NCBI GenBank assembly: GCA_028278645.1
Contig: JANQDZ010000097.1
Span: 1-45,852, forward strand
Reading direction: 5' to 3'
DNA from: Longimicrobiales bacterium
GTDB lineage: Bacteria; Gemmatimonadota; Gemmatimonadetes; Longimicrobiales; Gaopeijiaceae
Length of the DNA: 45,852 nucleotides
Of the stretch, positions 1 to 45,852 are shown piece by piece. Below the pieces are notes generated by a model. It was not told the origin of the DNA, ran no database searches, and saw nothing but the letters and a program-made list of their open reading frames with translations. The translations under genes and the position numbers were made by a program. How positions within the stretch are numbered: the first letter of the stretch is position 1; every line of letters begins with the position of its first letter.

Positions 1-21
1 GCCTTCGAGGAGGCTTCACGC

Positions 22-99
22 AACGGCTCCTAGCTGTCCACGATACCGGGGGAAGCCCACAACGGCTCCTAGCTGTCCACGATACCGGGGGAAGCCCAC
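22..99. repeat. Perfect 39-bp tandem duplication
   Basis: Two identical 39-bp copies lie head to tail at 22-60 and 61-99. Each begins aacggctcctagctgtcc and ends with ggggaagcccac. The second copy abuts the 3' end of the HTH gene. There are only two copies and no spacers, so it is not a CRISPR. It could be a recent slippage or the edge of a larger array outside the window. Confidence 0.95.
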
Positions 100-342
100 T
101 CAACGAATGGAGTCTCCGGCAATCCCGGGGCGGTTCACAGCGAGGTATTGTGCGGTGCTCACACAGGTTTTTGAGTCCAACCATTTGCTGAGGTCCTCGG
201 GTCGGTAGCGAATACAGCGAACGGAGATCCTGACAAACGCCGGTCCATCCCCATCAGTCCGCCATTTCCTGAGAGTCCGAGGGGAAACGTCCAAGAACTT
301 CGCCGCCATCGTTTCAGACAGCAGCGGGTGTACGTCCTGCAT
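100..342 (-). CDS. Excisionase/AlpA-like helix-turn-helix protein
   Basis: This 80-residue protein has one winged-HTH module of the MerR/excisionase (HTH_17) type across about residues 6-58. The pattern is LLSETMAAKFLDVSPRTLRK for the recognition helices, followed by the wing IRYRPEDLSKWLDS. Proteins of this family bind short DNA sites and serve as excisionases or regulators of integrative elements and prophages. The gene sits on the 3' side of a tRNA-Val, where such elements usually insert, but no integrase is visible in the window; it could lie to the left. No strong Shine-Dalgarno is seen before the ATG at 342. The role in excision is inferred from family and context; a plain transcriptional regulator is equally possible. 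Confidence 0.75.
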   Translation of the reverse strand: MQDVHPLLSETMAAKFLDVSPRTLRKWRTDGDGPAFVRISVRCIRYRPEDLSKWLDSKTCVSTAQYLAVNRPGIAGDSIR

Positions 343-683
343 TCAAGCCTGCATCGAGAAGTAGACATTCTTTGCCGCGCCTGATTCACCCTAGACTTCT
401 CCCCCTTTTCGTCCAACAGGGATTGGGTAGGCATCACGCGGAGCGGAAAGGCGCTCAGCGTCAGAAGTGTCCACATGCCAACAGGTTTACCTTCTGGTCG
501 GGCGAGAAACGGCGGGGTCGGGTAAACCGCTTTGTAACGGCGGAGCGGTGTCTCAGTGGGTCTTTGGGGAGGTGTTTTGGGGGTGGAAGTCCATGACCCG
601 GGTCATGCCCATAGACACAAGAAAGGCCGGTCCGGTGGGTAGTTGGGGGGTACTCCTCGAAACCGACCTTTCAAAAAACTCAG
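343..683. other. Non-coding stretch between HTH gene and tRNA-Val
   Basis: No credible gene is seen here. Reading frames that run into the tRNA are artefacts of the tRNA sequence. The only structure noticed is the 16-bp palindrome at 592-607. If an element is integrated at the tRNA 3' end, its attachment site would lie at about 684-700 and this stretch would be its first few hundred bases. Confidence 0.5.
592..607. promoter_or_regulatory. 16-bp perfect palindrome, possible operator
   Basis: The sequence catgacccgggtcatg equals its own reverse complement. It lies about 80 bases beyond the 3' end of the tRNA and 250 bases upstream of the HTH gene. A dimeric regulator such as the neighbouring HTH protein could bind it, but that is a guess. 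Confidence 0.35.
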
Positions 684-758
684 TGGGCGCTACTGGATTC
701 GAACCAGTGACCTCCTGCTTGTAAGGCAGGCGCTCTAAACCAACTGAGCTAAGCGCCC
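684..758 (-). tRNA. tRNA-Val (anticodon UAC)
   Basis: Read on the minus strand, this 75-base gene folds as a cloverleaf. The acceptor stem is GGGCGCU paired with AGCGCCC. The D-arm is GCUC...GAGC. The anticodon stem CCUGC/GCAGG encloses the loop CUUACAA, giving anticodon UAC. The T-arm is ACUGG-UUCGAAU-CCAGU, and the discriminator base is A. The CCA end is not encoded; ACT follows instead. UAC reads GUA and other valine codons. Its 3' end points left, toward the HTH gene, so it is a plausible integration site for an element in that direction. Confidence 0.95.
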
Positions 759-1354
759 CAACTGTCACAACTGCCTGTAAATCCTAAAGGTTTTCCGTCC
801 CACAGGGTAGCTCCCCCGTGGACCTGATTCTGCATCGTGTCCGTTCCTCGTGTCGCTTGAGGCTCAATCCCCTACGATCCGCCTCCTGGTTCGCAGAATC
901 TCCCGCTGGGCTTCTAGATCTGGTTTCCGGTCCAACTCCATCATTACCCGGTTTCCCCTTTTTCATCCTCCCAACTCCCACACACCCACCAGCGGGTTGT
1001 GTCCGAGATGTCAAGGCCGGTTGAAAATGTGACAGAAGTGGCAGGTGAAGATGCTACACTCGGCGGAGGTAACGAGCCTCAGTTCGTCGTAGCCTCCTTG
1101 GATCGTCTCCCTTTTCGTTTTCGGGGTGTGGGGTCGGGTTCGTCGTCGAAGACAACGACTCACTCGAAAGCCTATAGACGGCCCGGCGAAACGCCTGGCG
1201 TTCTGGTCACCAGCCTCTAGATTGTCGAATACGATCCCGATAGCTGATCGTACAAACTGTTTTCTGCCCATCGGGAAACAGGGTCAGCCCCCGGCTCAGC
1301 GCTATTCTTGCGGAGACGGTGCAGAAATGTTGATGCAAGGGGATGGGAAATTCC
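759..1354. other. Intergenic region without a recognised gene
   Basis: About 600 bases separate the tRNA from the J-domain gene. Short open frames exist on both strands, but none resembles a known family or has a convincing ribosome-binding site. It should hold the tRNA promoter (reading left) and the J-domain gene promoter (reading right); no sequence close to a sigma-70 consensus stood out. Confidence 0.5.
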
Positions 1355-1687
1355 ATGAACGAGGCTGAGGCCCGACAGCTGTTGGCTGTAAGAAAGACCG
1401 CCTCCCGGCAGGAACTGAAGACGGCCTACCGCAGGACGCAAAAGACCTGGCACCCTGACCTCTTTCAGCCGAACTCTCCGTCCCAGCTTGAGGCAATCAG
1501 CAAGACACAGCGCATCAACGAAGCTTATCGGTTGCTCCGCGGGGAAGACGGACGCCAATGGGACGGAGCTCTCGAACATCCTGTCACAGCCTACTATCAA
1601 CGATCAGCTCGAAACGAAGCCATCTTCATTTGGTGCGCCGTGGTCCTTTCTGTCGTTGTGGTGATCATCGTTGAGGTTTTCCGCTAG
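1355..1687 (+). CDS. J-domain protein with C-terminal membrane helix
   Basis: The 110-residue protein carries a DnaJ J-domain in residues 1-65. It has the helix pattern EARQLLAV...LKTAYRR, the diagnostic HPD triad at 33-35 (in TWHPDLF) and the following helix with KTQRINEAYRLL. A single hydrophobic helix at about 90-108 ends the protein, so it is probably a membrane-tethered co-chaperone that recruits and stimulates a DnaK-type Hsp70 at the membrane. The zinc-finger and client-binding domains of true DnaJ are absent. Of two possible ATGs, 1355 is preferred because an aaggggatggg stretch precedes it at useful spacing; 1343 adds four residues and has the purines directly against it. One of the few plus-strand genes in the window. 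Confidence 0.8.
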   Translation: MNEAEARQLLAVRKTASRQELKTAYRRTQKTWHPDLFQPNSPSQLEAISKTQRINEAYRLLRGEDGRQWDGALEHPVTAYYQRSARNEAIFIWCAVVLSVVVVIIVEVFR

Positions 1688-1736
1688 CAGGTTTCGGATT
1701 CAATGGGCTGTTCGGCACTAGGAGCTCCAAGGGTAG

Positions 1737-3052
1737 ATGATAAAGGGAATCCAGGTGGAAGCCGAAGCGGGCAAGGGACCGGACCAGGGTAGAACTACGA
1801 AAGCAACGGAGCACCGATTCAATATCCGGGCCAACCACTCCGTTCGGTGTCTGGCAGCGCTTTCAGTCCTTTTCGGGTGCTCACCGGACGACCAGGGGAC
1901 CCCCGAATCCAGATACATCGGCCACGGGCGCCCAGAGGTTGTTGAGATCCCGTTCCCAAGTCGGTCCCTGCCAAAGGTGGTGGTGGCCACAAAACCCTCC
2001 TTTGTGTTAGAGCATCGGGATGGACCAGAGTCCCCTCTTTTGCACGGCGTGGTGGGCGTGAGTATGGACGATGCTGGCGGTCTTGCGGTTCTGGCGAACG
2101 GAACACAGCCGGAACTCCTATTCTATGACCCCAAGGTCGCCTCGTGGCGTCGGCCGGCGGTGAGGGCGAGGGTCCTGGCGAGTTCCGTGAGGTAGACGCC
2201 CTAATCGGATACCGGGGGGATTCTTTGGCCGTGTGGGACCGGCGGCTTGGCCGAGTATCTATCTTTAGCGGGGATGGGCATCTCGGCCGCATAATCCGGT
2301 TCATTGAGCCGAATGAATGGGGATACGACAACCCAGTGAGCAGTACCCCCGACGGTGGATTCCTAACCATTCCTCTTGGTTATGGGCTCCAACAATTGAA
2401 CTTAAGGGACGGGTGGCACTGGGCTGCAGCTATCATAACCGACCAAAACGGAGAGGCGCGGGATACGGTTGGGGAACTTCCGCTCTGGAGGCTGGAGTTT
2501 GATGAGAGGGGGTTCTGGCCGCCCGTCCACCTCCACGGACCTGGCAGGTTCTTCTCGGCCTCGAATGGGTTCGGTTGGTGTCGGACCCATGAAGGTCAGC
2601 TCTGGTTCTTGGGCTTCGAAGGCACTATTAGCCGGGTCCTCTCCTTCACTGGTGAAAGGGTTCCCCTCACCAAGGCCTCCCTAACCAAGTACCTGGACGG
2701 ACTTCAAAGGACGGGATTGGATCCCGACTCGGTGGAGTTGTTAAGGCATGTCTACGGCGAGGGTGCTTTGGCTGACGAGTTCCCCCTCTTAAGAAGTGTG
2801 TTCGAAGACCCGGATGGAATGTTGTGGATTCAAAGGTTTGACCCGGATCCATCATCACCGCAGAACCTGATCCTCCTTGACCCGAACTCGGGATGGATCG
2901 GTGAGGCCGATCTCCCGCCTGGCGGTTCTATTCTGGAAGTAGGGCGTCGGACGATGGCCATCCATTGGACGAACGAATGGGGCTACTCCAGAGTTCAAGT
3001 CCATCAACTCGAACGACCCGAAGCCACGCAGGAGCACGAACCGGATCGTTGA
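1737..3052 (+). pseudogene. Six-bladed beta-propeller lipoprotein, broken by one missing G
   Basis: Two overlapping frames together make one protein of about 438 residues. The first frame gives a hydrophobic segment ending in a lipobox LFGC (Cys48) and the first blade, up to YDPK at 2133. The second frame resumes with VASAGGEGEGPGEF and runs to 3052. Adding one G in the aagg at 2133-2136 restores YDPKGRLVASAGGEGEGPGEF-type reading exactly, matching the blade motif GEGPGEF seen in the two intact paralogues at 5709 and 7415. These proteins are NHL-like propellers anchored to a membrane by lipid; their ligands are mostly unknown. The long N-terminus before the lipobox suggests the true start may be later. 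The defect may be a real frameshift or a base-call error. Confidence 0.85.
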
Positions 3053-3638
3053 AAAAGCCTTCAGAGCGTGGGCGATGGCTTCCAGCGTCAGGTCCAGAGG
3101 CAGACCTCCTAACCGGGAGAGTCGCTCTCCGAAGTCGGGGGGGTGATCAGCTGGGCCGCAGCCGTTGAAACGGGGGCGTTTGAAGATCTGTGTGAGTTGG
3201 AAAAGGGATTCAGAGACATCCTAGTCATGCCGGGTCCACCGGAACCCAGGCGAACCACCCACCCTATGGCCGATCAGCGCTGACCCGAAACGTCTCGCGA
3301 GCTGCCGAAAGCGCTCCCCGGCGCATGCCCAACAGGCGCGAGCGGAAGGCAAACCGCGGCAGGCCGTCTGTTAGCTGAATCCGGTTCAGCTGGGGCTCGG
3401 ATCTACACCCGGCGGGAAATCCCTCGTGAACCTCCAAACCCTGATGCGGACCAAACCTGTCTCGTCTTCGTAAAAGGTGAAAAACTCGCCAGGACTCGGG
3501 TACGCTTTGGACCGGATCTTCGTGACCCGCACCAACGTTTCAGCCTCATCCATGGCTTCGCAATCGCGAGTTCAACCACGCCTGGGGCCTGGCAAAGCTA
3601 AACACACCAAACCACCGGAGGTGCTGGGTCGTCACGGC
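3053..3638. other. Degenerate intergenic stretch
   Basis: No intact gene is recognised. A minus-strand frame at about 3060-3180 reads as plausible protein (containing DFGERLSRLGGLPLDLTLE) but has no proper start or recognised family. A small open frame at 3386-3553 is listed separately. The stretch may hold remains of genes displaced by the neighbouring IS256 relic. Confidence 0.4.
3386..3553 (-). CDS. Possible small protein, unrecognised
   Basis: An ATG at 3553 opens a 55-codon frame ending in TGA at 3386. Its composition looks protein-like, with alternating hydrophobic and charged residues such as GEFFTFYEDETGLVRIRVW. No family is recognised, and no strong ribosome-binding site precedes it. 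It may be the surviving end of a larger gene cut by the adjacent transposase relic, or a chance frame. Confidence 0.25.
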   Translation of the reverse strand: MDEAETLVRVTKIRSKAYPSPGEFFTFYEDETGLVRIRVWRFTRDFPPGVDPSPS

Positions 3639-4090
3639 GCACTCAAGAACCGAGGGGTGCAAAACATCCTGATCACCGCCGAGAACGACCTGAAAGGCCT
3701 TCCTGACGCCATCCAGGCGGTCTTCCCCAACACGTGTATCGTGCATCTGATCCGGAGCTCGCTGCCCTACCTGTCCCGGAGGGAACGAAGAGTCCTGGCC
3801 CGGGACATGAGGCCTTCGGTGCCCATTGGGCCAAACATTTCCCCAATAATCAGCTGGGTGGGGAGGCTCAGTGGACGATCCTGACGCCGTTCTTTGACTT
3901 TCCCCGAGAGATCCGGAAGGAAATCTACATGGAGAATGTTGTAGAATCGATCAATGCCCAGCTCAGGAAGGTGACCAAGCACCGAGGGAACTTCCCTACC
4001 CCCGACGCCGTGAGGACAGTGTTGTACCTGGCCATGACGAAAGCCAGTGAGGCGTGGACCCGGCCCATCCCCAATTCGGCCGCCCCCACA
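3639..4090 (+). mobile_element. IS256-family (Mutator-type) transposase relic
   Basis: Two frames together resemble the C-terminal half of an IS256 transposase. The first, to about 3810, reads LKNRGVQNILITAENDLKGLPDAI and then CIVHLIRSSLPYLS, the region around the second catalytic Asp (normally DGLKGF). The second frame continues with FFDFPREIRKEIYMENVVESIN and LRKVTKHRGNFPT, the region of the catalytic Glu (normally TTNAIESLN). The N-terminal third with the first Asp is missing, there is a frameshift near 3810, and the VQL usually before CIVH is lost. No terminal inverted repeats were found. It cannot encode an active transposase. Confidence 0.8.
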
Positions 4091-4224
4091 ACCCTCTTTC
4101 CACCGTTTTCCAGGGAGGGTTATCCGCTTGACGACGAGGTCAGTGACACAGAGAAGCGTACAGACTCGTTAGTTCTTCATCCTGGGCCAGCCTCTTCCGA
4201 CCCTTGGTGCTCCACTCCACCCAC

Positions 4225-5025
4225 TCAGCCTCCGGCCTTCTTAGACCGCCGCTGGCTCCAAGTAGTCCAGATCATGACCAAGCCGCAAATCCTTGCTTGG
4301 TTTAAGGCCAACTCCTGAGGTATCTCCGCATGCCCGCGAAAAACCTCCACAGCGATAATGTCGGCGAAGTCCACGTGCTCTTCCAAAGTCAGCCCGGCTG
4401 CAGGCATGTCGTCTACGTAGATATCCGGTTCGCAGGTTTCGCCCGAGACTCTCATGCTGATTTGGGATCCGTTCCATGCCCGGTGGATATCCACGAAGGG
4501 AGCTCTTCCGATCACCTCCGCCACTGAGATGGGCGGCCGCCTTTTCAGGTACGCCGGGGACATGAAGAAGCCGTGCTTCTTCTCCATGCGTCTGAAAAAA
4601 CCCCGCCGCTCCAGCTCGGTTCGGATTTGTTCAGCTGTAACTAGGAGGGGCTCCAAAGACAATGGATCCGGGCGAAGGTAAACATCGGCGGTCACCTCTC
4701 TTCCCTCAACCAGCGTGACCGGCACCGGGAAGCCATGGTAGCCCAGTCCTCTGGCCCTTATTGAAAAAGGACCCGGATGAGGGCCGACCATTTGGAAACC
4801 TCCAACAGAGTCAGAGAGGGTCCTCGCCACAGCTACGCCCAAGCTATCGAGCAACGTGATAGAGCCATTGACGACCGGCAGCTCGCTTTCACTATCCAAA
4901 AGACGCCCGCTTACTATTTGAGCCCTCGCGAAAGACGGAAAACAGGCAATCGCCGTACAGAGCAGGATTGCGGTGGCAGGAGCAGCAGACGACGTGGAAT
5001 CCGGACGATTCGCCCGAGGTTTCAT
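4225..5025 (-). CDS. Carboxypeptidase-regulatory/TonB-plug domain protein
   Basis: The 266-residue product starts with a Sec signal peptide, probably cut after ARA at residue 35. A carboxypeptidase-regulatory-like (beta-sandwich) domain follows at about 37-125, starting IVSGRLLDSESELPVVNGS. A region like a TonB-receptor plug then spans about 165-255, with SVAEVIGRAPFVDI, a central IYVDDMPA and the closing CGLVMIWT. There is no beta-barrel, so it is not a transporter by itself. Short proteins of this shape are common in bacteria with many SusC-like receptors and may act in the periplasm or at the outer membrane. The gene converges with the IS256 relic on the other strand. Confidence 0.75.
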   Translation of the reverse strand: MKPRANRPDSTSSAAPATAILLCTAIACFPSFARAQIVSGRLLDSESELPVVNGSITLLDSLGVAVARTLSDSVGGFQMVGPHPGPFSIRARGLGYHGFPVPVTLVEGREVTADVYLRPDPLSLEPLLVTAEQIRTELERRGFFRRMEKKHGFFMSPAYLKRRPPISVAEVIGRAPFVDIHRAWNGSQISMRVSGETCEPDIYVDDMPAAGLTLEEHVDFADIIAVEVFRGHAEIPQELALNQARICGLVMIWTTWSQRRSKKAGG

Positions 5026-5243
5026 GAGGGGACGCCCCGTGATTCATCACTTCGCCAGAGCGATTTCCAAGACACAGCAACACAACGGCGGACCCGAAAG
5101 CACCTCACCACCTCCAGAAGCGGTAGGTTCTCACGATTCGCTGAAGCACACCTTGCCCCGGCTGCGAACCCGGATCCGGATGAAGCGTGATCCCTCTCAC
5201 CGAAGCATACACCGCTATTTTTTAGCAACTCCACCCCTCTTTC

Positions 5244-5633
5244 TCAGAGCCGTTCCCCGACTTCCGAGGATGACTTGGCCAACAGCTCGGACCACCCGAG
5301 GAGATCGGAGAGCCCCCTGTGGCGCTGCTCTACCCGTTCTCCTAGGTATTGAAACCCCCCGTCATCGTCAAGCACACCCTCTCGAGTCACGAGGATGACC
5401 TGAGGAACTGCGGGAGGCCCGGCGAAAGCCTCAAAGAAATACTTCCGTGCGACCTCCTTTTGCCAATGCTTTCCGGTCGGCACCTCATGAAACTCACCAA
5501 AACGAGACAGGAATTCCCACCCCATAGCGGCCCGAGGCGTTATCGCGACGCCGGTTGGGGATAACCTCTCGCCTCCGAGTTCTGCGGAAGACTCGAAGTG
5601 GTGGTCTCCTCCCCGAAAACGAGTCCAGCTAGA
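5244..5633 (-). pseudogene. Fragment of a secreted protein, possibly thioredoxin-like; probably frameshifted
   Basis: The frame open from 5633 to 5244 reads as real protein, with FESSAELGGERLSPTGVAI and later FFEAFAGPPAVPQVILVTREGV, a pattern like the cis-Pro strand of redoxin/thioredoxin folds (VPQ followed by a beta strand). It lacks a good start: ATG occurs only at 5525, inside the conserved-looking part. Just upstream, another frame (5755-5540) has a hydrophobic, signal-like LLRLYVSLAGLVFG that would suit the N-terminus, so a frameshift around 5600 is likely. The family assignment is tentative; no CxxC motif is visible. Confidence 0.4.
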
Positions 5634-5708
5634 CTAACGTAAAGACGCAGGAGTTGGGACTTTCCGAGGGTCCTTCGAGGGGTCCAAGGTACCGTCATAT
5701 CCGCAAAC

Positions 5709-6911
5709 CTAATTCTTCCCTTTATTGATCTTGAGACGCGATAGAAAGGGTGCATCGAACTCGTCCTTTGAAACTACAAAAAGGTAGTCCAACTTGGCGT
5801 AAGCAGTCACCAACCGAGGTGGAATGAGTGGTACCGAGACTGGCATACGCACGCTGCCGAGAAAAACTCCATCCGCCCGAAAAACATCAACAACCGTACC
5901 CTCAGGCTCCCCGGCCACATCCACGAAGACGAAGAGATGGCCAGCGTTATCCGGCACGATCAGCTGGAGCAAGGGCCTCGTTTGGGGAAGCCCCTCAAGA
6001 TGCCCTGCCAGAAGGTCAGGCGCCCGAGACAGCTGCTCTCGGACATAATCCCTGTGAGACTCCTCTACGGGCGCGGCTTCCGAGGGCCTACTGAAAACCA
6101 GGGTCGTATCTCCCTCGAGGGTCCGGCGAAAAATGCGGTATTCCCTCGAATTCGCGAACCAGATGCTCCCTTTCTCATCCACCGCTCCAACCGGTGATGA
6201 ACCGAAATACATCAGCGGGGCCGTCCCGTTCGGCAGCATATCCCAATAGTGCTCGACCGGCGGAAGAGAATCTGTGCTCCGAAAACCAGGGGAATAAACA
6301 ATCGGGTGGTAAACGGCATGGGAAGAAAATCGGCCTTCCGGGAATTCCAGCCCCCAGTCCACATAGCTCCCGTCTTCGACCACAGTCCCCTTGAGACCAG
6401 ACCGGCCCCGGACCCTTCTCGGATGGCTCTCCACAAACGTGCCATCCGGCTCGAAGACCGAGTACCTGGAGGTGCCGTCATCGAGGACCCACAGTCGGTC
6501 GTCGAAGCCGATACTCAGGTCGGACGGAAACAGAAACTCACCTGGGCCCTCTCCTTTCGTTCCGAACGAATGGAGGAAGGATCCATCAGAGTCGAAGACC
6601 CGAACCTCCGTAGCGTGGGTGTCGAGGACATAGATTCTCCCTTTGGAATCCGACGCCACCGAACCGATGTAGCCAAACTGCTCGGCTTCTGGACCGTCAA
6701 CGGCTGAGGTCCCGATTCTAAGGTCCTCGGAAACCGTCCAAGCGGTGGACCCATCCCACAGCCCCCCCAGGCCGTTTTTAACCACCGTTCGTCCATCCGC
6801 CAGTGTGTCGATTGTTCCGTCCCAACCACTTGCGTGCTCTCGGGGCCCTTCGCACCCCGCCGGGATGAAACCCATCAACGCCACGGTGGCCAAGACCAGG
6901 TTCTTACCCAT
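5709..6911 (-). CDS. Six-bladed beta-propeller lipoprotein
   Basis: The protein has 400 residues from the ATG at 6911, chosen because it begins a compact signal peptide (MGKNLVLATVALMGFIPAGC) with lipobox IPAGC and Cys20, and has a gagggggacc purine run upstream. Longer starts to 7013 only add a basic, low-complexity extension. The body carries NHL-like blade repeats such as GYIGSVASDSKGRIYVLDT, VFDSDGSFLHSFG and the family hallmark GEGPGEF. Such proteins are lipid-anchored propellers, probably facing the periplasm; the ligand is unknown. It is a paralogue of the gene at 7415 and of the broken one at 1737. It is intact, unlike the two truncated genes beside it. Confidence 0.85.
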   Translation of the reverse strand: MGKNLVLATVALMGFIPAGCEGPREHASGWDGTIDTLADGRTVVKNGLGGLWDGSTAWTVSEDLRIGTSAVDGPEAEQFGYIGSVASDSKGRIYVLDTHATEVRVFDSDGSFLHSFGTKGEGPGEFLFPSDLSIGFDDRLWVLDDGTSRYSVFEPDGTFVESHPRRVRGRSGLKGTVVEDGSYVDWGLEFPEGRFSSHAVYHPIVYSPGFRSTDSLPPVEHYWDMLPNGTAPLMYFGSSPVGAVDEKGSIWFANSREYRIFRRTLEGDTTLVFSRPSEAAPVEESHRDYVREQLSRAPDLLAGHLEGLPQTRPLLQLIVPDNAGHLFVFVDVAGEPEGTVVDVFRADGVFLGSVRMPVSVPLIPPRLVTAYAKLDYLFVVSKDEFDAPFLSRLKINKGKN

Positions 6912-6993
6912 TGGTCCCCCTCGGCTGAAACCTGTCGCCCCAACGAAAAGCACGAGCCCATCCAGGGGTAAACTGGACCAGCAGTGGCCCGGT

Positions 6994-7359
6994 CTAGGCA
7001 CTCGTCTTCTCATCGGCCGTTTCCTTGCTATGAGGAGCCTCGCGGTCCGCCGCGTCGGCTAGTAGCGTTCCCTTGAAGATCTTCCCCACGGATGCTGTTT
7101 CGAACACCGTCTGCGAACCAACAGGGCGAGCGTCCGGACCAGCTCTTCCGTAACTGACAACCCGCGTTGAACCGTCGGCCTCTAGGACTCCGAATATGAC
7201 GCCGACAGCCTCCCCGTCCTCGACGAGATACTTGAGCATTGCGCGCAGGTTGTCGTCCGCCGGGAAATGCTGGCTGAGGGCCGGAGGAGGGGCCAAAAAG
7301 GCAAGACAGATCGGGAAGAGGGAGCCCAGGAGTCGCTTCGAGAGAGGTTTCACAGTCAT
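6994..7359 (-). pseudogene. Truncated beta-lactamase-family serine hydrolase
   Basis: About 120 residues remain of a class C beta-lactamase/penicillin-binding-like hydrolase. A signal peptide (LLGSLFPICLAFLAPPPALS) is followed by the first strands (GVIFGVLEADGSTRVVSYGR) and the nucleophile motif region VFETASVGKIFKGTLLAD, where SVGK fits the SxxK motif. The reading frame ends soon after. The YxN and HxG motifs and about two thirds of the fold are missing, so it cannot be catalytically competent. The ATG at 7359 is the likely original start; a TTG at 7392 gives a longer version. The deletion joins it to the upstream region of the propeller gene at 6911. Confidence 0.75.
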
Positions 7360-7414
7360 CTCCGTATGGTGGTCAAGAGAGTCACCAGACAAATCCTAAG
7401 CGTCGCCCCTCAGT

Positions 7415-8578
7415 TCACCCCCCAACGATGTTCCAGATTTCGATAGAGGTTCCCCAACTGCCTTCGGAGATTGAGAGGTATCGATCCTCGGTGACGAACG
7501 CGACGGGAAAAGACGACGTATCCCACGACCCCAGGTATCCTTGTTCAAGATTGAACAACTCCACTCGGCTCTCCTTTCCGGCCAGGCCGGTGGTTCGCGT
7601 CCAAATCCGATTCAGTGGGTCCACTGCGATTCTGTCAATGGGACTCACCCTTTCGACGAACCCAGCCGTTCGAAGCACCGCCTCTGAAGTCATGTTGCAG
7701 GACTCGATCAAGAAACTATGGGGTCCAGCTGCGACGAATGCCTCCGCCTCTCCCTCACTTATGCTGAGGGGAGGCATATCTCTTCTGAGACTCGCAACTA
7801 GCGAATCGCCCTCAAACACTTGGAGGCGGTAGTCGGGCCAGGACGCCGCCACCGTGTATCGAGCGTTCCCATTCCAGATGATCGATGGGGCAAGGACAAG
7901 GGGTATGGCCATGTTCCCGCACGGAGTATTCGCCGGGGTCCACGGCTGTTCCAGTGACATCAAATCCGAAAACCCCTCTCCCTCTGAAGTCCGCACCAGA
8001 CCCTCGACCACATTCCCCGTCTCTCCTCCTTGGTCCCCCCGAACATAGAGCTGCGCATCATCGGTCCGCTGGAAGCCTGGTCCCCAATAAGCCACTGGGA
8101 GGCGCTCCTGACCTATGAAGTGACCATCACGGTCCCAGGAGAGGAGAAGTGACCGGGAGGCGTCTACAACCCAAAGAGTGCCTTCGCTGTCCACATCGAT
8201 GGCCGTTGGCATTTCGTACTCCCCTGGTCCCTCTCCGGCACGGCCAATCTCCCCGATCCAAGCACCTTCATGGGTGAAGGCGAGCACCCTCGGGCCAAGC
8301 TCATCAAGGACATAAACGCGACCCCCACTGGGGTCTACCGCCACTCCATCCTCTTCTACCTTCCAACCTGAATCTGGGAGGGAGAGAGCCCCAACCTTCA
8401 CCGGGGTTGAGGCCAAATCGGTGACCGTATTACCCAGAGACCAAATGGCTACTCCAGCCGAATCCGTCACGATCGAATGGGTCTGCCCCGACTCAGCCGG
8501 TCCGCACCCGGTCACTACAAGGAGGATCGCAAAACGGACGAAGAACTTTGGGGAGAGAACCCCACAGCGTATCATCAT
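7415..8578 (-). CDS. Six-bladed beta-propeller lipoprotein
   Basis: The protein has 387 residues from the ATG at 8578, which is preceded by a strong aggaggag Shine-Dalgarno at good spacing; a second ATG at 8575 is possible. A signal peptide ends in the lipobox VTGC, with Cys25. The body has repeated propeller blades: GVAVDPSGGRVYVLDELGP, AFTHEGAWIGEIG, the hallmark GEGPGEYEMP and DVDSEGTLWVVDA. It is a paralogue of the genes at 5709 and 1737, with the same blade order but only modest identity by eye. A lipid-anchored envelope protein of unknown ligand is the safest call. The remains of a permease lie directly upstream. Confidence 0.85.
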   Translation of the reverse strand: MMIRCGVLSPKFFVRFAILLVVTGCGPAESGQTHSIVTDSAGVAIWSLGNTVTDLASTPVKVGALSLPDSGWKVEEDGVAVDPSGGRVYVLDELGPRVLAFTHEGAWIGEIGRAGEGPGEYEMPTAIDVDSEGTLWVVDASRSLLLSWDRDGHFIGQERLPVAYWGPGFQRTDDAQLYVRGDQGGETGNVVEGLVRTSEGEGFSDLMSLEQPWTPANTPCGNMAIPLVLAPSIIWNGNARYTVAASWPDYRLQVFEGDSLVASLRRDMPPLSISEGEAEAFVAAGPHSFLIESCNMTSEAVLRTAGFVERVSPIDRIAVDPLNRIWTRTTGLAGKESRVELFNLEQGYLGSWDTSSFPVAFVTEDRYLSISEGSWGTSIEIWNIVGG

Positions 8579-8618
8579 CTCACCTCCTCCTGTAATCCCG
8601 CATGGATCACCACGAGGC

Positions 8619-8904
8619 CTAACCCTCTCCCCGCAACGCAACAGCCGGGTGGGTTTTCGCCGCCTTTTGAGCAGGAATCAGGCATGCTAGGGAGGCAATT
8701 AGCAGGATGACCACCGAGAAGCTTCGATCCGCGGTGAGGGTGCGGGTAGCTACTTTTAGATCCTGAAAAGAACTTGACCCAACGTCTCCCAACCGCAGCA
8801 TAGGTATCGTGCGGATCGGCTTGCATGCGCCCCCGGTCGTGGATCAGCTTGGCAAGCAGATCTTGCGGGGTAGTCAGGTTCCCGAATCCAGAAGGTCTGT
8901 TCAT
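8619..8904 (-). pseudogene. Composite relic: small-protein N-terminus plus collapsed ADOP/FtsX-type permease
   Basis: Two frames overlap here. One (from 8904) reads TPQDLLAKLIHDRGRMQADPHDTYAA, like the N-terminus of a short conserved protein family. The other (8801-8619) reads FQDLKVATRTLTADRSFSVVILL, the start of a MacB-like core of an acidobacterial-type duplicated permease, and then passes straight into SLACLIPAQKAAKTHPAVAL, which is the very C-terminus of such permeases. About 700 residues between the two ends are missing. The result is an internal deletion that left both ends of one permease gene, joined to a fragment of another gene. No functional product is expected. Confidence 0.6.
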
Positions 8905-9356
8905 CCGATCCCTTCGACAACAGTCGGGTCTTGCCTCGATTCCTCATCAGAAGGAGGGTAGCACCTTCCCGACAACAGGTTTTCTAAGGGAAGGAACAAC
9001 GGTTTCGGAAGTTCGTCCCAACGAAACCAGGCGACTTCAGACATTTCATGCGGTGCGTTCACGACCGGTTCCCCACTCTGATACTCTCCCTCCACCCAGA
9101 CTGTGAGGTAGTGTCTGCCCTCGGCTTTGAAGACGTCATTGGTGATGGCGCGGAAATTCACATTCGAGACGATGATCCCCGTCTCTTCCTTCGTCTCCCG
9201 CTCCGCGCAGGTTTCCAGGGATTCTCCGTAGTCAAGGTGCCCTCCGGGGGTTGACCAGGAACCGGAGCCGTGCACGTTTTGACGACGAATCAGAAGGACT
9301 TCATCGCCTCGGCGTATGATGATCCCCACTCCGATTTTTGGCTCGTTCTTCATCAT
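8901..9356 (-). CDS. NUDIX hydrolase
   Basis: This 151-residue protein has a complete Nudix box at residues 39-61: Gly39, Glu45, then RETKEETGI at 53-61, whose REx2EExG residues bind the catalytic metal. NUDIX enzymes cleave nucleoside diphosphates linked to another group. The strand preceding the box (GVGIIIRRGDEVLLIRR) and the closing SEVAWFRWDELP are typical of the MutT/NTP-pyrophosphohydrolase branch. The substrate cannot be read from sequence; house-cleaning of damaged nucleotides is the usual guess. Start is one of two adjacent ATGs, with aggatt upstream. The 3' end overlaps the permease relic by four bases. Confidence 0.9.
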   Translation of the reverse strand: MMKNEPKIGVGIIIRRGDEVLLIRRQNVHGSGSWSTPGGHLDYGESLETCAERETKEETGIIVSNVNFRAITNDVFKAEGRHYLTVWVEGEYQSGEPVVNAPHEMSEVAWFRWDELPKPLFLPLENLLSGRCYPPSDEESRQDPTVVEGIG

Positions 9357-9401
9357 CCAATCCTGTCCAGTACCAGTACGCGGAGGACTGCGTTTAACTC
9401 C

Positions 9402-9779
9402 CTACCGACCGGAGACTGCCAGATCGTGAGGCTCCAAAAGGGTATCGTGTGTCTGCCAAAGTGTGGTAGTTCGGCTTTGCCCAACGAGAAACCATAAGTG
9501 GAGGTGGGCAGAAGTGTATCCACTACCCATCTCGCCGGGATCTAGATCTTCATAACACCCCTCGAAGACCAATACGAGCAACGGCGCAATGGGAAACGCT
9601 CTGGCATAGCAGTCTTCCGCGTTCTGCCCGTCAGCATTCACCCACCAGGTGGTTGCCTGACCGGCTTCGACCGATCTTAGGGTGTTCGGTACCCCGAACA
9701 AAGCGGTGCCGACCCAAGCAAGGAGGACAAAAGCCAACAGGAGACCGGTCTCTTTACGAATCCTCAGTCCCCTTCCCAT
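9402..9779 (-). CDS. Unknown protein with one N-terminal membrane helix
   Basis: The 125-residue product has a basic start (MGRGLRIRKE), one clear membrane or signal helix at about 11-30 (TGLLLAFVLLAWVGTALFGV) and a predicted extracytoplasmic remainder. A second, weaker hydrophobic stretch, FPIAPLLVLVF, lies near residue 65. Two Cys (57 and 74) flank it and could pair outside the cytoplasm. No family is recognised. Its ATG at 9779 lies inside the 3' end of the small upstream gene (9764-9943), so the two are probably translated together. It may be shortened at its C-terminus, as the last 20 residues look unstructured. Confidence 0.5.
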   Translation of the reverse strand: MGRGLRIRKETGLLLAFVLLAWVGTALFGVPNTLRSVEAGQATTWWVNADGQNAEDCYARAFPIAPLLVLVFEGCYEDLDPGEMGSGYTSAHLHLWFLVGQSRTTTLWQTHDTLLEPHDLAVSGR

Positions 9780-9943
9780 TTCCCCTCGGTACTCTGCAAA
9801 AGGATGGAGCGGATGGGCGGAATGCCTAACCAGGCCAAAGCCATCAAATAGCCAAGGTTCGACGGTCCTCCAAGAAGCATCGCTGTGCCCAAGAAACCGG
9901 CGGCAGCACCAAGAGCCAATCCGAGAATCGCCGCGAGTTCCAA
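9764..9943 (-). CDS. Small two-helix membrane protein
   Basis: A 59-residue frame from a TTG at 9943 to a TGA at 9764 encodes two hydrophobic helices: AAILGLALGAAAGFLGTAML and GYLMALAWLGIPPIRSILL, followed by a charged tail (QSTEGKWEGD). The frame stays open upstream into the dodecin tail but offers no ATG or GTG, so the start is uncertain; a gaggaa purine run lies about 12 bases before the TTG. It overlaps the start of the next gene by 16 bases, a sign of translational coupling. No family is recognised. Confidence 0.5.
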   Translation of the reverse strand: MELAAILGLALGAAAGFLGTAMLLGGPSNLGYLMALAWLGIPPIRSILLQSTEGKWEGD

Positions 9944-10026
9944 AGCCCGAACTTTTCCTCGAAGTTGGAGTGAGTTGACCGGCCAGCGGGCCGATTCCTG
10001 CCGAGCGGCCGGAAGACGCTGCTCCC

Positions 10027-10236
10027 CTACTCCTCGTACTTGAAGGAGACCTTCACCTTGGCCCGGTACGCGGAGACCTTTCCGTCGACCAGTTGCATGT
10101 CCAACTCGGCGATTTCGGCAACGCGGAGGTCCCGCAGGGTCTGGCCGGCCCGGTTCACGGCGGCCGTGGCGGCCTTCTCCCAGGACTCCTCGCTGGTTCC
10201 AACCAACTCAATGACCTTGTAGACGCTTTCTGCCAT
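10027..10236 (-). CDS. Dodecin, flavin-binding storage protein
   Basis: The 69-residue protein matches the dodecin family in length and pattern. It starts MAESVYKVIELVGTSEESWE, continues with the single amphipathic helix EKAATAAVNRAGQTLRDL and closes with two antiparallel strands (VAEIAELDMQLVDGKVSAYR and AKVKVSFKYEE). Dodecins form hollow dodecamers that bind flavins such as FAD, FMN or lumichrome and protect the cell from free flavin. An aggagagg ribosome-binding site precedes the ATG. It stands alone behind the large palindrome and is probably transcribed separately from the long gene run that ends at 10675. Confidence 0.92.
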   Translation of the reverse strand: MAESVYKVIELVGTSEESWEKAATAAVNRAGQTLRDLRVAEIAELDMQLVDGKVSAYRAKVKVSFKYEE

Positions 10237-10408
10237 AGCGACACCTCTCCTGCTCAGGGATGTGGGGGATACGTGTCTGCAAAGTACAACCCTCTCCGCG
10301 TTTTCGAGAGGATTCTCTTTCGGGCCGGCGGGGGCTCCACAGCCAACCGGGCCAACCGTGCACGGCCAGTGCGGTGCCCCTGCGGGGGAATCCGGCGCAT
10401 CCTTACGG

Positions 10409-10671
10409 CGACTCCTCCGCCATGCCGCTGCGGGGGTATCTAGCCCAGCCCGGGCGCCCGGCTTTTCCCGCTACCCCTGAGGGGTATCTAACCCAGCCCT
10501 GTGCGGACCTCATGAAATGAGGAGCGGGAATGCCGGGCTGGGTTAGCCAAGCGAGCCCCGAAGGTGTACGGGCAGGAAGGCGAGCGCCCCCGAAGGGGTA
10601 GCGGGGAAGGCCGGACACAACCAGGGCTGCGTTAGCTATCCGAGCCCCGAATGGGCATGGCGGAGGAGTCG
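10409..10671. repeat. 263-bp nested imperfect palindrome
   Basis: Five paired arms nest around one centre. Outer arms 10409-10426 and 10654-10671 match 18 of 18. Next are 10432-10451 and 10624-10648, a variant of gggctgggtta. Then 10458-10477 and 10595-10614 match 18 of 20. Next are 10481-10499 and 10535-10559, again gggctgggtta. At the centre cctcat (10508-10513) pairs with atgagg (10517-10522) around gaa. The arms are therefore two copies of one module in each orientation. The structure lies directly behind the stop of the long minus-strand gene run, where it could act as a terminator or mRNA end stabiliser, or be a REP/MITE-like element. The remainder of the gene-free gap, 10237-10408, holds only the dodecin upstream region and related GC-rich hairpin sequence such as tgcccctgcggggg. 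Confidence 0.85.
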
Positions 10672-10674
10672 GCC

Positions 10675-12822
10675 TTAAACCCCTGCCCTCCTGAGCGCCG
10701 CCTTCACCCGGATCATGAACCGTCTCGGATCGAACGGCTTCCGGATGTAGTCGTCGGCCCCGGCCTCCATGAGAGTCAGCTCAGCATCCGGATCGGTGGT
10801 CCCCGTCAGGATAATCACCGGCAGTCCCACCGTGGCGATGCTGGCCCGGGTTTCCTTGAGGACTTCCCGCCCGTCCTTTCGCGGCATTTCCAGGTCCAGG
10901 ACCATGAGGCTGAAAGCGTCTCCGCTCTGGAGATACTCCATGGCCTCCACACCGTCCTCGGCTTCCACTACCCGGTGGCCTTCGCTCTCCAGCAGAGCCT
11001 TGGCGATGGTCCTGTTTGCGCCATCGTCATCTACAAGCAGGATGGCTGGCGGACCACCCAGGTCATCTTCCGCATCGACGCCTGCCGCTTCCACCCCGGT
11101 CCCGGCACCGGCACCGGCACCTTCAGGGGCACCCTTCACGTCACCCAGGACACGCTCCAGCTCCTGGAGGCTGGTCTCACCACTCTTGACCCGGGCGACA
11201 CCCACTTCCCGGAGAGACCGGCTCCCCTCCTCCCGGGCCGCTCTCTGCAGTTCGGCTGCCGAGCCACCCGTGAAGATGATTTCCTTCAGCTTGGGTGTGA
11301 CGGTAACGACCTCGACCAAGGGCAGACGTCCTCGGTACCCTGTCTGACCGCACCCCCCGCATCCCACGGGACGGACCACGGGCTCCACTCCGTACTCCTT
11401 CGCCAGCTGGGTCTCCGCTTCCGTCAGGTTCCCGTTCACCTGCTCACTACAGAGAGGACAGATGCGTCGAACAAGGCGCTGGGCGAGGGCTCCCCTCAGG
11501 GTTTCCGCCAGCGTGGGTCGATCGAGCCCCATGTCCACGAAGCGCCCCACGGTACCAGCTGCGTCGTTGGTGTGAAGGGTCGATAACACCAGGTGCCCCG
11601 TGAGGGAGGCCTGAGCGGCAATCTGAGCCGTCTCCAGGTCCCGGATCTCGCCAACAAAAACCACGTCGGGGTCCTGCCGGAGGATGGCCCGAAGCGCTGC
11701 GGCGAACGTGACCCCTTGTTTGGTCTCGACCTGGATTTGCGTGAGACCCGGCAGCTCGTACTCAACCGGGTCTTCCACGGTCATGATGTTGATGTCCTCG
11801 TCATGGATATGCTGGAGGGCAGCATACAGAGAGGTGGTCTTCCCGGATCCCGTGGGGCCCGTGACGACCACGATCCCTTCTCGGTGCGTGAGGAGGTTCT
11901 GGAAGTGGGAAATCTCCGGTTCCTGAATCCCGACTTCCTCGAGACCCTTGGCTTCCTCGGCATCCAGGATACGGATCACCATCTTCTCGGAGGAGCGGGT
12001 GGGAACCGTGGAGATCCGGAGATCGACCCTTTTGTCGCCGAACCCAACCTTCGCTCGACCATCTTGGGGGCGGAGTCGATCGGCGATATCCAGCTTGGCC
12101 ATGATCTTGATTCGGGAGATCACCCGGGTGAGGACCGAAAGCGGCATGTTTCCCGAGTTTCGGAGCACACCGTCAATCCGATACCGGATCACACCGCCGT
12201 GGGCCATGGGCTGGAGATGGATGTCACTCGCTCCGCTTTCGACAGCCTCCTTCAGGATCACGTTGGTGAGATTCACCAAAGGCCCGGAACCGGCGTCCTC
12301 CAGCGATGGGGTGGCGTCGTCTTCCTCTTCGATCAGCTTGATATCGTCGAGGCTGTCTTCAATATCCGGCTGGACCTGGAAAAGGATTCTCGCCACGTCC
12401 TTATCCGGAGAGTACTGGGCCGTAATGGCCTCTTGGAGTTCCAGGTGTGATGCGACAACCAGGGAGATTCCCCGGCCCGAAGCGAACCCGATGGACTGTT
12501 CGGCTTCGAGGTTCGTGGGATCGGCCGTGGCCACGACCAGTCGGCGATAGTCTTCCCGTAGGGGGAGGATCGTGTATTCGTGGGCCAACGACTCGGGGAC
12601 GAGCTTGAGAGCTTTGCTCTCCACCTCTTCCAGGTCGGCTCTGGGGAGGTGGAAGAACATCGCGACCAGGTCCGCCAGCTCGTTCTGACGGATTCCAGCC
12701 ACCTCAGCGGCTTTCTCCCACGCGTCATCCAGGGGAAGCGAACTCAGAAGGGAGAGCCCCCCCTCCGGGCTTTTTCCCGCCTTCTCCAGAACCCCTTCCA
12801 GCCAGTGGGCTGAATCATTCAT
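10675..12822 (-). CDS. GspE/PilB-type ATPase fused to a response-regulator receiver domain
   Basis: Residues 1-140 match the N-terminal GspE/MshEN-like domain. Residues 180-560 form the secretion ATPase, with Walker A GPTGSGKT at 322-329, the Asp-box DINIMTVEDPVEYE, Walker B in RQDPDVVFVGEIRD at 383-395, the His-box around 410-420 and a four-Cys zinc site (455, 458, 488, 491). After an Ala/Gly linker, residues 592-712 form a CheY-like receiver with acidic DDD at 598-600, phospho-acceptor Asp643, Thr673 and Lys695, all intact. Family members power type II secretion or type IV pilus assembly. The receiver fusion and the 4-base overlap with an HPt-bearing kinase suggest the motor is phosphorylation-controlled. 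No pilin or GspF gene lies in the window, so its apparatus is unknown. Confidence 0.9.
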   Translation of the reverse strand: MNDSAHWLEGVLEKAGKSPEGGLSLLSSLPLDDAWEKAAEVAGIRQNELADLVAMFFHLPRADLEEVESKALKLVPESLAHEYTILPLREDYRRLVVATADPTNLEAEQSIGFASGRGISLVVASHLELQEAITAQYSPDKDVARILFQVQPDIEDSLDDIKLIEEEDDATPSLEDAGSGPLVNLTNVILKEAVESGASDIHLQPMAHGGVIRYRIDGVLRNSGNMPLSVLTRVISRIKIMAKLDIADRLRPQDGRAKVGFGDKRVDLRISTVPTRSSEKMVIRILDAEEAKGLEEVGIQEPEISHFQNLLTHREGIVVVTGPTGSGKTTSLYAALQHIHDEDINIMTVEDPVEYELPGLTQIQVETKQGVTFAAALRAILRQDPDVVFVGEIRDLETAQIAAQASLTGHLVLSTLHTNDAAGTVGRFVDMGLDRPTLAETLRGALAQRLVRRICPLCSEQVNGNLTEAETQLAKEYGVEPVVRPVGCGGCGQTGYRGRLPLVEVVTVTPKLKEIIFTGGSAAELQRAAREEGSRSLREVGVARVKSGETSLQELERVLGDVKGAPEGAGAGAGTGVEAAGVDAEDDLGGPPAILLVDDDGANRTIAKALLESEGHRVVEAEDGVEAMEYLQSGDAFSLMVLDLEMPRKDGREVLKETRASIATVGLPVIILTGTTDPDAELTLMEAGADDYIRKPFDPRRFMIRVKAALRRAGV

Positions 12823-15800
12823 TCAGCAGACGATCCTTGTTCTTTGAGGTAGTCCATTACCTGCTGGAACGCCGTTCTTAATTCCGAGACTGCAGCCTTG
12901 ATCTCCTCGCCACGTTCGTCCCGGCCTGCAGCCTCCACAGACTCCAACAACGCGCCGAAGTGGTCGGCCCGGATGTTCCTCGAGCCGGATTTTATCCCAT
13001 GGGCCTCTCTCTCGACAGCTTTCCAGTCCTCGGCGGCGATAGCCGATTCGAGGGCTTCCATACGGCCCGGTGTTTCCTGAAGGTAGGCGCCCACCGCGGC
13101 GTCCACCACAGATTCAATCCCCGCTTCTCGCATGGCGGCTCGGAACTCATCGAGAAGGACAGGCACCGCCTCCGGCTTCGATTCATCCACGCCCGGTTCC
13201 AGGGCGTCGTCGTCCATTTCCAGGCCTCCTGTAGGTTGGGGCGTCGCCTGACCCTCGGCGCCGGCCCCTTCCGTACCTTCCGAACCACGTGTAATCCGCG
13301 CCCAGTATTCCACTCTTTCCCTGAGTTCTCCAGGTTTGAATGGTTTCGGGACGTAGTCGTCCATTCCCACGTCCTCACACTTTTGACGCTCCTCGGGTAG
13401 GACATGAGCCGTGAGGGCCACAATGGGGATCTTCGAGAACCGGCGGTCCCTCCGGATCTGTTCCGTAGCCTCCAGACCGTCCATCTCAGGCATCTGGACG
13501 TCCATGAGGATCAGATCCGGCAGTTTCTCCTCCAAGGCTTCCAAGGCCTCCAACCCGTTCGCCGCTACCCGTACTTCACAACCCCAACGCTGGAGCAATC
13601 CCATGGCGACCTGCTGGTTCACGAGATTGTCCTCCGCCACCAAAACCTCCAACCCTTCCGTCAATTCCTGTGACGTGGTGGGAGCAGGCGCCTCTTCCCC
13701 ATCCCCGGCGGCTTTCGGTCCCGGTTCACCCTCGTCTCGCTCTTGGAGGATCACGTTCACGGCCCGAAGCAGGTCGGCCCGGGACACGGGTTTCTGGTGG
13801 AAGCCGTTCACCCTCAGGCGTGAGGCTAGCTTCCTGTCGCCGGGCCGATTGGACGAGGTCAGAATCATGAGGGGCAGATCCCGGAGGTCCGGATCGAGCC
13901 GAATGTCCTCGGCCAATTGGAACCCGTCCCGCCCCGGCATAAGGAGGTCCAGGATTGCGAAGTCGAAGGGGTCTTCTTCTTGGACCGTCCGGAGGAGGTT
14001 CAGCGCTGCCACAGCCCCGTCCACCGTTTGGACCCGAGCACCTGCGTTCTCCAGGAAGTCCCGGAAGATGCGCCGATTGGTCTCCAGGTCATCCACGATC
14101 AAAACTTTGACGCCGGTGAGATCGACCCGGTCACCAGCCTCGGGGAGGGGTGCGAACTCTTTGTCGATCGGAAGCTTGATGGTGAAGAAGAAGTCGCTTC
14201 CTTCACCCTCCGAGCTCTCTAGCTGAAGCCCCCCTCCCATGAGGGAGACCAGGTGCCGGGAGATCGTGAGGCCCAGACCAGTCCCTCCATATTCCCGGGT
14301 GGTGGAAGAGTCGGCTTGAGTGAACTCCTGGAAGATGGCGTCCTGTTTTTCCTTCGGGATGCCCACCCCCGTGTCCTTCACCGAGAACCGGACGTTTGCA
14401 AAATCGTCGTCCCCGTCTTCCACGGACACTGAGACGAGGATCTCCCCGTCCTGGGTGAACTTCACGGAGTTCCCGACGAGATTCGAGAGAACCTGTCTTA
14501 AGCGAGTCGGATCACCGATCACCCCCCTCGGGACTTCCGGTCTGAGATCGACCATCAGCTCGCTCCCCTTCTCCACCGCTGAATGGGAGAAAAGGGCCAC
14601 CGCTCCGAGCACCTGCTCGTTGAGGTCGAAGGAGACTTCCTCCAGCTCCAAATGACCGGCCTCGATCTTGGAGATGTCCAGGATGTCATTCAGAACACCC
14701 AACAGGGACTCGCCCGAGGACCGGATGATCCGGAGATATCCGCTCTGTTCGGAGGTGAGCTCGGTGTCGAGGAGGATCTCCGTCATGCCCAAGACGCCGT
14801 TCATGGGCGTCCGGATCTCGTGACTCATATTGGCGAGGAACGCGCTCTTCATCCGGGTAGCGCGTTCGGCCCGTTCGGCCAGGTCCCGCATGCGTTCCTC
14901 GGCCTCTTTTCTCTCGGTCACGTCACGAACCACTCCGAGCAGGCCGAGGTGATCACTCTCCACATGTCGGAAGACCGTCTTCACCGTTTCCCACAAACGC
15001 CGACGGCCCTCGGAATCCACCACCCACTCATCGAACTTCACCGGATCCCAACTTGTTAGGGCTTCGATATCTGTCTTCCGGTAGGCGGCAGCTCTTTCTT
15101 TGCCGACGAGATCCTCGTCGGTCTTCCCTACGATCTCTTCCTCCGTACGCCCGAGGAATTCGGCATACCGATAGTTACATCCCTGGTATTTTCCTTCCCC
15201 GTCTTTGAAGAAGATCATGTCCTCGGTCCCGTTGATGAGAGACCGAACCAAGGAGTTCTTTCGGGCAACCTCCTGGAGCGCCTCCCGGGCCTCCACCCGA
15301 TCTGTGACGTCCCTGGCGGTACCCTGGGCTCCCCGGACCTCCCCCTGTCCGTCCCTAAGGGGGGTGGCGGAAAAACTCAGGTGTCTAGGCTCCCCGGAGA
15401 CCGAGTTGTGAACCGTCTCATGATCCACGAGCTCGGAGCCCATGAGGACCTTTCCAAAAGCGGCATAGTCCGTCTCCAGGTGGCCTGACTCAGCCTGGTC
15501 CAAGGCAACCGTGCCAAGGAGATCCTCGGGGGCAGCCCCATAAATCTCCTCGGCGGCGGCGTTCAGAAACGTCCAGCGACCTTCATTGTCCATCTGCCAG
15601 ACCAGGTCCCGAGCCGATTCCACCAACCCCTTGTACTGCTGCTGGGCAGCACGCAACTCCAGTCGAATCTTGAGGGATTCCTCCAGCTGAAGGTTTGCCT
15701 TCCGGTGGATCACGGACATGATGACCCAAAAGGTCAGCACCAAGGCCAGAAGGCCGAAGCTCAGATTGGGATCGAGGGGATTATACCAACCGAGGCCACG

Positions 15801-16346
15801 GATGCCGGCGGAAACAAAAACGGAGCCCAGCAGGATGGTGGAGAACCCGTAGAAGGAGGGTGTGTCTGCAAGCAGAGTGGCCGTGGCGGCAGCCACGAGG
15901 CCGGCCATGATCACCAACAACACTCCCACAGAGTCGGCCGGGAGCTGGAGGCCGAAGAGCACCCCTCCCAACCCCCACGCCGTGGCCACGACGATGGCGC
16001 CCCGGTACGCCAACTTCCTGGCCTCCATAGGCTCGTCTTCGGATCTCTTCAAGCGGAATCCGATGACGACACGCCACGCTGTAGCAAGAACCAGGAGTCC
16101 GAACCAGATCAGGGAGTTCCGGGCACCTACCAAATCCATGAAGAGGACCAAAGCAACGATCCCTGCCACGGGGTGGCCGGCGACTCCGCCAGTGGAATCC
16201 TGGACGAACCTCTCGGCGAGGGCCGCCCGAACGGCTTTTCCCGAAAAGGTCGCGCTACTCAGGGACCCATGCTCTGGCGGAGGGAGGCCCGGGGCCGCAA
16301 CCGGGGGACCTGTTTTTGAATCACCGTTGGTCATATCAGCTCTCAT
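12819..16346 (-). CDS. Hybrid sensor histidine kinase with two receivers and an HPt domain
   Basis: Of 1175 residues, 60-215 hold about six membrane helices with no large outside domain. Two PAS domains follow (about 238-355 and 365-480, the latter ending GVVRDVTERKEAEE), then HisKA with phospho-His509 in NMSHEIRTPMNG, and HATPase with the N-box around Asn626, DTGVGIP and GGTGLGL. Receiver 1 has Asp800 and receiver 2 Asp949; the HPt has His1116 in AHGIKSGS. It is a BarA/EvgS-like phosphorelay protein. The signal is unknown. It overlaps the anchor-subunit gene upstream by 11 bases and the ATPase-receiver gene downstream by 4. A second ATG at 16334 (residue 5) lies just behind the upstream stop and may be the real start. 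Confidence 0.93.
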   Translation of the reverse strand: MRADMTNGDSKTGPPVAAPGLPPPEHGSLSSATFSGKAVRAALAERFVQDSTGGVAGHPVAGIVALVLFMDLVGARNSLIWFGLLVLATAWRVVIGFRLKRSEDEPMEARKLAYRGAIVVATAWGLGGVLFGLQLPADSVGVLLVIMAGLVAAATATLLADTPSFYGFSTILLGSVFVSAGIRGLGWYNPLDPNLSFGLLALVLTFWVIMSVIHRKANLQLEESLKIRLELRAAQQQYKGLVESARDLVWQMDNEGRWTFLNAAAEEIYGAAPEDLLGTVALDQAESGHLETDYAAFGKVLMGSELVDHETVHNSVSGEPRHLSFSATPLRDGQGEVRGAQGTARDVTDRVEAREALQEVARKNSLVRSLINGTEDMIFFKDGEGKYQGCNYRYAEFLGRTEEEIVGKTDEDLVGKERAAAYRKTDIEALTSWDPVKFDEWVVDSEGRRRLWETVKTVFRHVESDHLGLLGVVRDVTERKEAEERMRDLAERAERATRMKSAFLANMSHEIRTPMNGVLGMTEILLDTELTSEQSGYLRIIRSSGESLLGVLNDILDISKIEAGHLELEEVSFDLNEQVLGAVALFSHSAVEKGSELMVDLRPEVPRGVIGDPTRLRQVLSNLVGNSVKFTQDGEILVSVSVEDGDDDFANVRFSVKDTGVGIPKEKQDAIFQEFTQADSSTTREYGGTGLGLTISRHLVSLMGGGLQLESSEGEGSDFFFTIKLPIDKEFAPLPEAGDRVDLTGVKVLIVDDLETNRRIFRDFLENAGARVQTVDGAVAALNLLRTVQEEDPFDFAILDLLMPGRDGFQLAEDIRLDPDLRDLPLMILTSSNRPGDRKLASRLRVNGFHQKPVSRADLLRAVNVILQERDEGEPGPKAAGDGEEAPAPTTSQELTEGLEVLVAEDNLVNQQVAMGLLQRWGCEVRVAANGLEALEALEEKLPDLILMDVQMPEMDGLEATEQIRRDRRFSKIPIVALTAHVLPEERQKCEDVGMDDYVPKPFKPGELRERVEYWARITRGSEGTEGAGAEGQATPQPTGGLEMDDDALEPGVDESKPEAVPVLLDEFRAAMREAGIESVVDAAVGAYLQETPGRMEALESAIAAEDWKAVEREAHGIKSGSRNIRADHFGALLESVEAAGRDERGEEIKAAVSELRTAFQQVMDYLKEQGSSAE

Positions 16347-17244
16347 CAGCTGGGACGAGGGAGGGGCCTGAGCCCGTCGGGCCCGGAGATAGGGCGCTTT
16401 GGGATAGGAGGATAGACTCGACCTTCCAGACCTCGGACTCGGTTGTTTGGCGCACGGCGAGGCCGTAAAAGAGGAAGCGGTCGAAAAAAAGATTCAGGAA
16501 GAGGCTGAGACCAGCCATCTCCCGCCATCCCGTAAGAAGGGCTACTGCGGGAAGAAGAATTCCCATCAGGACTCGGAGGATCAGGGCTGAGCCACGCTGC
16601 TCCATCAGGCCGGGATGGCCAGGAAGCCCGCCCTGCAATGCGCTGGCGATCCGCCGTGCCCGCTCCCACACCAGGAGTCCATCCATCAATAATATCAGCA
16701 AAACCAGGAGTTCGCCTCGGGCTTGTGCCCCCGGGGGAAGGGAGCCCAAGAGGACCGTCAGTCCGAAACCCGTCCCCAGAACGAGGGGATGCATGGTGGC
16801 AGCCCCCCGCCAGGTGAGCTGCCCATGAAGCCGGTAAACCAGGCCCAGTGCCAGGAGAACGGGGATGGAGGCCAGGGATGCAACCACAGCCGTCGGGTCC
16901 CTGATAGGATGCTCGGTAGGTAAGGCGAGGCCGAAAACGCCCGCCGCCAAAGCAACACCTACGATGAGGATTTCGTTCGAGAGAGGACTCCTTCCCACTC
17001 TTGTCAGAGCCAACGGCCCACGCCCTGGACGTCCAAGGTGGCCAATGGAGAAGAGAAGCCCCCCGCCAAGGAGCGCGGTGAAGATGGCGAGGACCCCCGA
17101 AGGGGGCGGCCATGGTGCCCACCCCACGGCCGCGGTCCCTATGTGGGCCACCCCGACCCCGGCACCACCGGTGGCCAGTGCGGCGAAAAAGACCAGGGGG
17201 AGTTCATGGAAACCGGAGCCGACTCGCCTCCTCTTTCTTATCAT
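16336..17244 (-). CDS. DmsC/NrfD-like membrane anchor of a molybdoenzyme
   Basis: This very hydrophobic 302-residue protein has about eight predicted membrane helices, among them LPLVFFAALATGGAGVGVAHI, ILIVGVALAAGVFGLAL and LLVLLILLMDGLLVW. It shows the DmsC-like pattern GPLALTRVGRSPLSNEI after helix 2. DmsC-type subunits anchor a molybdopterin catalytic subunit and an FeS subunit to the membrane and oxidise quinol to feed electrons to them. The start ATG overlaps the stop of the FeS gene by four bases (ATGA), giving the usual A-B-C order. Its own 3' end runs into the kinase gene, tying the two transcriptionally. Confidence 0.8.
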   Translation of the reverse strand: MIRKRRRVGSGFHELPLVFFAALATGGAGVGVAHIGTAAVGWAPWPPPSGVLAIFTALLGGGLLFSIGHLGRPGRGPLALTRVGRSPLSNEILIVGVALAAGVFGLALPTEHPIRDPTAVVASLASIPVLLALGLVYRLHGQLTWRGAATMHPLVLGTGFGLTVLLGSLPPGAQARGELLVLLILLMDGLLVWERARRIASALQGGLPGHPGLMEQRGSALILRVLMGILLPAVALLTGWREMAGLSLFLNLFFDRFLFYGLAVRQTTESEVWKVESILLSQSALSPGPTGSGPSLVPADES

Positions 17245-17885
17245 GGACCCCCTCCGTCTCCCCTTCCGAGCAGGGCTGCCAGGTCAGCGTACCAGGTAGA
17301 CCGGATTGCTCCCCCGGGTTCGGCCACCCAGAAGCCTGGGCCTGCCGAGGCTGGATCGCTGAACCCGGGTGCATCCGAAGCCGGAATCAGGGCCGGCTCC
17401 CGGGTGAACTCCTCCCCTTCGGAAGCGAGGTCGTCGCCCCCGTGAGTGAATCCCAACGCACCAGTGGGGCATCCGGTAACACAGGCCGGAGACGACCCCT
17501 CATCGATCCTGTGGTGGCAAAGGTGGCATTTTGTCATCACCCCGGCTTCGGAATCGAAGGACGGAGCTCCAAAAGGACACGCCATCTCGCAGTACCGGCA
17601 TCCGATACACCGGTCAGCATCCAACAGAACCAGGCCGTCCGGGCGTTTATCCAAGGCCCGGGACGGACAAACCGCCACGCAGGGAGGGTTTTCGCAGTGG
17701 TGACAAGATACCGAGAAGTGAAAGGTCGGCCCCCCGCCAACCCTCGATCGGTTGACCTGGAGGACCCTCCTCCAAGACACGGCGGGGGGCAGTCGGTTCT
17801 CGATTCGACAGGCCAGCACACAAGCACCACACCCGACGCAACGGGTCAGATCGAGGGTGAATCCAGGGCGACCAGTCCGCTTCAT
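17241..17885 (-). CDS. Four-cluster ferredoxin-like electron-transfer subunit (DmsB type)
   Basis: From the ATG at 17885 the protein has 214 residues and four cysteine groups: CVGCGACVLAC, CHHCENPPCVAVCP, CIGCRYCEMACPFG and CHLCHHR...CVTGCP. These would hold four iron-sulfur clusters, as in DmsB, PhsB and similar subunits that carry electrons between the membrane anchor and the molybdenum site. The start at 17885 is favoured because it overlaps the stop of the catalytic gene in an ATGA; starts further upstream to 17909 lie inside that gene. The C-terminal 60 residues are rich in Pro, Gly and Ala and have no known motif. Confidence 0.92.
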   Translation of the reverse strand: MKRTGRPGFTLDLTRCVGCGACVLACRIENRLPPAVSWRRVLQVNRSRVGGGPTFHFSVSCHHCENPPCVAVCPSRALDKRPDGLVLLDADRCIGCRYCEMACPFGAPSFDSEAGVMTKCHLCHHRIDEGSSPACVTGCPTGALGFTHGGDDLASEGEEFTREPALIPASDAPGFSDPASAGPGFWVAEPGGAIRSTWYADLAALLGRGDGGGP

Positions 17886-19891
17886 GCGAGCTCGACCTCC
17901 ACCCGGCATTCGTAGAACACCGCCCCGTACCCCATATCCGTCACCCCGTCACTGGTCACCAGATTCATCCAGGGATCGTCGGGGACACATCTCCCCTCGA
18001 GGACGTGGACCACCCCGGGCCTGATCCCCGGGTTGAGGTGGACAGGGGCCTCAGCGGACCCCCTGGCATTCCAGATCCGGGCCACATCACCGTCGGATAG
18101 GCCCCTGGCTGCCGCGTCCTCCGGGTGTATATCCAGGACCCGCGGGCGTTCCACCTCCCGAATCCCGTCGAGGTTCCCGAACTGGGAATGGATCCGTTCT
18201 CTCGTTTTGCAGGTCAGAAGCTGAAGGGGGTACTTCTCCGCCAGTCCGGAAAGGTGGCCTTCGGGTGGGGCATCAAAACTCGGGACCGCATCTACACCCC
18301 AAAGTTGGGTGGCTGCCTCGGAGGTGAACTCGACCTTCCCTGACGGGGTTTCGAACTCACGGTCTTCCCATGCCACGTCTCCCAGGCCCGAAAGGTCCAG
18401 CGGGCTCTCCCTGAGTGCTTCCAAAGCCCCTTCATGGCCCTCGGGCAGCATAGCCTTCAGACGGTCGGTGGGATCGATGTCGAAGGATTCGGTGGGAAAA
18501 CCGAAGCGTAGACAAAGTTCCCTCCAGATCTCGGTTTCCGTCTTCACCCCCTCGGGCGGATCGAGGACCTTCTGCCTCAACTGGACATAAGGGTGCCAAT
18601 AGGCGTTGACCAGGTCTTCCTCTTCGAACAGGGACTTGGCCGGGAGCACGTAGTGGGCAAGGCGCGTCGTATCGGTGAGGAACTGGTCCACCACCACCAC
18701 CATCTCCAGGCCCGCCAGGCCGAGAATGACCTCTTTGGTCCGCGGATGCTGACTCACCGGATTTGCCTTCTCGAACCAAGCCACCCTCAACGGGGGATCA
18801 GAGAGTTCCTGGAGGGACCGGCCCAATCGAGATGTTGGAAAAGAACGGCTTTGGGTCCCCTCCTGGGACGGAAGGGCCGGGGGAGGGCGAAAGACATGGC
18901 TGGTCAGGTTGGCGTACTGCCACCCGCCCCCTGGGATCCCGATGTTCCCCGTCAGAGCCGGCAGGAGTGCCACTGCCCTCATGGCTTGCCCGGCATGGCT
19001 ATGCCGTTGGAGACCAAAACCCGCGATGAGAAGGGACGGCTTCTTACGGGCATACGAGATAGCCAGGTTCCTTAACGCCCCCACCTCCAACCCGGTGATC
19101 TCCGCCGTCCTCTCTGGAGGGAATTCGGCGATCCGGTCGAGGTAAGCGTCCACCCCTTCCCCGTGGTCCCTGAGGAAATCTCCATCGTGGAGACCGTCGG
19201 TCACGATGATCTGCGCCAACCCCAAAGCCAGTGCCCCGTCAGTCCCCGGCCTGGGCTGGAAATGGATGTCTGCCGCATCCGTTGTGTCGGTGCACCGTGG
19301 GTCCAGAACCGCGACGGTGGCCCCGGCCGCCTGCGCCTCCAGGATCAATCGCCACTGATGGATGTTCGTCTCGGCGGGGTTATGCCCCCACAGGAGGATG
19401 AATCGGCTTTCACGGGTCAGGTTGGGATGGTTGTGGCGGTTCGCCCCGTAGGTGAGGCGGGTAGCCTCTAGGCCCGCCGGCCAACAGAGGTCGCCGTGGG
19501 CCCGGGTTATGCCGCCAAACGGACTCCAGAATGCGTCGGACAGGCCTGAGAGGGCCCCGTGACTCCCGGATCCTTCATAGTACAGGACCCCAAGGGGCCC
19601 CGTCTCCTTCCTGACGGACCAGAGACCGGCCACGATTTCGTCCAGGGCATCGTCCCAGGACACGGGCTCTAGCTTGCCTTTTCCGTTCCGTCGTAGGGGG
19701 GACGTGAGCCTCTCTCGGCTGGCAACCCGTTCGACATAAGAGAGCCCCTTCACACAGACCTCACCTGCAGTGGCGAGGTTCTTCGGATCACCTTCGATCT
19801 TCACCAGGCGCCCTTCCTCCACCGTCGCCAACATCCCGCAGGTGCAGTAGCAGTTGCGGGGGCAAACGGTGCGGACGACCCGGGGTTCCAT
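17882..19891 (-). CDS. Molybdopterin oxidoreductase catalytic subunit (DMSO reductase family)
   Basis: The 669-residue protein has an N-terminal [4Fe-4S] site (Cys10, Cys14, Cys18, Cys46), the bis-MGD-binding core with LLWGHNPAETN and TGNIGIPGGG, and a C-terminal MCD-binding barrel from about 555 (LLTCKTRERIHSQF). Cys136 in HGDLCWPAG sits where the molybdenum ligand is expected, as in polysulfide, thiosulfate or formate-type enzymes rather than true DMSO reductase (Ser). An extra Cys16 stands where relatives usually have Asp (CPRNCYDTCG). No Tat signal is visible at the N-terminus, so the enzyme may face the cytoplasm. The substrate cannot be deduced. It leads an A-B-C set with the next two genes. 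Confidence 0.9.
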   Translation of the reverse strand: MEPRVVRTVCPRNCYCTCGMLATVEEGRLVKIEGDPKNLATAGEVCVKGLSYVERVASRERLTSPLRRNGKGKLEPVSWDDALDEIVAGLWSVRKETGPLGVLYYEGSGSHGALSGLSDAFWSPFGGITRAHGDLCWPAGLEATRLTYGANRHNHPNLTRESRFILLWGHNPAETNIHQWRLILEAQAAGATVAVLDPRCTDTTDAADIHFQPRPGTDGALALGLAQIIVTDGLHDGDFLRDHGEGVDAYLDRIAEFPPERTAEITGLEVGALRNLAISYARKKPSLLIAGFGLQRHSHAGQAMRAVALLPALTGNIGIPGGGWQYANLTSHVFRPPPALPSQEGTQSRSFPTSRLGRSLQELSDPPLRVAWFEKANPVSQHPRTKEVILGLAGLEMVVVVDQFLTDTTRLAHYVLPAKSLFEEEDLVNAYWHPYVQLRQKVLDPPEGVKTETEIWRELCLRFGFPTESFDIDPTDRLKAMLPEGHEGALEALRESPLDLSGLGDVAWEDREFETPSGKVEFTSEAATQLWGVDAVPSFDAPPEGHLSGLAEKYPLQLLTCKTRERIHSQFGNLDGIREVERPRVLDIHPEDAAARGLSDGDVARIWNARGSAEAPVHLNPGIRPGVVHVLEGRCVPDDPWMNLVTSDGVTDMGYGAVFYECRVEVELA

Positions 19892-19941
19892 CAGGGCCGT
19901 CGGCTTCCAGCTTTTTCGAGTCGTGTCACCTGAGCGAACCG

Positions 19942-20160
19942 TCAGAGAATGATGGCCAGCGGGAGAAGGATCACATATCCCAGAACTAGGAGGAGGGGCG
20001 CGGCTGTGATCGAGCCGCTCGAGAGGAGAAAGTAACCCAACGCCACCGTGAGAATCCCGGATACACCCAGGATCCCGTTGATGGTCGAGAATCGTAGGGG
20101 CGCCTTGGACGTGCCCCCGGCCTTCGGTCCTTCCGTCGTCGTTCCCATAATCCGGTGCAA
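19942..20160 (-). CDS. Small two-helix membrane protein (DUF3098-like)
   Basis: After a short polar start the 72-residue protein has two membrane helices: FSTINGILGVSGILTVALGY and APLLLVLGYVILLPLAIIL, separated by a small Gly/Ser loop. The order and the closing LGYVILLPLAIIL resemble DUF3098-type proteins of unknown role. The first codon is either TTG at 20160, which has taggtagga close upstream, or ATG at 20148, which has a weak site; the product differs by four residues. It lies between the sigma-54 activator and the molybdoenzyme genes, 25 bases behind the first. Confidence 0.6.
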   Translation of the reverse strand: MHRIMGTTTEGPKAGGTSKAPLRFSTINGILGVSGILTVALGYFLLSSGSITAAPLLLVLGYVILLPLAIIL

Positions 20161-20185
20161 TCCTACCTAAAAAGGACTGGGCGGG

Positions 20186-21619
20186 TCAAGGAATTTCCCC
20201 ATTCCCCGCCTCCAATTGGAACTTTTCGATGAGCCTCGCGAGGCGAGACCTTGAAATTTTCAATAGGCGGGCAGCTTCGCTCTTGTTCCACCCGGTGTGC
20301 TGAAGGACCCGAAACACCTGTCGCCCGATGGCCCCGTCCAAGGTCCAATCGGGATCGTCAGAGGTCCGCTGGAAAAAAAGGTTTTCGGTCCCTCGGCCCT
20401 CACCGACCATCCCTTGATCCGCAGTAGCTCCCTCCAGGACTCCTGGTCGATCCGATCCGAGGCGGAGGTGCTCGGGACCCAGCGTCGAGCCACGGGCCAG
20501 AATGGACGCCCGGGTAAGCGCGTTTTCCAGCTCCCGAACGTTCCCCGGCCAATCGTACTGCTTCAAAGCTTTCATGGCCTGTGGATCGATATGCCGAATC
20601 CCCTGCTGAGTTTCGGACCGGATTCTTCCGAGCAGATGCATGGCCAAAGCCTCGATATCCCCTCGGCGCTCCCGGAGCGGGGGCACGACGATCTCCACCA
20701 CCCTCAGTCTGAAGTACAGATCCTCCCGGAAGCCGCCCTCCTCCACCAAAGCCTCCAGATCCTGGTGAGTGGCCGTGATGATACGGGCCTGGGTGCGCCG
20801 CGGAGTTTCGCCACCTACCGGGAAAAAGGTCCGATCCTGGAGGACCCTAAGGAGTTTGGTCTGGAAGTCCAGCGTCGTGTCGCCGATCTCATCCAAAAAA
20901 ATCGTGCCCGTTCCGGCCAGCTCGAAATACCCTTTCCGGCTCGAGATCGCCCCCGTGAAGGCACCTTTCACGTGCCCGAAGAGCTCCGACTCCAGTAGTG
21001 TGTCGCTCAGGGCCGTGCAGTTCACCGCGATGAACGGTTCATCGGCGTGCAGGGAATGATCGTGAATGGCACGGGCCATGACCTCTTTACCCGTGCCCGT
21101 CTCGCCCCGGACCAGGACCGTCGCCCGATTCCGAGCGAGGACCCCGATCATCTTGAAGATTTCCATGAGTCGGGGATCCCTACCGATCACGACCCTTGTG
21201 TCTCCGTCCGTGAGGTCAGGCCCTGCTTCTTCCTTCCGGGCCGCCAGGTTCAGCTTCCTCTCCCGCAGGCACCGGGACACCAGGTCCAGGAGGCCTTCGA
21301 CCTCGATTGGCTTCACTATGTAGTCGAAGGCGCCGGCTTTCATCGCTCCGATGGCCGATGTCATATCCTCGTGGCCTGTCATCACGATGACTTCCACCGT
21401 CTCCATCCCGTCTTTAACCCTCTCCAGCAGCTCGACGCCGTCCATCCCGGGCATGCGGAGGTCGGTGAGGATGAGAGCCGGATCGAAACCATGGACCCTC
21501 GAGAGGGCCTGTTCGGCGTCACCGGCCCGTTCAATCTCGTAGCCACCCTCCTGCAGGATGGAACTGACTACCCCCAGGTGGTCGGGATCATCATCCACGA
21601 CCATGATGCGATGGGTCAT
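20186..21619 (-). CDS. NtrC-family sigma-54 response regulator
   Basis: The 477 residues contain a receiver domain (acidic DDD at 9-11, phospho-Asp53, Lys103), a sigma-54-interacting AAA+ domain with Walker A GETGTGKE at 172-179, the GAFTGA loop at 219-224, Walker B FLDEIGD at 241-247, and a Fis-type HTH near the end (WNKSEAARLLKISRSRLARL). It should bind enhancer sites as an oligomer and open sigma-54 promoters when phosphorylated. No histidine kinase lies next to it: the partner may be the hybrid kinase at 12819 or one elsewhere. It follows the metallopeptidase gene by three bases. The HTH ends unusually close to the C-terminus, with RLARLIEKF replacing the common TLYRKIKKY. Confidence 0.95.
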   Translation of the reverse strand: MTHRIMVVDDDPDHLGVVSSILQEGGYEIERAGDAEQALSRVHGFDPALILTDLRMPGMDGVELLERVKDGMETVEVIVMTGHEDMTSAIGAMKAGAFDYIVKPIEVEGLLDLVSRCLRERKLNLAARKEEAGPDLTDGDTRVVIGRDPRLMEIFKMIGVLARNRATVLVRGETGTGKEVMARAIHDHSLHADEPFIAVNCTALSDTLLESELFGHVKGAFTGAISSRKGYFELAGTGTIFLDEIGDTTLDFQTKLLRVLQDRTFFPVGGETPRRTQARIITATHQDLEALVEEGGFREDLYFRLRVVEIVVPPLRERRGDIEALAMHLLGRIRSETQQGIRHIDPQAMKALKQYDWPGNVRELENALTRASILARGSTLGPEHLRLGSDRPGVLEGATADQGMVGEGRGTENLFFQRTSDDPDWTLDGAIGRQVFRVLQHTGWNKSEAARLLKISRSRLARLIEKFQLEAGNGEIP

Positions 21620-21622
21620 CGG

Positions 21623-22618
21623 TCATTGATCCTTTTTGGAGACGCCATCAGGCGCCGATCGCGAGGACTCACTCCCCTCCTCGCCCTGTACCTCACTCCA
21701 ATACTCCGGTCTGTCCGGGGGCTCACTCGCCCGGAGACGAGCCATTGCTTCCCTGTTCCGCCGGCGACGGACCCGGACCATCAACAGAAGGGCCAGGGCC
21801 AAAGAAAGCCAGAAGATGGAGGAATGTGAGACCACGAATAGCCACCCATACCGCCTCCGAACATACACCTTCCAATCCTCTTCGAACTGGCCCAGTGTCA
21901 GTCCGTATGTGTTTCGAAGGGCCCGATCAAAACTCCGTACCGATCGCCAGCGTTCCAGGAAGATGCGGAGGCCCCTCTCGCCGCTTTCCGCAATGAGGTA
22001 CTCGACCGCTGTAGCCGAGAGGAGATAGGCGAGACTGGCCGAAGCCTGATCCCTTGGCCATGCCAGGACGAGGGAATCCAAAGGTGGGGCCCTGCCCAAG
22101 GCAAAAGCTACCCGAAGTCGCCAACCCTCTGTGGGATTCCACCCCCCCGAGGCCCATTCCGCGTATCCCTCATCGAACCAAAGAGGTATTCGGAGGCCTT
22201 CCAGATGTTGATGCAACCCCAGGTGGGCCCACTCGTGTCGGAGCAGCCTGGCCTCACTCCAACCCCAAGCCCTTCTGTCCCCGAACCCCGGGACTACGAT
22301 CCTGGAAAGGGACGGGATGGCCACCCCGGCACCCCACTCAGGCACGGCACCTCCGGTCAAGGAGTCGAAGGCCGCTTGATCAGGTGCGATAAAAAGGGAT
22401 AGCCCACGGGGAAGGCTGTCGGGAAGGCCGGGGAGGGGGGGAAGACCCGCAAGGAACTCACCGATGGAAACGGCCCGTAAAGAATCGGCACCCCGATACC
22501 CCACCTCAACCTGAGGCCCTGGGACCCACCGGTACGACGCTTCTCGAGGTTCCTGACCCTGGGGGGGAGCAGCCAGAATCAACCCCGCCAAAATCAAACC
22601 CAGGGCCGACGAAAGCAT
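21623..22618 (-). CDS. Membrane-anchored zinc metallopeptidase (peptidase MA-like)
   Basis: The 331-residue protein has a signal peptide (residues 1-20), an extracytoplasmic domain with the zinc motif HEWAH at 128-132 and a downstream acidic helix WFDEGYAEW at 147-155, whose Glu likely is the third ligand; this is the gluzincin arrangement of peptidase MA/M1-like families. A membrane helix at about 265-285 (SSIFWLSLALALLLMV) then a basic stretch (RVRRRRNR) places the C-terminus in the cytoplasm. The substrate is unknown. It sits between the DUF4388-TPR gene (nine-base gap) and the sigma-54 activator (three-base gap). Confidence 0.8.
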   Translation of the reverse strand: MLSSALGLILAGLILAAPPQGQEPREASYRWVPGPQVEVGYRGADSLRAVSIGEFLAGLPPLPGLPDSLPRGLSLFIAPDQAAFDSLTGGAVPEWGAGVAIPSLSRIVVPGFGDRRAWGWSEARLLRHEWAHLGLHQHLEGLRIPLWFDEGYAEWASGGWNPTEGWRLRVAFALGRAPPLDSLVLAWPRDQASASLAYLLSATAVEYLIAESGERGLRIFLERWRSVRSFDRALRNTYGLTLGQFEEDWKVYVRRRYGWLFVVSHSSIFWLSLALALLLMVRVRRRRNREAMARLRASEPPDRPEYWSEVQGEEGSESSRSAPDGVSKKDQ

Positions 22619-22627
22619 GAAACTCTA

Positions 22628-24253
22628 CTAGGAGCGGGCCGATAGGTCCGCGATCTGGGCTCGGGCTTCCTCGTTGTTGGGGTTGAGCTCAACGGCCCGG
22701 TTGAGGAAGAGCTCGGCCAGGTCCGCATCACCGACCTCTCGGGCGATGTGGCCGAGCTTCAGAAATACGTCGTCCCCGAGGGAAGGATTGAGCTTAACAG
22801 CCTGCTCGTAGTGGGACTGGGCGGCAGACAGATCACCCCTCCGGAATGCCTGGTCGCCGAGGTTTTTGTGGGCTTGGGGAGGGATCTCAGATCCGGAGTT
22901 GACCGCCCTCATGAAATACTGTTCCGCGGCTTCATGATTCCCGGTATGGTCCAGGATCACACCGGTATTCACAAGAATCGAGGATTCCGTCGGATGAGCC
23001 TTGAGGCCCTCCCTCCCCAGGGAGATCGCCTCCCCCAGATGCCCTGCCGCTGCAGAGGCCAGAGTGGAGAACGCGTAGTACATGGGTGACGGAGTTTCCT
23101 TCCCGACTACGTCTCGATACCTGAAGAATGTGGCGCGGGCGGCAGCTGGGTCGCCCCCGTTTAACTCGGAGATACCGATAGCCAGGATCACCTCTGGATC
23201 ACGACCTGCGAGCTCCTCCCCCCTCCGGAGGGTCTCGAGGGCCTCAGCGTGCCTGCCGGTCTGCTCGAGGGCCAAAGCCCGGTTTCTCAGGGTCGCCAAC
23301 TCCCCAGCCTGCTCCTCGGGCATGGCCTCAAAATGACTCAGAGCCCCCTCCGCATCCCCGGTCTTCAGGTCGATGAGACCGAGGTGGAAGCGTGCCGTCG
23401 GCTCGGACCCCTCCAGCTCAACGGCCCTTCGATACTCTTTCGCCGCGTCTTCCAGCATTCCCGCTTTATAGAATGCCTGGCCGAGTCGTACGTGCTCCTG
23501 GAGCCGAATCTCGTCCTCCCCACCGTCCGCCTGAGCTTTCTCCCCGACGTTTTTGGCGAAGCCCGCCTGGACCAGCTCGTAGATGGCCTTCCCCGTCTCG
23601 AACTCCACCAGTCCTGACTCCTCCACCACTTCCCTGACCGTACGTGATCCATCCAGCAGAGGGAGGAGCCGTTTCTGGTTCCCGGTGAGCTCTACCTCAT
23701 CTGCGTCCTTCGGGTCTCTGGTCATCTTGTAGATCAGGTCGAGGGAGTGCACTTCCCTCTCGATGACCGACCACTCGTCCACCCGCCGCGCCCCCTCCAT
23801 GAGGAGGCCGTCGGTACTCAGCGCCACGAGGAGGACCTGAGTTCGGTCCGGAAACTCATCCGGCTTGAAGTGGAAGGTACCTTGCTCCCAGGTGAAGAGG
23901 TGGTAGACGGCTTCCTGGACCTGAACGGCAACCCATTTCTCCAGATCTCCCGAAGTGACTGCCCCCATGTCCACCAGAATCTCGCCCAGGCGCTTCTGGC
24001 TCTCCTTCCCTTGTTCCTCCATTGCCCGGGAGAGGTCGTCCGGCTGGATTACGGCGTTTTTGACCAGGATCTCGCCTAGCCGGTCCGGGCGGTTCAGGAC
24101 AAAGGAGTACACCACCCTACCATCTTCGAAGTAGATGTACCCGAAGTTCGCCCGGTTCGTGACTGTGAGGCAGCCCGACTTCCGGCCCAACGATATGAGC
24201 TGGCAGATGTCCGCCAAACTCACATCAGCTAGGGATCCTTCAATCGCTGCCAT
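22628..24253 (-). CDS. DUF4388 (PATAN) domain protein with TPR repeats
   Basis: Residues 1-160 form a DUF4388/PATAN-like module: MAAIEGSLADVSLADICQLI, SGCLTVTNRA, GYIYFEDGRVVYS, two LGEIL repeats (at about 59 and 88) and the closing QGTFHFKPDE. Residues from about 250 to 541 are tetratricopeptide repeats (for example AAKEYRRAVELEG and AQSHYEQAVKLNPSLGD), which bind protein partners. PATAN domains occur in signalling and motility proteins of myxobacteria and cyanobacteria. The ATG shares one base with the stop of the DnaA-like gene (TGATG), so both are translated together and may work as partners. The product looks soluble and cytoplasmic. Confidence 0.85.
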   Translation of the reverse strand: MAAIEGSLADVSLADICQLISLGRKSGCLTVTNRANFGYIYFEDGRVVYSFVLNRPDRLGEILVKNAVIQPDDLSRAMEEQGKESQKRLGEILVDMGAVTSGDLEKWVAVQVQEAVYHLFTWEQGTFHFKPDEFPDRTQVLLVALSTDGLLMEGARRVDEWSVIEREVHSLDLIYKMTRDPKDADEVELTGNQKRLLPLLDGSRTVREVVEESGLVEFETGKAIYELVQAGFAKNVGEKAQADGGEDEIRLQEHVRLGQAFYKAGMLEDAAKEYRRAVELEGSEPTARFHLGLIDLKTGDAEGALSHFEAMPEEQAGELATLRNRALALEQTGRHAEALETLRRGEELAGRDPEVILAIGISELNGGDPAAARATFFRYRDVVGKETPSPMYYAFSTLASAAAGHLGEAISLGREGLKAHPTESSILVNTGVILDHTGNHEAAEQYFMRAVNSGSEIPPQAHKNLGDQAFRRGDLSAAQSHYEQAVKLNPSLGDDVFLKLGHIAREVGDADLAELFLNRAVELNPNNEEARAQIADLSARS

Positions 24254-26292
24254 CAGTCGCCATTCTCCACAATCCGCTCATTGATCCTTGGCCAATCCAT
24301 CACCACCTGTTCCGGCGAAGGGACCCACTCCGCAACATCGTCCGCTCCCCTTTCACTGGCCGCCAGGGCATCCAGGATCTCACCCTGGTCCACGGCATCA
24401 CCTTCCGGACGCGTCGGGACCCTCGGCTGGAAGGACATGATCCACTCGAGATCTTCGGCGGATACGTCCTTTTTCTTCTCCGCGGCCGGGGCAGCCTTAG
24501 CCGGTTCGACTTGTTCCTCTCCCTCTTCGAGAGGCTCCGGGTCCGGGCCCTTTGCTTTCTCCGAGCGTTCGCCCGGATCCGAGAGCGTGGCCTCGTCTGG
24601 GTCTGCGGCATCATCTCGGTCCGGTTTCGGTTGCGGGGCGTCAGCCTCGGCTGGAAGCCCGACGCTCTCCCTAAGCTCGGCAGGGAGTTGGCTTTTCTCC
24701 ACCTCCACTTCCACCACCAACCCTCCCTCCAAACGTGCCCTCAGTCGGTCGTCCAAGGCGGAGATTTGATTCGGCGGGCGGTCGCCGGCGATCATGACCC
24801 GAGCCCTTCGCCGACCCAGGGCCTCGAAGAGATGGAAGAGCTCCTCCTGGGCCCTTTCGGTTCCTTCCAGTCGTTGGGCCCCTTCGATGAGGAGGAGGTC
24901 TGCCACCCACCAGCGTTCCCGCCAGGCCCCCGCCACCCCCATGGATAGTGACCGAATGAACTCCTCCGCGAAGTGGTCCACGGAGATCAGCGCGACCTTC
25001 GATCCTTCCTTCGCTTCGGATTTGCTCCGGCCGGCCGCCTGCAAAAGCACCGAGGCGGCCGCCCCGTCACTGCTCCATACGTAAAGGGGGTTGTACTCGG
25101 TTCGATCCGTGGACACCAGCTGATCGGCGGCTCGAACCACCAATTTCGGAAGGTCTCCTCCCAGGCCTTCGAGGGTTGGGCCCGGAGGGATCTCGGGGAA
25201 CGGTTTGGCCCTCTCCTCCGCCGACGCCAGCAGCGCTTCCGCTTCCTCGATCCGCTCGGGATCTCTGAGGACCCCGTGGGCGGCCTCCGGCCAGGGGTTA
25301 CCTACCGCGTCCAATCCAGCCGCGATCTCCTTCAGCCTCGCCACCGCACGTTCAAAACCCGAGAGGAAATCGTCGAGGTCGTCCGGAGGGTTATTCCCTT
25401 CCATCCTCTTCCGTAGCCCTCCGGCGTTGAACCCGCCGGCCTCTGCCTTCTCCGCCCCCTCCCGAAGGAGCTTTCGCCAGGGCGCCTCCTGGGCCTGCAC
25501 CTTTTCCGCCACGGTGTCAGAAAGCTCGTCCAGGAACTGACCCAGCTCCGACCCCACTTCATCCTCACCTTCTTCGGACCGTTGCTCCAAGATGAACGTG
25601 GCCTCCTCCGGACTCAGAACCTTGTCATCGTTCTCCTGAACGTCGAGTACACGGTCGAGGGAGTCCTGGAGTTCCGTCACCGATTCCGAGGGGAACCGCC
25701 CTATCGCATCGGCCACACTCGGCTCGAGTGCGGTTCCCCTGATTTCGGCCCGCTTCGTGACGATGGCCACCCGGGTCTCGTACTCCGGAGACCCAATGTC
25801 CACGAGTAGTCCTCCCTCAAACCGGGTTCGGAGGTGGGCGCCCAAGCCATCGATCTCCACCGGTGGCCGGTCACAGGCCAGGACGACCTGTTTGCCTTCC
25901 CCGGTCAGCGTATTGAGGGTGAGCAGAAGTAGTTCCTGAACCTCGGACTGGGGAGTCAAAAACTGGACGTCGTCCAGGAGCAGGATGTCTACGTCCTTAA
26001 AGCGAGCTCTTACCTGGTCCTCCCCCTGGATACCAGAGGCGCCGACGAACTCCCTGAGGAACTCCTCAGGGGTCAGGTAGTCTACTGTCTTATCCGGATA
26101 GACCTTTTCGACATGCCGAGCGATTGCCCCGAGTATATGGGTTTTCCCGAGGCCCGAACTGGAATAGATGAAGAGCGGGTTATAACTCACCCCGGGCCTC
26201 TCCGCGGCCCGACGGGCTGCGGCTGAGGCCAGGCGGTTGGCGGGCCCGACCACGAAGTTCTCAAAGGTGAAGTGCGGGTCTAGTTTTTCCAT
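24253..26292 (-). CDS. Double DnaA/Hda-like AAA protein lacking a DNA-binding domain
   Basis: From the ATG at 26292 (679 residues) the first half matches the DnaA AAA+ core: FTFENFVVGPANRLA, YNPLFIYSSSGLGKTH with Walker A, DILLLDDVQFL as Walker B, and a lid region to about 240. A second copy at about 375-535 keeps the layout (YNPLYVWSSDG, LLLIEGAQRL, DRPPNQISALDDRLRARLEG), but its Walker A is replaced by DGAAAS and Walker B by IEGAQ, so it cannot bind ATP normally. The C-terminal HTH that reads the DnaA box is absent; an acidic linker and a short Trp/Pro motif (MDWPRINERIVE) replace it. It is therefore not the initiator. A GTG at 26307 is an alternative start. It overlaps the rluD-type gene by 13 bases. 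Confidence 0.85.
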   Translation of the reverse strand: MEKLDPHFTFENFVVGPANRLASAAARRAAERPGVSYNPLFIYSSSGLGKTHILGAIARHVEKVYPDKTVDYLTPEEFLREFVGASGIQGEDQVRARFKDVDILLLDDVQFLTPQSEVQELLLLTLNTLTGEGKQVVLACDRPPVEIDGLGAHLRTRFEGGLLVDIGSPEYETRVAIVTKRAEIRGTALEPSVADAIGRFPSESVTELQDSLDRVLDVQENDDKVLSPEEATFILEQRSEEGEDEVGSELGQFLDELSDTVAEKVQAQEAPWRKLLREGAEKAEAGGFNAGGLRKRMEGNNPPDDLDDFLSGFERAVARLKEIAAGLDAVGNPWPEAAHGVLRDPERIEEAEALLASAEERAKPFPEIPPGPTLEGLGGDLPKLVVRAADQLVSTDRTEYNPLYVWSSDGAAASVLLQAAGRSKSEAKEGSKVALISVDHFAEEFIRSLSMGVAGAWRERWWVADLLLIEGAQRLEGTERAQEELFHLFEALGRRRARVMIAGDRPPNQISALDDRLRARLEGGLVVEVEVEKSQLPAELRESVGLPAEADAPQPKPDRDDAADPDEATLSDPGERSEKAKGPDPEPLEEGEEQVEPAKAAPAAEKKKDVSAEDLEWIMSFQPRVPTRPEGDAVDQGEILDALAASERGADDVAEWVPSPEQVVMDWPRINERIVENGD

Positions 26293-27179
26293 TCTGCTTT
26301 CGCCCACTCCACGACTTTGGCCATGTCCTCAGGCTCCACGGCGCTAAAACTCATCTCCTTTTTGGTTGCCGGATGCCAGAAGCTCAGCGCAGAGGAGTGC
26401 AGCATCTGGCGTGCCGCCCGGCGATCCAACTCCTGCGCCCAGCCCCGGTTCTCACCACCCATCCCTTTTACCCATCTGGCGCCGTACACGTTATCCCCGA
26501 CCACGGGATGCCCCAGGTGGGCGAGGTGGACCCTAATCTGGTGTGTCCGGCCCGTCTTGAGCGAGGCATCGAGGTAGTCGGCGGCGGCCCACCGCTCTCT
26601 CACCCGGATCCTCGTCAAAGCCCGCCGACCGCCTTCCACCACGGCCATCTTCTTCCGGTCCCGGGGGTCCCGGCCCACGGGAGCCTCCACCGTAGTAGGA
26701 GATTCGGGGAGGTGCCCCCAAGCCACCGCTCGGTAGATACGACGAACTTCTCGCTTGCGGATTGCGTTGGAAAGGGCCACGTGGGTTTCGTCCCCCTTCG
26801 CCACCACCATGAGCCCGGACGTGTCGCGGTCGAGCCGGTGGACAATACCCGGCCTCAGTTTGCCTCCAATCCCTGACAAATCGGTCACGTGGTGGAGGAG
26901 AGCGTTCACCAAAGTACCGTCAGGATGGCCGGGCGCTGGGTGCACCACCATTCCTGCGGCTTTGTTTACGACCAGGAGGAACTCATCTTCGAAGACCACA
27001 TCCAGAGGGATGTCCTGCGCCTCGACGGACAGGGGCTCGGGAGGTGGCACCTCGACTTCGACGAGGTCCCCGGGCCCGACCGGATCGGACTTCTTGGCCT
27101 GTTTGCCGTCCAGGGTGACAGATCCCCCGTCGATCAACGCCACACACCGGGACCGAGAGAGGCCCAACCGCCTGGCCAT
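26280..27179 (-). CDS. RluA/RluD-family 23S/tRNA pseudouridine synthase
   Basis: The 299-residue protein has an N-terminal S4 RNA-binding domain (LGLSRSRCVALIDGGSVTLD), the catalytic core with HRLDRDTSG at 114-122 (Asp117 is the nucleophile in this family) and the conserved RTHQIRVHLAHLGHPVVGD near 210-230. It converts uridine to pseudouridine in structured RNA, usually in the 23S rRNA. The in-frame sequence upstream of the ATG at 27179 reads THERLDRF, the normal start of the S4 domain, but has no ATG, GTG or TTG as far as ileS. The functional start may be a CTG (27191 or 27221), or the protein may really begin at 27179 with a shortened S4 fold. Confidence 0.9.
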   Translation of the reverse strand: MARRLGLSRSRCVALIDGGSVTLDGKQAKKSDPVGPGDLVEVEVPPPEPLSVEAQDIPLDVVFEDEFLLVVNKAAGMVVHPAPGHPDGTLVNALLHHVTDLSGIGGKLRPGIVHRLDRDTSGLMVVAKGDETHVALSNAIRKREVRRIYRAVAWGHLPESPTTVEAPVGRDPRDRKKMAVVEGGRRALTRIRVRERWAAADYLDASLKTGRTHQIRVHLAHLGHPVVGDNVYGARWVKGMGGENRGWAQELDRRAARQMLHSSALSFWHPATKKEMSFSAVEPEDMAKVVEWAKAEWKN

Positions 27180-27304
27180 GAAGCGATCCAGGCGTTCGTG
27201 CGTTCCCTCTTCAGCCAGAAGGCGGTGGGTCTCGGTGTCGCGGGCTTCCGTAACTCCCTCCTCGTTCGTCCCTGCATCTCCGGTGAGCTGGACGACTGGA
27301 ACCC

Positions 27305-30300
27305 TCAGTCCTCTAGGCGAGACAGACTGATCGTTGTTGCGTGTCCCTCCAGGTCAACTTCGACCACCGTTTCATATTCCTGATCGCTGCCCACTTCCCC
27401 TACGGCGTACTCCCGGGCGAGCGTCTCTCCGCTTACGAAGGCCTCGTGAGCCGTGGCGGCCGAAACCACCTCGTCGGGCCCGTGAATCCCCAAGGAGATC
27501 CTGTCCGTGATCTCGAGCCCGGAGTCCTTCCGCAGGCGTTGAATCCGGTTCACCAGCTCCCTGGCCAAACCTTCCTGGCGGAGGGACTCGGTGACGGTGG
27601 GATCGAGGGCGGCTGTGAAGGTTCCATCACTCTGGACCACCAGGCCCTCTCTGGCCTCCTCCAGGATCTCGAATTCCTCAGCCTCGAGCTGGAAAGATCC
27701 TCCGCCTACCTCGATTTCCAACGGTTCACCATCCCTGAAGGCGAGGAGGGGCTCCGTCGAGAGCGACCGAATGGCCTCAGCGGCTTCCTCGGACTTCTTC
27801 TGGAACCTGGGGCCCAAGGCTCTGAAGTTTGGTTTCGCCACAAGCCCCACCAGCCCCTCGGCCGAGCCGAGGAAATCCACATCCTTCACGTTCAGTTCGT
27901 CTTTCAGGAGCGCCAGGAGGGCGCCGTCGAGGGTCATGCCCCCAGGGGTGACGGCATACATCTTCCCCAACGGCTGCCGGACACGGATCTGGACTTCCTC
28001 CCTGGCGGCCCTGCCCAGCGACACGAGAGCCCTCACGGCGGCCATCCCGGTCTCGAGAGGTTCATCCATCCGATCAACGTCTGGTTTCGGGAAGGGGGCC
28101 AGGTGGACACTCTCACCTTTGAGAGCCCTGTGGATCCAATCGGAGACGAAGGGGGTCACCGGAGCAACAGCCCGGGAAAGACCCACCAGGACCTCCCACA
28201 GGGTCCTGAAAGCCGCCCTGGAATCGGGCGACTCCCCGCTCCCCCAGAACCGGCTCCTGGACCGACGTACAAACCAGTTGGACAGGTCCTCGTTGAGGAA
28301 ATCCACCACCGATCGGTACGCCCGGGTGACGTGGTACTTCGTCAACTCCTCCTCGACCTCCACCAAGACCGAAGCGAACCGGGAAAGGATCCACCGGTCG
28401 ATGATGGGGCGGTCCTCCGGCTCAGGATCGGTATCGGAGGGGGTCCAACCCTCGGCCGAAGCATAAAGGGCGAAGAACCGATACGTATTAAAAAGTGTGT
28501 CGAAGAACTTCCGGGAGGACTCACGGACCCCCTCGGGATCATATCGCTTCGATGCTCCGGGCTGGCTCACCGTCACCAAGTACCACCGAACGGCGTCGGC
28601 GCCGTGCTCCTGCACCGCATCCCACGGATCCACCACGTTCCCCCTGGACTTGGACATCTTCAGCCCGTCTTCGTCCAGGATATGCCCGTTCACCATGCAG
28701 TTCAGGTAAGGAGTTCCCCTCCCCAGCATCACGGAAATCGCAAGGAGTGAGTAGAACCACCCCCGAGTTTGGTCGATGGCCTCACAGATGAACTCGGCCG
28801 GGAAATGGCTCTCGAACTCCTCCTGGTTCTCGAAGGGGTAATGCCACTGGGCAAACGGCATGGCCCCCGAGTCGAACCAGACGTCTACAACCCCCGGCGT
28901 ACGTTTCATCGTGCCGGAACAGGAGGGGCACGGAACTGTGATCTCGTCGATGAAGGGACGGTGAGGATCGAACCCGTCCGGAAGCCCTCCGGCCAACTCG
29001 CTCAGCTCCTCGAGGCTACCAACCCAAACAACGTGATCCTCGTCGTTTTCACATACCCATCCGGGAAGGGGCGTGCCCCAATACCGATCCCGTGATAGGG
29101 CCCAGTCCACGTTGTTCTCCAGCCATTCGCCGAACCGCTTCTCGCCCACCTCGGGAGGGAGCCAGACGATCTTCCGGTTCTCCTCGAGCATCTCTTTCTT
29201 GAGGGTCGATGTGGCAGCGAACCAGGAATCCCGTGCCATATAGATGAGCGGCGAGTCGCACCGCCAACAGTGGGGATAGGAGTGGACCGTCGTAGCGCTG
29301 GAATGCAGGTTCCCCCGCTTCTTGAGCTCCTCCACCAGAAGCGGATCGGCGTCTTTCACAAACATACCACCGACCACCGGGATGTCTTGGAGGAAACACC
29401 CCGCGTCATCCACGGGACGGAGCATGCTCAGACCGTGGCGCTGTCCTGCAGTGTAGTCGTCTGATCCGAAGGCCGGAGCCATATGGACGATGCCGGTTCC
29501 TTCCTCGGCGCTGACGAAATCCTCCAGGACAATCGACCAGCTGTTCCCGGTATCCTCGGGTACCGGAACCAGGTCGAGGGGCCTCTGGTATCGCCGTCCT
29601 GCAAGCTCTTCGGCCTGATAAAGCCGGACGATCTCCGCACCCTCTCCCAGGACCTCCTCCGCCATGGCCTCAGCCAGGATCAGGCGCCGGTCCCCAACCG
29701 CGACTTCGGCATACCTGAGGTTCGGGTGTATGGCTAATCCCACGTTGGACGGGACCGTCCAGGGCGTCGTAGTCCAGACCAGAAAAGCCCTCCCGAGGGA
29801 ATCGACATTCCCGTCCTCGTCCAACAGAGGGCAGAGGAAAAAGAGGGACGCGTCCTCGATGTCTTTATAACCCTGGGCCACCTCGTGCGAGGAGAGAGCT
29901 GTCCCGCACCTGGGGCAGTAGGGCACACTTTTATACCCACGGTAGAGGAGTCCCCGGTTCGCCAATTCCTTCAACACCCACCATACCGACTCTATGTATT
30001 CAGTATGGTAGGTCACGTAGGGACGGCTGTAGTCGAGCCAGTATCCGATCCTTTCGGAGAGCTGTTCCCAGTCCTCCTTGTAGGTGAAGACCGATTCTCT
30101 GCACACCTCGTTGAACCGCTCGATCCCGACCTTTTCGATCTCGGGTTTTCCGCTGATGCCCAGCCGTCTTTCAGCCTCGATCTCCACTGGGAGCCCATGG
30201 GTGTCCCACCCGGCGATGCGGGTGACGCTCCTACCCTGCATGGCACGATGCCGACAGACCAAGTCTTTCAGGGTCCGGCTGATGATGTGGTGCAGCCCCG

Positions 30301-30457
30301 GCTTCCCGTTTGCGGTGGGGGGACCTTCGTAGAAGACGAAGGGCTCGCCCCCGGCCGTGAGATCTAGGGTTTGGCGGAAGAGGTCTTCTTCCCGCCAGGT
30401 CTTCTGAAGCCCCTCCTCAAGTGCCAGGAGGTTCTCGGGCAACTCCGGGTATCGCAT
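27305..30457 (-). CDS. ileS: Isoleucyl-tRNA synthetase, type 2
   Basis: The 1050-residue enzyme charges tRNA-Ile in the cytoplasm. The class I signature HIGH appears as GLHHI at 54-58 in PPTANGKPGLHHI, and KMSKS is exact at 600-604. A CP1 editing domain lies between them (around WTTTPWTVPSN and the WCDTHG-like AGWDTHGLPVEIEAE before it). The anticodon domain and a DUF5915-like C-terminal extension (NRIQRLRKDSGLEITDRI) follow. The length and the extension fit the eukaryotic-like type 2 form, which is often naturally less sensitive to mupirocin; that trait is inferred from type only. It lies 15 bases behind the purine phosphorylase gene. Confidence 0.96.
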   Translation of the reverse strand: MRYPELPENLLALEEGLQKTWREEDLFRQTLDLTAGGEPFVFYEGPPTANGKPGLHHIISRTLKDLVCRHRAMQGRSVTRIAGWDTHGLPVEIEAERRLGISGKPEIEKVGIERFNEVCRESVFTYKEDWEQLSERIGYWLDYSRPYVTYHTEYIESVWWVLKELANRGLLYRGYKSVPYCPRCGTALSSHEVAQGYKDIEDASLFFLCPLLDEDGNVDSLGRAFLVWTTTPWTVPSNVGLAIHPNLRYAEVAVGDRRLILAEAMAEEVLGEGAEIVRLYQAEELAGRRYQRPLDLVPVPEDTGNSWSIVLEDFVSAEEGTGIVHMAPAFGSDDYTAGQRHGLSMLRPVDDAGCFLQDIPVVGGMFVKDADPLLVEELKKRGNLHSSATTVHSYPHCWRCDSPLIYMARDSWFAATSTLKKEMLEENRKIVWLPPEVGEKRFGEWLENNVDWALSRDRYWGTPLPGWVCENDEDHVVWVGSLEELSELAGGLPDGFDPHRPFIDEITVPCPSCSGTMKRTPGVVDVWFDSGAMPFAQWHYPFENQEEFESHFPAEFICEAIDQTRGWFYSLLAISVMLGRGTPYLNCMVNGHILDEDGLKMSKSRGNVVDPWDAVQEHGADAVRWYLVTVSQPGASKRYDPEGVRESSRKFFDTLFNTYRFFALYASAEGWTPSDTDPEPEDRPIIDRWILSRFASVLVEVEEELTKYHVTRAYRSVVDFLNEDLSNWFVRRSRSRFWGSGESPDSRAAFRTLWEVLVGLSRAVAPVTPFVSDWIHRALKGESVHLAPFPKPDVDRMDEPLETGMAAVRALVSLGRAAREEVQIRVRQPLGKMYAVTPGGMTLDGALLALLKDELNVKDVDFLGSAEGLVGLVAKPNFRALGPRFQKKSEEAAEAIRSLSTEPLLAFRDGEPLEIEVGGGSFQLEAEEFEILEEAREGLVVQSDGTFTAALDPTVTESLRQEGLARELVNRIQRLRKDSGLEITDRISLGIHGPDEVVSAATAHEAFVSGETLAREYAVGEVGSDQEYETVVEVDLEGHATTISLSRLED

Positions 30458-30472
30458 GGATGAACGGTGTTC

Positions 30473-31324
30473 TCAGGGGTTTGAAAGGCGAGCCATGACT
30501 CCACGGACCACTGTGGCAAGGCTCGGTTCGGCGTTCCTGGCGGTCTTGATAATAGTGGCAACATCCACCGGCTTCAGGGTGTCCGGCAGGCAGGAATCGG
30601 TGATGATCGTGAGTCCCAGTACCCGCATGTCCATATGCCGGGCAACGATCACCTCGGGGACCGTGGACATTCCCACCACGTCCGCGCCCATCCGCCGAAG
30701 CATCCGGTACTCGGCCCGGGTTTCGAGGTTCGGGCCTTGAACAGATACGTAGACACCCTTTCGCAGAGTGATTCCAGCTTCCGCGGCCACTGATGCCGCC
30801 AGGCCTTGGAGATCACGGTCATAGGGTTCGGACATATCAGGGAACCGGGGCCCGAGCTCGTCCAGGTTCGGGCCCACCAAAGGGTTGTCGCCAAGAAGGT
30901 TGATGTGGTCGTCTAGGAGCACCAGTTCCCCGGGCCCCCAATCAGGGTTCATCCCACCGCACGCAGCGGAGACCACCAACACCTCGGCTCCCAGGAGAGC
31001 CATCACCCGGATGGGGAACGTGACAGCCCTCAGGTCGTACCCCTCGTAGAGATGGAACCGACCCTGCATCGCCACCACCGGAGTCCCCTCGAGATCGCCA
31101 AGGATCAGCCGGCCCTGGTGGCTCTCAACCGTGGAAAGAGGGAAATGGGGAATCTCCCCGTAGGGGATTGATGCCGCCACCTGGATCTCTTCGGCGAGGC
31201 GTCCCAGACCGGTGCCCAGGACGATCCCGACGTGGGGATTCAGGTCACACCGGTTGCGCACTTCCTCCACGGCTTCTTGAAAGAAGGCCATAGGGTCGGC
31301 GGTGGACGATCCGGGCTCGGCCAT
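30473..31324 (-). CDS. Purine-nucleoside phosphorylase (trimeric, PNP/MTAP family)
   Basis: The 283-residue protein matches class II purine-nucleoside phosphorylases, which split (deoxy)inosine or (deoxy)guanosine with phosphate. Visible motifs are the phosphate-binding GIVLGTGLG at 33-41, HQGRLILGD, the ribose region VVAMQGRFHLYEGY, the base-site region VVSAACGGMN, and GPNLETRAEYRMLRRMGADVVGMST. Asn near the end of the family (TIITD) is present as ITDSC. It sits three bases behind divIVA and is part of the same run; together with hpt further along, it supports purine salvage. Confidence 0.93.
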   Translation of the reverse strand: MAEPGSSTADPMAFFQEAVEEVRNRCDLNPHVGIVLGTGLGRLAEEIQVAASIPYGEIPHFPLSTVESHQGRLILGDLEGTPVVAMQGRFHLYEGYDLRAVTFPIRVMALLGAEVLVVSAACGGMNPDWGPGELVLLDDHINLLGDNPLVGPNLDELGPRFPDMSEPYDRDLQGLAASVAAEAGITLRKGVYVSVQGPNLETRAEYRMLRRMGADVVGMSTVPEVIVARHMDMRVLGLTIITDSCLPDTLKPVDVATIIKTARNAEPSLATVVRGVMARLSNP

Positions 31325-31327
31325 TCC

Positions 31328-32389
31328 CTATCCTTCCGACCCCTTCCCCTCTTGTTCCTTTTTGAGGAGAGAAAAAAGCCACTTCGGTTCTTCAGGGATG
31401 GAGGAGGGGTCCTCTTCGGTTTCGGCTGCGGCTACCTCCCCACCCTCTCCGGTGTCTTCTTCCTGAGGGGGATCCACGGAGCCTAGGGCCCTGGCCGGAG
31501 CAAGATCCTCTATCCCCACGGGGACGGCGCCCTCCAGCACCTGAGTGTCGAACCCATCCGGAAGGTCCTCCCCAACGTCCTCAGGGGCCAGTTCCTCCAC
31601 CGGAGCCACCACCTCTTCCACCAAATCGGCGGCAGCCTCGGCCTCGTCGGCAAGGGCTTCTATCTCTTCCGGAACGGATTCCGGCTCAACCTCCACGGCT
31701 TCCGCCTCTTCGGCCACCGAATCCATCTCTTCAGCCACCGCTTCGACCTCTTCGGCGTCGGCCTCGATCTCTTCCACGTCGGCGTCGACGTCCTTCACGT
31801 CGGCGTCGGGATCTGCTTCGAGACCGGCCTCCGGGTCCAGGCCCCCGGCTGGGGCCCAACCCCTGAATTCCAGCTCAAGGGGGGTTTCTTCCAGGGGTCG
31901 CCTGGCCTCTTCAACCTCCACGGCGTCAAACTCTCTCTCGAGGAGGCCTCGGAACGACTTCAGGAATTTCATGCGACTCCGCTCGAGCTCCTCCAGAGCC
32001 CGTTGGCGCTCCATGATCAGCCCCTCGGCCTCTCCCAGGCGCCTGCCGATCTCCGCGTCAGCCTCGGCTTTGAGGAGCTCGGCTTCCCGCGTTGCCCTGT
32101 CCAGGATCACCGAAGCGTCGCGCTCACTCTGGCCTTTTACATCCTCACGGAGTTTCTGAGCCGAGACCAGCGCTTCTTGAACAGCGCTCTCACGACCCAC
32201 GAGGCCTTCCAACTGTTCCTCGAGCCGCCCGGTTTTGTCCGTCAGGGCCAGGTTCTCCCTCACCAACTCCTCGAACCTTTCGGCCACGAGATCCATAAAC
32301 GTGTCCACCTCCTCCGGATCGTAACCCCGAAGGATTTTCCGGAAGTCCCCCCTCTTCTTCCGGACATCGAGTGGTGTCAGGTCGATCAT
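31328..32389 (-). CDS. DivIVA-domain coiled-coil protein with acidic tail
   Basis: Residues 1-45 carry the DivIVA N-terminal motif (LTPLDVRKKRGDFRKILRGY, DPEEVDTFMD), which binds curved membranes in relatives. Residues 30-165 form a long coiled coil (RFEELVRENLALTDKTGRLE, LKAEADAEIGRRL). The tail from about 200 to 290 is an irregular acidic repeat of Glu, Ala, Val and Asp (VEEIEADAEEVEAVAEEM). In known cases DivIVA proteins mark poles or septa and recruit partners. The tail is not typical and may be a binding or spacer region. The gene overlaps yggS by four bases, a pairing common across bacteria, usually beside division genes. Confidence 0.88.
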   Translation of the reverse strand: MIDLTPLDVRKKRGDFRKILRGYDPEEVDTFMDLVAERFEELVRENLALTDKTGRLEEQLEGLVGRESAVQEALVSAQKLREDVKGQSERDASVILDRATREAELLKAEADAEIGRRLGEAEGLIMERQRALEELERSRMKFLKSFRGLLEREFDAVEVEEARRPLEETPLELEFRGWAPAGGLDPEAGLEADPDADVKDVDADVEEIEADAEEVEAVAEEMDSVAEEAEAVEVEPESVPEEIEALADEAEAAADLVEEVVAPVEELAPEDVGEDLPDGFDTQVLEGAVPVGIEDLAPARALGSVDPPQEEDTGEGGEVAAAETEEDPSSIPEEPKWLFSLLKKEQEGKGSEG

Positions 32390-33081
32390 CTCGGACGCTC
32401 CCCAAAAAGTGCGGTCCCTATGCGGACCATGGTGCTTCCCTCTTCCACGGCCAGCTCGAAATCATTGGTCATCCCCATGGAAAGCTCCCGGCCCCGATAT
32501 CCGGGGAGCTTCCCGGCATCCTCGTGGATCCTTCTCAGATCCGTGAAAACCCTCCGAAGAACGGCCTCGTCCTCCACGAATGGAGCCATCGTCATGAGGC
32601 CCCGAACCTCCAAGCCTCCAAGCTCGAGGATCTTATGGAGGCCGTCCAGCACGGTTTCTTTCGAGAATCCGCTCTTGGTTTCTTCTGATGAGAGGTTCGC
32701 CTGTACCAGAACCGGTACCGGCGTCCCCTGCTCCAGCGCGAACCCCGAAATCCGGCGGGCAAGTTTTAGAGTGTCCACCGAGTGTACCAGGTCCGCCAGC
32801 CCCGCCACCTGTTTGGCTTTTCGGCTCTGGACGTGCCCGACCATGTGCCAGGTCGCCGCATCCCTGCCCAAGAGGCCGACCTTCCGTTCCATCTCCTCGA
32901 CCCGGTTCTCCCCCAGATCTCTGAGCCCGGCGGATAGGGCCGCTTCGAGGGCTTCCACCGGGTGGGCTTTTGTTATTGCGACAAGAGTAACCTCGCTAGG
33001 GTCTCGTCCTACTTTTATGGCTGCCGCTTCAATCGCCTCCCGCACCCGCGGGAGGTTCTCCATAACCCGTGTCTTGAACAT
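32386..33081 (-). CDS. yggS: YggS-family PLP-binding protein
   Basis: The 231-residue protein belongs to the YggS/PLPBP family, single-domain fold III proteins that buffer pyridoxal phosphate. Lys38 in TLVAITKAHP is the expected PLP lysine, and LGENRVEEM and WHMVGHVQSRK are the other hallmarks. The family has no known catalysis but affects vitamin B6 and amino-acid balance. A taggag ribosome-binding site precedes the ATG at 33081. It is the first gene of the long run down to 10675; upstream lie the tonB terminator and a short gap where a promoter should be, though no clear consensus was found. Confidence 0.93.
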   Translation of the reverse strand: MFKTRVMENLPRVREAIEAAAIKVGRDPSEVTLVAITKAHPVEALEAALSAGLRDLGENRVEEMERKVGLLGRDAATWHMVGHVQSRKAKQVAGLADLVHSVDTLKLARRISGFALEQGTPVPVLVQANLSSEETKSGFSKETVLDGLHKILELGGLEVRGLMTMAPFVEDEAVLRRVFTDLRRIHEDAGKLPGYRGRELSMGMTNDFELAVEEGSTMVRIGTALFGERPR

Positions 33082-33131
33082 AAGCTCCTATTTTAGCGCC
33101 AAACGGGGCGCGGCGCGCCCTACTCGGTGCA

Positions 33132-33167
33132 ACAAAAAGAGGCCTCGCCGGGGGCGCCGGCGAGGCC
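33132..33167 (-). terminator. Rho-independent terminator of the ton operon
   Basis: On the minus strand an 11-bp perfect GC stem (ggcctcgccgg paired with ccggcgaggcc, 33141-33167, loop of five) is followed by TCTTTTTG. It lies 40 bases behind the tonB stop. The other side also ends in a T run (33171-33177), so it could work in both directions. Confidence 0.9.
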
Positions 33168-33204
33168 ATTCTTTTTTAAAGCGTGAGTTCCTCTGCGCCC
33201 GTCC

Positions 33205-33894
33205 TTATCGAGTGGTGAAGGTAATGGGCAGAGAAATCCACACCGGAACCCGCTTATCCCGGTTCAGGGCCGGGGTGAACTCGATGATGTTAGCCACCTG
33301 GATGGCCGCATCGTCCAGGGCTTTGTGCCCCGAAGATTCGTTCACCTGGGTGTTCACGACTTTTCCGTCTTCGTCGATGAAGAACCAGACCTGAACGGTG
33401 CCACCGATCCCCGCATCCCTCAGGAGGGGCGGATACTCTCTTTCCAGGGCCCGGGCCACCGCCGTCCTGTTCTTGATGTCAGGGCGAACCGTATAGGGCG
33501 TAAACGTCGGGGCCGCGGAGATGTCCGTTGTGGTTATCTCCTCAGGCGGAGGGGGTAGGTCCTCAACGGGGTTATCCTCGAAAGTGGTCGGCGCGATCGT
33601 GATGTCTTCGCTGATGTCCGCTGCCGCGATCACCGGCGTGGCCGGCCGGGCAATTTGCTCCGGCGGCGGCGGGATCTCGATCTCCGGCGGGAGCTCGATG
33701 GCTTCGAACTGATCGGTGACCACGGAGACGTCCTCGGCCGTCAGCTCAGGGAAGAAGAAGAAGATTGCGAAGTGAGCCACCGTAGCGACGATCATGGATC
33801 CCCAGAACCAGGATCCGAAGGATCTTTTGAAACGATCGTTGGCCGTTAGCAGGACTCCCGAACCGGCATTACCCGGCGTTGCTTCTGCGTTCAT
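33205..33894 (-). CDS. tonB: TonB-family energy-transducing protein
   Basis: The 229-residue protein has one membrane anchor at about 30-50 (GSMIVATVAHFAIFFFFPEL), a periplasmic proline-rich spacer (IELPPEIEIPPPPEQIA and DLPPPPEEIT) and a C-terminal TonB domain at about 145-229, with YPPLLRDAGIGGTVQVWFFI and the closing FTPALNRDKRVPVWISLPI. It passes proton-motive energy from ExbB-ExbD to outer-membrane receptors. It overlaps the upstream exbD by four bases and is followed by a strong terminator, closing the operon. The receptors it serves are not in this window, unless the plug protein at 4225 is connected. Confidence 0.93.
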   Translation of the reverse strand: MNAEATPGNAGSGVLLTANDRFKRSFGSWFWGSMIVATVAHFAIFFFFPELTAEDVSVVTDQFEAIELPPEIEIPPPPEQIARPATPVIAAADISEDITIAPTTFEDNPVEDLPPPPEEITTTDISAAPTFTPYTVRPDIKNRTAVARALEREYPPLLRDAGIGGTVQVWFFIDEDGKVVNTQVNESSGHKALDDAAIQVANIIEFTPALNRDKRVPVWISLPITFTTR

Positions 33895-34340
33895 CGTCTT
33901 GCCCCTGTCATCTGCCGCTCGAGGGCCGTAGCGAAGACCACCCGGACTACCCCAGCGGACACCAACTCTTTCTGCACCTGATCCAGGAAGATATATGGGG
34001 TTTCACGATCACCTCGAATGGAGATGACCAGGTGACGTTCCGACGCCGCGTACAGCGGCAGTACGATGTCGGAAACCTCCTCCATGGGGACTTCCTGATC
34101 GTTAATCCAGATGGTGCCGTCCCGCTCCATCCAGATGTTCAGAATATTCTTGACCTTCTCGTCGATCTTTTCGGTTGCCGCCGCCTCAGCCCACTCGATG
34201 GGCCGATCCTTGTCCGTCCGGAACACGGTGGAAACCATGAAGAAGATGAGAAGCAAAAAGGCAATGTCGGCCAGAGATGAAGATGGGATCTCCGACGACG
34301 CCTTCGACTTCCTGTCTAATCCGCCACCTTTGATAGGCAT
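33891..34340 (-). CDS. exbD: ExbD-type biopolymer transport protein (second copy)
   Basis: The 149-residue protein has one N-terminal membrane helix, SSLADIAFLLLIFFMVSTVF, with Asp25 at the place of the conserved proton-carrying Asp, and a periplasmic domain rich in beta strands. With ExbB it forms the inner-membrane proton channel that drives TonB. It lies two bases behind the first exbD and overlaps tonB by four. The two ExbD copies differ in helix flanks (SSSLADIAF against TASMADIAF) and in the periplasmic part, so they are diverged paralogues and may form a mixed dimer. Confidence 0.93.
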   Translation of the reverse strand: MPIKGGGLDRKSKASSEIPSSSLADIAFLLLIFFMVSTVFRTDKDRPIEWAEAAATEKIDEKVKNILNIWMERDGTIWINDQEVPMEEVSDIVLPLYAASERHLVISIRGDRETPYIFLDQVQKELVSAGVVRVVFATALERQMTGARR

Positions 34341-34342
34341 GG

Positions 34343-34771
34343 TTAGAAATCCTCCAGGACCTGCAGGGAGATCCTCTCAGCACCGGCTAACTGAAGGGCG
34401 TCCAGCACATCGATCATATACTCGTGCGGCGCATCGGGATGGGTTTTCACGGCGGCGATCAGATTCGGGTTCTGCGTCACCTCTGTTCGCCAGAGAGTCT
34501 CGATGTCGTCCGCCCTCATCTGCTGCACCGAAGTGCTCTCACCTCTTTTCACCTCCACGATGCCGTTCGTTTGAACGATGAGGTGGAGAATGTTGTTCTG
34601 GCTCACCTCGACCTGCTCTCCTTCTTCCGGCAGCACGACCTCGAGCCCCTTGTCCTTGGGGAAGACCGTGGTGACCAGGAAGAAAATGAGTAGCAGGAAG
34701 GCGATGTCGGCCATGGACGCAGTCGGGATCTCGTCGCTGACCTTCGACTTCTTTTGGTTTATGACTGCCAT
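34343..34771 (-). CDS. exbD: ExbD-type biopolymer transport protein (first copy)
   Basis: The 142-residue protein has the membrane helix MADIAFLLLIFFLVTTVF with the functional Asp22 and a compact periplasmic domain (VVLPEEGEQVEVSQNNILHL, IAAVKTHPDAPHEYMIDVLD). It belongs to the ExbD/TolR family and pairs with the ExbB protein encoded 64 bases upstream. Short ExbDs of this kind often come in tandem in bacteria with large TonB receptor sets. The ATG has no overlap with exbB; an agggaa stretch precedes it. Confidence 0.93.
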   Translation of the reverse strand: MAVINQKKSKVSDEIPTASMADIAFLLLIFFLVTTVFPKDKGLEVVLPEEGEQVEVSQNNILHLIVQTNGIVEVKRGESTSVQQMRADDIETLWRTEVTQNPNLIAAVKTHPDAPHEYMIDVLDALQLAGAERISLQVLEDF

Positions 34772-34835
34772 GTTCCCTTCCCTGTTGTCCTTCTAGTTCT
34801 TTACAGGATCTCTCGCGTCAATGTTCCGGGGACGG

Positions 34836-35567
34836 TCACTCGGATTCCTTGACGATCGGAGAGGACGCGGAGCCAACGCCCGAAAGCTCTCGTCGCTTGT
34901 ACTCCTTCCGGACGATGTTGAGCTTCCCTTCCTTTTCCATGTCCCACGCCAGATTCAGGATCTGCTGGGTGCCCTGTTCCATGTCCAGGATCAAGCTATC
35001 GATACGGGTAACGAAATAGTTGTACCCGATATTGACTGGAATGGCGATGGCGAGACCGGTTGCGGTGGTCAGGAGGGCCACTTTGATCCCGCCGGCGACC
35101 AGCGCCGGGTCAACGGTGTTGGCCGCCTCGATTGCGGCGAAGGCAATGATCATTCCGGCCACCGTCCCCAGGAAGCCCATGAGCGGGGCTACGTTGGCGA
35201 TGGTCGCGAGGATGACCAAACCACGCTCGAGGAAGCCCAACTCGATGGCTCCTGTGGTGCTCACCGCCCGGGGAAGCTCACCCTCGTTCACCGTACCGAG
35301 GCGCATGCGCCTCAGGCCCGCCAAGAGGATCGCCGCCGTGGGCCCAGCCGTTTCGGAGGCGATCTGGATCGCCTCGTCGATGCGGCCAGCCCGGGCCGAC
35401 TCTTCCACATCAGCCAAAACCCGCTTGGCACTTTTATGGGCCAACCACAAGGTCCAAGCCTTCGCGATAATCACACCCAACGCGATCAAAGAACAAAGGA
35501 CGAGGGGGTACATCATGGCCCCGCCGTCGGCGAAGAGTGTAAGCAGTTCGTATTGCGAGCCGCCCAA
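34836..35567 (-). CDS. exbB: ExbB/TolQ/MotA-family proton channel
   Basis: The protein has three membrane helices: GGAMMYPLVLCSLIALGVII, LVILATIANVAPLMGFLGTV and ALLTTATGLAIAIPVNIGY. The family's conserved Thr/Pro residues (GFLGTVAGMI, TTATGLAIAIP) line the proton path. The start is a TTG either way. The one at 35567 is preferred because aaggag lies six bases upstream; the TTG at 35588 adds seven residues, has only a weak site and sits against a palindrome. It is the first gene of the exbB-exbD-exbD-tonB operon, whose promoter and leader palindrome lie just upstream. Confidence 0.93.
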   Translation of the reverse strand: MGGSQYELLTLFADGGAMMYPLVLCSLIALGVIIAKAWTLWLAHKSAKRVLADVEESARAGRIDEAIQIASETAGPTAAILLAGLRRMRLGTVNEGELPRAVSTTGAIELGFLERGLVILATIANVAPLMGFLGTVAGMIIAFAAIEAANTVDPALVAGGIKVALLTTATGLAIAIPVNIGYNYFVTRIDSLILDMEQGTQQILNLAWDMEKEGKLNIVRKEYKRRELSGVGSASSPIVKESE

Positions 35568-35589
35568 AAGGAACTCCTTTTCTTCCAAC

Positions 35590-35605
35590 GCCCTACGCGT
35601 AGGGC
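35590..35605. promoter_or_regulatory. 16-bp perfect palindrome in the exbB leader
   Basis: gccctacgcgtagggc is its own reverse complement. It lies between the likely transcription start and exbB, ending 22 bases before the preferred start codon, at 35567. It may be an operator for a dimeric repressor or form a small hairpin in the leader RNA. Confidence 0.5.
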
Positions 35606-35630
35606 ATTAGTCTCCGGTATAGACCGCGCC

Positions 35631-35660
35631 AATCTAGGGATTGGCCGGGGATCGTGTCAA
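35631..35660 (-). promoter_or_regulatory. Sigma-70-type promoter of the ton operon
   Basis: On the minus strand a perfect -35 TTGACA (35655-35660) is followed, 18 bases on, by TAGATT (35631-35636), four of six to the -10 consensus. It lies in the only sizeable gap on this side, 103 bases between cdaA and exbB, and reads toward exbB. The start site would be about 35624, placing the palindrome at 35590-35605 inside the transcript. Confidence 0.6.
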
Positions 35661-35691
35661 CGCACCGCAGGCCTGTTCTGACCCCTCTCGC

Positions 35692-36462
35692 CTACCCCAT
35701 TCCCAAGACGCCGGTGAGGATCTCCCGGAGTCTGGCTTCATCCACCCCCACCTCGATCCGACCACCCTGAGCCACCGAGATTCTTGAGGTCTCTTCGCTC
35801 ACCACCACCACCACGGCATCCGTCTCTTCACTCAAGCCCAGGGCGGCCCGATGACGGGTTCCCAGAGACTTGTCCCGGACCGGCAGTTGGGTCAGCGGCA
35901 GGATCGCGCCGGCGGTGACGATATTCCCACCATTAATGATAACCGCCCCATCGTGGAGCGGGGTGTACGGGGTAAAAATCGTTTTGAGGATCTCGGCGGA
36001 AACCGGTGCCCCGACCGGGCTTCCGGTCTCAGCGTACTCCTCCAGGCCGACATCGCGTTGAATCGCCACGATGGCACCCCTTTTCAGCCGAGAGAGCTCC
36101 GTGATGGCCTCGACGAGCTCTTCAGCTTCCTGACTCTCCTCCATCCTCCTCAAGTAGCCCATGAACTGGCTTTGCCCCAGACGAGCCAGCCCAGACCGGA
36201 GCTCCGGCTGAAAAACCACAAGGGCCGCTATGGCCCCATACTGGAAGAACGCCTCTAGGAGATAGCGGATGAGGGTGAAGTCCAGGATGAGCGCGACGAA
36301 ATAGACGCCCACCAGGAGCAACGCACCGAGCAACATCTGCATGGCCCGGGTACGCTGGATGAGGAGGAAGAGCCGGTAAAAGAGAACAGCAACGATGAGG
36401 ATCTCGATGAGATCCCCCCATCCTGGGCGGAGAAACTGAAGCTGCTCCCAAACCCGACTCAT
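35692..36462 (-). CDS. cdaA: Diadenylate cyclase CdaA (c-di-AMP synthase)
   Basis: The 256-residue protein has three membrane helices at the N-terminus (IEILIVAVLFYRLFLLI, LLGALLLVGVYFVALIL and the following helix) and a DisA-N catalytic domain from about 100, with the signature DGA at 171-173 and RHR at 203-205. It makes c-di-AMP from two ATP, at the membrane. The second messenger controls potassium transport and wall stress in other phyla. It follows ftsH by 82 bases; the often-seen partners folP, cdaR and glmM are not next to it. No c-di-AMP phosphodiesterase is seen in the window. Confidence 0.95.
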   Translation of the reverse strand: MSRVWEQLQFLRPGWGDLIEILIVAVLFYRLFLLIQRTRAMQMLLGALLLVGVYFVALILDFTLIRYLLEAFFQYGAIAALVVFQPELRSGLARLGQSQFMGYLRRMEESQEAEELVEAITELSRLKRGAIVAIQRDVGLEEYAETGSPVGAPVSAEILKTIFTPYTPLHDGAVIINGGNIVTAGAILPLTQLPVRDKSLGTRHRAALGLSEETDAVVVVVSEETSRISVAQGGRIEVGVDEARLREILTGVLGMG

Positions 36463-36544
36463 TGCCGTCCTGTCCCGTCCTTCATGGTTTAGGCATCAAT
36501 GAATGCTCTGCCTCGTTCTCCTCCCTGACCGGGGGATGAAACCA

Positions 36545-38755
36545 TCAGGTCGTCCGATCCTGATCGACTCCCTCCAGAAGCAGCTCCTCCTGCCCATCCT
36601 CGGAGGCCTTGGTGGTTTGATCCGAGACCGGATGGTCATCCAAAGAGGGCTCTTCCCCAGACTCTCCCTCTACAGGATCGACGGACTCGGAAGCCTCACC
36701 CTCTTCGGTGGGACCACGTCTCCGATCCAACGCGTGGGCAAGTGGGGACTCGCGGTTCTCCCCATGGTCGGACTCCTCGTTCTCGTCCTCGACCTCTGCT
36801 TCCACCCCCGGCGGCAATCCCTTTGGCTCTGCCAGAGGGGCACCGTTGGATGGAGCCCCGGGGATGATGAGCTTCTCCAGGGGCGGAAGGGGCTTTCCGT
36901 CGGCCAACAGCTGGATCTCGTCGTGATCCAGGGTCTCCCTTTCCAGCAGAGCCTCCGCCAGCCTCTCCATCAGGTCTTCTTCGTTTTCCAGTATGGATCG
37001 GGCTCTTTCATGGGCTTCGTCGAGGATCCGTTTGACCTCGGTGTCCACCTGCCTGGCGGTATGTTCGGAGACCATCCGGCGGTGACCGATCTCCCTGCCC
37101 AGGAACACCTCGTGTTCCGAGTCTCCGACCGACATGAGGCCAATGACCTCGGACATTCCGAATTGGGCCACCATACGCCGGGCCATGGACGTGGCCCTCT
37201 CGATGTCGTTCCCGGCACCGGTTGTGATCCGCTCGGGCCCGAAAACCATCTCCTCTGCCACCCGTCCTCCGAAGAGCATAGTCAACTGCCCTTCGAGCCA
37301 TTCTTTCGTGTAAGTGTGGCGATCTTCTTCCGGGAGGGAGGCCGTGATCCCCAGCGCCCGGCCCCGGGGGACGATGGTGACCTTGTGGACCGGGTCCAGG
37401 CCCGGGATCCTCAGCCCCATGACAACGTGCCCGGCTTCATGGTAGGCGGTGAGCTTCCGCTCATTTTCGGTGAGGACCATGCTCTTACGCTCGGCGCCGA
37501 GCATGACCTTGTCCTTGGCCCGCTCGAAATGGTCCATCACCACCCTGTCCGCATCGTCCCGGGCAGCAAGAAGGGCAGCTTCGTTGCAGATGTTCTCCAG
37601 GTCGGCACCGCTCAAACCCGGGGTACCCTTGGCGATGATGCCCAGGTCCACGTCGTCTCCCAAAGGAAGCTTCTTCGCATGGACTCGGAGAATACCCTCC
37701 CTCCCTTTCACATCCGGTGCATCTACCACCACCTGCCGGTCGAAGCGTCCGGGCCTCAGGAGGGCCGGGTCCAGAACGTCGGGCCGGTTCGTGGCGGCCA
37801 GGAGGATCACTCCTTCGTTGGCCTCGAACCCGTCCATCTCCACCAGGAGAGCGTTCAGAGTTTGTTCGCGCTCGTCGTGGCCACCTCCCAGGCCGGCACC
37901 CCGGTGGCGTCCCACGGCATCGATCTCATCGACAAAAATGATACAGGGGGCATGGGCTTTCCCTTGGTCGAACAGGTCTCGGACACGGGAAGCACCAACA
38001 CCCACGAACATCTCGACGAAATCCGAGCCGGACATCTGGAAGAACGGCCTCCCGGCCTCTCCCGCCACGGCCCTCGCCAGCAGGGTTTTGCCCGTCCCTG
38101 GGGGCCCTACGAGGAGGACACCTTTTGGCAAGCGCCCCCCCAACCGGGAGAACTTCTGGGGATCCTTCAGGAACTCGATGATCTCCTGGAGCTCGACCTT
38201 CGCCTCATCCGCACCGGCTACGTCGGCAAAGGTGACCTGCGGTTTGTCGGGTGAGATGAGCTTCGCTTTCGACCGCCCGAACTGGAAGGCCTTATTCCCC
38301 CCTCCTTGCATGGTTCGGAAGATCCAAATCCAGAAAGCGATGAAAAGAAGCCAAGGGAGGATAGAGATGAGGACGGTGCCGATCCCCTGGCGATCGGGCT
38401 CGGCTGCGATGATTACACCCTGCTCCTCCATGCGGGCCAAAAGGGATTCCTGGATCTCTCCGGGGAGCATGGTCCGGAAACGGACGACGTCCTGCCCTTC
38501 CCTCGACACCGGGGCTCGGAGTTGACCCTCCACCCGGTTCCCCTGGACCACAACTACTGAGTCGATGTTCGACTCGGAAAGCTGCTCCCTGAAGTCGGTA
38601 TAGGAGAACTCCGAGAGGCGCTCCTCCTGGCCCTTGATCATCTGCATGGCAACAATAGAGAGGAGCACCATGAGGACCCAGAAGGACGCAGTCCTGGACA
38701 CCCGGGAGAGTCGGTTGTTTCCCGGTTCGTTTTGTTGAGGTTCGCGTTCAGCCAT
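36545..38755 (-). CDS. ftsH: ATP-dependent zinc metalloprotease FtsH
   Basis: From the ATG at 38755 (736 residues) two membrane helices (about 24-40 and 127-148) flank a periplasmic part. The AAA domain has Walker A GPPGTGKT at 217-224, Walker B FVDEID at 274-279 and the second region of homology [20 protein letters not shown]. The protease has HEAGH at 439-443. FtsH degrades damaged membrane proteins and short-lived regulators. The 38755 start is preferred over 38782, which only adds a basic stretch. The last 110 residues are an acidic low-complexity tail ([18 protein letters not shown]) longer than in most relatives. Confidence 0.96.
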
Positions 38756-38800
38756 TCCGATTCTCTTTCCGCCTACCCCCACCAGGGCAGGTTCCAGCCA

Positions 38801-39352
38801 CTACAGGCTCCCGATAAACGGGAGGTGGCGGAACTCTTCGCCGTAGTCGAGGCCATAGCCCACCAGGAACTCCAGAGGAGCGTCGAAACCCACCCACCGG
38901 GGTTCCGAATCCAAGGTCGCCACCCGCTTGTGGAGGAGGGCGCAAACCTCGAGGCTTTTGGGCCCTCTCCCCCAAAGGAGAGGAATAAGCCGGTTCATGG
39001 TGTTCCCGCTGTCGATGATGTCCTCAACAAGAATAACACTTCGGCCCTCTACTGAGGCCTCCGGATCATAGAGAAGGTTCACCTGGCCACTGGACCTGGT
39101 GTCGTTCCCGTAGCTCGAAGCAACAAGAAAATCCACTTGCAGCGGGTGTTGGATCTGCCTCACCAGGTCCGCGAGAAAGATGAATGACCCTTTGAGAAGG
39201 CCCAGAACCAAGAGCTGATCGTCAGGGCCGTAGGCCTCCGTAATCTCTTCGGCCATCTCCGTCACCCGCCGTTGTATCTCTTCGCGAGTGAACACCATTC
39301 GAGACAACTCTCGCCCGGTCTGCTGGGTGTGGAGCTCAGTTCCAGTCGACAT
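38801..39352 (-). CDS. hpt: Hypoxanthine phosphoribosyltransferase
   Basis: From the ATG at 39352 the protein has 183 residues, normal for the family. Key motifs are LLVLGLLKGSFIFLADL, the strand and loop FLVASSYGNDTRSSG, and the PRPP-binding VILVEDIIDSGNTM, in which the two acidic residues and DSGNT bind PRPP. It salvages hypoxanthine (and guanine) to IMP or GMP. Longer starts are rejected because they lie within tilS; even this start overlaps tilS by 17 bases. The order tilS-hpt-ftsH is a well-known, widely kept cluster and supports all three calls. Confidence 0.95.
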   Translation of the reverse strand: MSTGTELHTQQTGRELSRMVFTREEIQRRVTEMAEEITEAYGPDDQLLVLGLLKGSFIFLADLVRQIQHPLQVDFLVASSYGNDTRSSGQVNLLYDPEASVEGRSVILVEDIIDSGNTMNRLIPLLWGRGPKSLEVCALLHKRVATLDSEPRWVGFDAPLEFLVGYGLDYGEEFRHLPFIGSL

Positions 39353-40763
39353 TCCGAATCCCGAGAAAAAGTACCCCCGAGCCATCGCGGGGTTTGACCA
39401 GGGCGGAGGACGCGAATCCGGCCACCCAGAGGACATTCCCTTCGGCGTCCACCAGGACCGGAATCTTCTCCCGATCTTCCTGGGGAACCTTCGCCTCACC
39501 GAACAACTTCTTCAGTTTCTTGGTGCCGTAATCCAGCTTGATTCGATCTCCCGCCACCCATCCCCTGAAGGTCAGGGGGAAAACCGCGTCGGAAATCGGG
39601 ATGGCCAGGACCTGGCCACACCCCGAGGGTTCGGACGCTCCCCACTCAATCCGAAAGGACTTACCCCCGAGACAGACCGCTCCTGAGCCGGTCTCCGGTC
39701 CGCTGATGAGGAGGGTCCCGGAACGTTCCCTTTTCGCCCCTACTCCCAGTTCACCAGCAGATTCCTGGACACCAGGAACTTCCAACCTGAACCGTTCGAA
39801 ATCCCTTACAAAACGGGCACCGCCCGGCAAAGAAAAAGCCCGCCCGCTGGCGCCGGTTCTAGTAAACTCCATCAAACCCCTGGTTCCTACCTCATCCAGC
39901 TCGACCCCGCTCCGAGTCAGAATCTCCCTCATCAGGCGGGTTTGTAACGCCGGATCATAGGCCAGGAGGCCCGACCGAACAACAAATACCTGTCCGCCCT
40001 CCTCGGTATGGACACCGTCCAGGAGCCCTGGCAGAAGGCTCTCCCACGCGGCCTCATTTTCCTCCGCCAGGCGGGCCAACCGCCGAAGCGATTCCCTGAT
40101 CCGGGGGGCCGGGCCGGCTTCAAGCTCGGGAAGCACCTGGTTCCGAATTCGATTTCGGGCGGCCACCAGAGACCGATTCGAGGGGTCTTCCAGGAAGCGG
40201 ACCTTCATGCGACGGGCATAGGTGAGGAGCTCGTGCCGGGAAAAACCGAGCAACGGCCGGTAAAATCCGGGGGTGCGCTGCTTCGGAATCCCGGCCAGGC
40301 CCCTCAAGCCCGTGCCTCGGAAGATCCGGAAGAGTACCGTCTCCGCCTGGTCATCGGCCTGATGCGCCGTGAGGACCCAGGAAGCCTTCTCCCGCTCTCT
40401 GACCTCCACCAAGAAGGAGTACCGCAGGTCCCGAGCTTCTTCCTCGGACCCGGGGACCTCATCCGAGATTCCAGTGTGGAGAGGAACGCGCCAAGCCCTG
40501 CACAAACCCTTGACCCACAAGGCTTCACCCTCACTCCCAGGCCTCATTCTGTGGTCGAAGTGTGCAGCCTGGAGCTGTATAGGCGGCAGTTGGTCGGAGA
40601 ACCTGAGCAGATGGAGGAGGACCGACGAATCCACGCCCCCGGACAGGGCGACCACGATCGTATCCCCTGACTCCAGCACACCGTCCTCCTTTACGGCCCG
40701 GGAGAAGCGCCGCGCCAAGTGACGGTCCGGATCCTCTCCGGCTGGAGGACGATGCGACATCAT
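39336..40763 (-). CDS. tilS: tRNA(Ile)-lysidine synthase
   Basis: The 475-residue enzyme has the N-type ATP-pyrophosphatase P-loop SGGVDS at 41-46, the AHFDHRMRPGSEGEA pattern and LTAHQADDQAETVLFRIFRG typical of TilS, and a C-terminal tRNA-recognition domain. It modifies C34 of the CAU-anticodon tRNA-Ile to lysidine with lysine and ATP, so that AUA is read as isoleucine. It overlaps the GDPD gene by four bases and hpt by 17. Confidence 0.95.
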   Translation of the reverse strand: MMSHRPPAGEDPDRHLARRFSRAVKEDGVLESGDTIVVALSGGVDSSVLLHLLRFSDQLPPIQLQAAHFDHRMRPGSEGEALWVKGLCRAWRVPLHTGISDEVPGSEEEARDLRYSFLVEVREREKASWVLTAHQADDQAETVLFRIFRGTGLRGLAGIPKQRTPGFYRPLLGFSRHELLTYARRMKVRFLEDPSNRSLVAARNRIRNQVLPELEAGPAPRIRESLRRLARLAEENEAAWESLLPGLLDGVHTEEGGQVFVVRSGLLAYDPALQTRLMREILTRSGVELDEVGTRGLMEFTRTGASGRAFSLPGGARFVRDFERFRLEVPGVQESAGELGVGAKRERSGTLLISGPETGSGAVCLGGKSFRIEWGASEPSGCGQVLAIPISDAVFPLTFRGWVAGDRIKLDYGTKKLKKLFGEAKVPQEDREKIPVLVDAEGNVLWVAGFASSALVKPRDGSGVLFLGIRNVDWN

Positions 40764-41659
40764 GCCAAACCTTCGCCGAGGGGAGACGGAGGAGTCGAGG
40801 CCGGCCTGGAGGGTTCAACCCCGGGGGGACGTGGCCGCCCGACCGTATCGATGAGGACCTCCGAAAGGAGGTCTGGACGGTCCGTTTGGATCCCATCCAC
40901 GCCCATGGCCACCAACCTCCTCATGTCATCAGGGTCATCCACCGTCCAGACGTGGATCGGCAGATTCCGCGCGTGGGCTTCCGTCATGAACCGCTGGCTC
41001 AAGACCTTGACGCCGAAGTAGGTTTCCGGAATCTGAAGGGCGTCGCAGGCTGGTGTGAAATAGTGCCCCAACGGGCTGTGGATCATGAAGAAGAACTGGA
41101 AGAGATCCCTCCGGGAAGCTCCCCATGGTCCCGGGTATCCCCGCACCGCCCGCCGGTGCTTTTCCACCTCGGCTGCGACCAATACCCTTTCTTGGGCTTT
41201 CTGCCGTACCACCGCGTCCACCAACCCGGGAGCCGAGTACGCGTCCTTCGCCTCCACATTCATCCGAACCCCCGGGAGAGCTTCCAACATTTCTTCGAAA
41301 CGAGGGATCCGAACACCCTTCCCGCGAAATGAAGGCCGACCCTCCGGATCCCTGAAATGGTATCCGGCGTCTAGCTCCTGAATCTCCTGAAGGGAGAGGT
41401 CCCGGACTCGTCCGGTCCCGTTGGTGGTTCGGTCGACGGTGTCATCGTGAATCACCACCACCTCCCCATCCCGGGTGGCGCGAACGTCCATCTCCAACAT
41501 GTCCGCCCCCCATCGATGCACCGCGTTTTTGAACGCCTCGAGGGTGTTCTCTGGGGCAAGCCCGGCACCCCCACGGTGCGCGATGAGGAGGGGGCTCCCC
41601 GCCACGTACGGGTGACCCGGCCTGGCGGGGGGGCGATGGTCGGTTTTTTGGTCAGCCAC
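40760..41659 (-). CDS. Glycerophosphodiester phosphodiesterase
   Basis: The 299-residue protein is a GDPD-family TIM barrel: LLIAHRGGAGLAPENTL with His28 and Arg29, EMDVRATRD with the metal-binding Glu56 and Asp58, and VVIHDDTVDRTTNG with His71. Family members cut glycerophosphodiesters to glycerol 3-phosphate and an alcohol. No signal peptide is present, so a cytoplasmic role in lipid turnover is likely. The C-terminus has a Pro/Gly/Ser tail of about 25 residues without known function. It follows the unknown gene at 41669 by nine bases. Confidence 0.92.
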   Translation of the reverse strand: MADQKTDHRPPARPGHPYVAGSPLLIAHRGGAGLAPENTLEAFKNAVHRWGADMLEMDVRATRDGEVVVIHDDTVDRTTNGTGRVRDLSLQEIQELDAGYHFRDPEGRPSFRGKGVRIPRFEEMLEALPGVRMNVEAKDAYSAPGLVDAVVRQKAQERVLVAAEVEKHRRAVRGYPGPWGASRRDLFQFFFMIHSPLGHYFTPACDALQIPETYFGVKVLSQRFMTEAHARNLPIHVWTVDDPDDMRRLVAMGVDGIQTDRPDLLSEVLIDTVGRPRPPGVEPSRPASTPPSPLGEGLA

Positions 41660-41668
41660 GGTCTCGGG

Positions 41669-42184
41669 CTACCCGGACGCCAACGCGGCCTCGACCTGGG
41701 TAACCGAATCTGGATCAAGCTGGTGGAGCAGGTAGAGTACCAGGTCTACCAGCCGGTCGGTCATCTTAAGCTCGGCCTCCCGGTGGAGCCGATCCTCTTG
41801 GTCGGAGGCAGCAGCCTGCTCCTCCAACTCGACGATCCTTGCCGCCAGGAAAACCAGGATGTCCTGCACGACCTCCGGCGAGGGCCTTGGCGGGGCCAAA
41901 GCATCCGGCATGGTGACCGTAAGGAGGAGACCCCGGATGAAGGCCAAGAACCCGGGGAAGGCCAACTCGGTGAGGAACTCCTCGTCCAAGCGCTCCTCGC
42001 CGGTCAACTTCTCCCACTCCAGCTCGTTCCAGTACAGCTCCTCTGCCGCCTCCCGTAGATGGGCCCTCTCCGATTCTTGGAGAGGTGGCGCTGGAGTGGG
42101 GATAGGCGGAGGGAGATGAGCCCCCAAGAGTTGTTCAATCCTTTTTACCCTTCCGGAAAGAAGGGTCGATTCCCTGTCAGTCAT
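41669..42184 (-). CDS. Unknown helical protein
   Basis: The 171-residue product is soluble and rich in Leu, Glu and Ala, with predicted long helices (ESERAHLREAAEELYWNELE; ILVFLAARIVELEEQAAA). It has a Pro-rich spacer at about 22-35 (LPPPIPTPAPPL). Its C-terminal half ends in MTDRLVDLVLYLLHQLD. No family is recognised. It lies between the SDR and GDPD genes and is probably in the same transcript as GDPD and tilS. Confidence 0.65.
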   Translation of the reverse strand: MTDRESTLLSGRVKRIEQLLGAHLPPPIPTPAPPLQESERAHLREAAEELYWNELEWEKLTGEERLDEEFLTELAFPGFLAFIRGLLLTVTMPDALAPPRPSPEVVQDILVFLAARIVELEEQAAASDQEDRLHREAELKMTDRLVDLVLYLLHQLDPDSVTQVEAALASG

Positions 42185-42288
42185 TGGGCGTTCTGGTCCG
42201 AATGGGAGGTTTTCTCTGGGCCCAAGATACCGGGCTGGGTCGGGGCCGGGAAAGGGTGCGGCCGGGGGTGCGGCCGGGGTCCGGTGAC

Positions 42289-43104
42289 CTACTCGGGTGG
42301 ACCCGGCGGGCCACCGGCTTCTGGAGCTTTCGTCCGATCAATCCTGCTGGCGATCCAGTCATAGATCGGACGCGGCAGCACCCGTAGGCTCCAGACCAAC
42401 CCTGCCAGGGGCCAGGGGAAAGCCAGACTCTTCTTCCTTTTCCGGATCGCCTTGACCATGAGCTCCACCGCCGGCTCCAGGTCCATGATGAAGGGCATGG
42501 CGTGCCGATTATGGTCGGTCATGGGAGTCCGGACGAAGCCCGGCGTAATGACGGTGACGTCCACTCCCGTCCCCCGAAGATCGATGCGGAGGCTTTCGAA
42601 GAAGTTGGTCATCCCTCCCTTACTGGCCGAATAGGCCGCCGACATGGGGAGGCCCGCAAACCCCGCGATGCTGGAAACAGCCACGATCTGGCCATCGCCC
42701 CGATCCAGCATCCCGGCCAATACGGCCTCGGTGGCGTAGACGGCGCCGAGGAGGTTCACATCCAGCACCTTCTCAACCCCCGCCGCGTCGAAAGAGTCGA
42801 CCAGTGTGTTTAGGCTCATCCCGGCGTTTGCGATCAGGAGGTTCACCGGGCCCAGGGTCTCCTCACAGCGGCGGATCGCGCTAACCACGGCTGGACCGTC
42901 GGAGGCGTCGCATGGGAAGGATACTGCGGTGCCCCCTTCCTCTTGAATTCGGTCGGCGACCTCGGCCAGGAGCGTTTCCCGCCGAGCCGACAAGCCAACG
43001 GCATAACCCTCCCGGGCCAACCGGAGCGCTAGGCCCTTCCCGAGGCCAGAGGATGCCCCGGTTATGAAGCACACCCGCCCGGTGTTACCCGAAGAGCCTG
43101 TCAA
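42289..43104 (-). CDS. Short-chain dehydrogenase/reductase
   Basis: The 271-residue protein is a classical SDR: cofactor motif TGASSGLG at 15-22, NAG near 93-95, catalytic Ser144 or 145 (VSSIAG), Tyr158 and Lys162 (YSASK). Arg at 41-42 (SARRETLL) after strand 2 suggests NADP(H). The C-terminus is basic and hydrophobic (KKSLAFPWPLAGLVWSLRVL, then PRPIYDWIASRID), a pattern seen in membrane-associated SDRs of lipid metabolism. The start overlaps the patatin gene by 20 bases, which suggests joint action on lipids. The substrate cannot be told. Confidence 0.92.
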   Translation of the reverse strand: MTGSSGNTGRVCFITGASSGLGKGLALRLAREGYAVGLSARRETLLAEVADRIQEEGGTAVSFPCDASDGPAVVSAIRRCEETLGPVNLLIANAGMSLNTLVDSFDAAGVEKVLDVNLLGAVYATEAVLAGMLDRGDGQIVAVSSIAGFAGLPMSAAYSASKGGMTNFFESLRIDLRGTGVDVTVITPGFVRTPMTDHNRHAMPFIMDLEPAVELMVKAIRKRKKSLAFPWPLAGLVWSLRVLPRPIYDWIASRIDRTKAPEAGGPPGPPE

Positions 43105-43984
43105 TCTCCTCCTCCTTCTCCACCGCCGAAACTCGCCCGGCTTCTATGAGCTGATCGATGCGGCCAAAGTCCGCCCAATGGACCTCTCGGACGTCCGGCA
43201 CCAGCACCAGATCGGCCTGTTCCAAGTAGTATCGGTTCAGCTGGATCTGCATGATCCATTCTGCTCGCGAAACGACCTCGATCCCGTTTTCCCATGGTCC
43301 AGCCGATCGAAGCCCCCGTTGAACATCGACTGCGATGACATCGGCCTTCAGCGGCGGTTCTCCTGGCTCCGGCACGGGAACGTTCTTCGTGATGTACCCG
43401 TCCACGAGTAGCCAATCGTCCCACTCCACCGGCGAGAACACCCCCGGGATTGAGGCGCTGGCTTGCACGGCTTTAGCCAAGCTCCCGGTGGTAAGTGCCA
43501 CATCTTCCCCACTGTACAGATCCGTTGCAACGGCCACGAAGGGGACCTCCAGGTCGTCGAAGGTGGCCTCTCCGTAAATCCGCTCCATCACCTGCTCCAT
43601 GAAGTCGGGGTCCACGATGGACATCCGGCGAACCATCTTCGAAAGAGTGAAGAGTACCTTTGTCTTCCTCGAGAACTCCTCGAAGCTGTCCCTTGCCCCC
43701 TCCTCGTCCTCCTTCAACTCGTCGAGGTCGAGCCTTTTGAAAAGCTCTCCGTTGAAGAGATGATGGGCCATCTCAGCCAAACCCTTCGAAGACCCTTTCA
43801 AACAATACCAGGCACCGATGACGGCACCCATGCTGGTGCCCGTCACCAACTCCGGTTTGAGTGAGAGTTCGTCGAGGTGTTGAAGGACTCCGATATGGGC
43901 CATTCCTCTGGCCCCTCCCCCGGATAGAGCGAGCACCCGGGTAGGGTCTGAGAAGAACCTCTCTTTGAATCGTTTCCAGTTCAT
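43085..43984 (-). CDS. Patatin-like phospholipase
   Basis: The 299-residue protein has the patatin catalytic features: oxyanion loop GGGARG at 22-27, nucleophile Ser51 in GTSMG at 49-53, and the Asp of the dyad, Asp195, in VDGYI. It resembles the RssA/YjjU group. Family members hydrolyse acyl esters of lipids. There is no signal peptide; the cytoplasm is likely. It starts 14 bases behind the molybdenum hydroxylase gene and overlaps the SDR, so it shares their transcript. Confidence 0.92.
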   Translation of the reverse strand: MNWKRFKERFFSDPTRVLALSGGGARGMAHIGVLQHLDELSLKPELVTGTSMGAVIGAWYCLKGSSKGLAEMAHHLFNGELFKRLDLDELKEDEEGARDSFEEFSRKTKVLFTLSKMVRRMSIVDPDFMEQVMERIYGEATFDDLEVPFVAVATDLYSGEDVALTTGSLAKAVQASASIPGVFSPVEWDDWLLVDGYITKNVPVPEPGEPPLKADVIAVDVQRGLRSAGPWENGIEVVSRAEWIMQIQLNRYYLEQADLVLVPDVREVHWADFGRIDQLIEAGRVSAVEKEEEIDRLFG

Positions 43985-43998
43985 TGATACCGGTCAGA

Positions 43999-45852
43999 TT
44001 ATCCGGATCGGAGGGCTTCGAGAACCCTCTCCGGGGTGATGGGAAGGTGGTAAATCCTGGCACCCGTGGCATCGAAGACGGCGTTGGCCACGGCGCCCCC
44101 CATGTTGATGATGGCCGGCTCCCCACCCCCTTTCGGAGGCAGGTCGTCGTTCTTCACGAAGACGGTCTCTATCTCGGGCATCTGGCTGAAACGGGCGATC
44201 TGATAAGTGCCGAAGTTCTGGTCGAGGATCTTCCCACCCTCGAAACGGACCTCCTCGCTCAAAACGTATCCTAGGCCCATGGCTATGCAGCCTTCCATTT
44301 GCATCCGGGCGCCATCGGGGTTCACGACGAGCCCCATGTCTTGTGCACAAACCACCCGGTCCACCGTCACCTCTCCAGTGGAAGGATCCACCGTGACCTC
44401 GGCAACGCTGGCCACATAGGTCTCCGCGTCGATTCCGCATGCGATCCCTCGGCCATGGTTGTCCCGCCTGGGTCCTACTCTCGGCTCCCAGCCGGCCGCC
44501 TCTCCCACCGCCTGCAGCACGCTCACCATCCTGGGATCCGTAGTATTCATGAGACGGAACTCCAGGGGATCGATCCCGGCAGCCATGGCCATCACCTGGA
44601 TCTGCTGCTCGGCCGCGAACCGGTTGCTGTTCGCCGCAGGTGCCCGCCAGGGACCAACGGCGAAAGGATGGAAGCCCGGCGGTCCTCCGCCACCCCATTC
44701 GCCGTACACCCGAACGCTATGGTGCGGGACGTCGTAAAAAACGTCCGAGCCACGAGCTCCCGCCCCGTAAACCTGATAGTCCCAGAGGATGATGCGGCCG
44801 TTCTCGTCGAGACCGGAGTGGATTCTGAGAGTCGCGGAAGGACGGAATGTGTCGTAGAAGAACTCCTCCGCCCTCGTCCACGCCACCTGTACGGGCTGCC
44901 CAGTGAGCCGAGCCAGGCGGGCGGCCTCCTCAGCCTGCTGTCCTGCGGCTTTGCCTCCAAATCCGCCCCCCACATAGGGCGTTACGACCCGGACGTCGTC
45001 GGGGGGTAGTCCGAGGGTGCGAGCGAGTGTGCTCTGGCTTCCGAAGGGAGACTGGGTGGAGCTCCAAACCGTCAATTTCCCGTCCCTGAACTCGGCGACC
45101 GCGGTGTGTGGTTCGATAGGGGCGTGGGCGACGTAAGCGTTGTAATAGGTGTGATCGAAGGTCTGGGCAGAAACGCGGCGCCCGGTCTCCAGGTCGCCGT
45201 CCTGCTCGGGAATTCTGGGTTGAGGAGCCTGGTCCACCAGATGTTGGAAGATGGTCTCGTGGTCGACGTTGGGATCAGGTTCGTCGAAGGTGGCCTCGAT
45301 GGCGTTCAAGGCCCGCTCGGCCATCTCGGGGTCGGCGTGAAGGACCGCCACCAACCCGTCCTGGTTCACGACCCTCACCCCGGGCATGGCCTCTGCGGCT
45401 GAGGTGTCCACGCCGGTCAAGGTAGCGCCATGTGCGGGAGGCCGGAGAAGGCGAGAGTAGAGCATACCTGGCAGCCGGACGTCGCCTGCATATTCGGCGG
45501 CTCCGGTGACCTTCTCCACACCATCCATTCGCAGGGGGGAACTCCCCATGACCGTGAACTCCTCAACCGTACGAAGGACGGCTTCCGCGTCCACGGTGTG
45601 GGTGATGGCCCGCCCCCTGGCCAGCTCGCCGTAGGACACCCGTTGAGTGGGATCGCTCTCCACGAACACGATCCCTTCCCTGACAACCAGGGCCTCCCCG
45701 GCGACCCCCAGGTGTTCGGCCGCCAAATCGGTCAGGACGAGTCTTGCGCGAGCCGCGGCGGCTCGGACGGCGGGTCCGAAGAACCGAGTGGTCATGGAAC
45801 CCCAGGTACCCATGTCCCAGGGGCAGGTGTCTGTATCCCCCATGACGATGTC
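43999..45852 (-). CDS. Xanthine-dehydrogenase-family molybdopterin subunit, 3' part
   Basis: The frame is open to the right edge of the window (DIVMGDTD... at the edge), so this is the C-terminal 617 residues. It has a permuted order as in isoquinoline 1-oxidoreductase beta chains: first a piece of the second Mo-binding domain (GDTDTCPWDMGTWGS), then the a/b hammerhead (VTGAAEYAGDVRLPGMLYSR), then the first Mo-binding domain with VGGGFGGKAAGQQAEE and GPWRAPAANSN, and last the catalytic Glu in GGGEPAIINMGG. Such subunits hydroxylate aldehydes or N-heterocycles with a 2Fe-2S partner. The partner subunit should lie upstream, outside the window. Substrate unknown. Confidence 0.92.
   Translation of the reverse strand, partial: DIVMGDTDTCPWDMGTWGSMTTRFFGPAVRAAAARARLVLTDLAAEHLGVAGEALVVREGIVFVESDPTQRVSYGELARGRAITHTVDAEAVLRTVEEFTVMGSSPLRMDGVEKVTGAAEYAGDVRLPGMLYSRLLRPPAHGATLTGVDTSAAEAMPGVRVVNQDGLVAVLHADPEMAERALNAIEATFDEPDPNVDHETIFQHLVDQAPQPRIPEQDGDLETGRRVSAQTFDHTYYNAYVAHAPIEPHTAVAEFRDGKLTVWSSTQSPFGSQSTLARTLGLPPDDVRVVTPYVGGGFGGKAAGQQAEEAARLARLTGQPVQVAWTRAEEFFYDTFRPSATLRIHSGLDENGRIILWDYQVYGAGARGSDVFYDVPHHSVRVYGEWGGGGPPGFHPFAVGPWRAPAANSNRFAAEQQIQVMAMAAGIDPLEFRLMNTTDPRMVSVLQAVGEAAGWEPRVGPRRDNHGRGIACGIDAETYVASVAEVTVDPSTGEVTVDRVVCAQDMGLVVNPDGARMQMEGCIAMGLGYVLSEEVRFEGGKILDQNFGTYQIARFSQMPEIETVFVKNDDLPPKGGGEPAIINMGGAVANAVFDATGARIYHLPITPERVLEALRSG

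Follow-up and report, generated by a model that had tools for sequence, protein, structure and literature searches.

We report that a gene in the analysed window, a stretch of 45,852 nucleotides from a Longimicrobiales bacterium (contig JANQDZ010000097.1), encodes a tandem DnaA-like AAA+ protein, for which we coin the name dnaA2x, and that its relatives in other Gemmatimonadota families lie within clusters of MglA, Roadblock and chemosensory genes. Our data lead us to favour, with modest confidence, the reading that dnaA2x is a nucleotide switch that derives from DnaA and serves an MglA/chemosensory polarity module, working with a DUF4388-TPR protein, and that in the family of the window (f1) its second core serves as Arg-finger partner. 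If true, the DnaA/Hda ATPase fold has left DNA replication for a polarity/chemosensory system. A tandem DnaA-like protein has apparently not been described before: in a search lying mostly outside subscription journals we found no published description of one, nor any paper treating DUF4388 and MglA jointly, or DnaA, MglA and Roadblock jointly.

The dnaA2x protein and its parts

The dnaA2x frame is intact, with ATG at 26292 and stop at 24253, and its ends touch or overlap the flanking genes rluD and DUF4388-TPR. The features of the protein are as follows (coordinates of the window; f4, f5 and f6 are other families with two-core homologues).

24253..26292, minus strand, dnaA2x, tandem DnaA-like AAA+ protein, 679 aa (open reading frame and Pfam matches)
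25573..26283, minus strand, core 1, complete DnaA domain III with lid and active motifs, aa 4-240 (Bac_DnaA match and fold)
26140..26163, minus strand, core 1 Walker A SSSGLGKT, aa 44-51 (K50 corresponds to E. coli K178)
25966..25983, minus strand, core 1 Walker B LLLDDV, aa 104-109 (D107/D108 correspond to E. coli D235/D236)
25822..25824, minus strand, core 1 Arg finger R157 (corresponds to E. coli R285 and Hda R153)
25207..25482, minus strand, conserved helical middle domain between the cores, aa 271-362 (AlphaFold2 pLDDT mostly >90)
24658..25197, minus strand, core 2, DnaA AAA+ base fold without lid, predicted pseudo-ATPase, aa 366-545 (AlphaFold2 and fold match)
25051..25074, minus strand, core 2 degenerate Walker A SSDGAAAS, aa 407-414 (Lys in 0/21 of f1 vs 22/22 of f4/f5/f6)
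24880..24897, minus strand, core 2 degenerate Walker B LLLIEG, aa 466-471 (alignment)
24733..24735, minus strand, retained Arg finger R520 of core 2 (21/21 in f1; no exception among 46 core-2 sequences)
24322..24657, minus strand, acidic, mostly disordered linker, aa 546-657 (low pLDDT)
24256..24321, minus strand, C-terminal motif region, probable docking peptide, aa 658-679 (W667 in 39/39)

The initial annotation had proposed two DnaA-type AAA modules, and both cores indeed match Bac_DnaA (PF00308), with 281.6 bits in total in the Pfam search and, in the genome search, E-values of 4.3e-54 for core 1 and 2.4e-29 for core 2, both above the family cut-off; the fold Z-scores are about 30 and 26. 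The DnaA-box-reading domain is gone as claimed, with no Pfam match to Bac_DnaA_C (the domain IV HTH) in dnaA2x, and TIGR00362 could be aligned at model positions 103-343 of 437 only; the protein hence lacks domains I and IV. The score against the NCBI DnaA equivalog, with the two cores summed, is 345.9 bits and barely exceeds the cut-off of 343.9, and therefore the label 'chromosomal replication initiator DnaA' may be given automatically to dnaA2x despite the absent DNA-binding domain. The Hda model TIGR03420 gave 116 bits, under its cut-off of 194.8, and no Hda-like clamp-binding motif was seen at the N-terminus by inspection of the sequence; the protein is thus distinct from both DnaA and Hda, in line with the first description. 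Since a canonical DnaA is present in a 471-aa frame elsewhere in the window genome (G000:C18), the sole other DnaA-ATPase gene found there, dnaA2x is not the initiator gene of the organism, and a separate full-length DnaA was found in 12/12 genomes tested.

Core 1 carries the Walker A, Walker B (the segment reads LLLDDVQF) and Arg-finger elements of DnaA domain III, so that the first module was rightly described as keeping both Walker motifs, and it superimposes on B. subtilis DnaA with a VIA Z of 29.9 and an rmsd of 1.9 over 237 residues. In the window protein the sensor II Arg is replaced (R334 of E. coli DnaA aligns with T206) and the equivalent of R281 is H153; given the sensor II loss, hydrolysis by core 1 may be atypical here, and the alignment marks the window protein as a divergent member of its family. 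We rejected loss of the sensor II Arg as a family trait, as it is confined to the window protein within f1.

The middle domain is present in 39 homologues, single-core forms included, and has no Pfam match. The acidic linker of the initial annotation is predicted to be disordered, with most of residues 553-654 below pLDDT 50, and the Trp/Pro motif that follows it (EQVVMDWPRINERIVE) is conserved as had been suspected: W667 is invariant among 39 homologues, and E661 and E676 are kept in at least 90% of them. AlphaFold2 modelling of the whole protein (48 sequences) gave pLDDT mostly >90 for core 1, middle domain and core 2, with a disordered tail; the matches of the full-length fold search were filled by core 1.

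Origin and selective decay of the second core

Modelled alone (aa 366-540), core 2 reached pLDDT 94 and pTM 0.89, and was matched by A. aeolicus DnaA with a VIA Z of 25.8 and an rmsd of 2.0 over 173 residues, clearly better than the 19.4 of Hda or the roughly 13 of generic AAA+ proteins. The second half is accordingly predicted to be a DnaA-type AAA+ fold, lidless in the window protein, as the earlier reading supposed. Its loss of both Walker motifs is likewise borne out: in an alignment with E. coli DnaA and Hda, K178 corresponds to A413, and D235/D236 to E470/G471. R520 is the equivalent of DnaA R285 and shares its column with Hda R153.

Homologues of dnaA2x were searched for phylum-wide in 298 genomes and found in many Gemmatimonadota families. 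One homologous locus, from genome G033, proved to be part of JACCWE010000069.1, a MAG of the Gemmatimonadaceae, which establishes the phylum. Two-core forms occur in f1, f2, f4, f5 and f6, and one-core forms of about 395 aa, without core 2, in f3 and f9; the middle domain and C-terminal motif are common to both. None of the homologues examined bears an HTH. In a scan of named contigs, at least four Gemmatimonadota records with two cores were among the matches listed, most of which were ordinary DnaA, and a restriction of the tandem protein to Gemmatimonadota is suggested. Presence is patchy: many f1 genomes lack the gene, and it varies inside genera g8, g14 and g22.

When core 1 and core 2 sequences were placed in one tree with 20 DnaA proteins, each of the three formed one group (support 100/98, 100/99 and 100/83, respectively), core 2 being on a long branch of 1.15 changes per site. 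Judged from this topology, in which each is one group, the data show a single tandem duplication of DnaA domain III, which preceded the diversification of the class. An independent core 2 duplication in f1 was rejected, all core 2 sequences being one group.

The dead second copy noted at first is real but specific to the f1 lineage; relatives carry two intact cores or only one. The Walker A Lys of core 2 is present in 0/21 f1 sequences vs 22/22 in f4/f5/f6, where the first Walker B Asp is also kept (22/22), and four of the five f2 sequences have an intact Walker A; f1 has further lost the Walker Thr (0/21) and nearly all Walker B Asp residues (1/21 and 2/21). A uniformly dead core 2 is thus, as far as the motifs predict, a trait of f1 only. 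In the same 21 sequences R520, R516 and the helix GVAGAWRERWW are all invariant (21/21), the box VII block RLRSRFEGGLV hardly varies, and about 59 of 166 positions are at least 90% conserved. When 46 core-2 sequences are compared, only P37, R93, E119, R151, R155, G159 and L160 (segment numbering) never vary; R155 is R520, and the set thus includes the Arg finger and none of the nucleotide motifs. A pseudo-ATPase that is kept for the sake of its interface would be expected to decay in just this way, and the 'built-in dimer' proposed earlier fits the selective retention of Arg finger and interface. The family offers a natural before and after series from an active AAA+ site to a pseudo-ATPase, with two live cores, and then a live core plus putative Arg-finger donor, or a single core.

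Eukaryotic ORC and clamp loaders contain asymmetric AAA+ pairs in which a dead subunit is kept for its interface or Arg finger; these act on DNA, whereas the two cores of dnaA2x form a tandem fusion with ties to a signalling cluster. With DnaA, dnaA2x shares the domain III fold in both cores and aligned Walker, Arg-finger and AID2 (L290) positions, but it differs in its two cores per chain, in lacking domains I and IV, in its new middle domain and tail, in an f1 core 2 without nucleotide motifs and in the MglA/Che context of its relatives. With Hda it shares a DnaA-like AAA+ core without DNA-binding domain and the Arg-finger column (R153/R520, R157 being also equivalent). Hda, however, has one core only and binds ADP as well as the sliding clamp (PMC5742627), while in dnaA2x the ATPase to be partnered is part of the same polypeptide.

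Gene neighbourhood and the link to MglA

The gene context is more interesting than the dead copy alone. Two further genes form a constant block with dnaA2x.

22628..24253, minus strand, DUF4388-TPR partner, MshEN-like double RLGxxL motif followed by TPRs, 541 aa (Pfam and NCBI profiles)
21623..22618, minus strand, Peptidase_MA_2 gene, third constant block member (Pfam)

The DUF4388-TPR gene starts at the last base of dnaA2x and adjoins it in the loci examined, and the Peptidase_MA_2 gene is nearby in nearly all loci. Since the partner scores 53.7 bits against the MshEN-related NCBI profile c-di-GMP_motif (cut-off 38), and since two RLGxxL...Q motifs are kept in most of 40 orthologues, a c-di-GMP input to the DUF4388-TPR protein is plausible. 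We take DUF4388 to be the PATAN domain. PATAN-domain response regulators have been linked to type IV pili control in cyanobacteria (PMC7690835), and in Myxococcus PATAN proteins are among the candidates of the MglA/SgmX network (PMC11580455).

Outside f1, MglA lies at or near dnaA2x in 31/31 Gemmatimonadota loci, usually overlapping or a few bases away (exceptions at about 0.2 and 1.2 kb). The order is CheA-CheC-TPR-DUF4388-TPR/Roadblock-Roadblock-Roadblock-MglA-dnaA2x, followed by DUF4388/TPR-CheR-CheB-CheW-TPR-Peptidase MA; some loci miss some members, and the same order was found in four named Gemmatimonadota MAGs. This resembles the Myxococcus MglA/MglB/Frz system with SgmX (TPR) in having MglA, Roadblock, chemosensory genes and TPR proteins, and differs from it in that the Gemmatimonadota relatives hold all genes in one cluster. 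A survey of MglA lists Group 1 MglA in Gemmatimonadetes and mentions no DnaA-like component (PMC4316618).

In f1 the dnaA2x-DUF4388/TPR-peptidase block instead stands behind yggS-divIVA-(pnp)-ileS-rluD. Four f1 genomes, of which two are single contigs, were tested and lack both the CheA dimerisation domain and Roadblock, and neither PF02895 nor PF03259 had a match in the window genome or in the one-contig genome G069. The window genome encodes one MglA, at C97 between recR and cinA, which groups with the second MglA paralogue and not with the cluster copy; a relocated cluster copy was rejected, as f1 MglA is of the recR-linked type. Because the remaining MglA is this second paralogue, the link in the window genome is one of co-occurrence and not of adjacency. 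Within f1, MglA at E<=1e-60 is present in 24/24 genomes with a clear dnaA2x vs 2/49 without (any MglA match: 24/24 vs 13/49), where those without include six genomes that gave weak extra matches; Fisher's test gives p of about 3e-17, the genomes not being independent. The varying presence inside g8, g14 and g22 indicates that the matching profiles do not reflect one shared event. PilT was found in 8/8 genomes tested, and also in the f1 genome G017, which is without dnaA2x.

A possible assembly switch and its alternatives

We infer ATP binding, hydrolysis, assembly, partners and polarity role of dnaA2x as follows. The DnaA paralogue would have departed from replication to become an ATP-dependent assembly switch in a polarity module built on an MglA-type GTPase and chemosensory proteins, working with the adjoining DUF4388-TPR protein. 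Core 1 would bind ATP and oligomerise through a DnaA-type interface; in f1, core 2, presumably unable to bind nucleotide, would offer R520 to core 1, either in its own chain or in the neighbouring molecule, thereby completing the active site of core 1 and acting on it catalytically. Core 2 would then be an internal Hda that sets the lifetime of the ATP-bound, assembled state, whereas in two-core relatives both cores could cycle. Once assembled, dnaA2x may contact the DUF4388-TPR partner through its C-terminal Trp motif or its middle domain, these being the likely output because they are common to all forms. The partner may in turn relay to machinery at the cell surface, for which type IV pili are the best guess that gene content allows. 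In the ancestral cluster dnaA2x stands beside MglA; in f1, as far as its genomes were tested, the chemosensory and Roadblock genes have disappeared, and the three-gene block survives by the yggS-divIVA-ileS-rluD operon, accompanied by one other MglA encoded elsewhere. Core 2 is dispensable to the system, since it is missing altogether in f3 and f9. The stronger formulation, that the tandem protein is a core part of the MglA/chemosensory polarity system and that in one lineage core 2 became an embedded Arg-finger activator, we put forward tentatively and at somewhat less than even confidence.

Core 2 might instead be a scaffold only, with core 1 polymerising on ATP and the Arg finger of a non-catalytic core 2 kept for the packing interface. 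This would agree with the lost nucleotide motifs in f1 and the one-core forms of f3 and f9, but R516, R520, GGL and the WRERWW helix are near-invariant despite the long core-2 branch. Their retention points at the interface face, which would suit catalysis and binding alike, and we consider the scaffold unlikely, though the strongest of the alternatives.

That the protein regulates replication, as the initial annotation had guessed, for example by offering the core-2 Arg finger in trans to DnaA-ATP in the manner of Hda or by capping DnaA filaments at oriC, draws on the domain III identity of both cores in sequence and fold and on the match of R520 to the Arg fingers of Hda and DnaA. Against it stand the MglA/Roadblock/chemosensory cluster in every non-f1 locus, the separate DnaA in all genomes tested, retained even in G017, the patchy occurrence inside genera, the score below the Hda cut-off and the N-terminus without a visible clamp-binding motif; we therefore hold this to be improbable, and of the two functions guessed at the outset the 'spatial switch' fares better. 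Compared with these, the nucleotide switch of the polarity module remains our preferred reading.

It is very improbable that in f1 dnaA2x merely decays as a remnant of the lost chemosensory/MglA-1 cluster, for although the tested f1 genomes no longer contain CheA or Roadblock, core 2 has lost its ATP-binding motifs and many f1 genomes are without the gene, the frame is open, the core-1 and C-terminal motifs are conserved across f1, more than a third of core-2 positions are still highly conserved, and dnaA2x is kept together with its DUF4388-TPR partner and MglA-2.

DnaA-like scores and genes near dnaA2x

The summed score of the two cores of dnaA2x (24253-26292, minus strand), 345.9 bits, is over the TIGR00362 DnaA equivalog cut-off of 343.9, a probable cause of mis-annotation of this tandem AAA+ protein as DnaA. 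A second, short Bac_DnaA-like ORF (269 aa, E 1.5e-6; L110, C57:7758-8132) was seen in G001, a genome from another class of the phylum.

22628-24253, minus strand: DUF4388-TPR partner, with an MshEN-like double RLGxxL motif
31328-32389, minus strand: DivIVA, its C-terminal half long and highly acidic

The partner scores above the cut-off of the NCBIfam model c-di-GMP_motif, and its DUF4388 domain may contain a c-di-GMP receptor. The DivIVA gene shares an operon stretch with the dnaA2x block of the window's own family.

MglA and Roadblock

L088:7538-8116 (contig C97 of the window genome): MglA, the sole copy detected in that genome, between recR and cinA

In relatives (L117-L120) a Roadblock (MglB) gene adjoins the recR-cinA-type MglA paralogue, whereas none was detected in the window genome. 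Neither Roadblock nor CheR was detected at the clusters of genus g49 (L054, L057 and L066), where MglA is very divergent (branch of 1.31 changes per site) and dnaA2x is retained.

A secretion or pilus ATPase and a hybrid kinase

10675-12822, minus strand: type II/IV secretion ATPase (T2SSE), with MshEN at the N-terminus and a response-regulator receiver domain at the C-terminus
12819-16346, minus strand: PAS/hybrid histidine kinase with Hpt, 1175 aa

The two genes overlap, and their predicted domains suggest a phosphorelay that would be coupled directly to a secretion or pilus ATPase.
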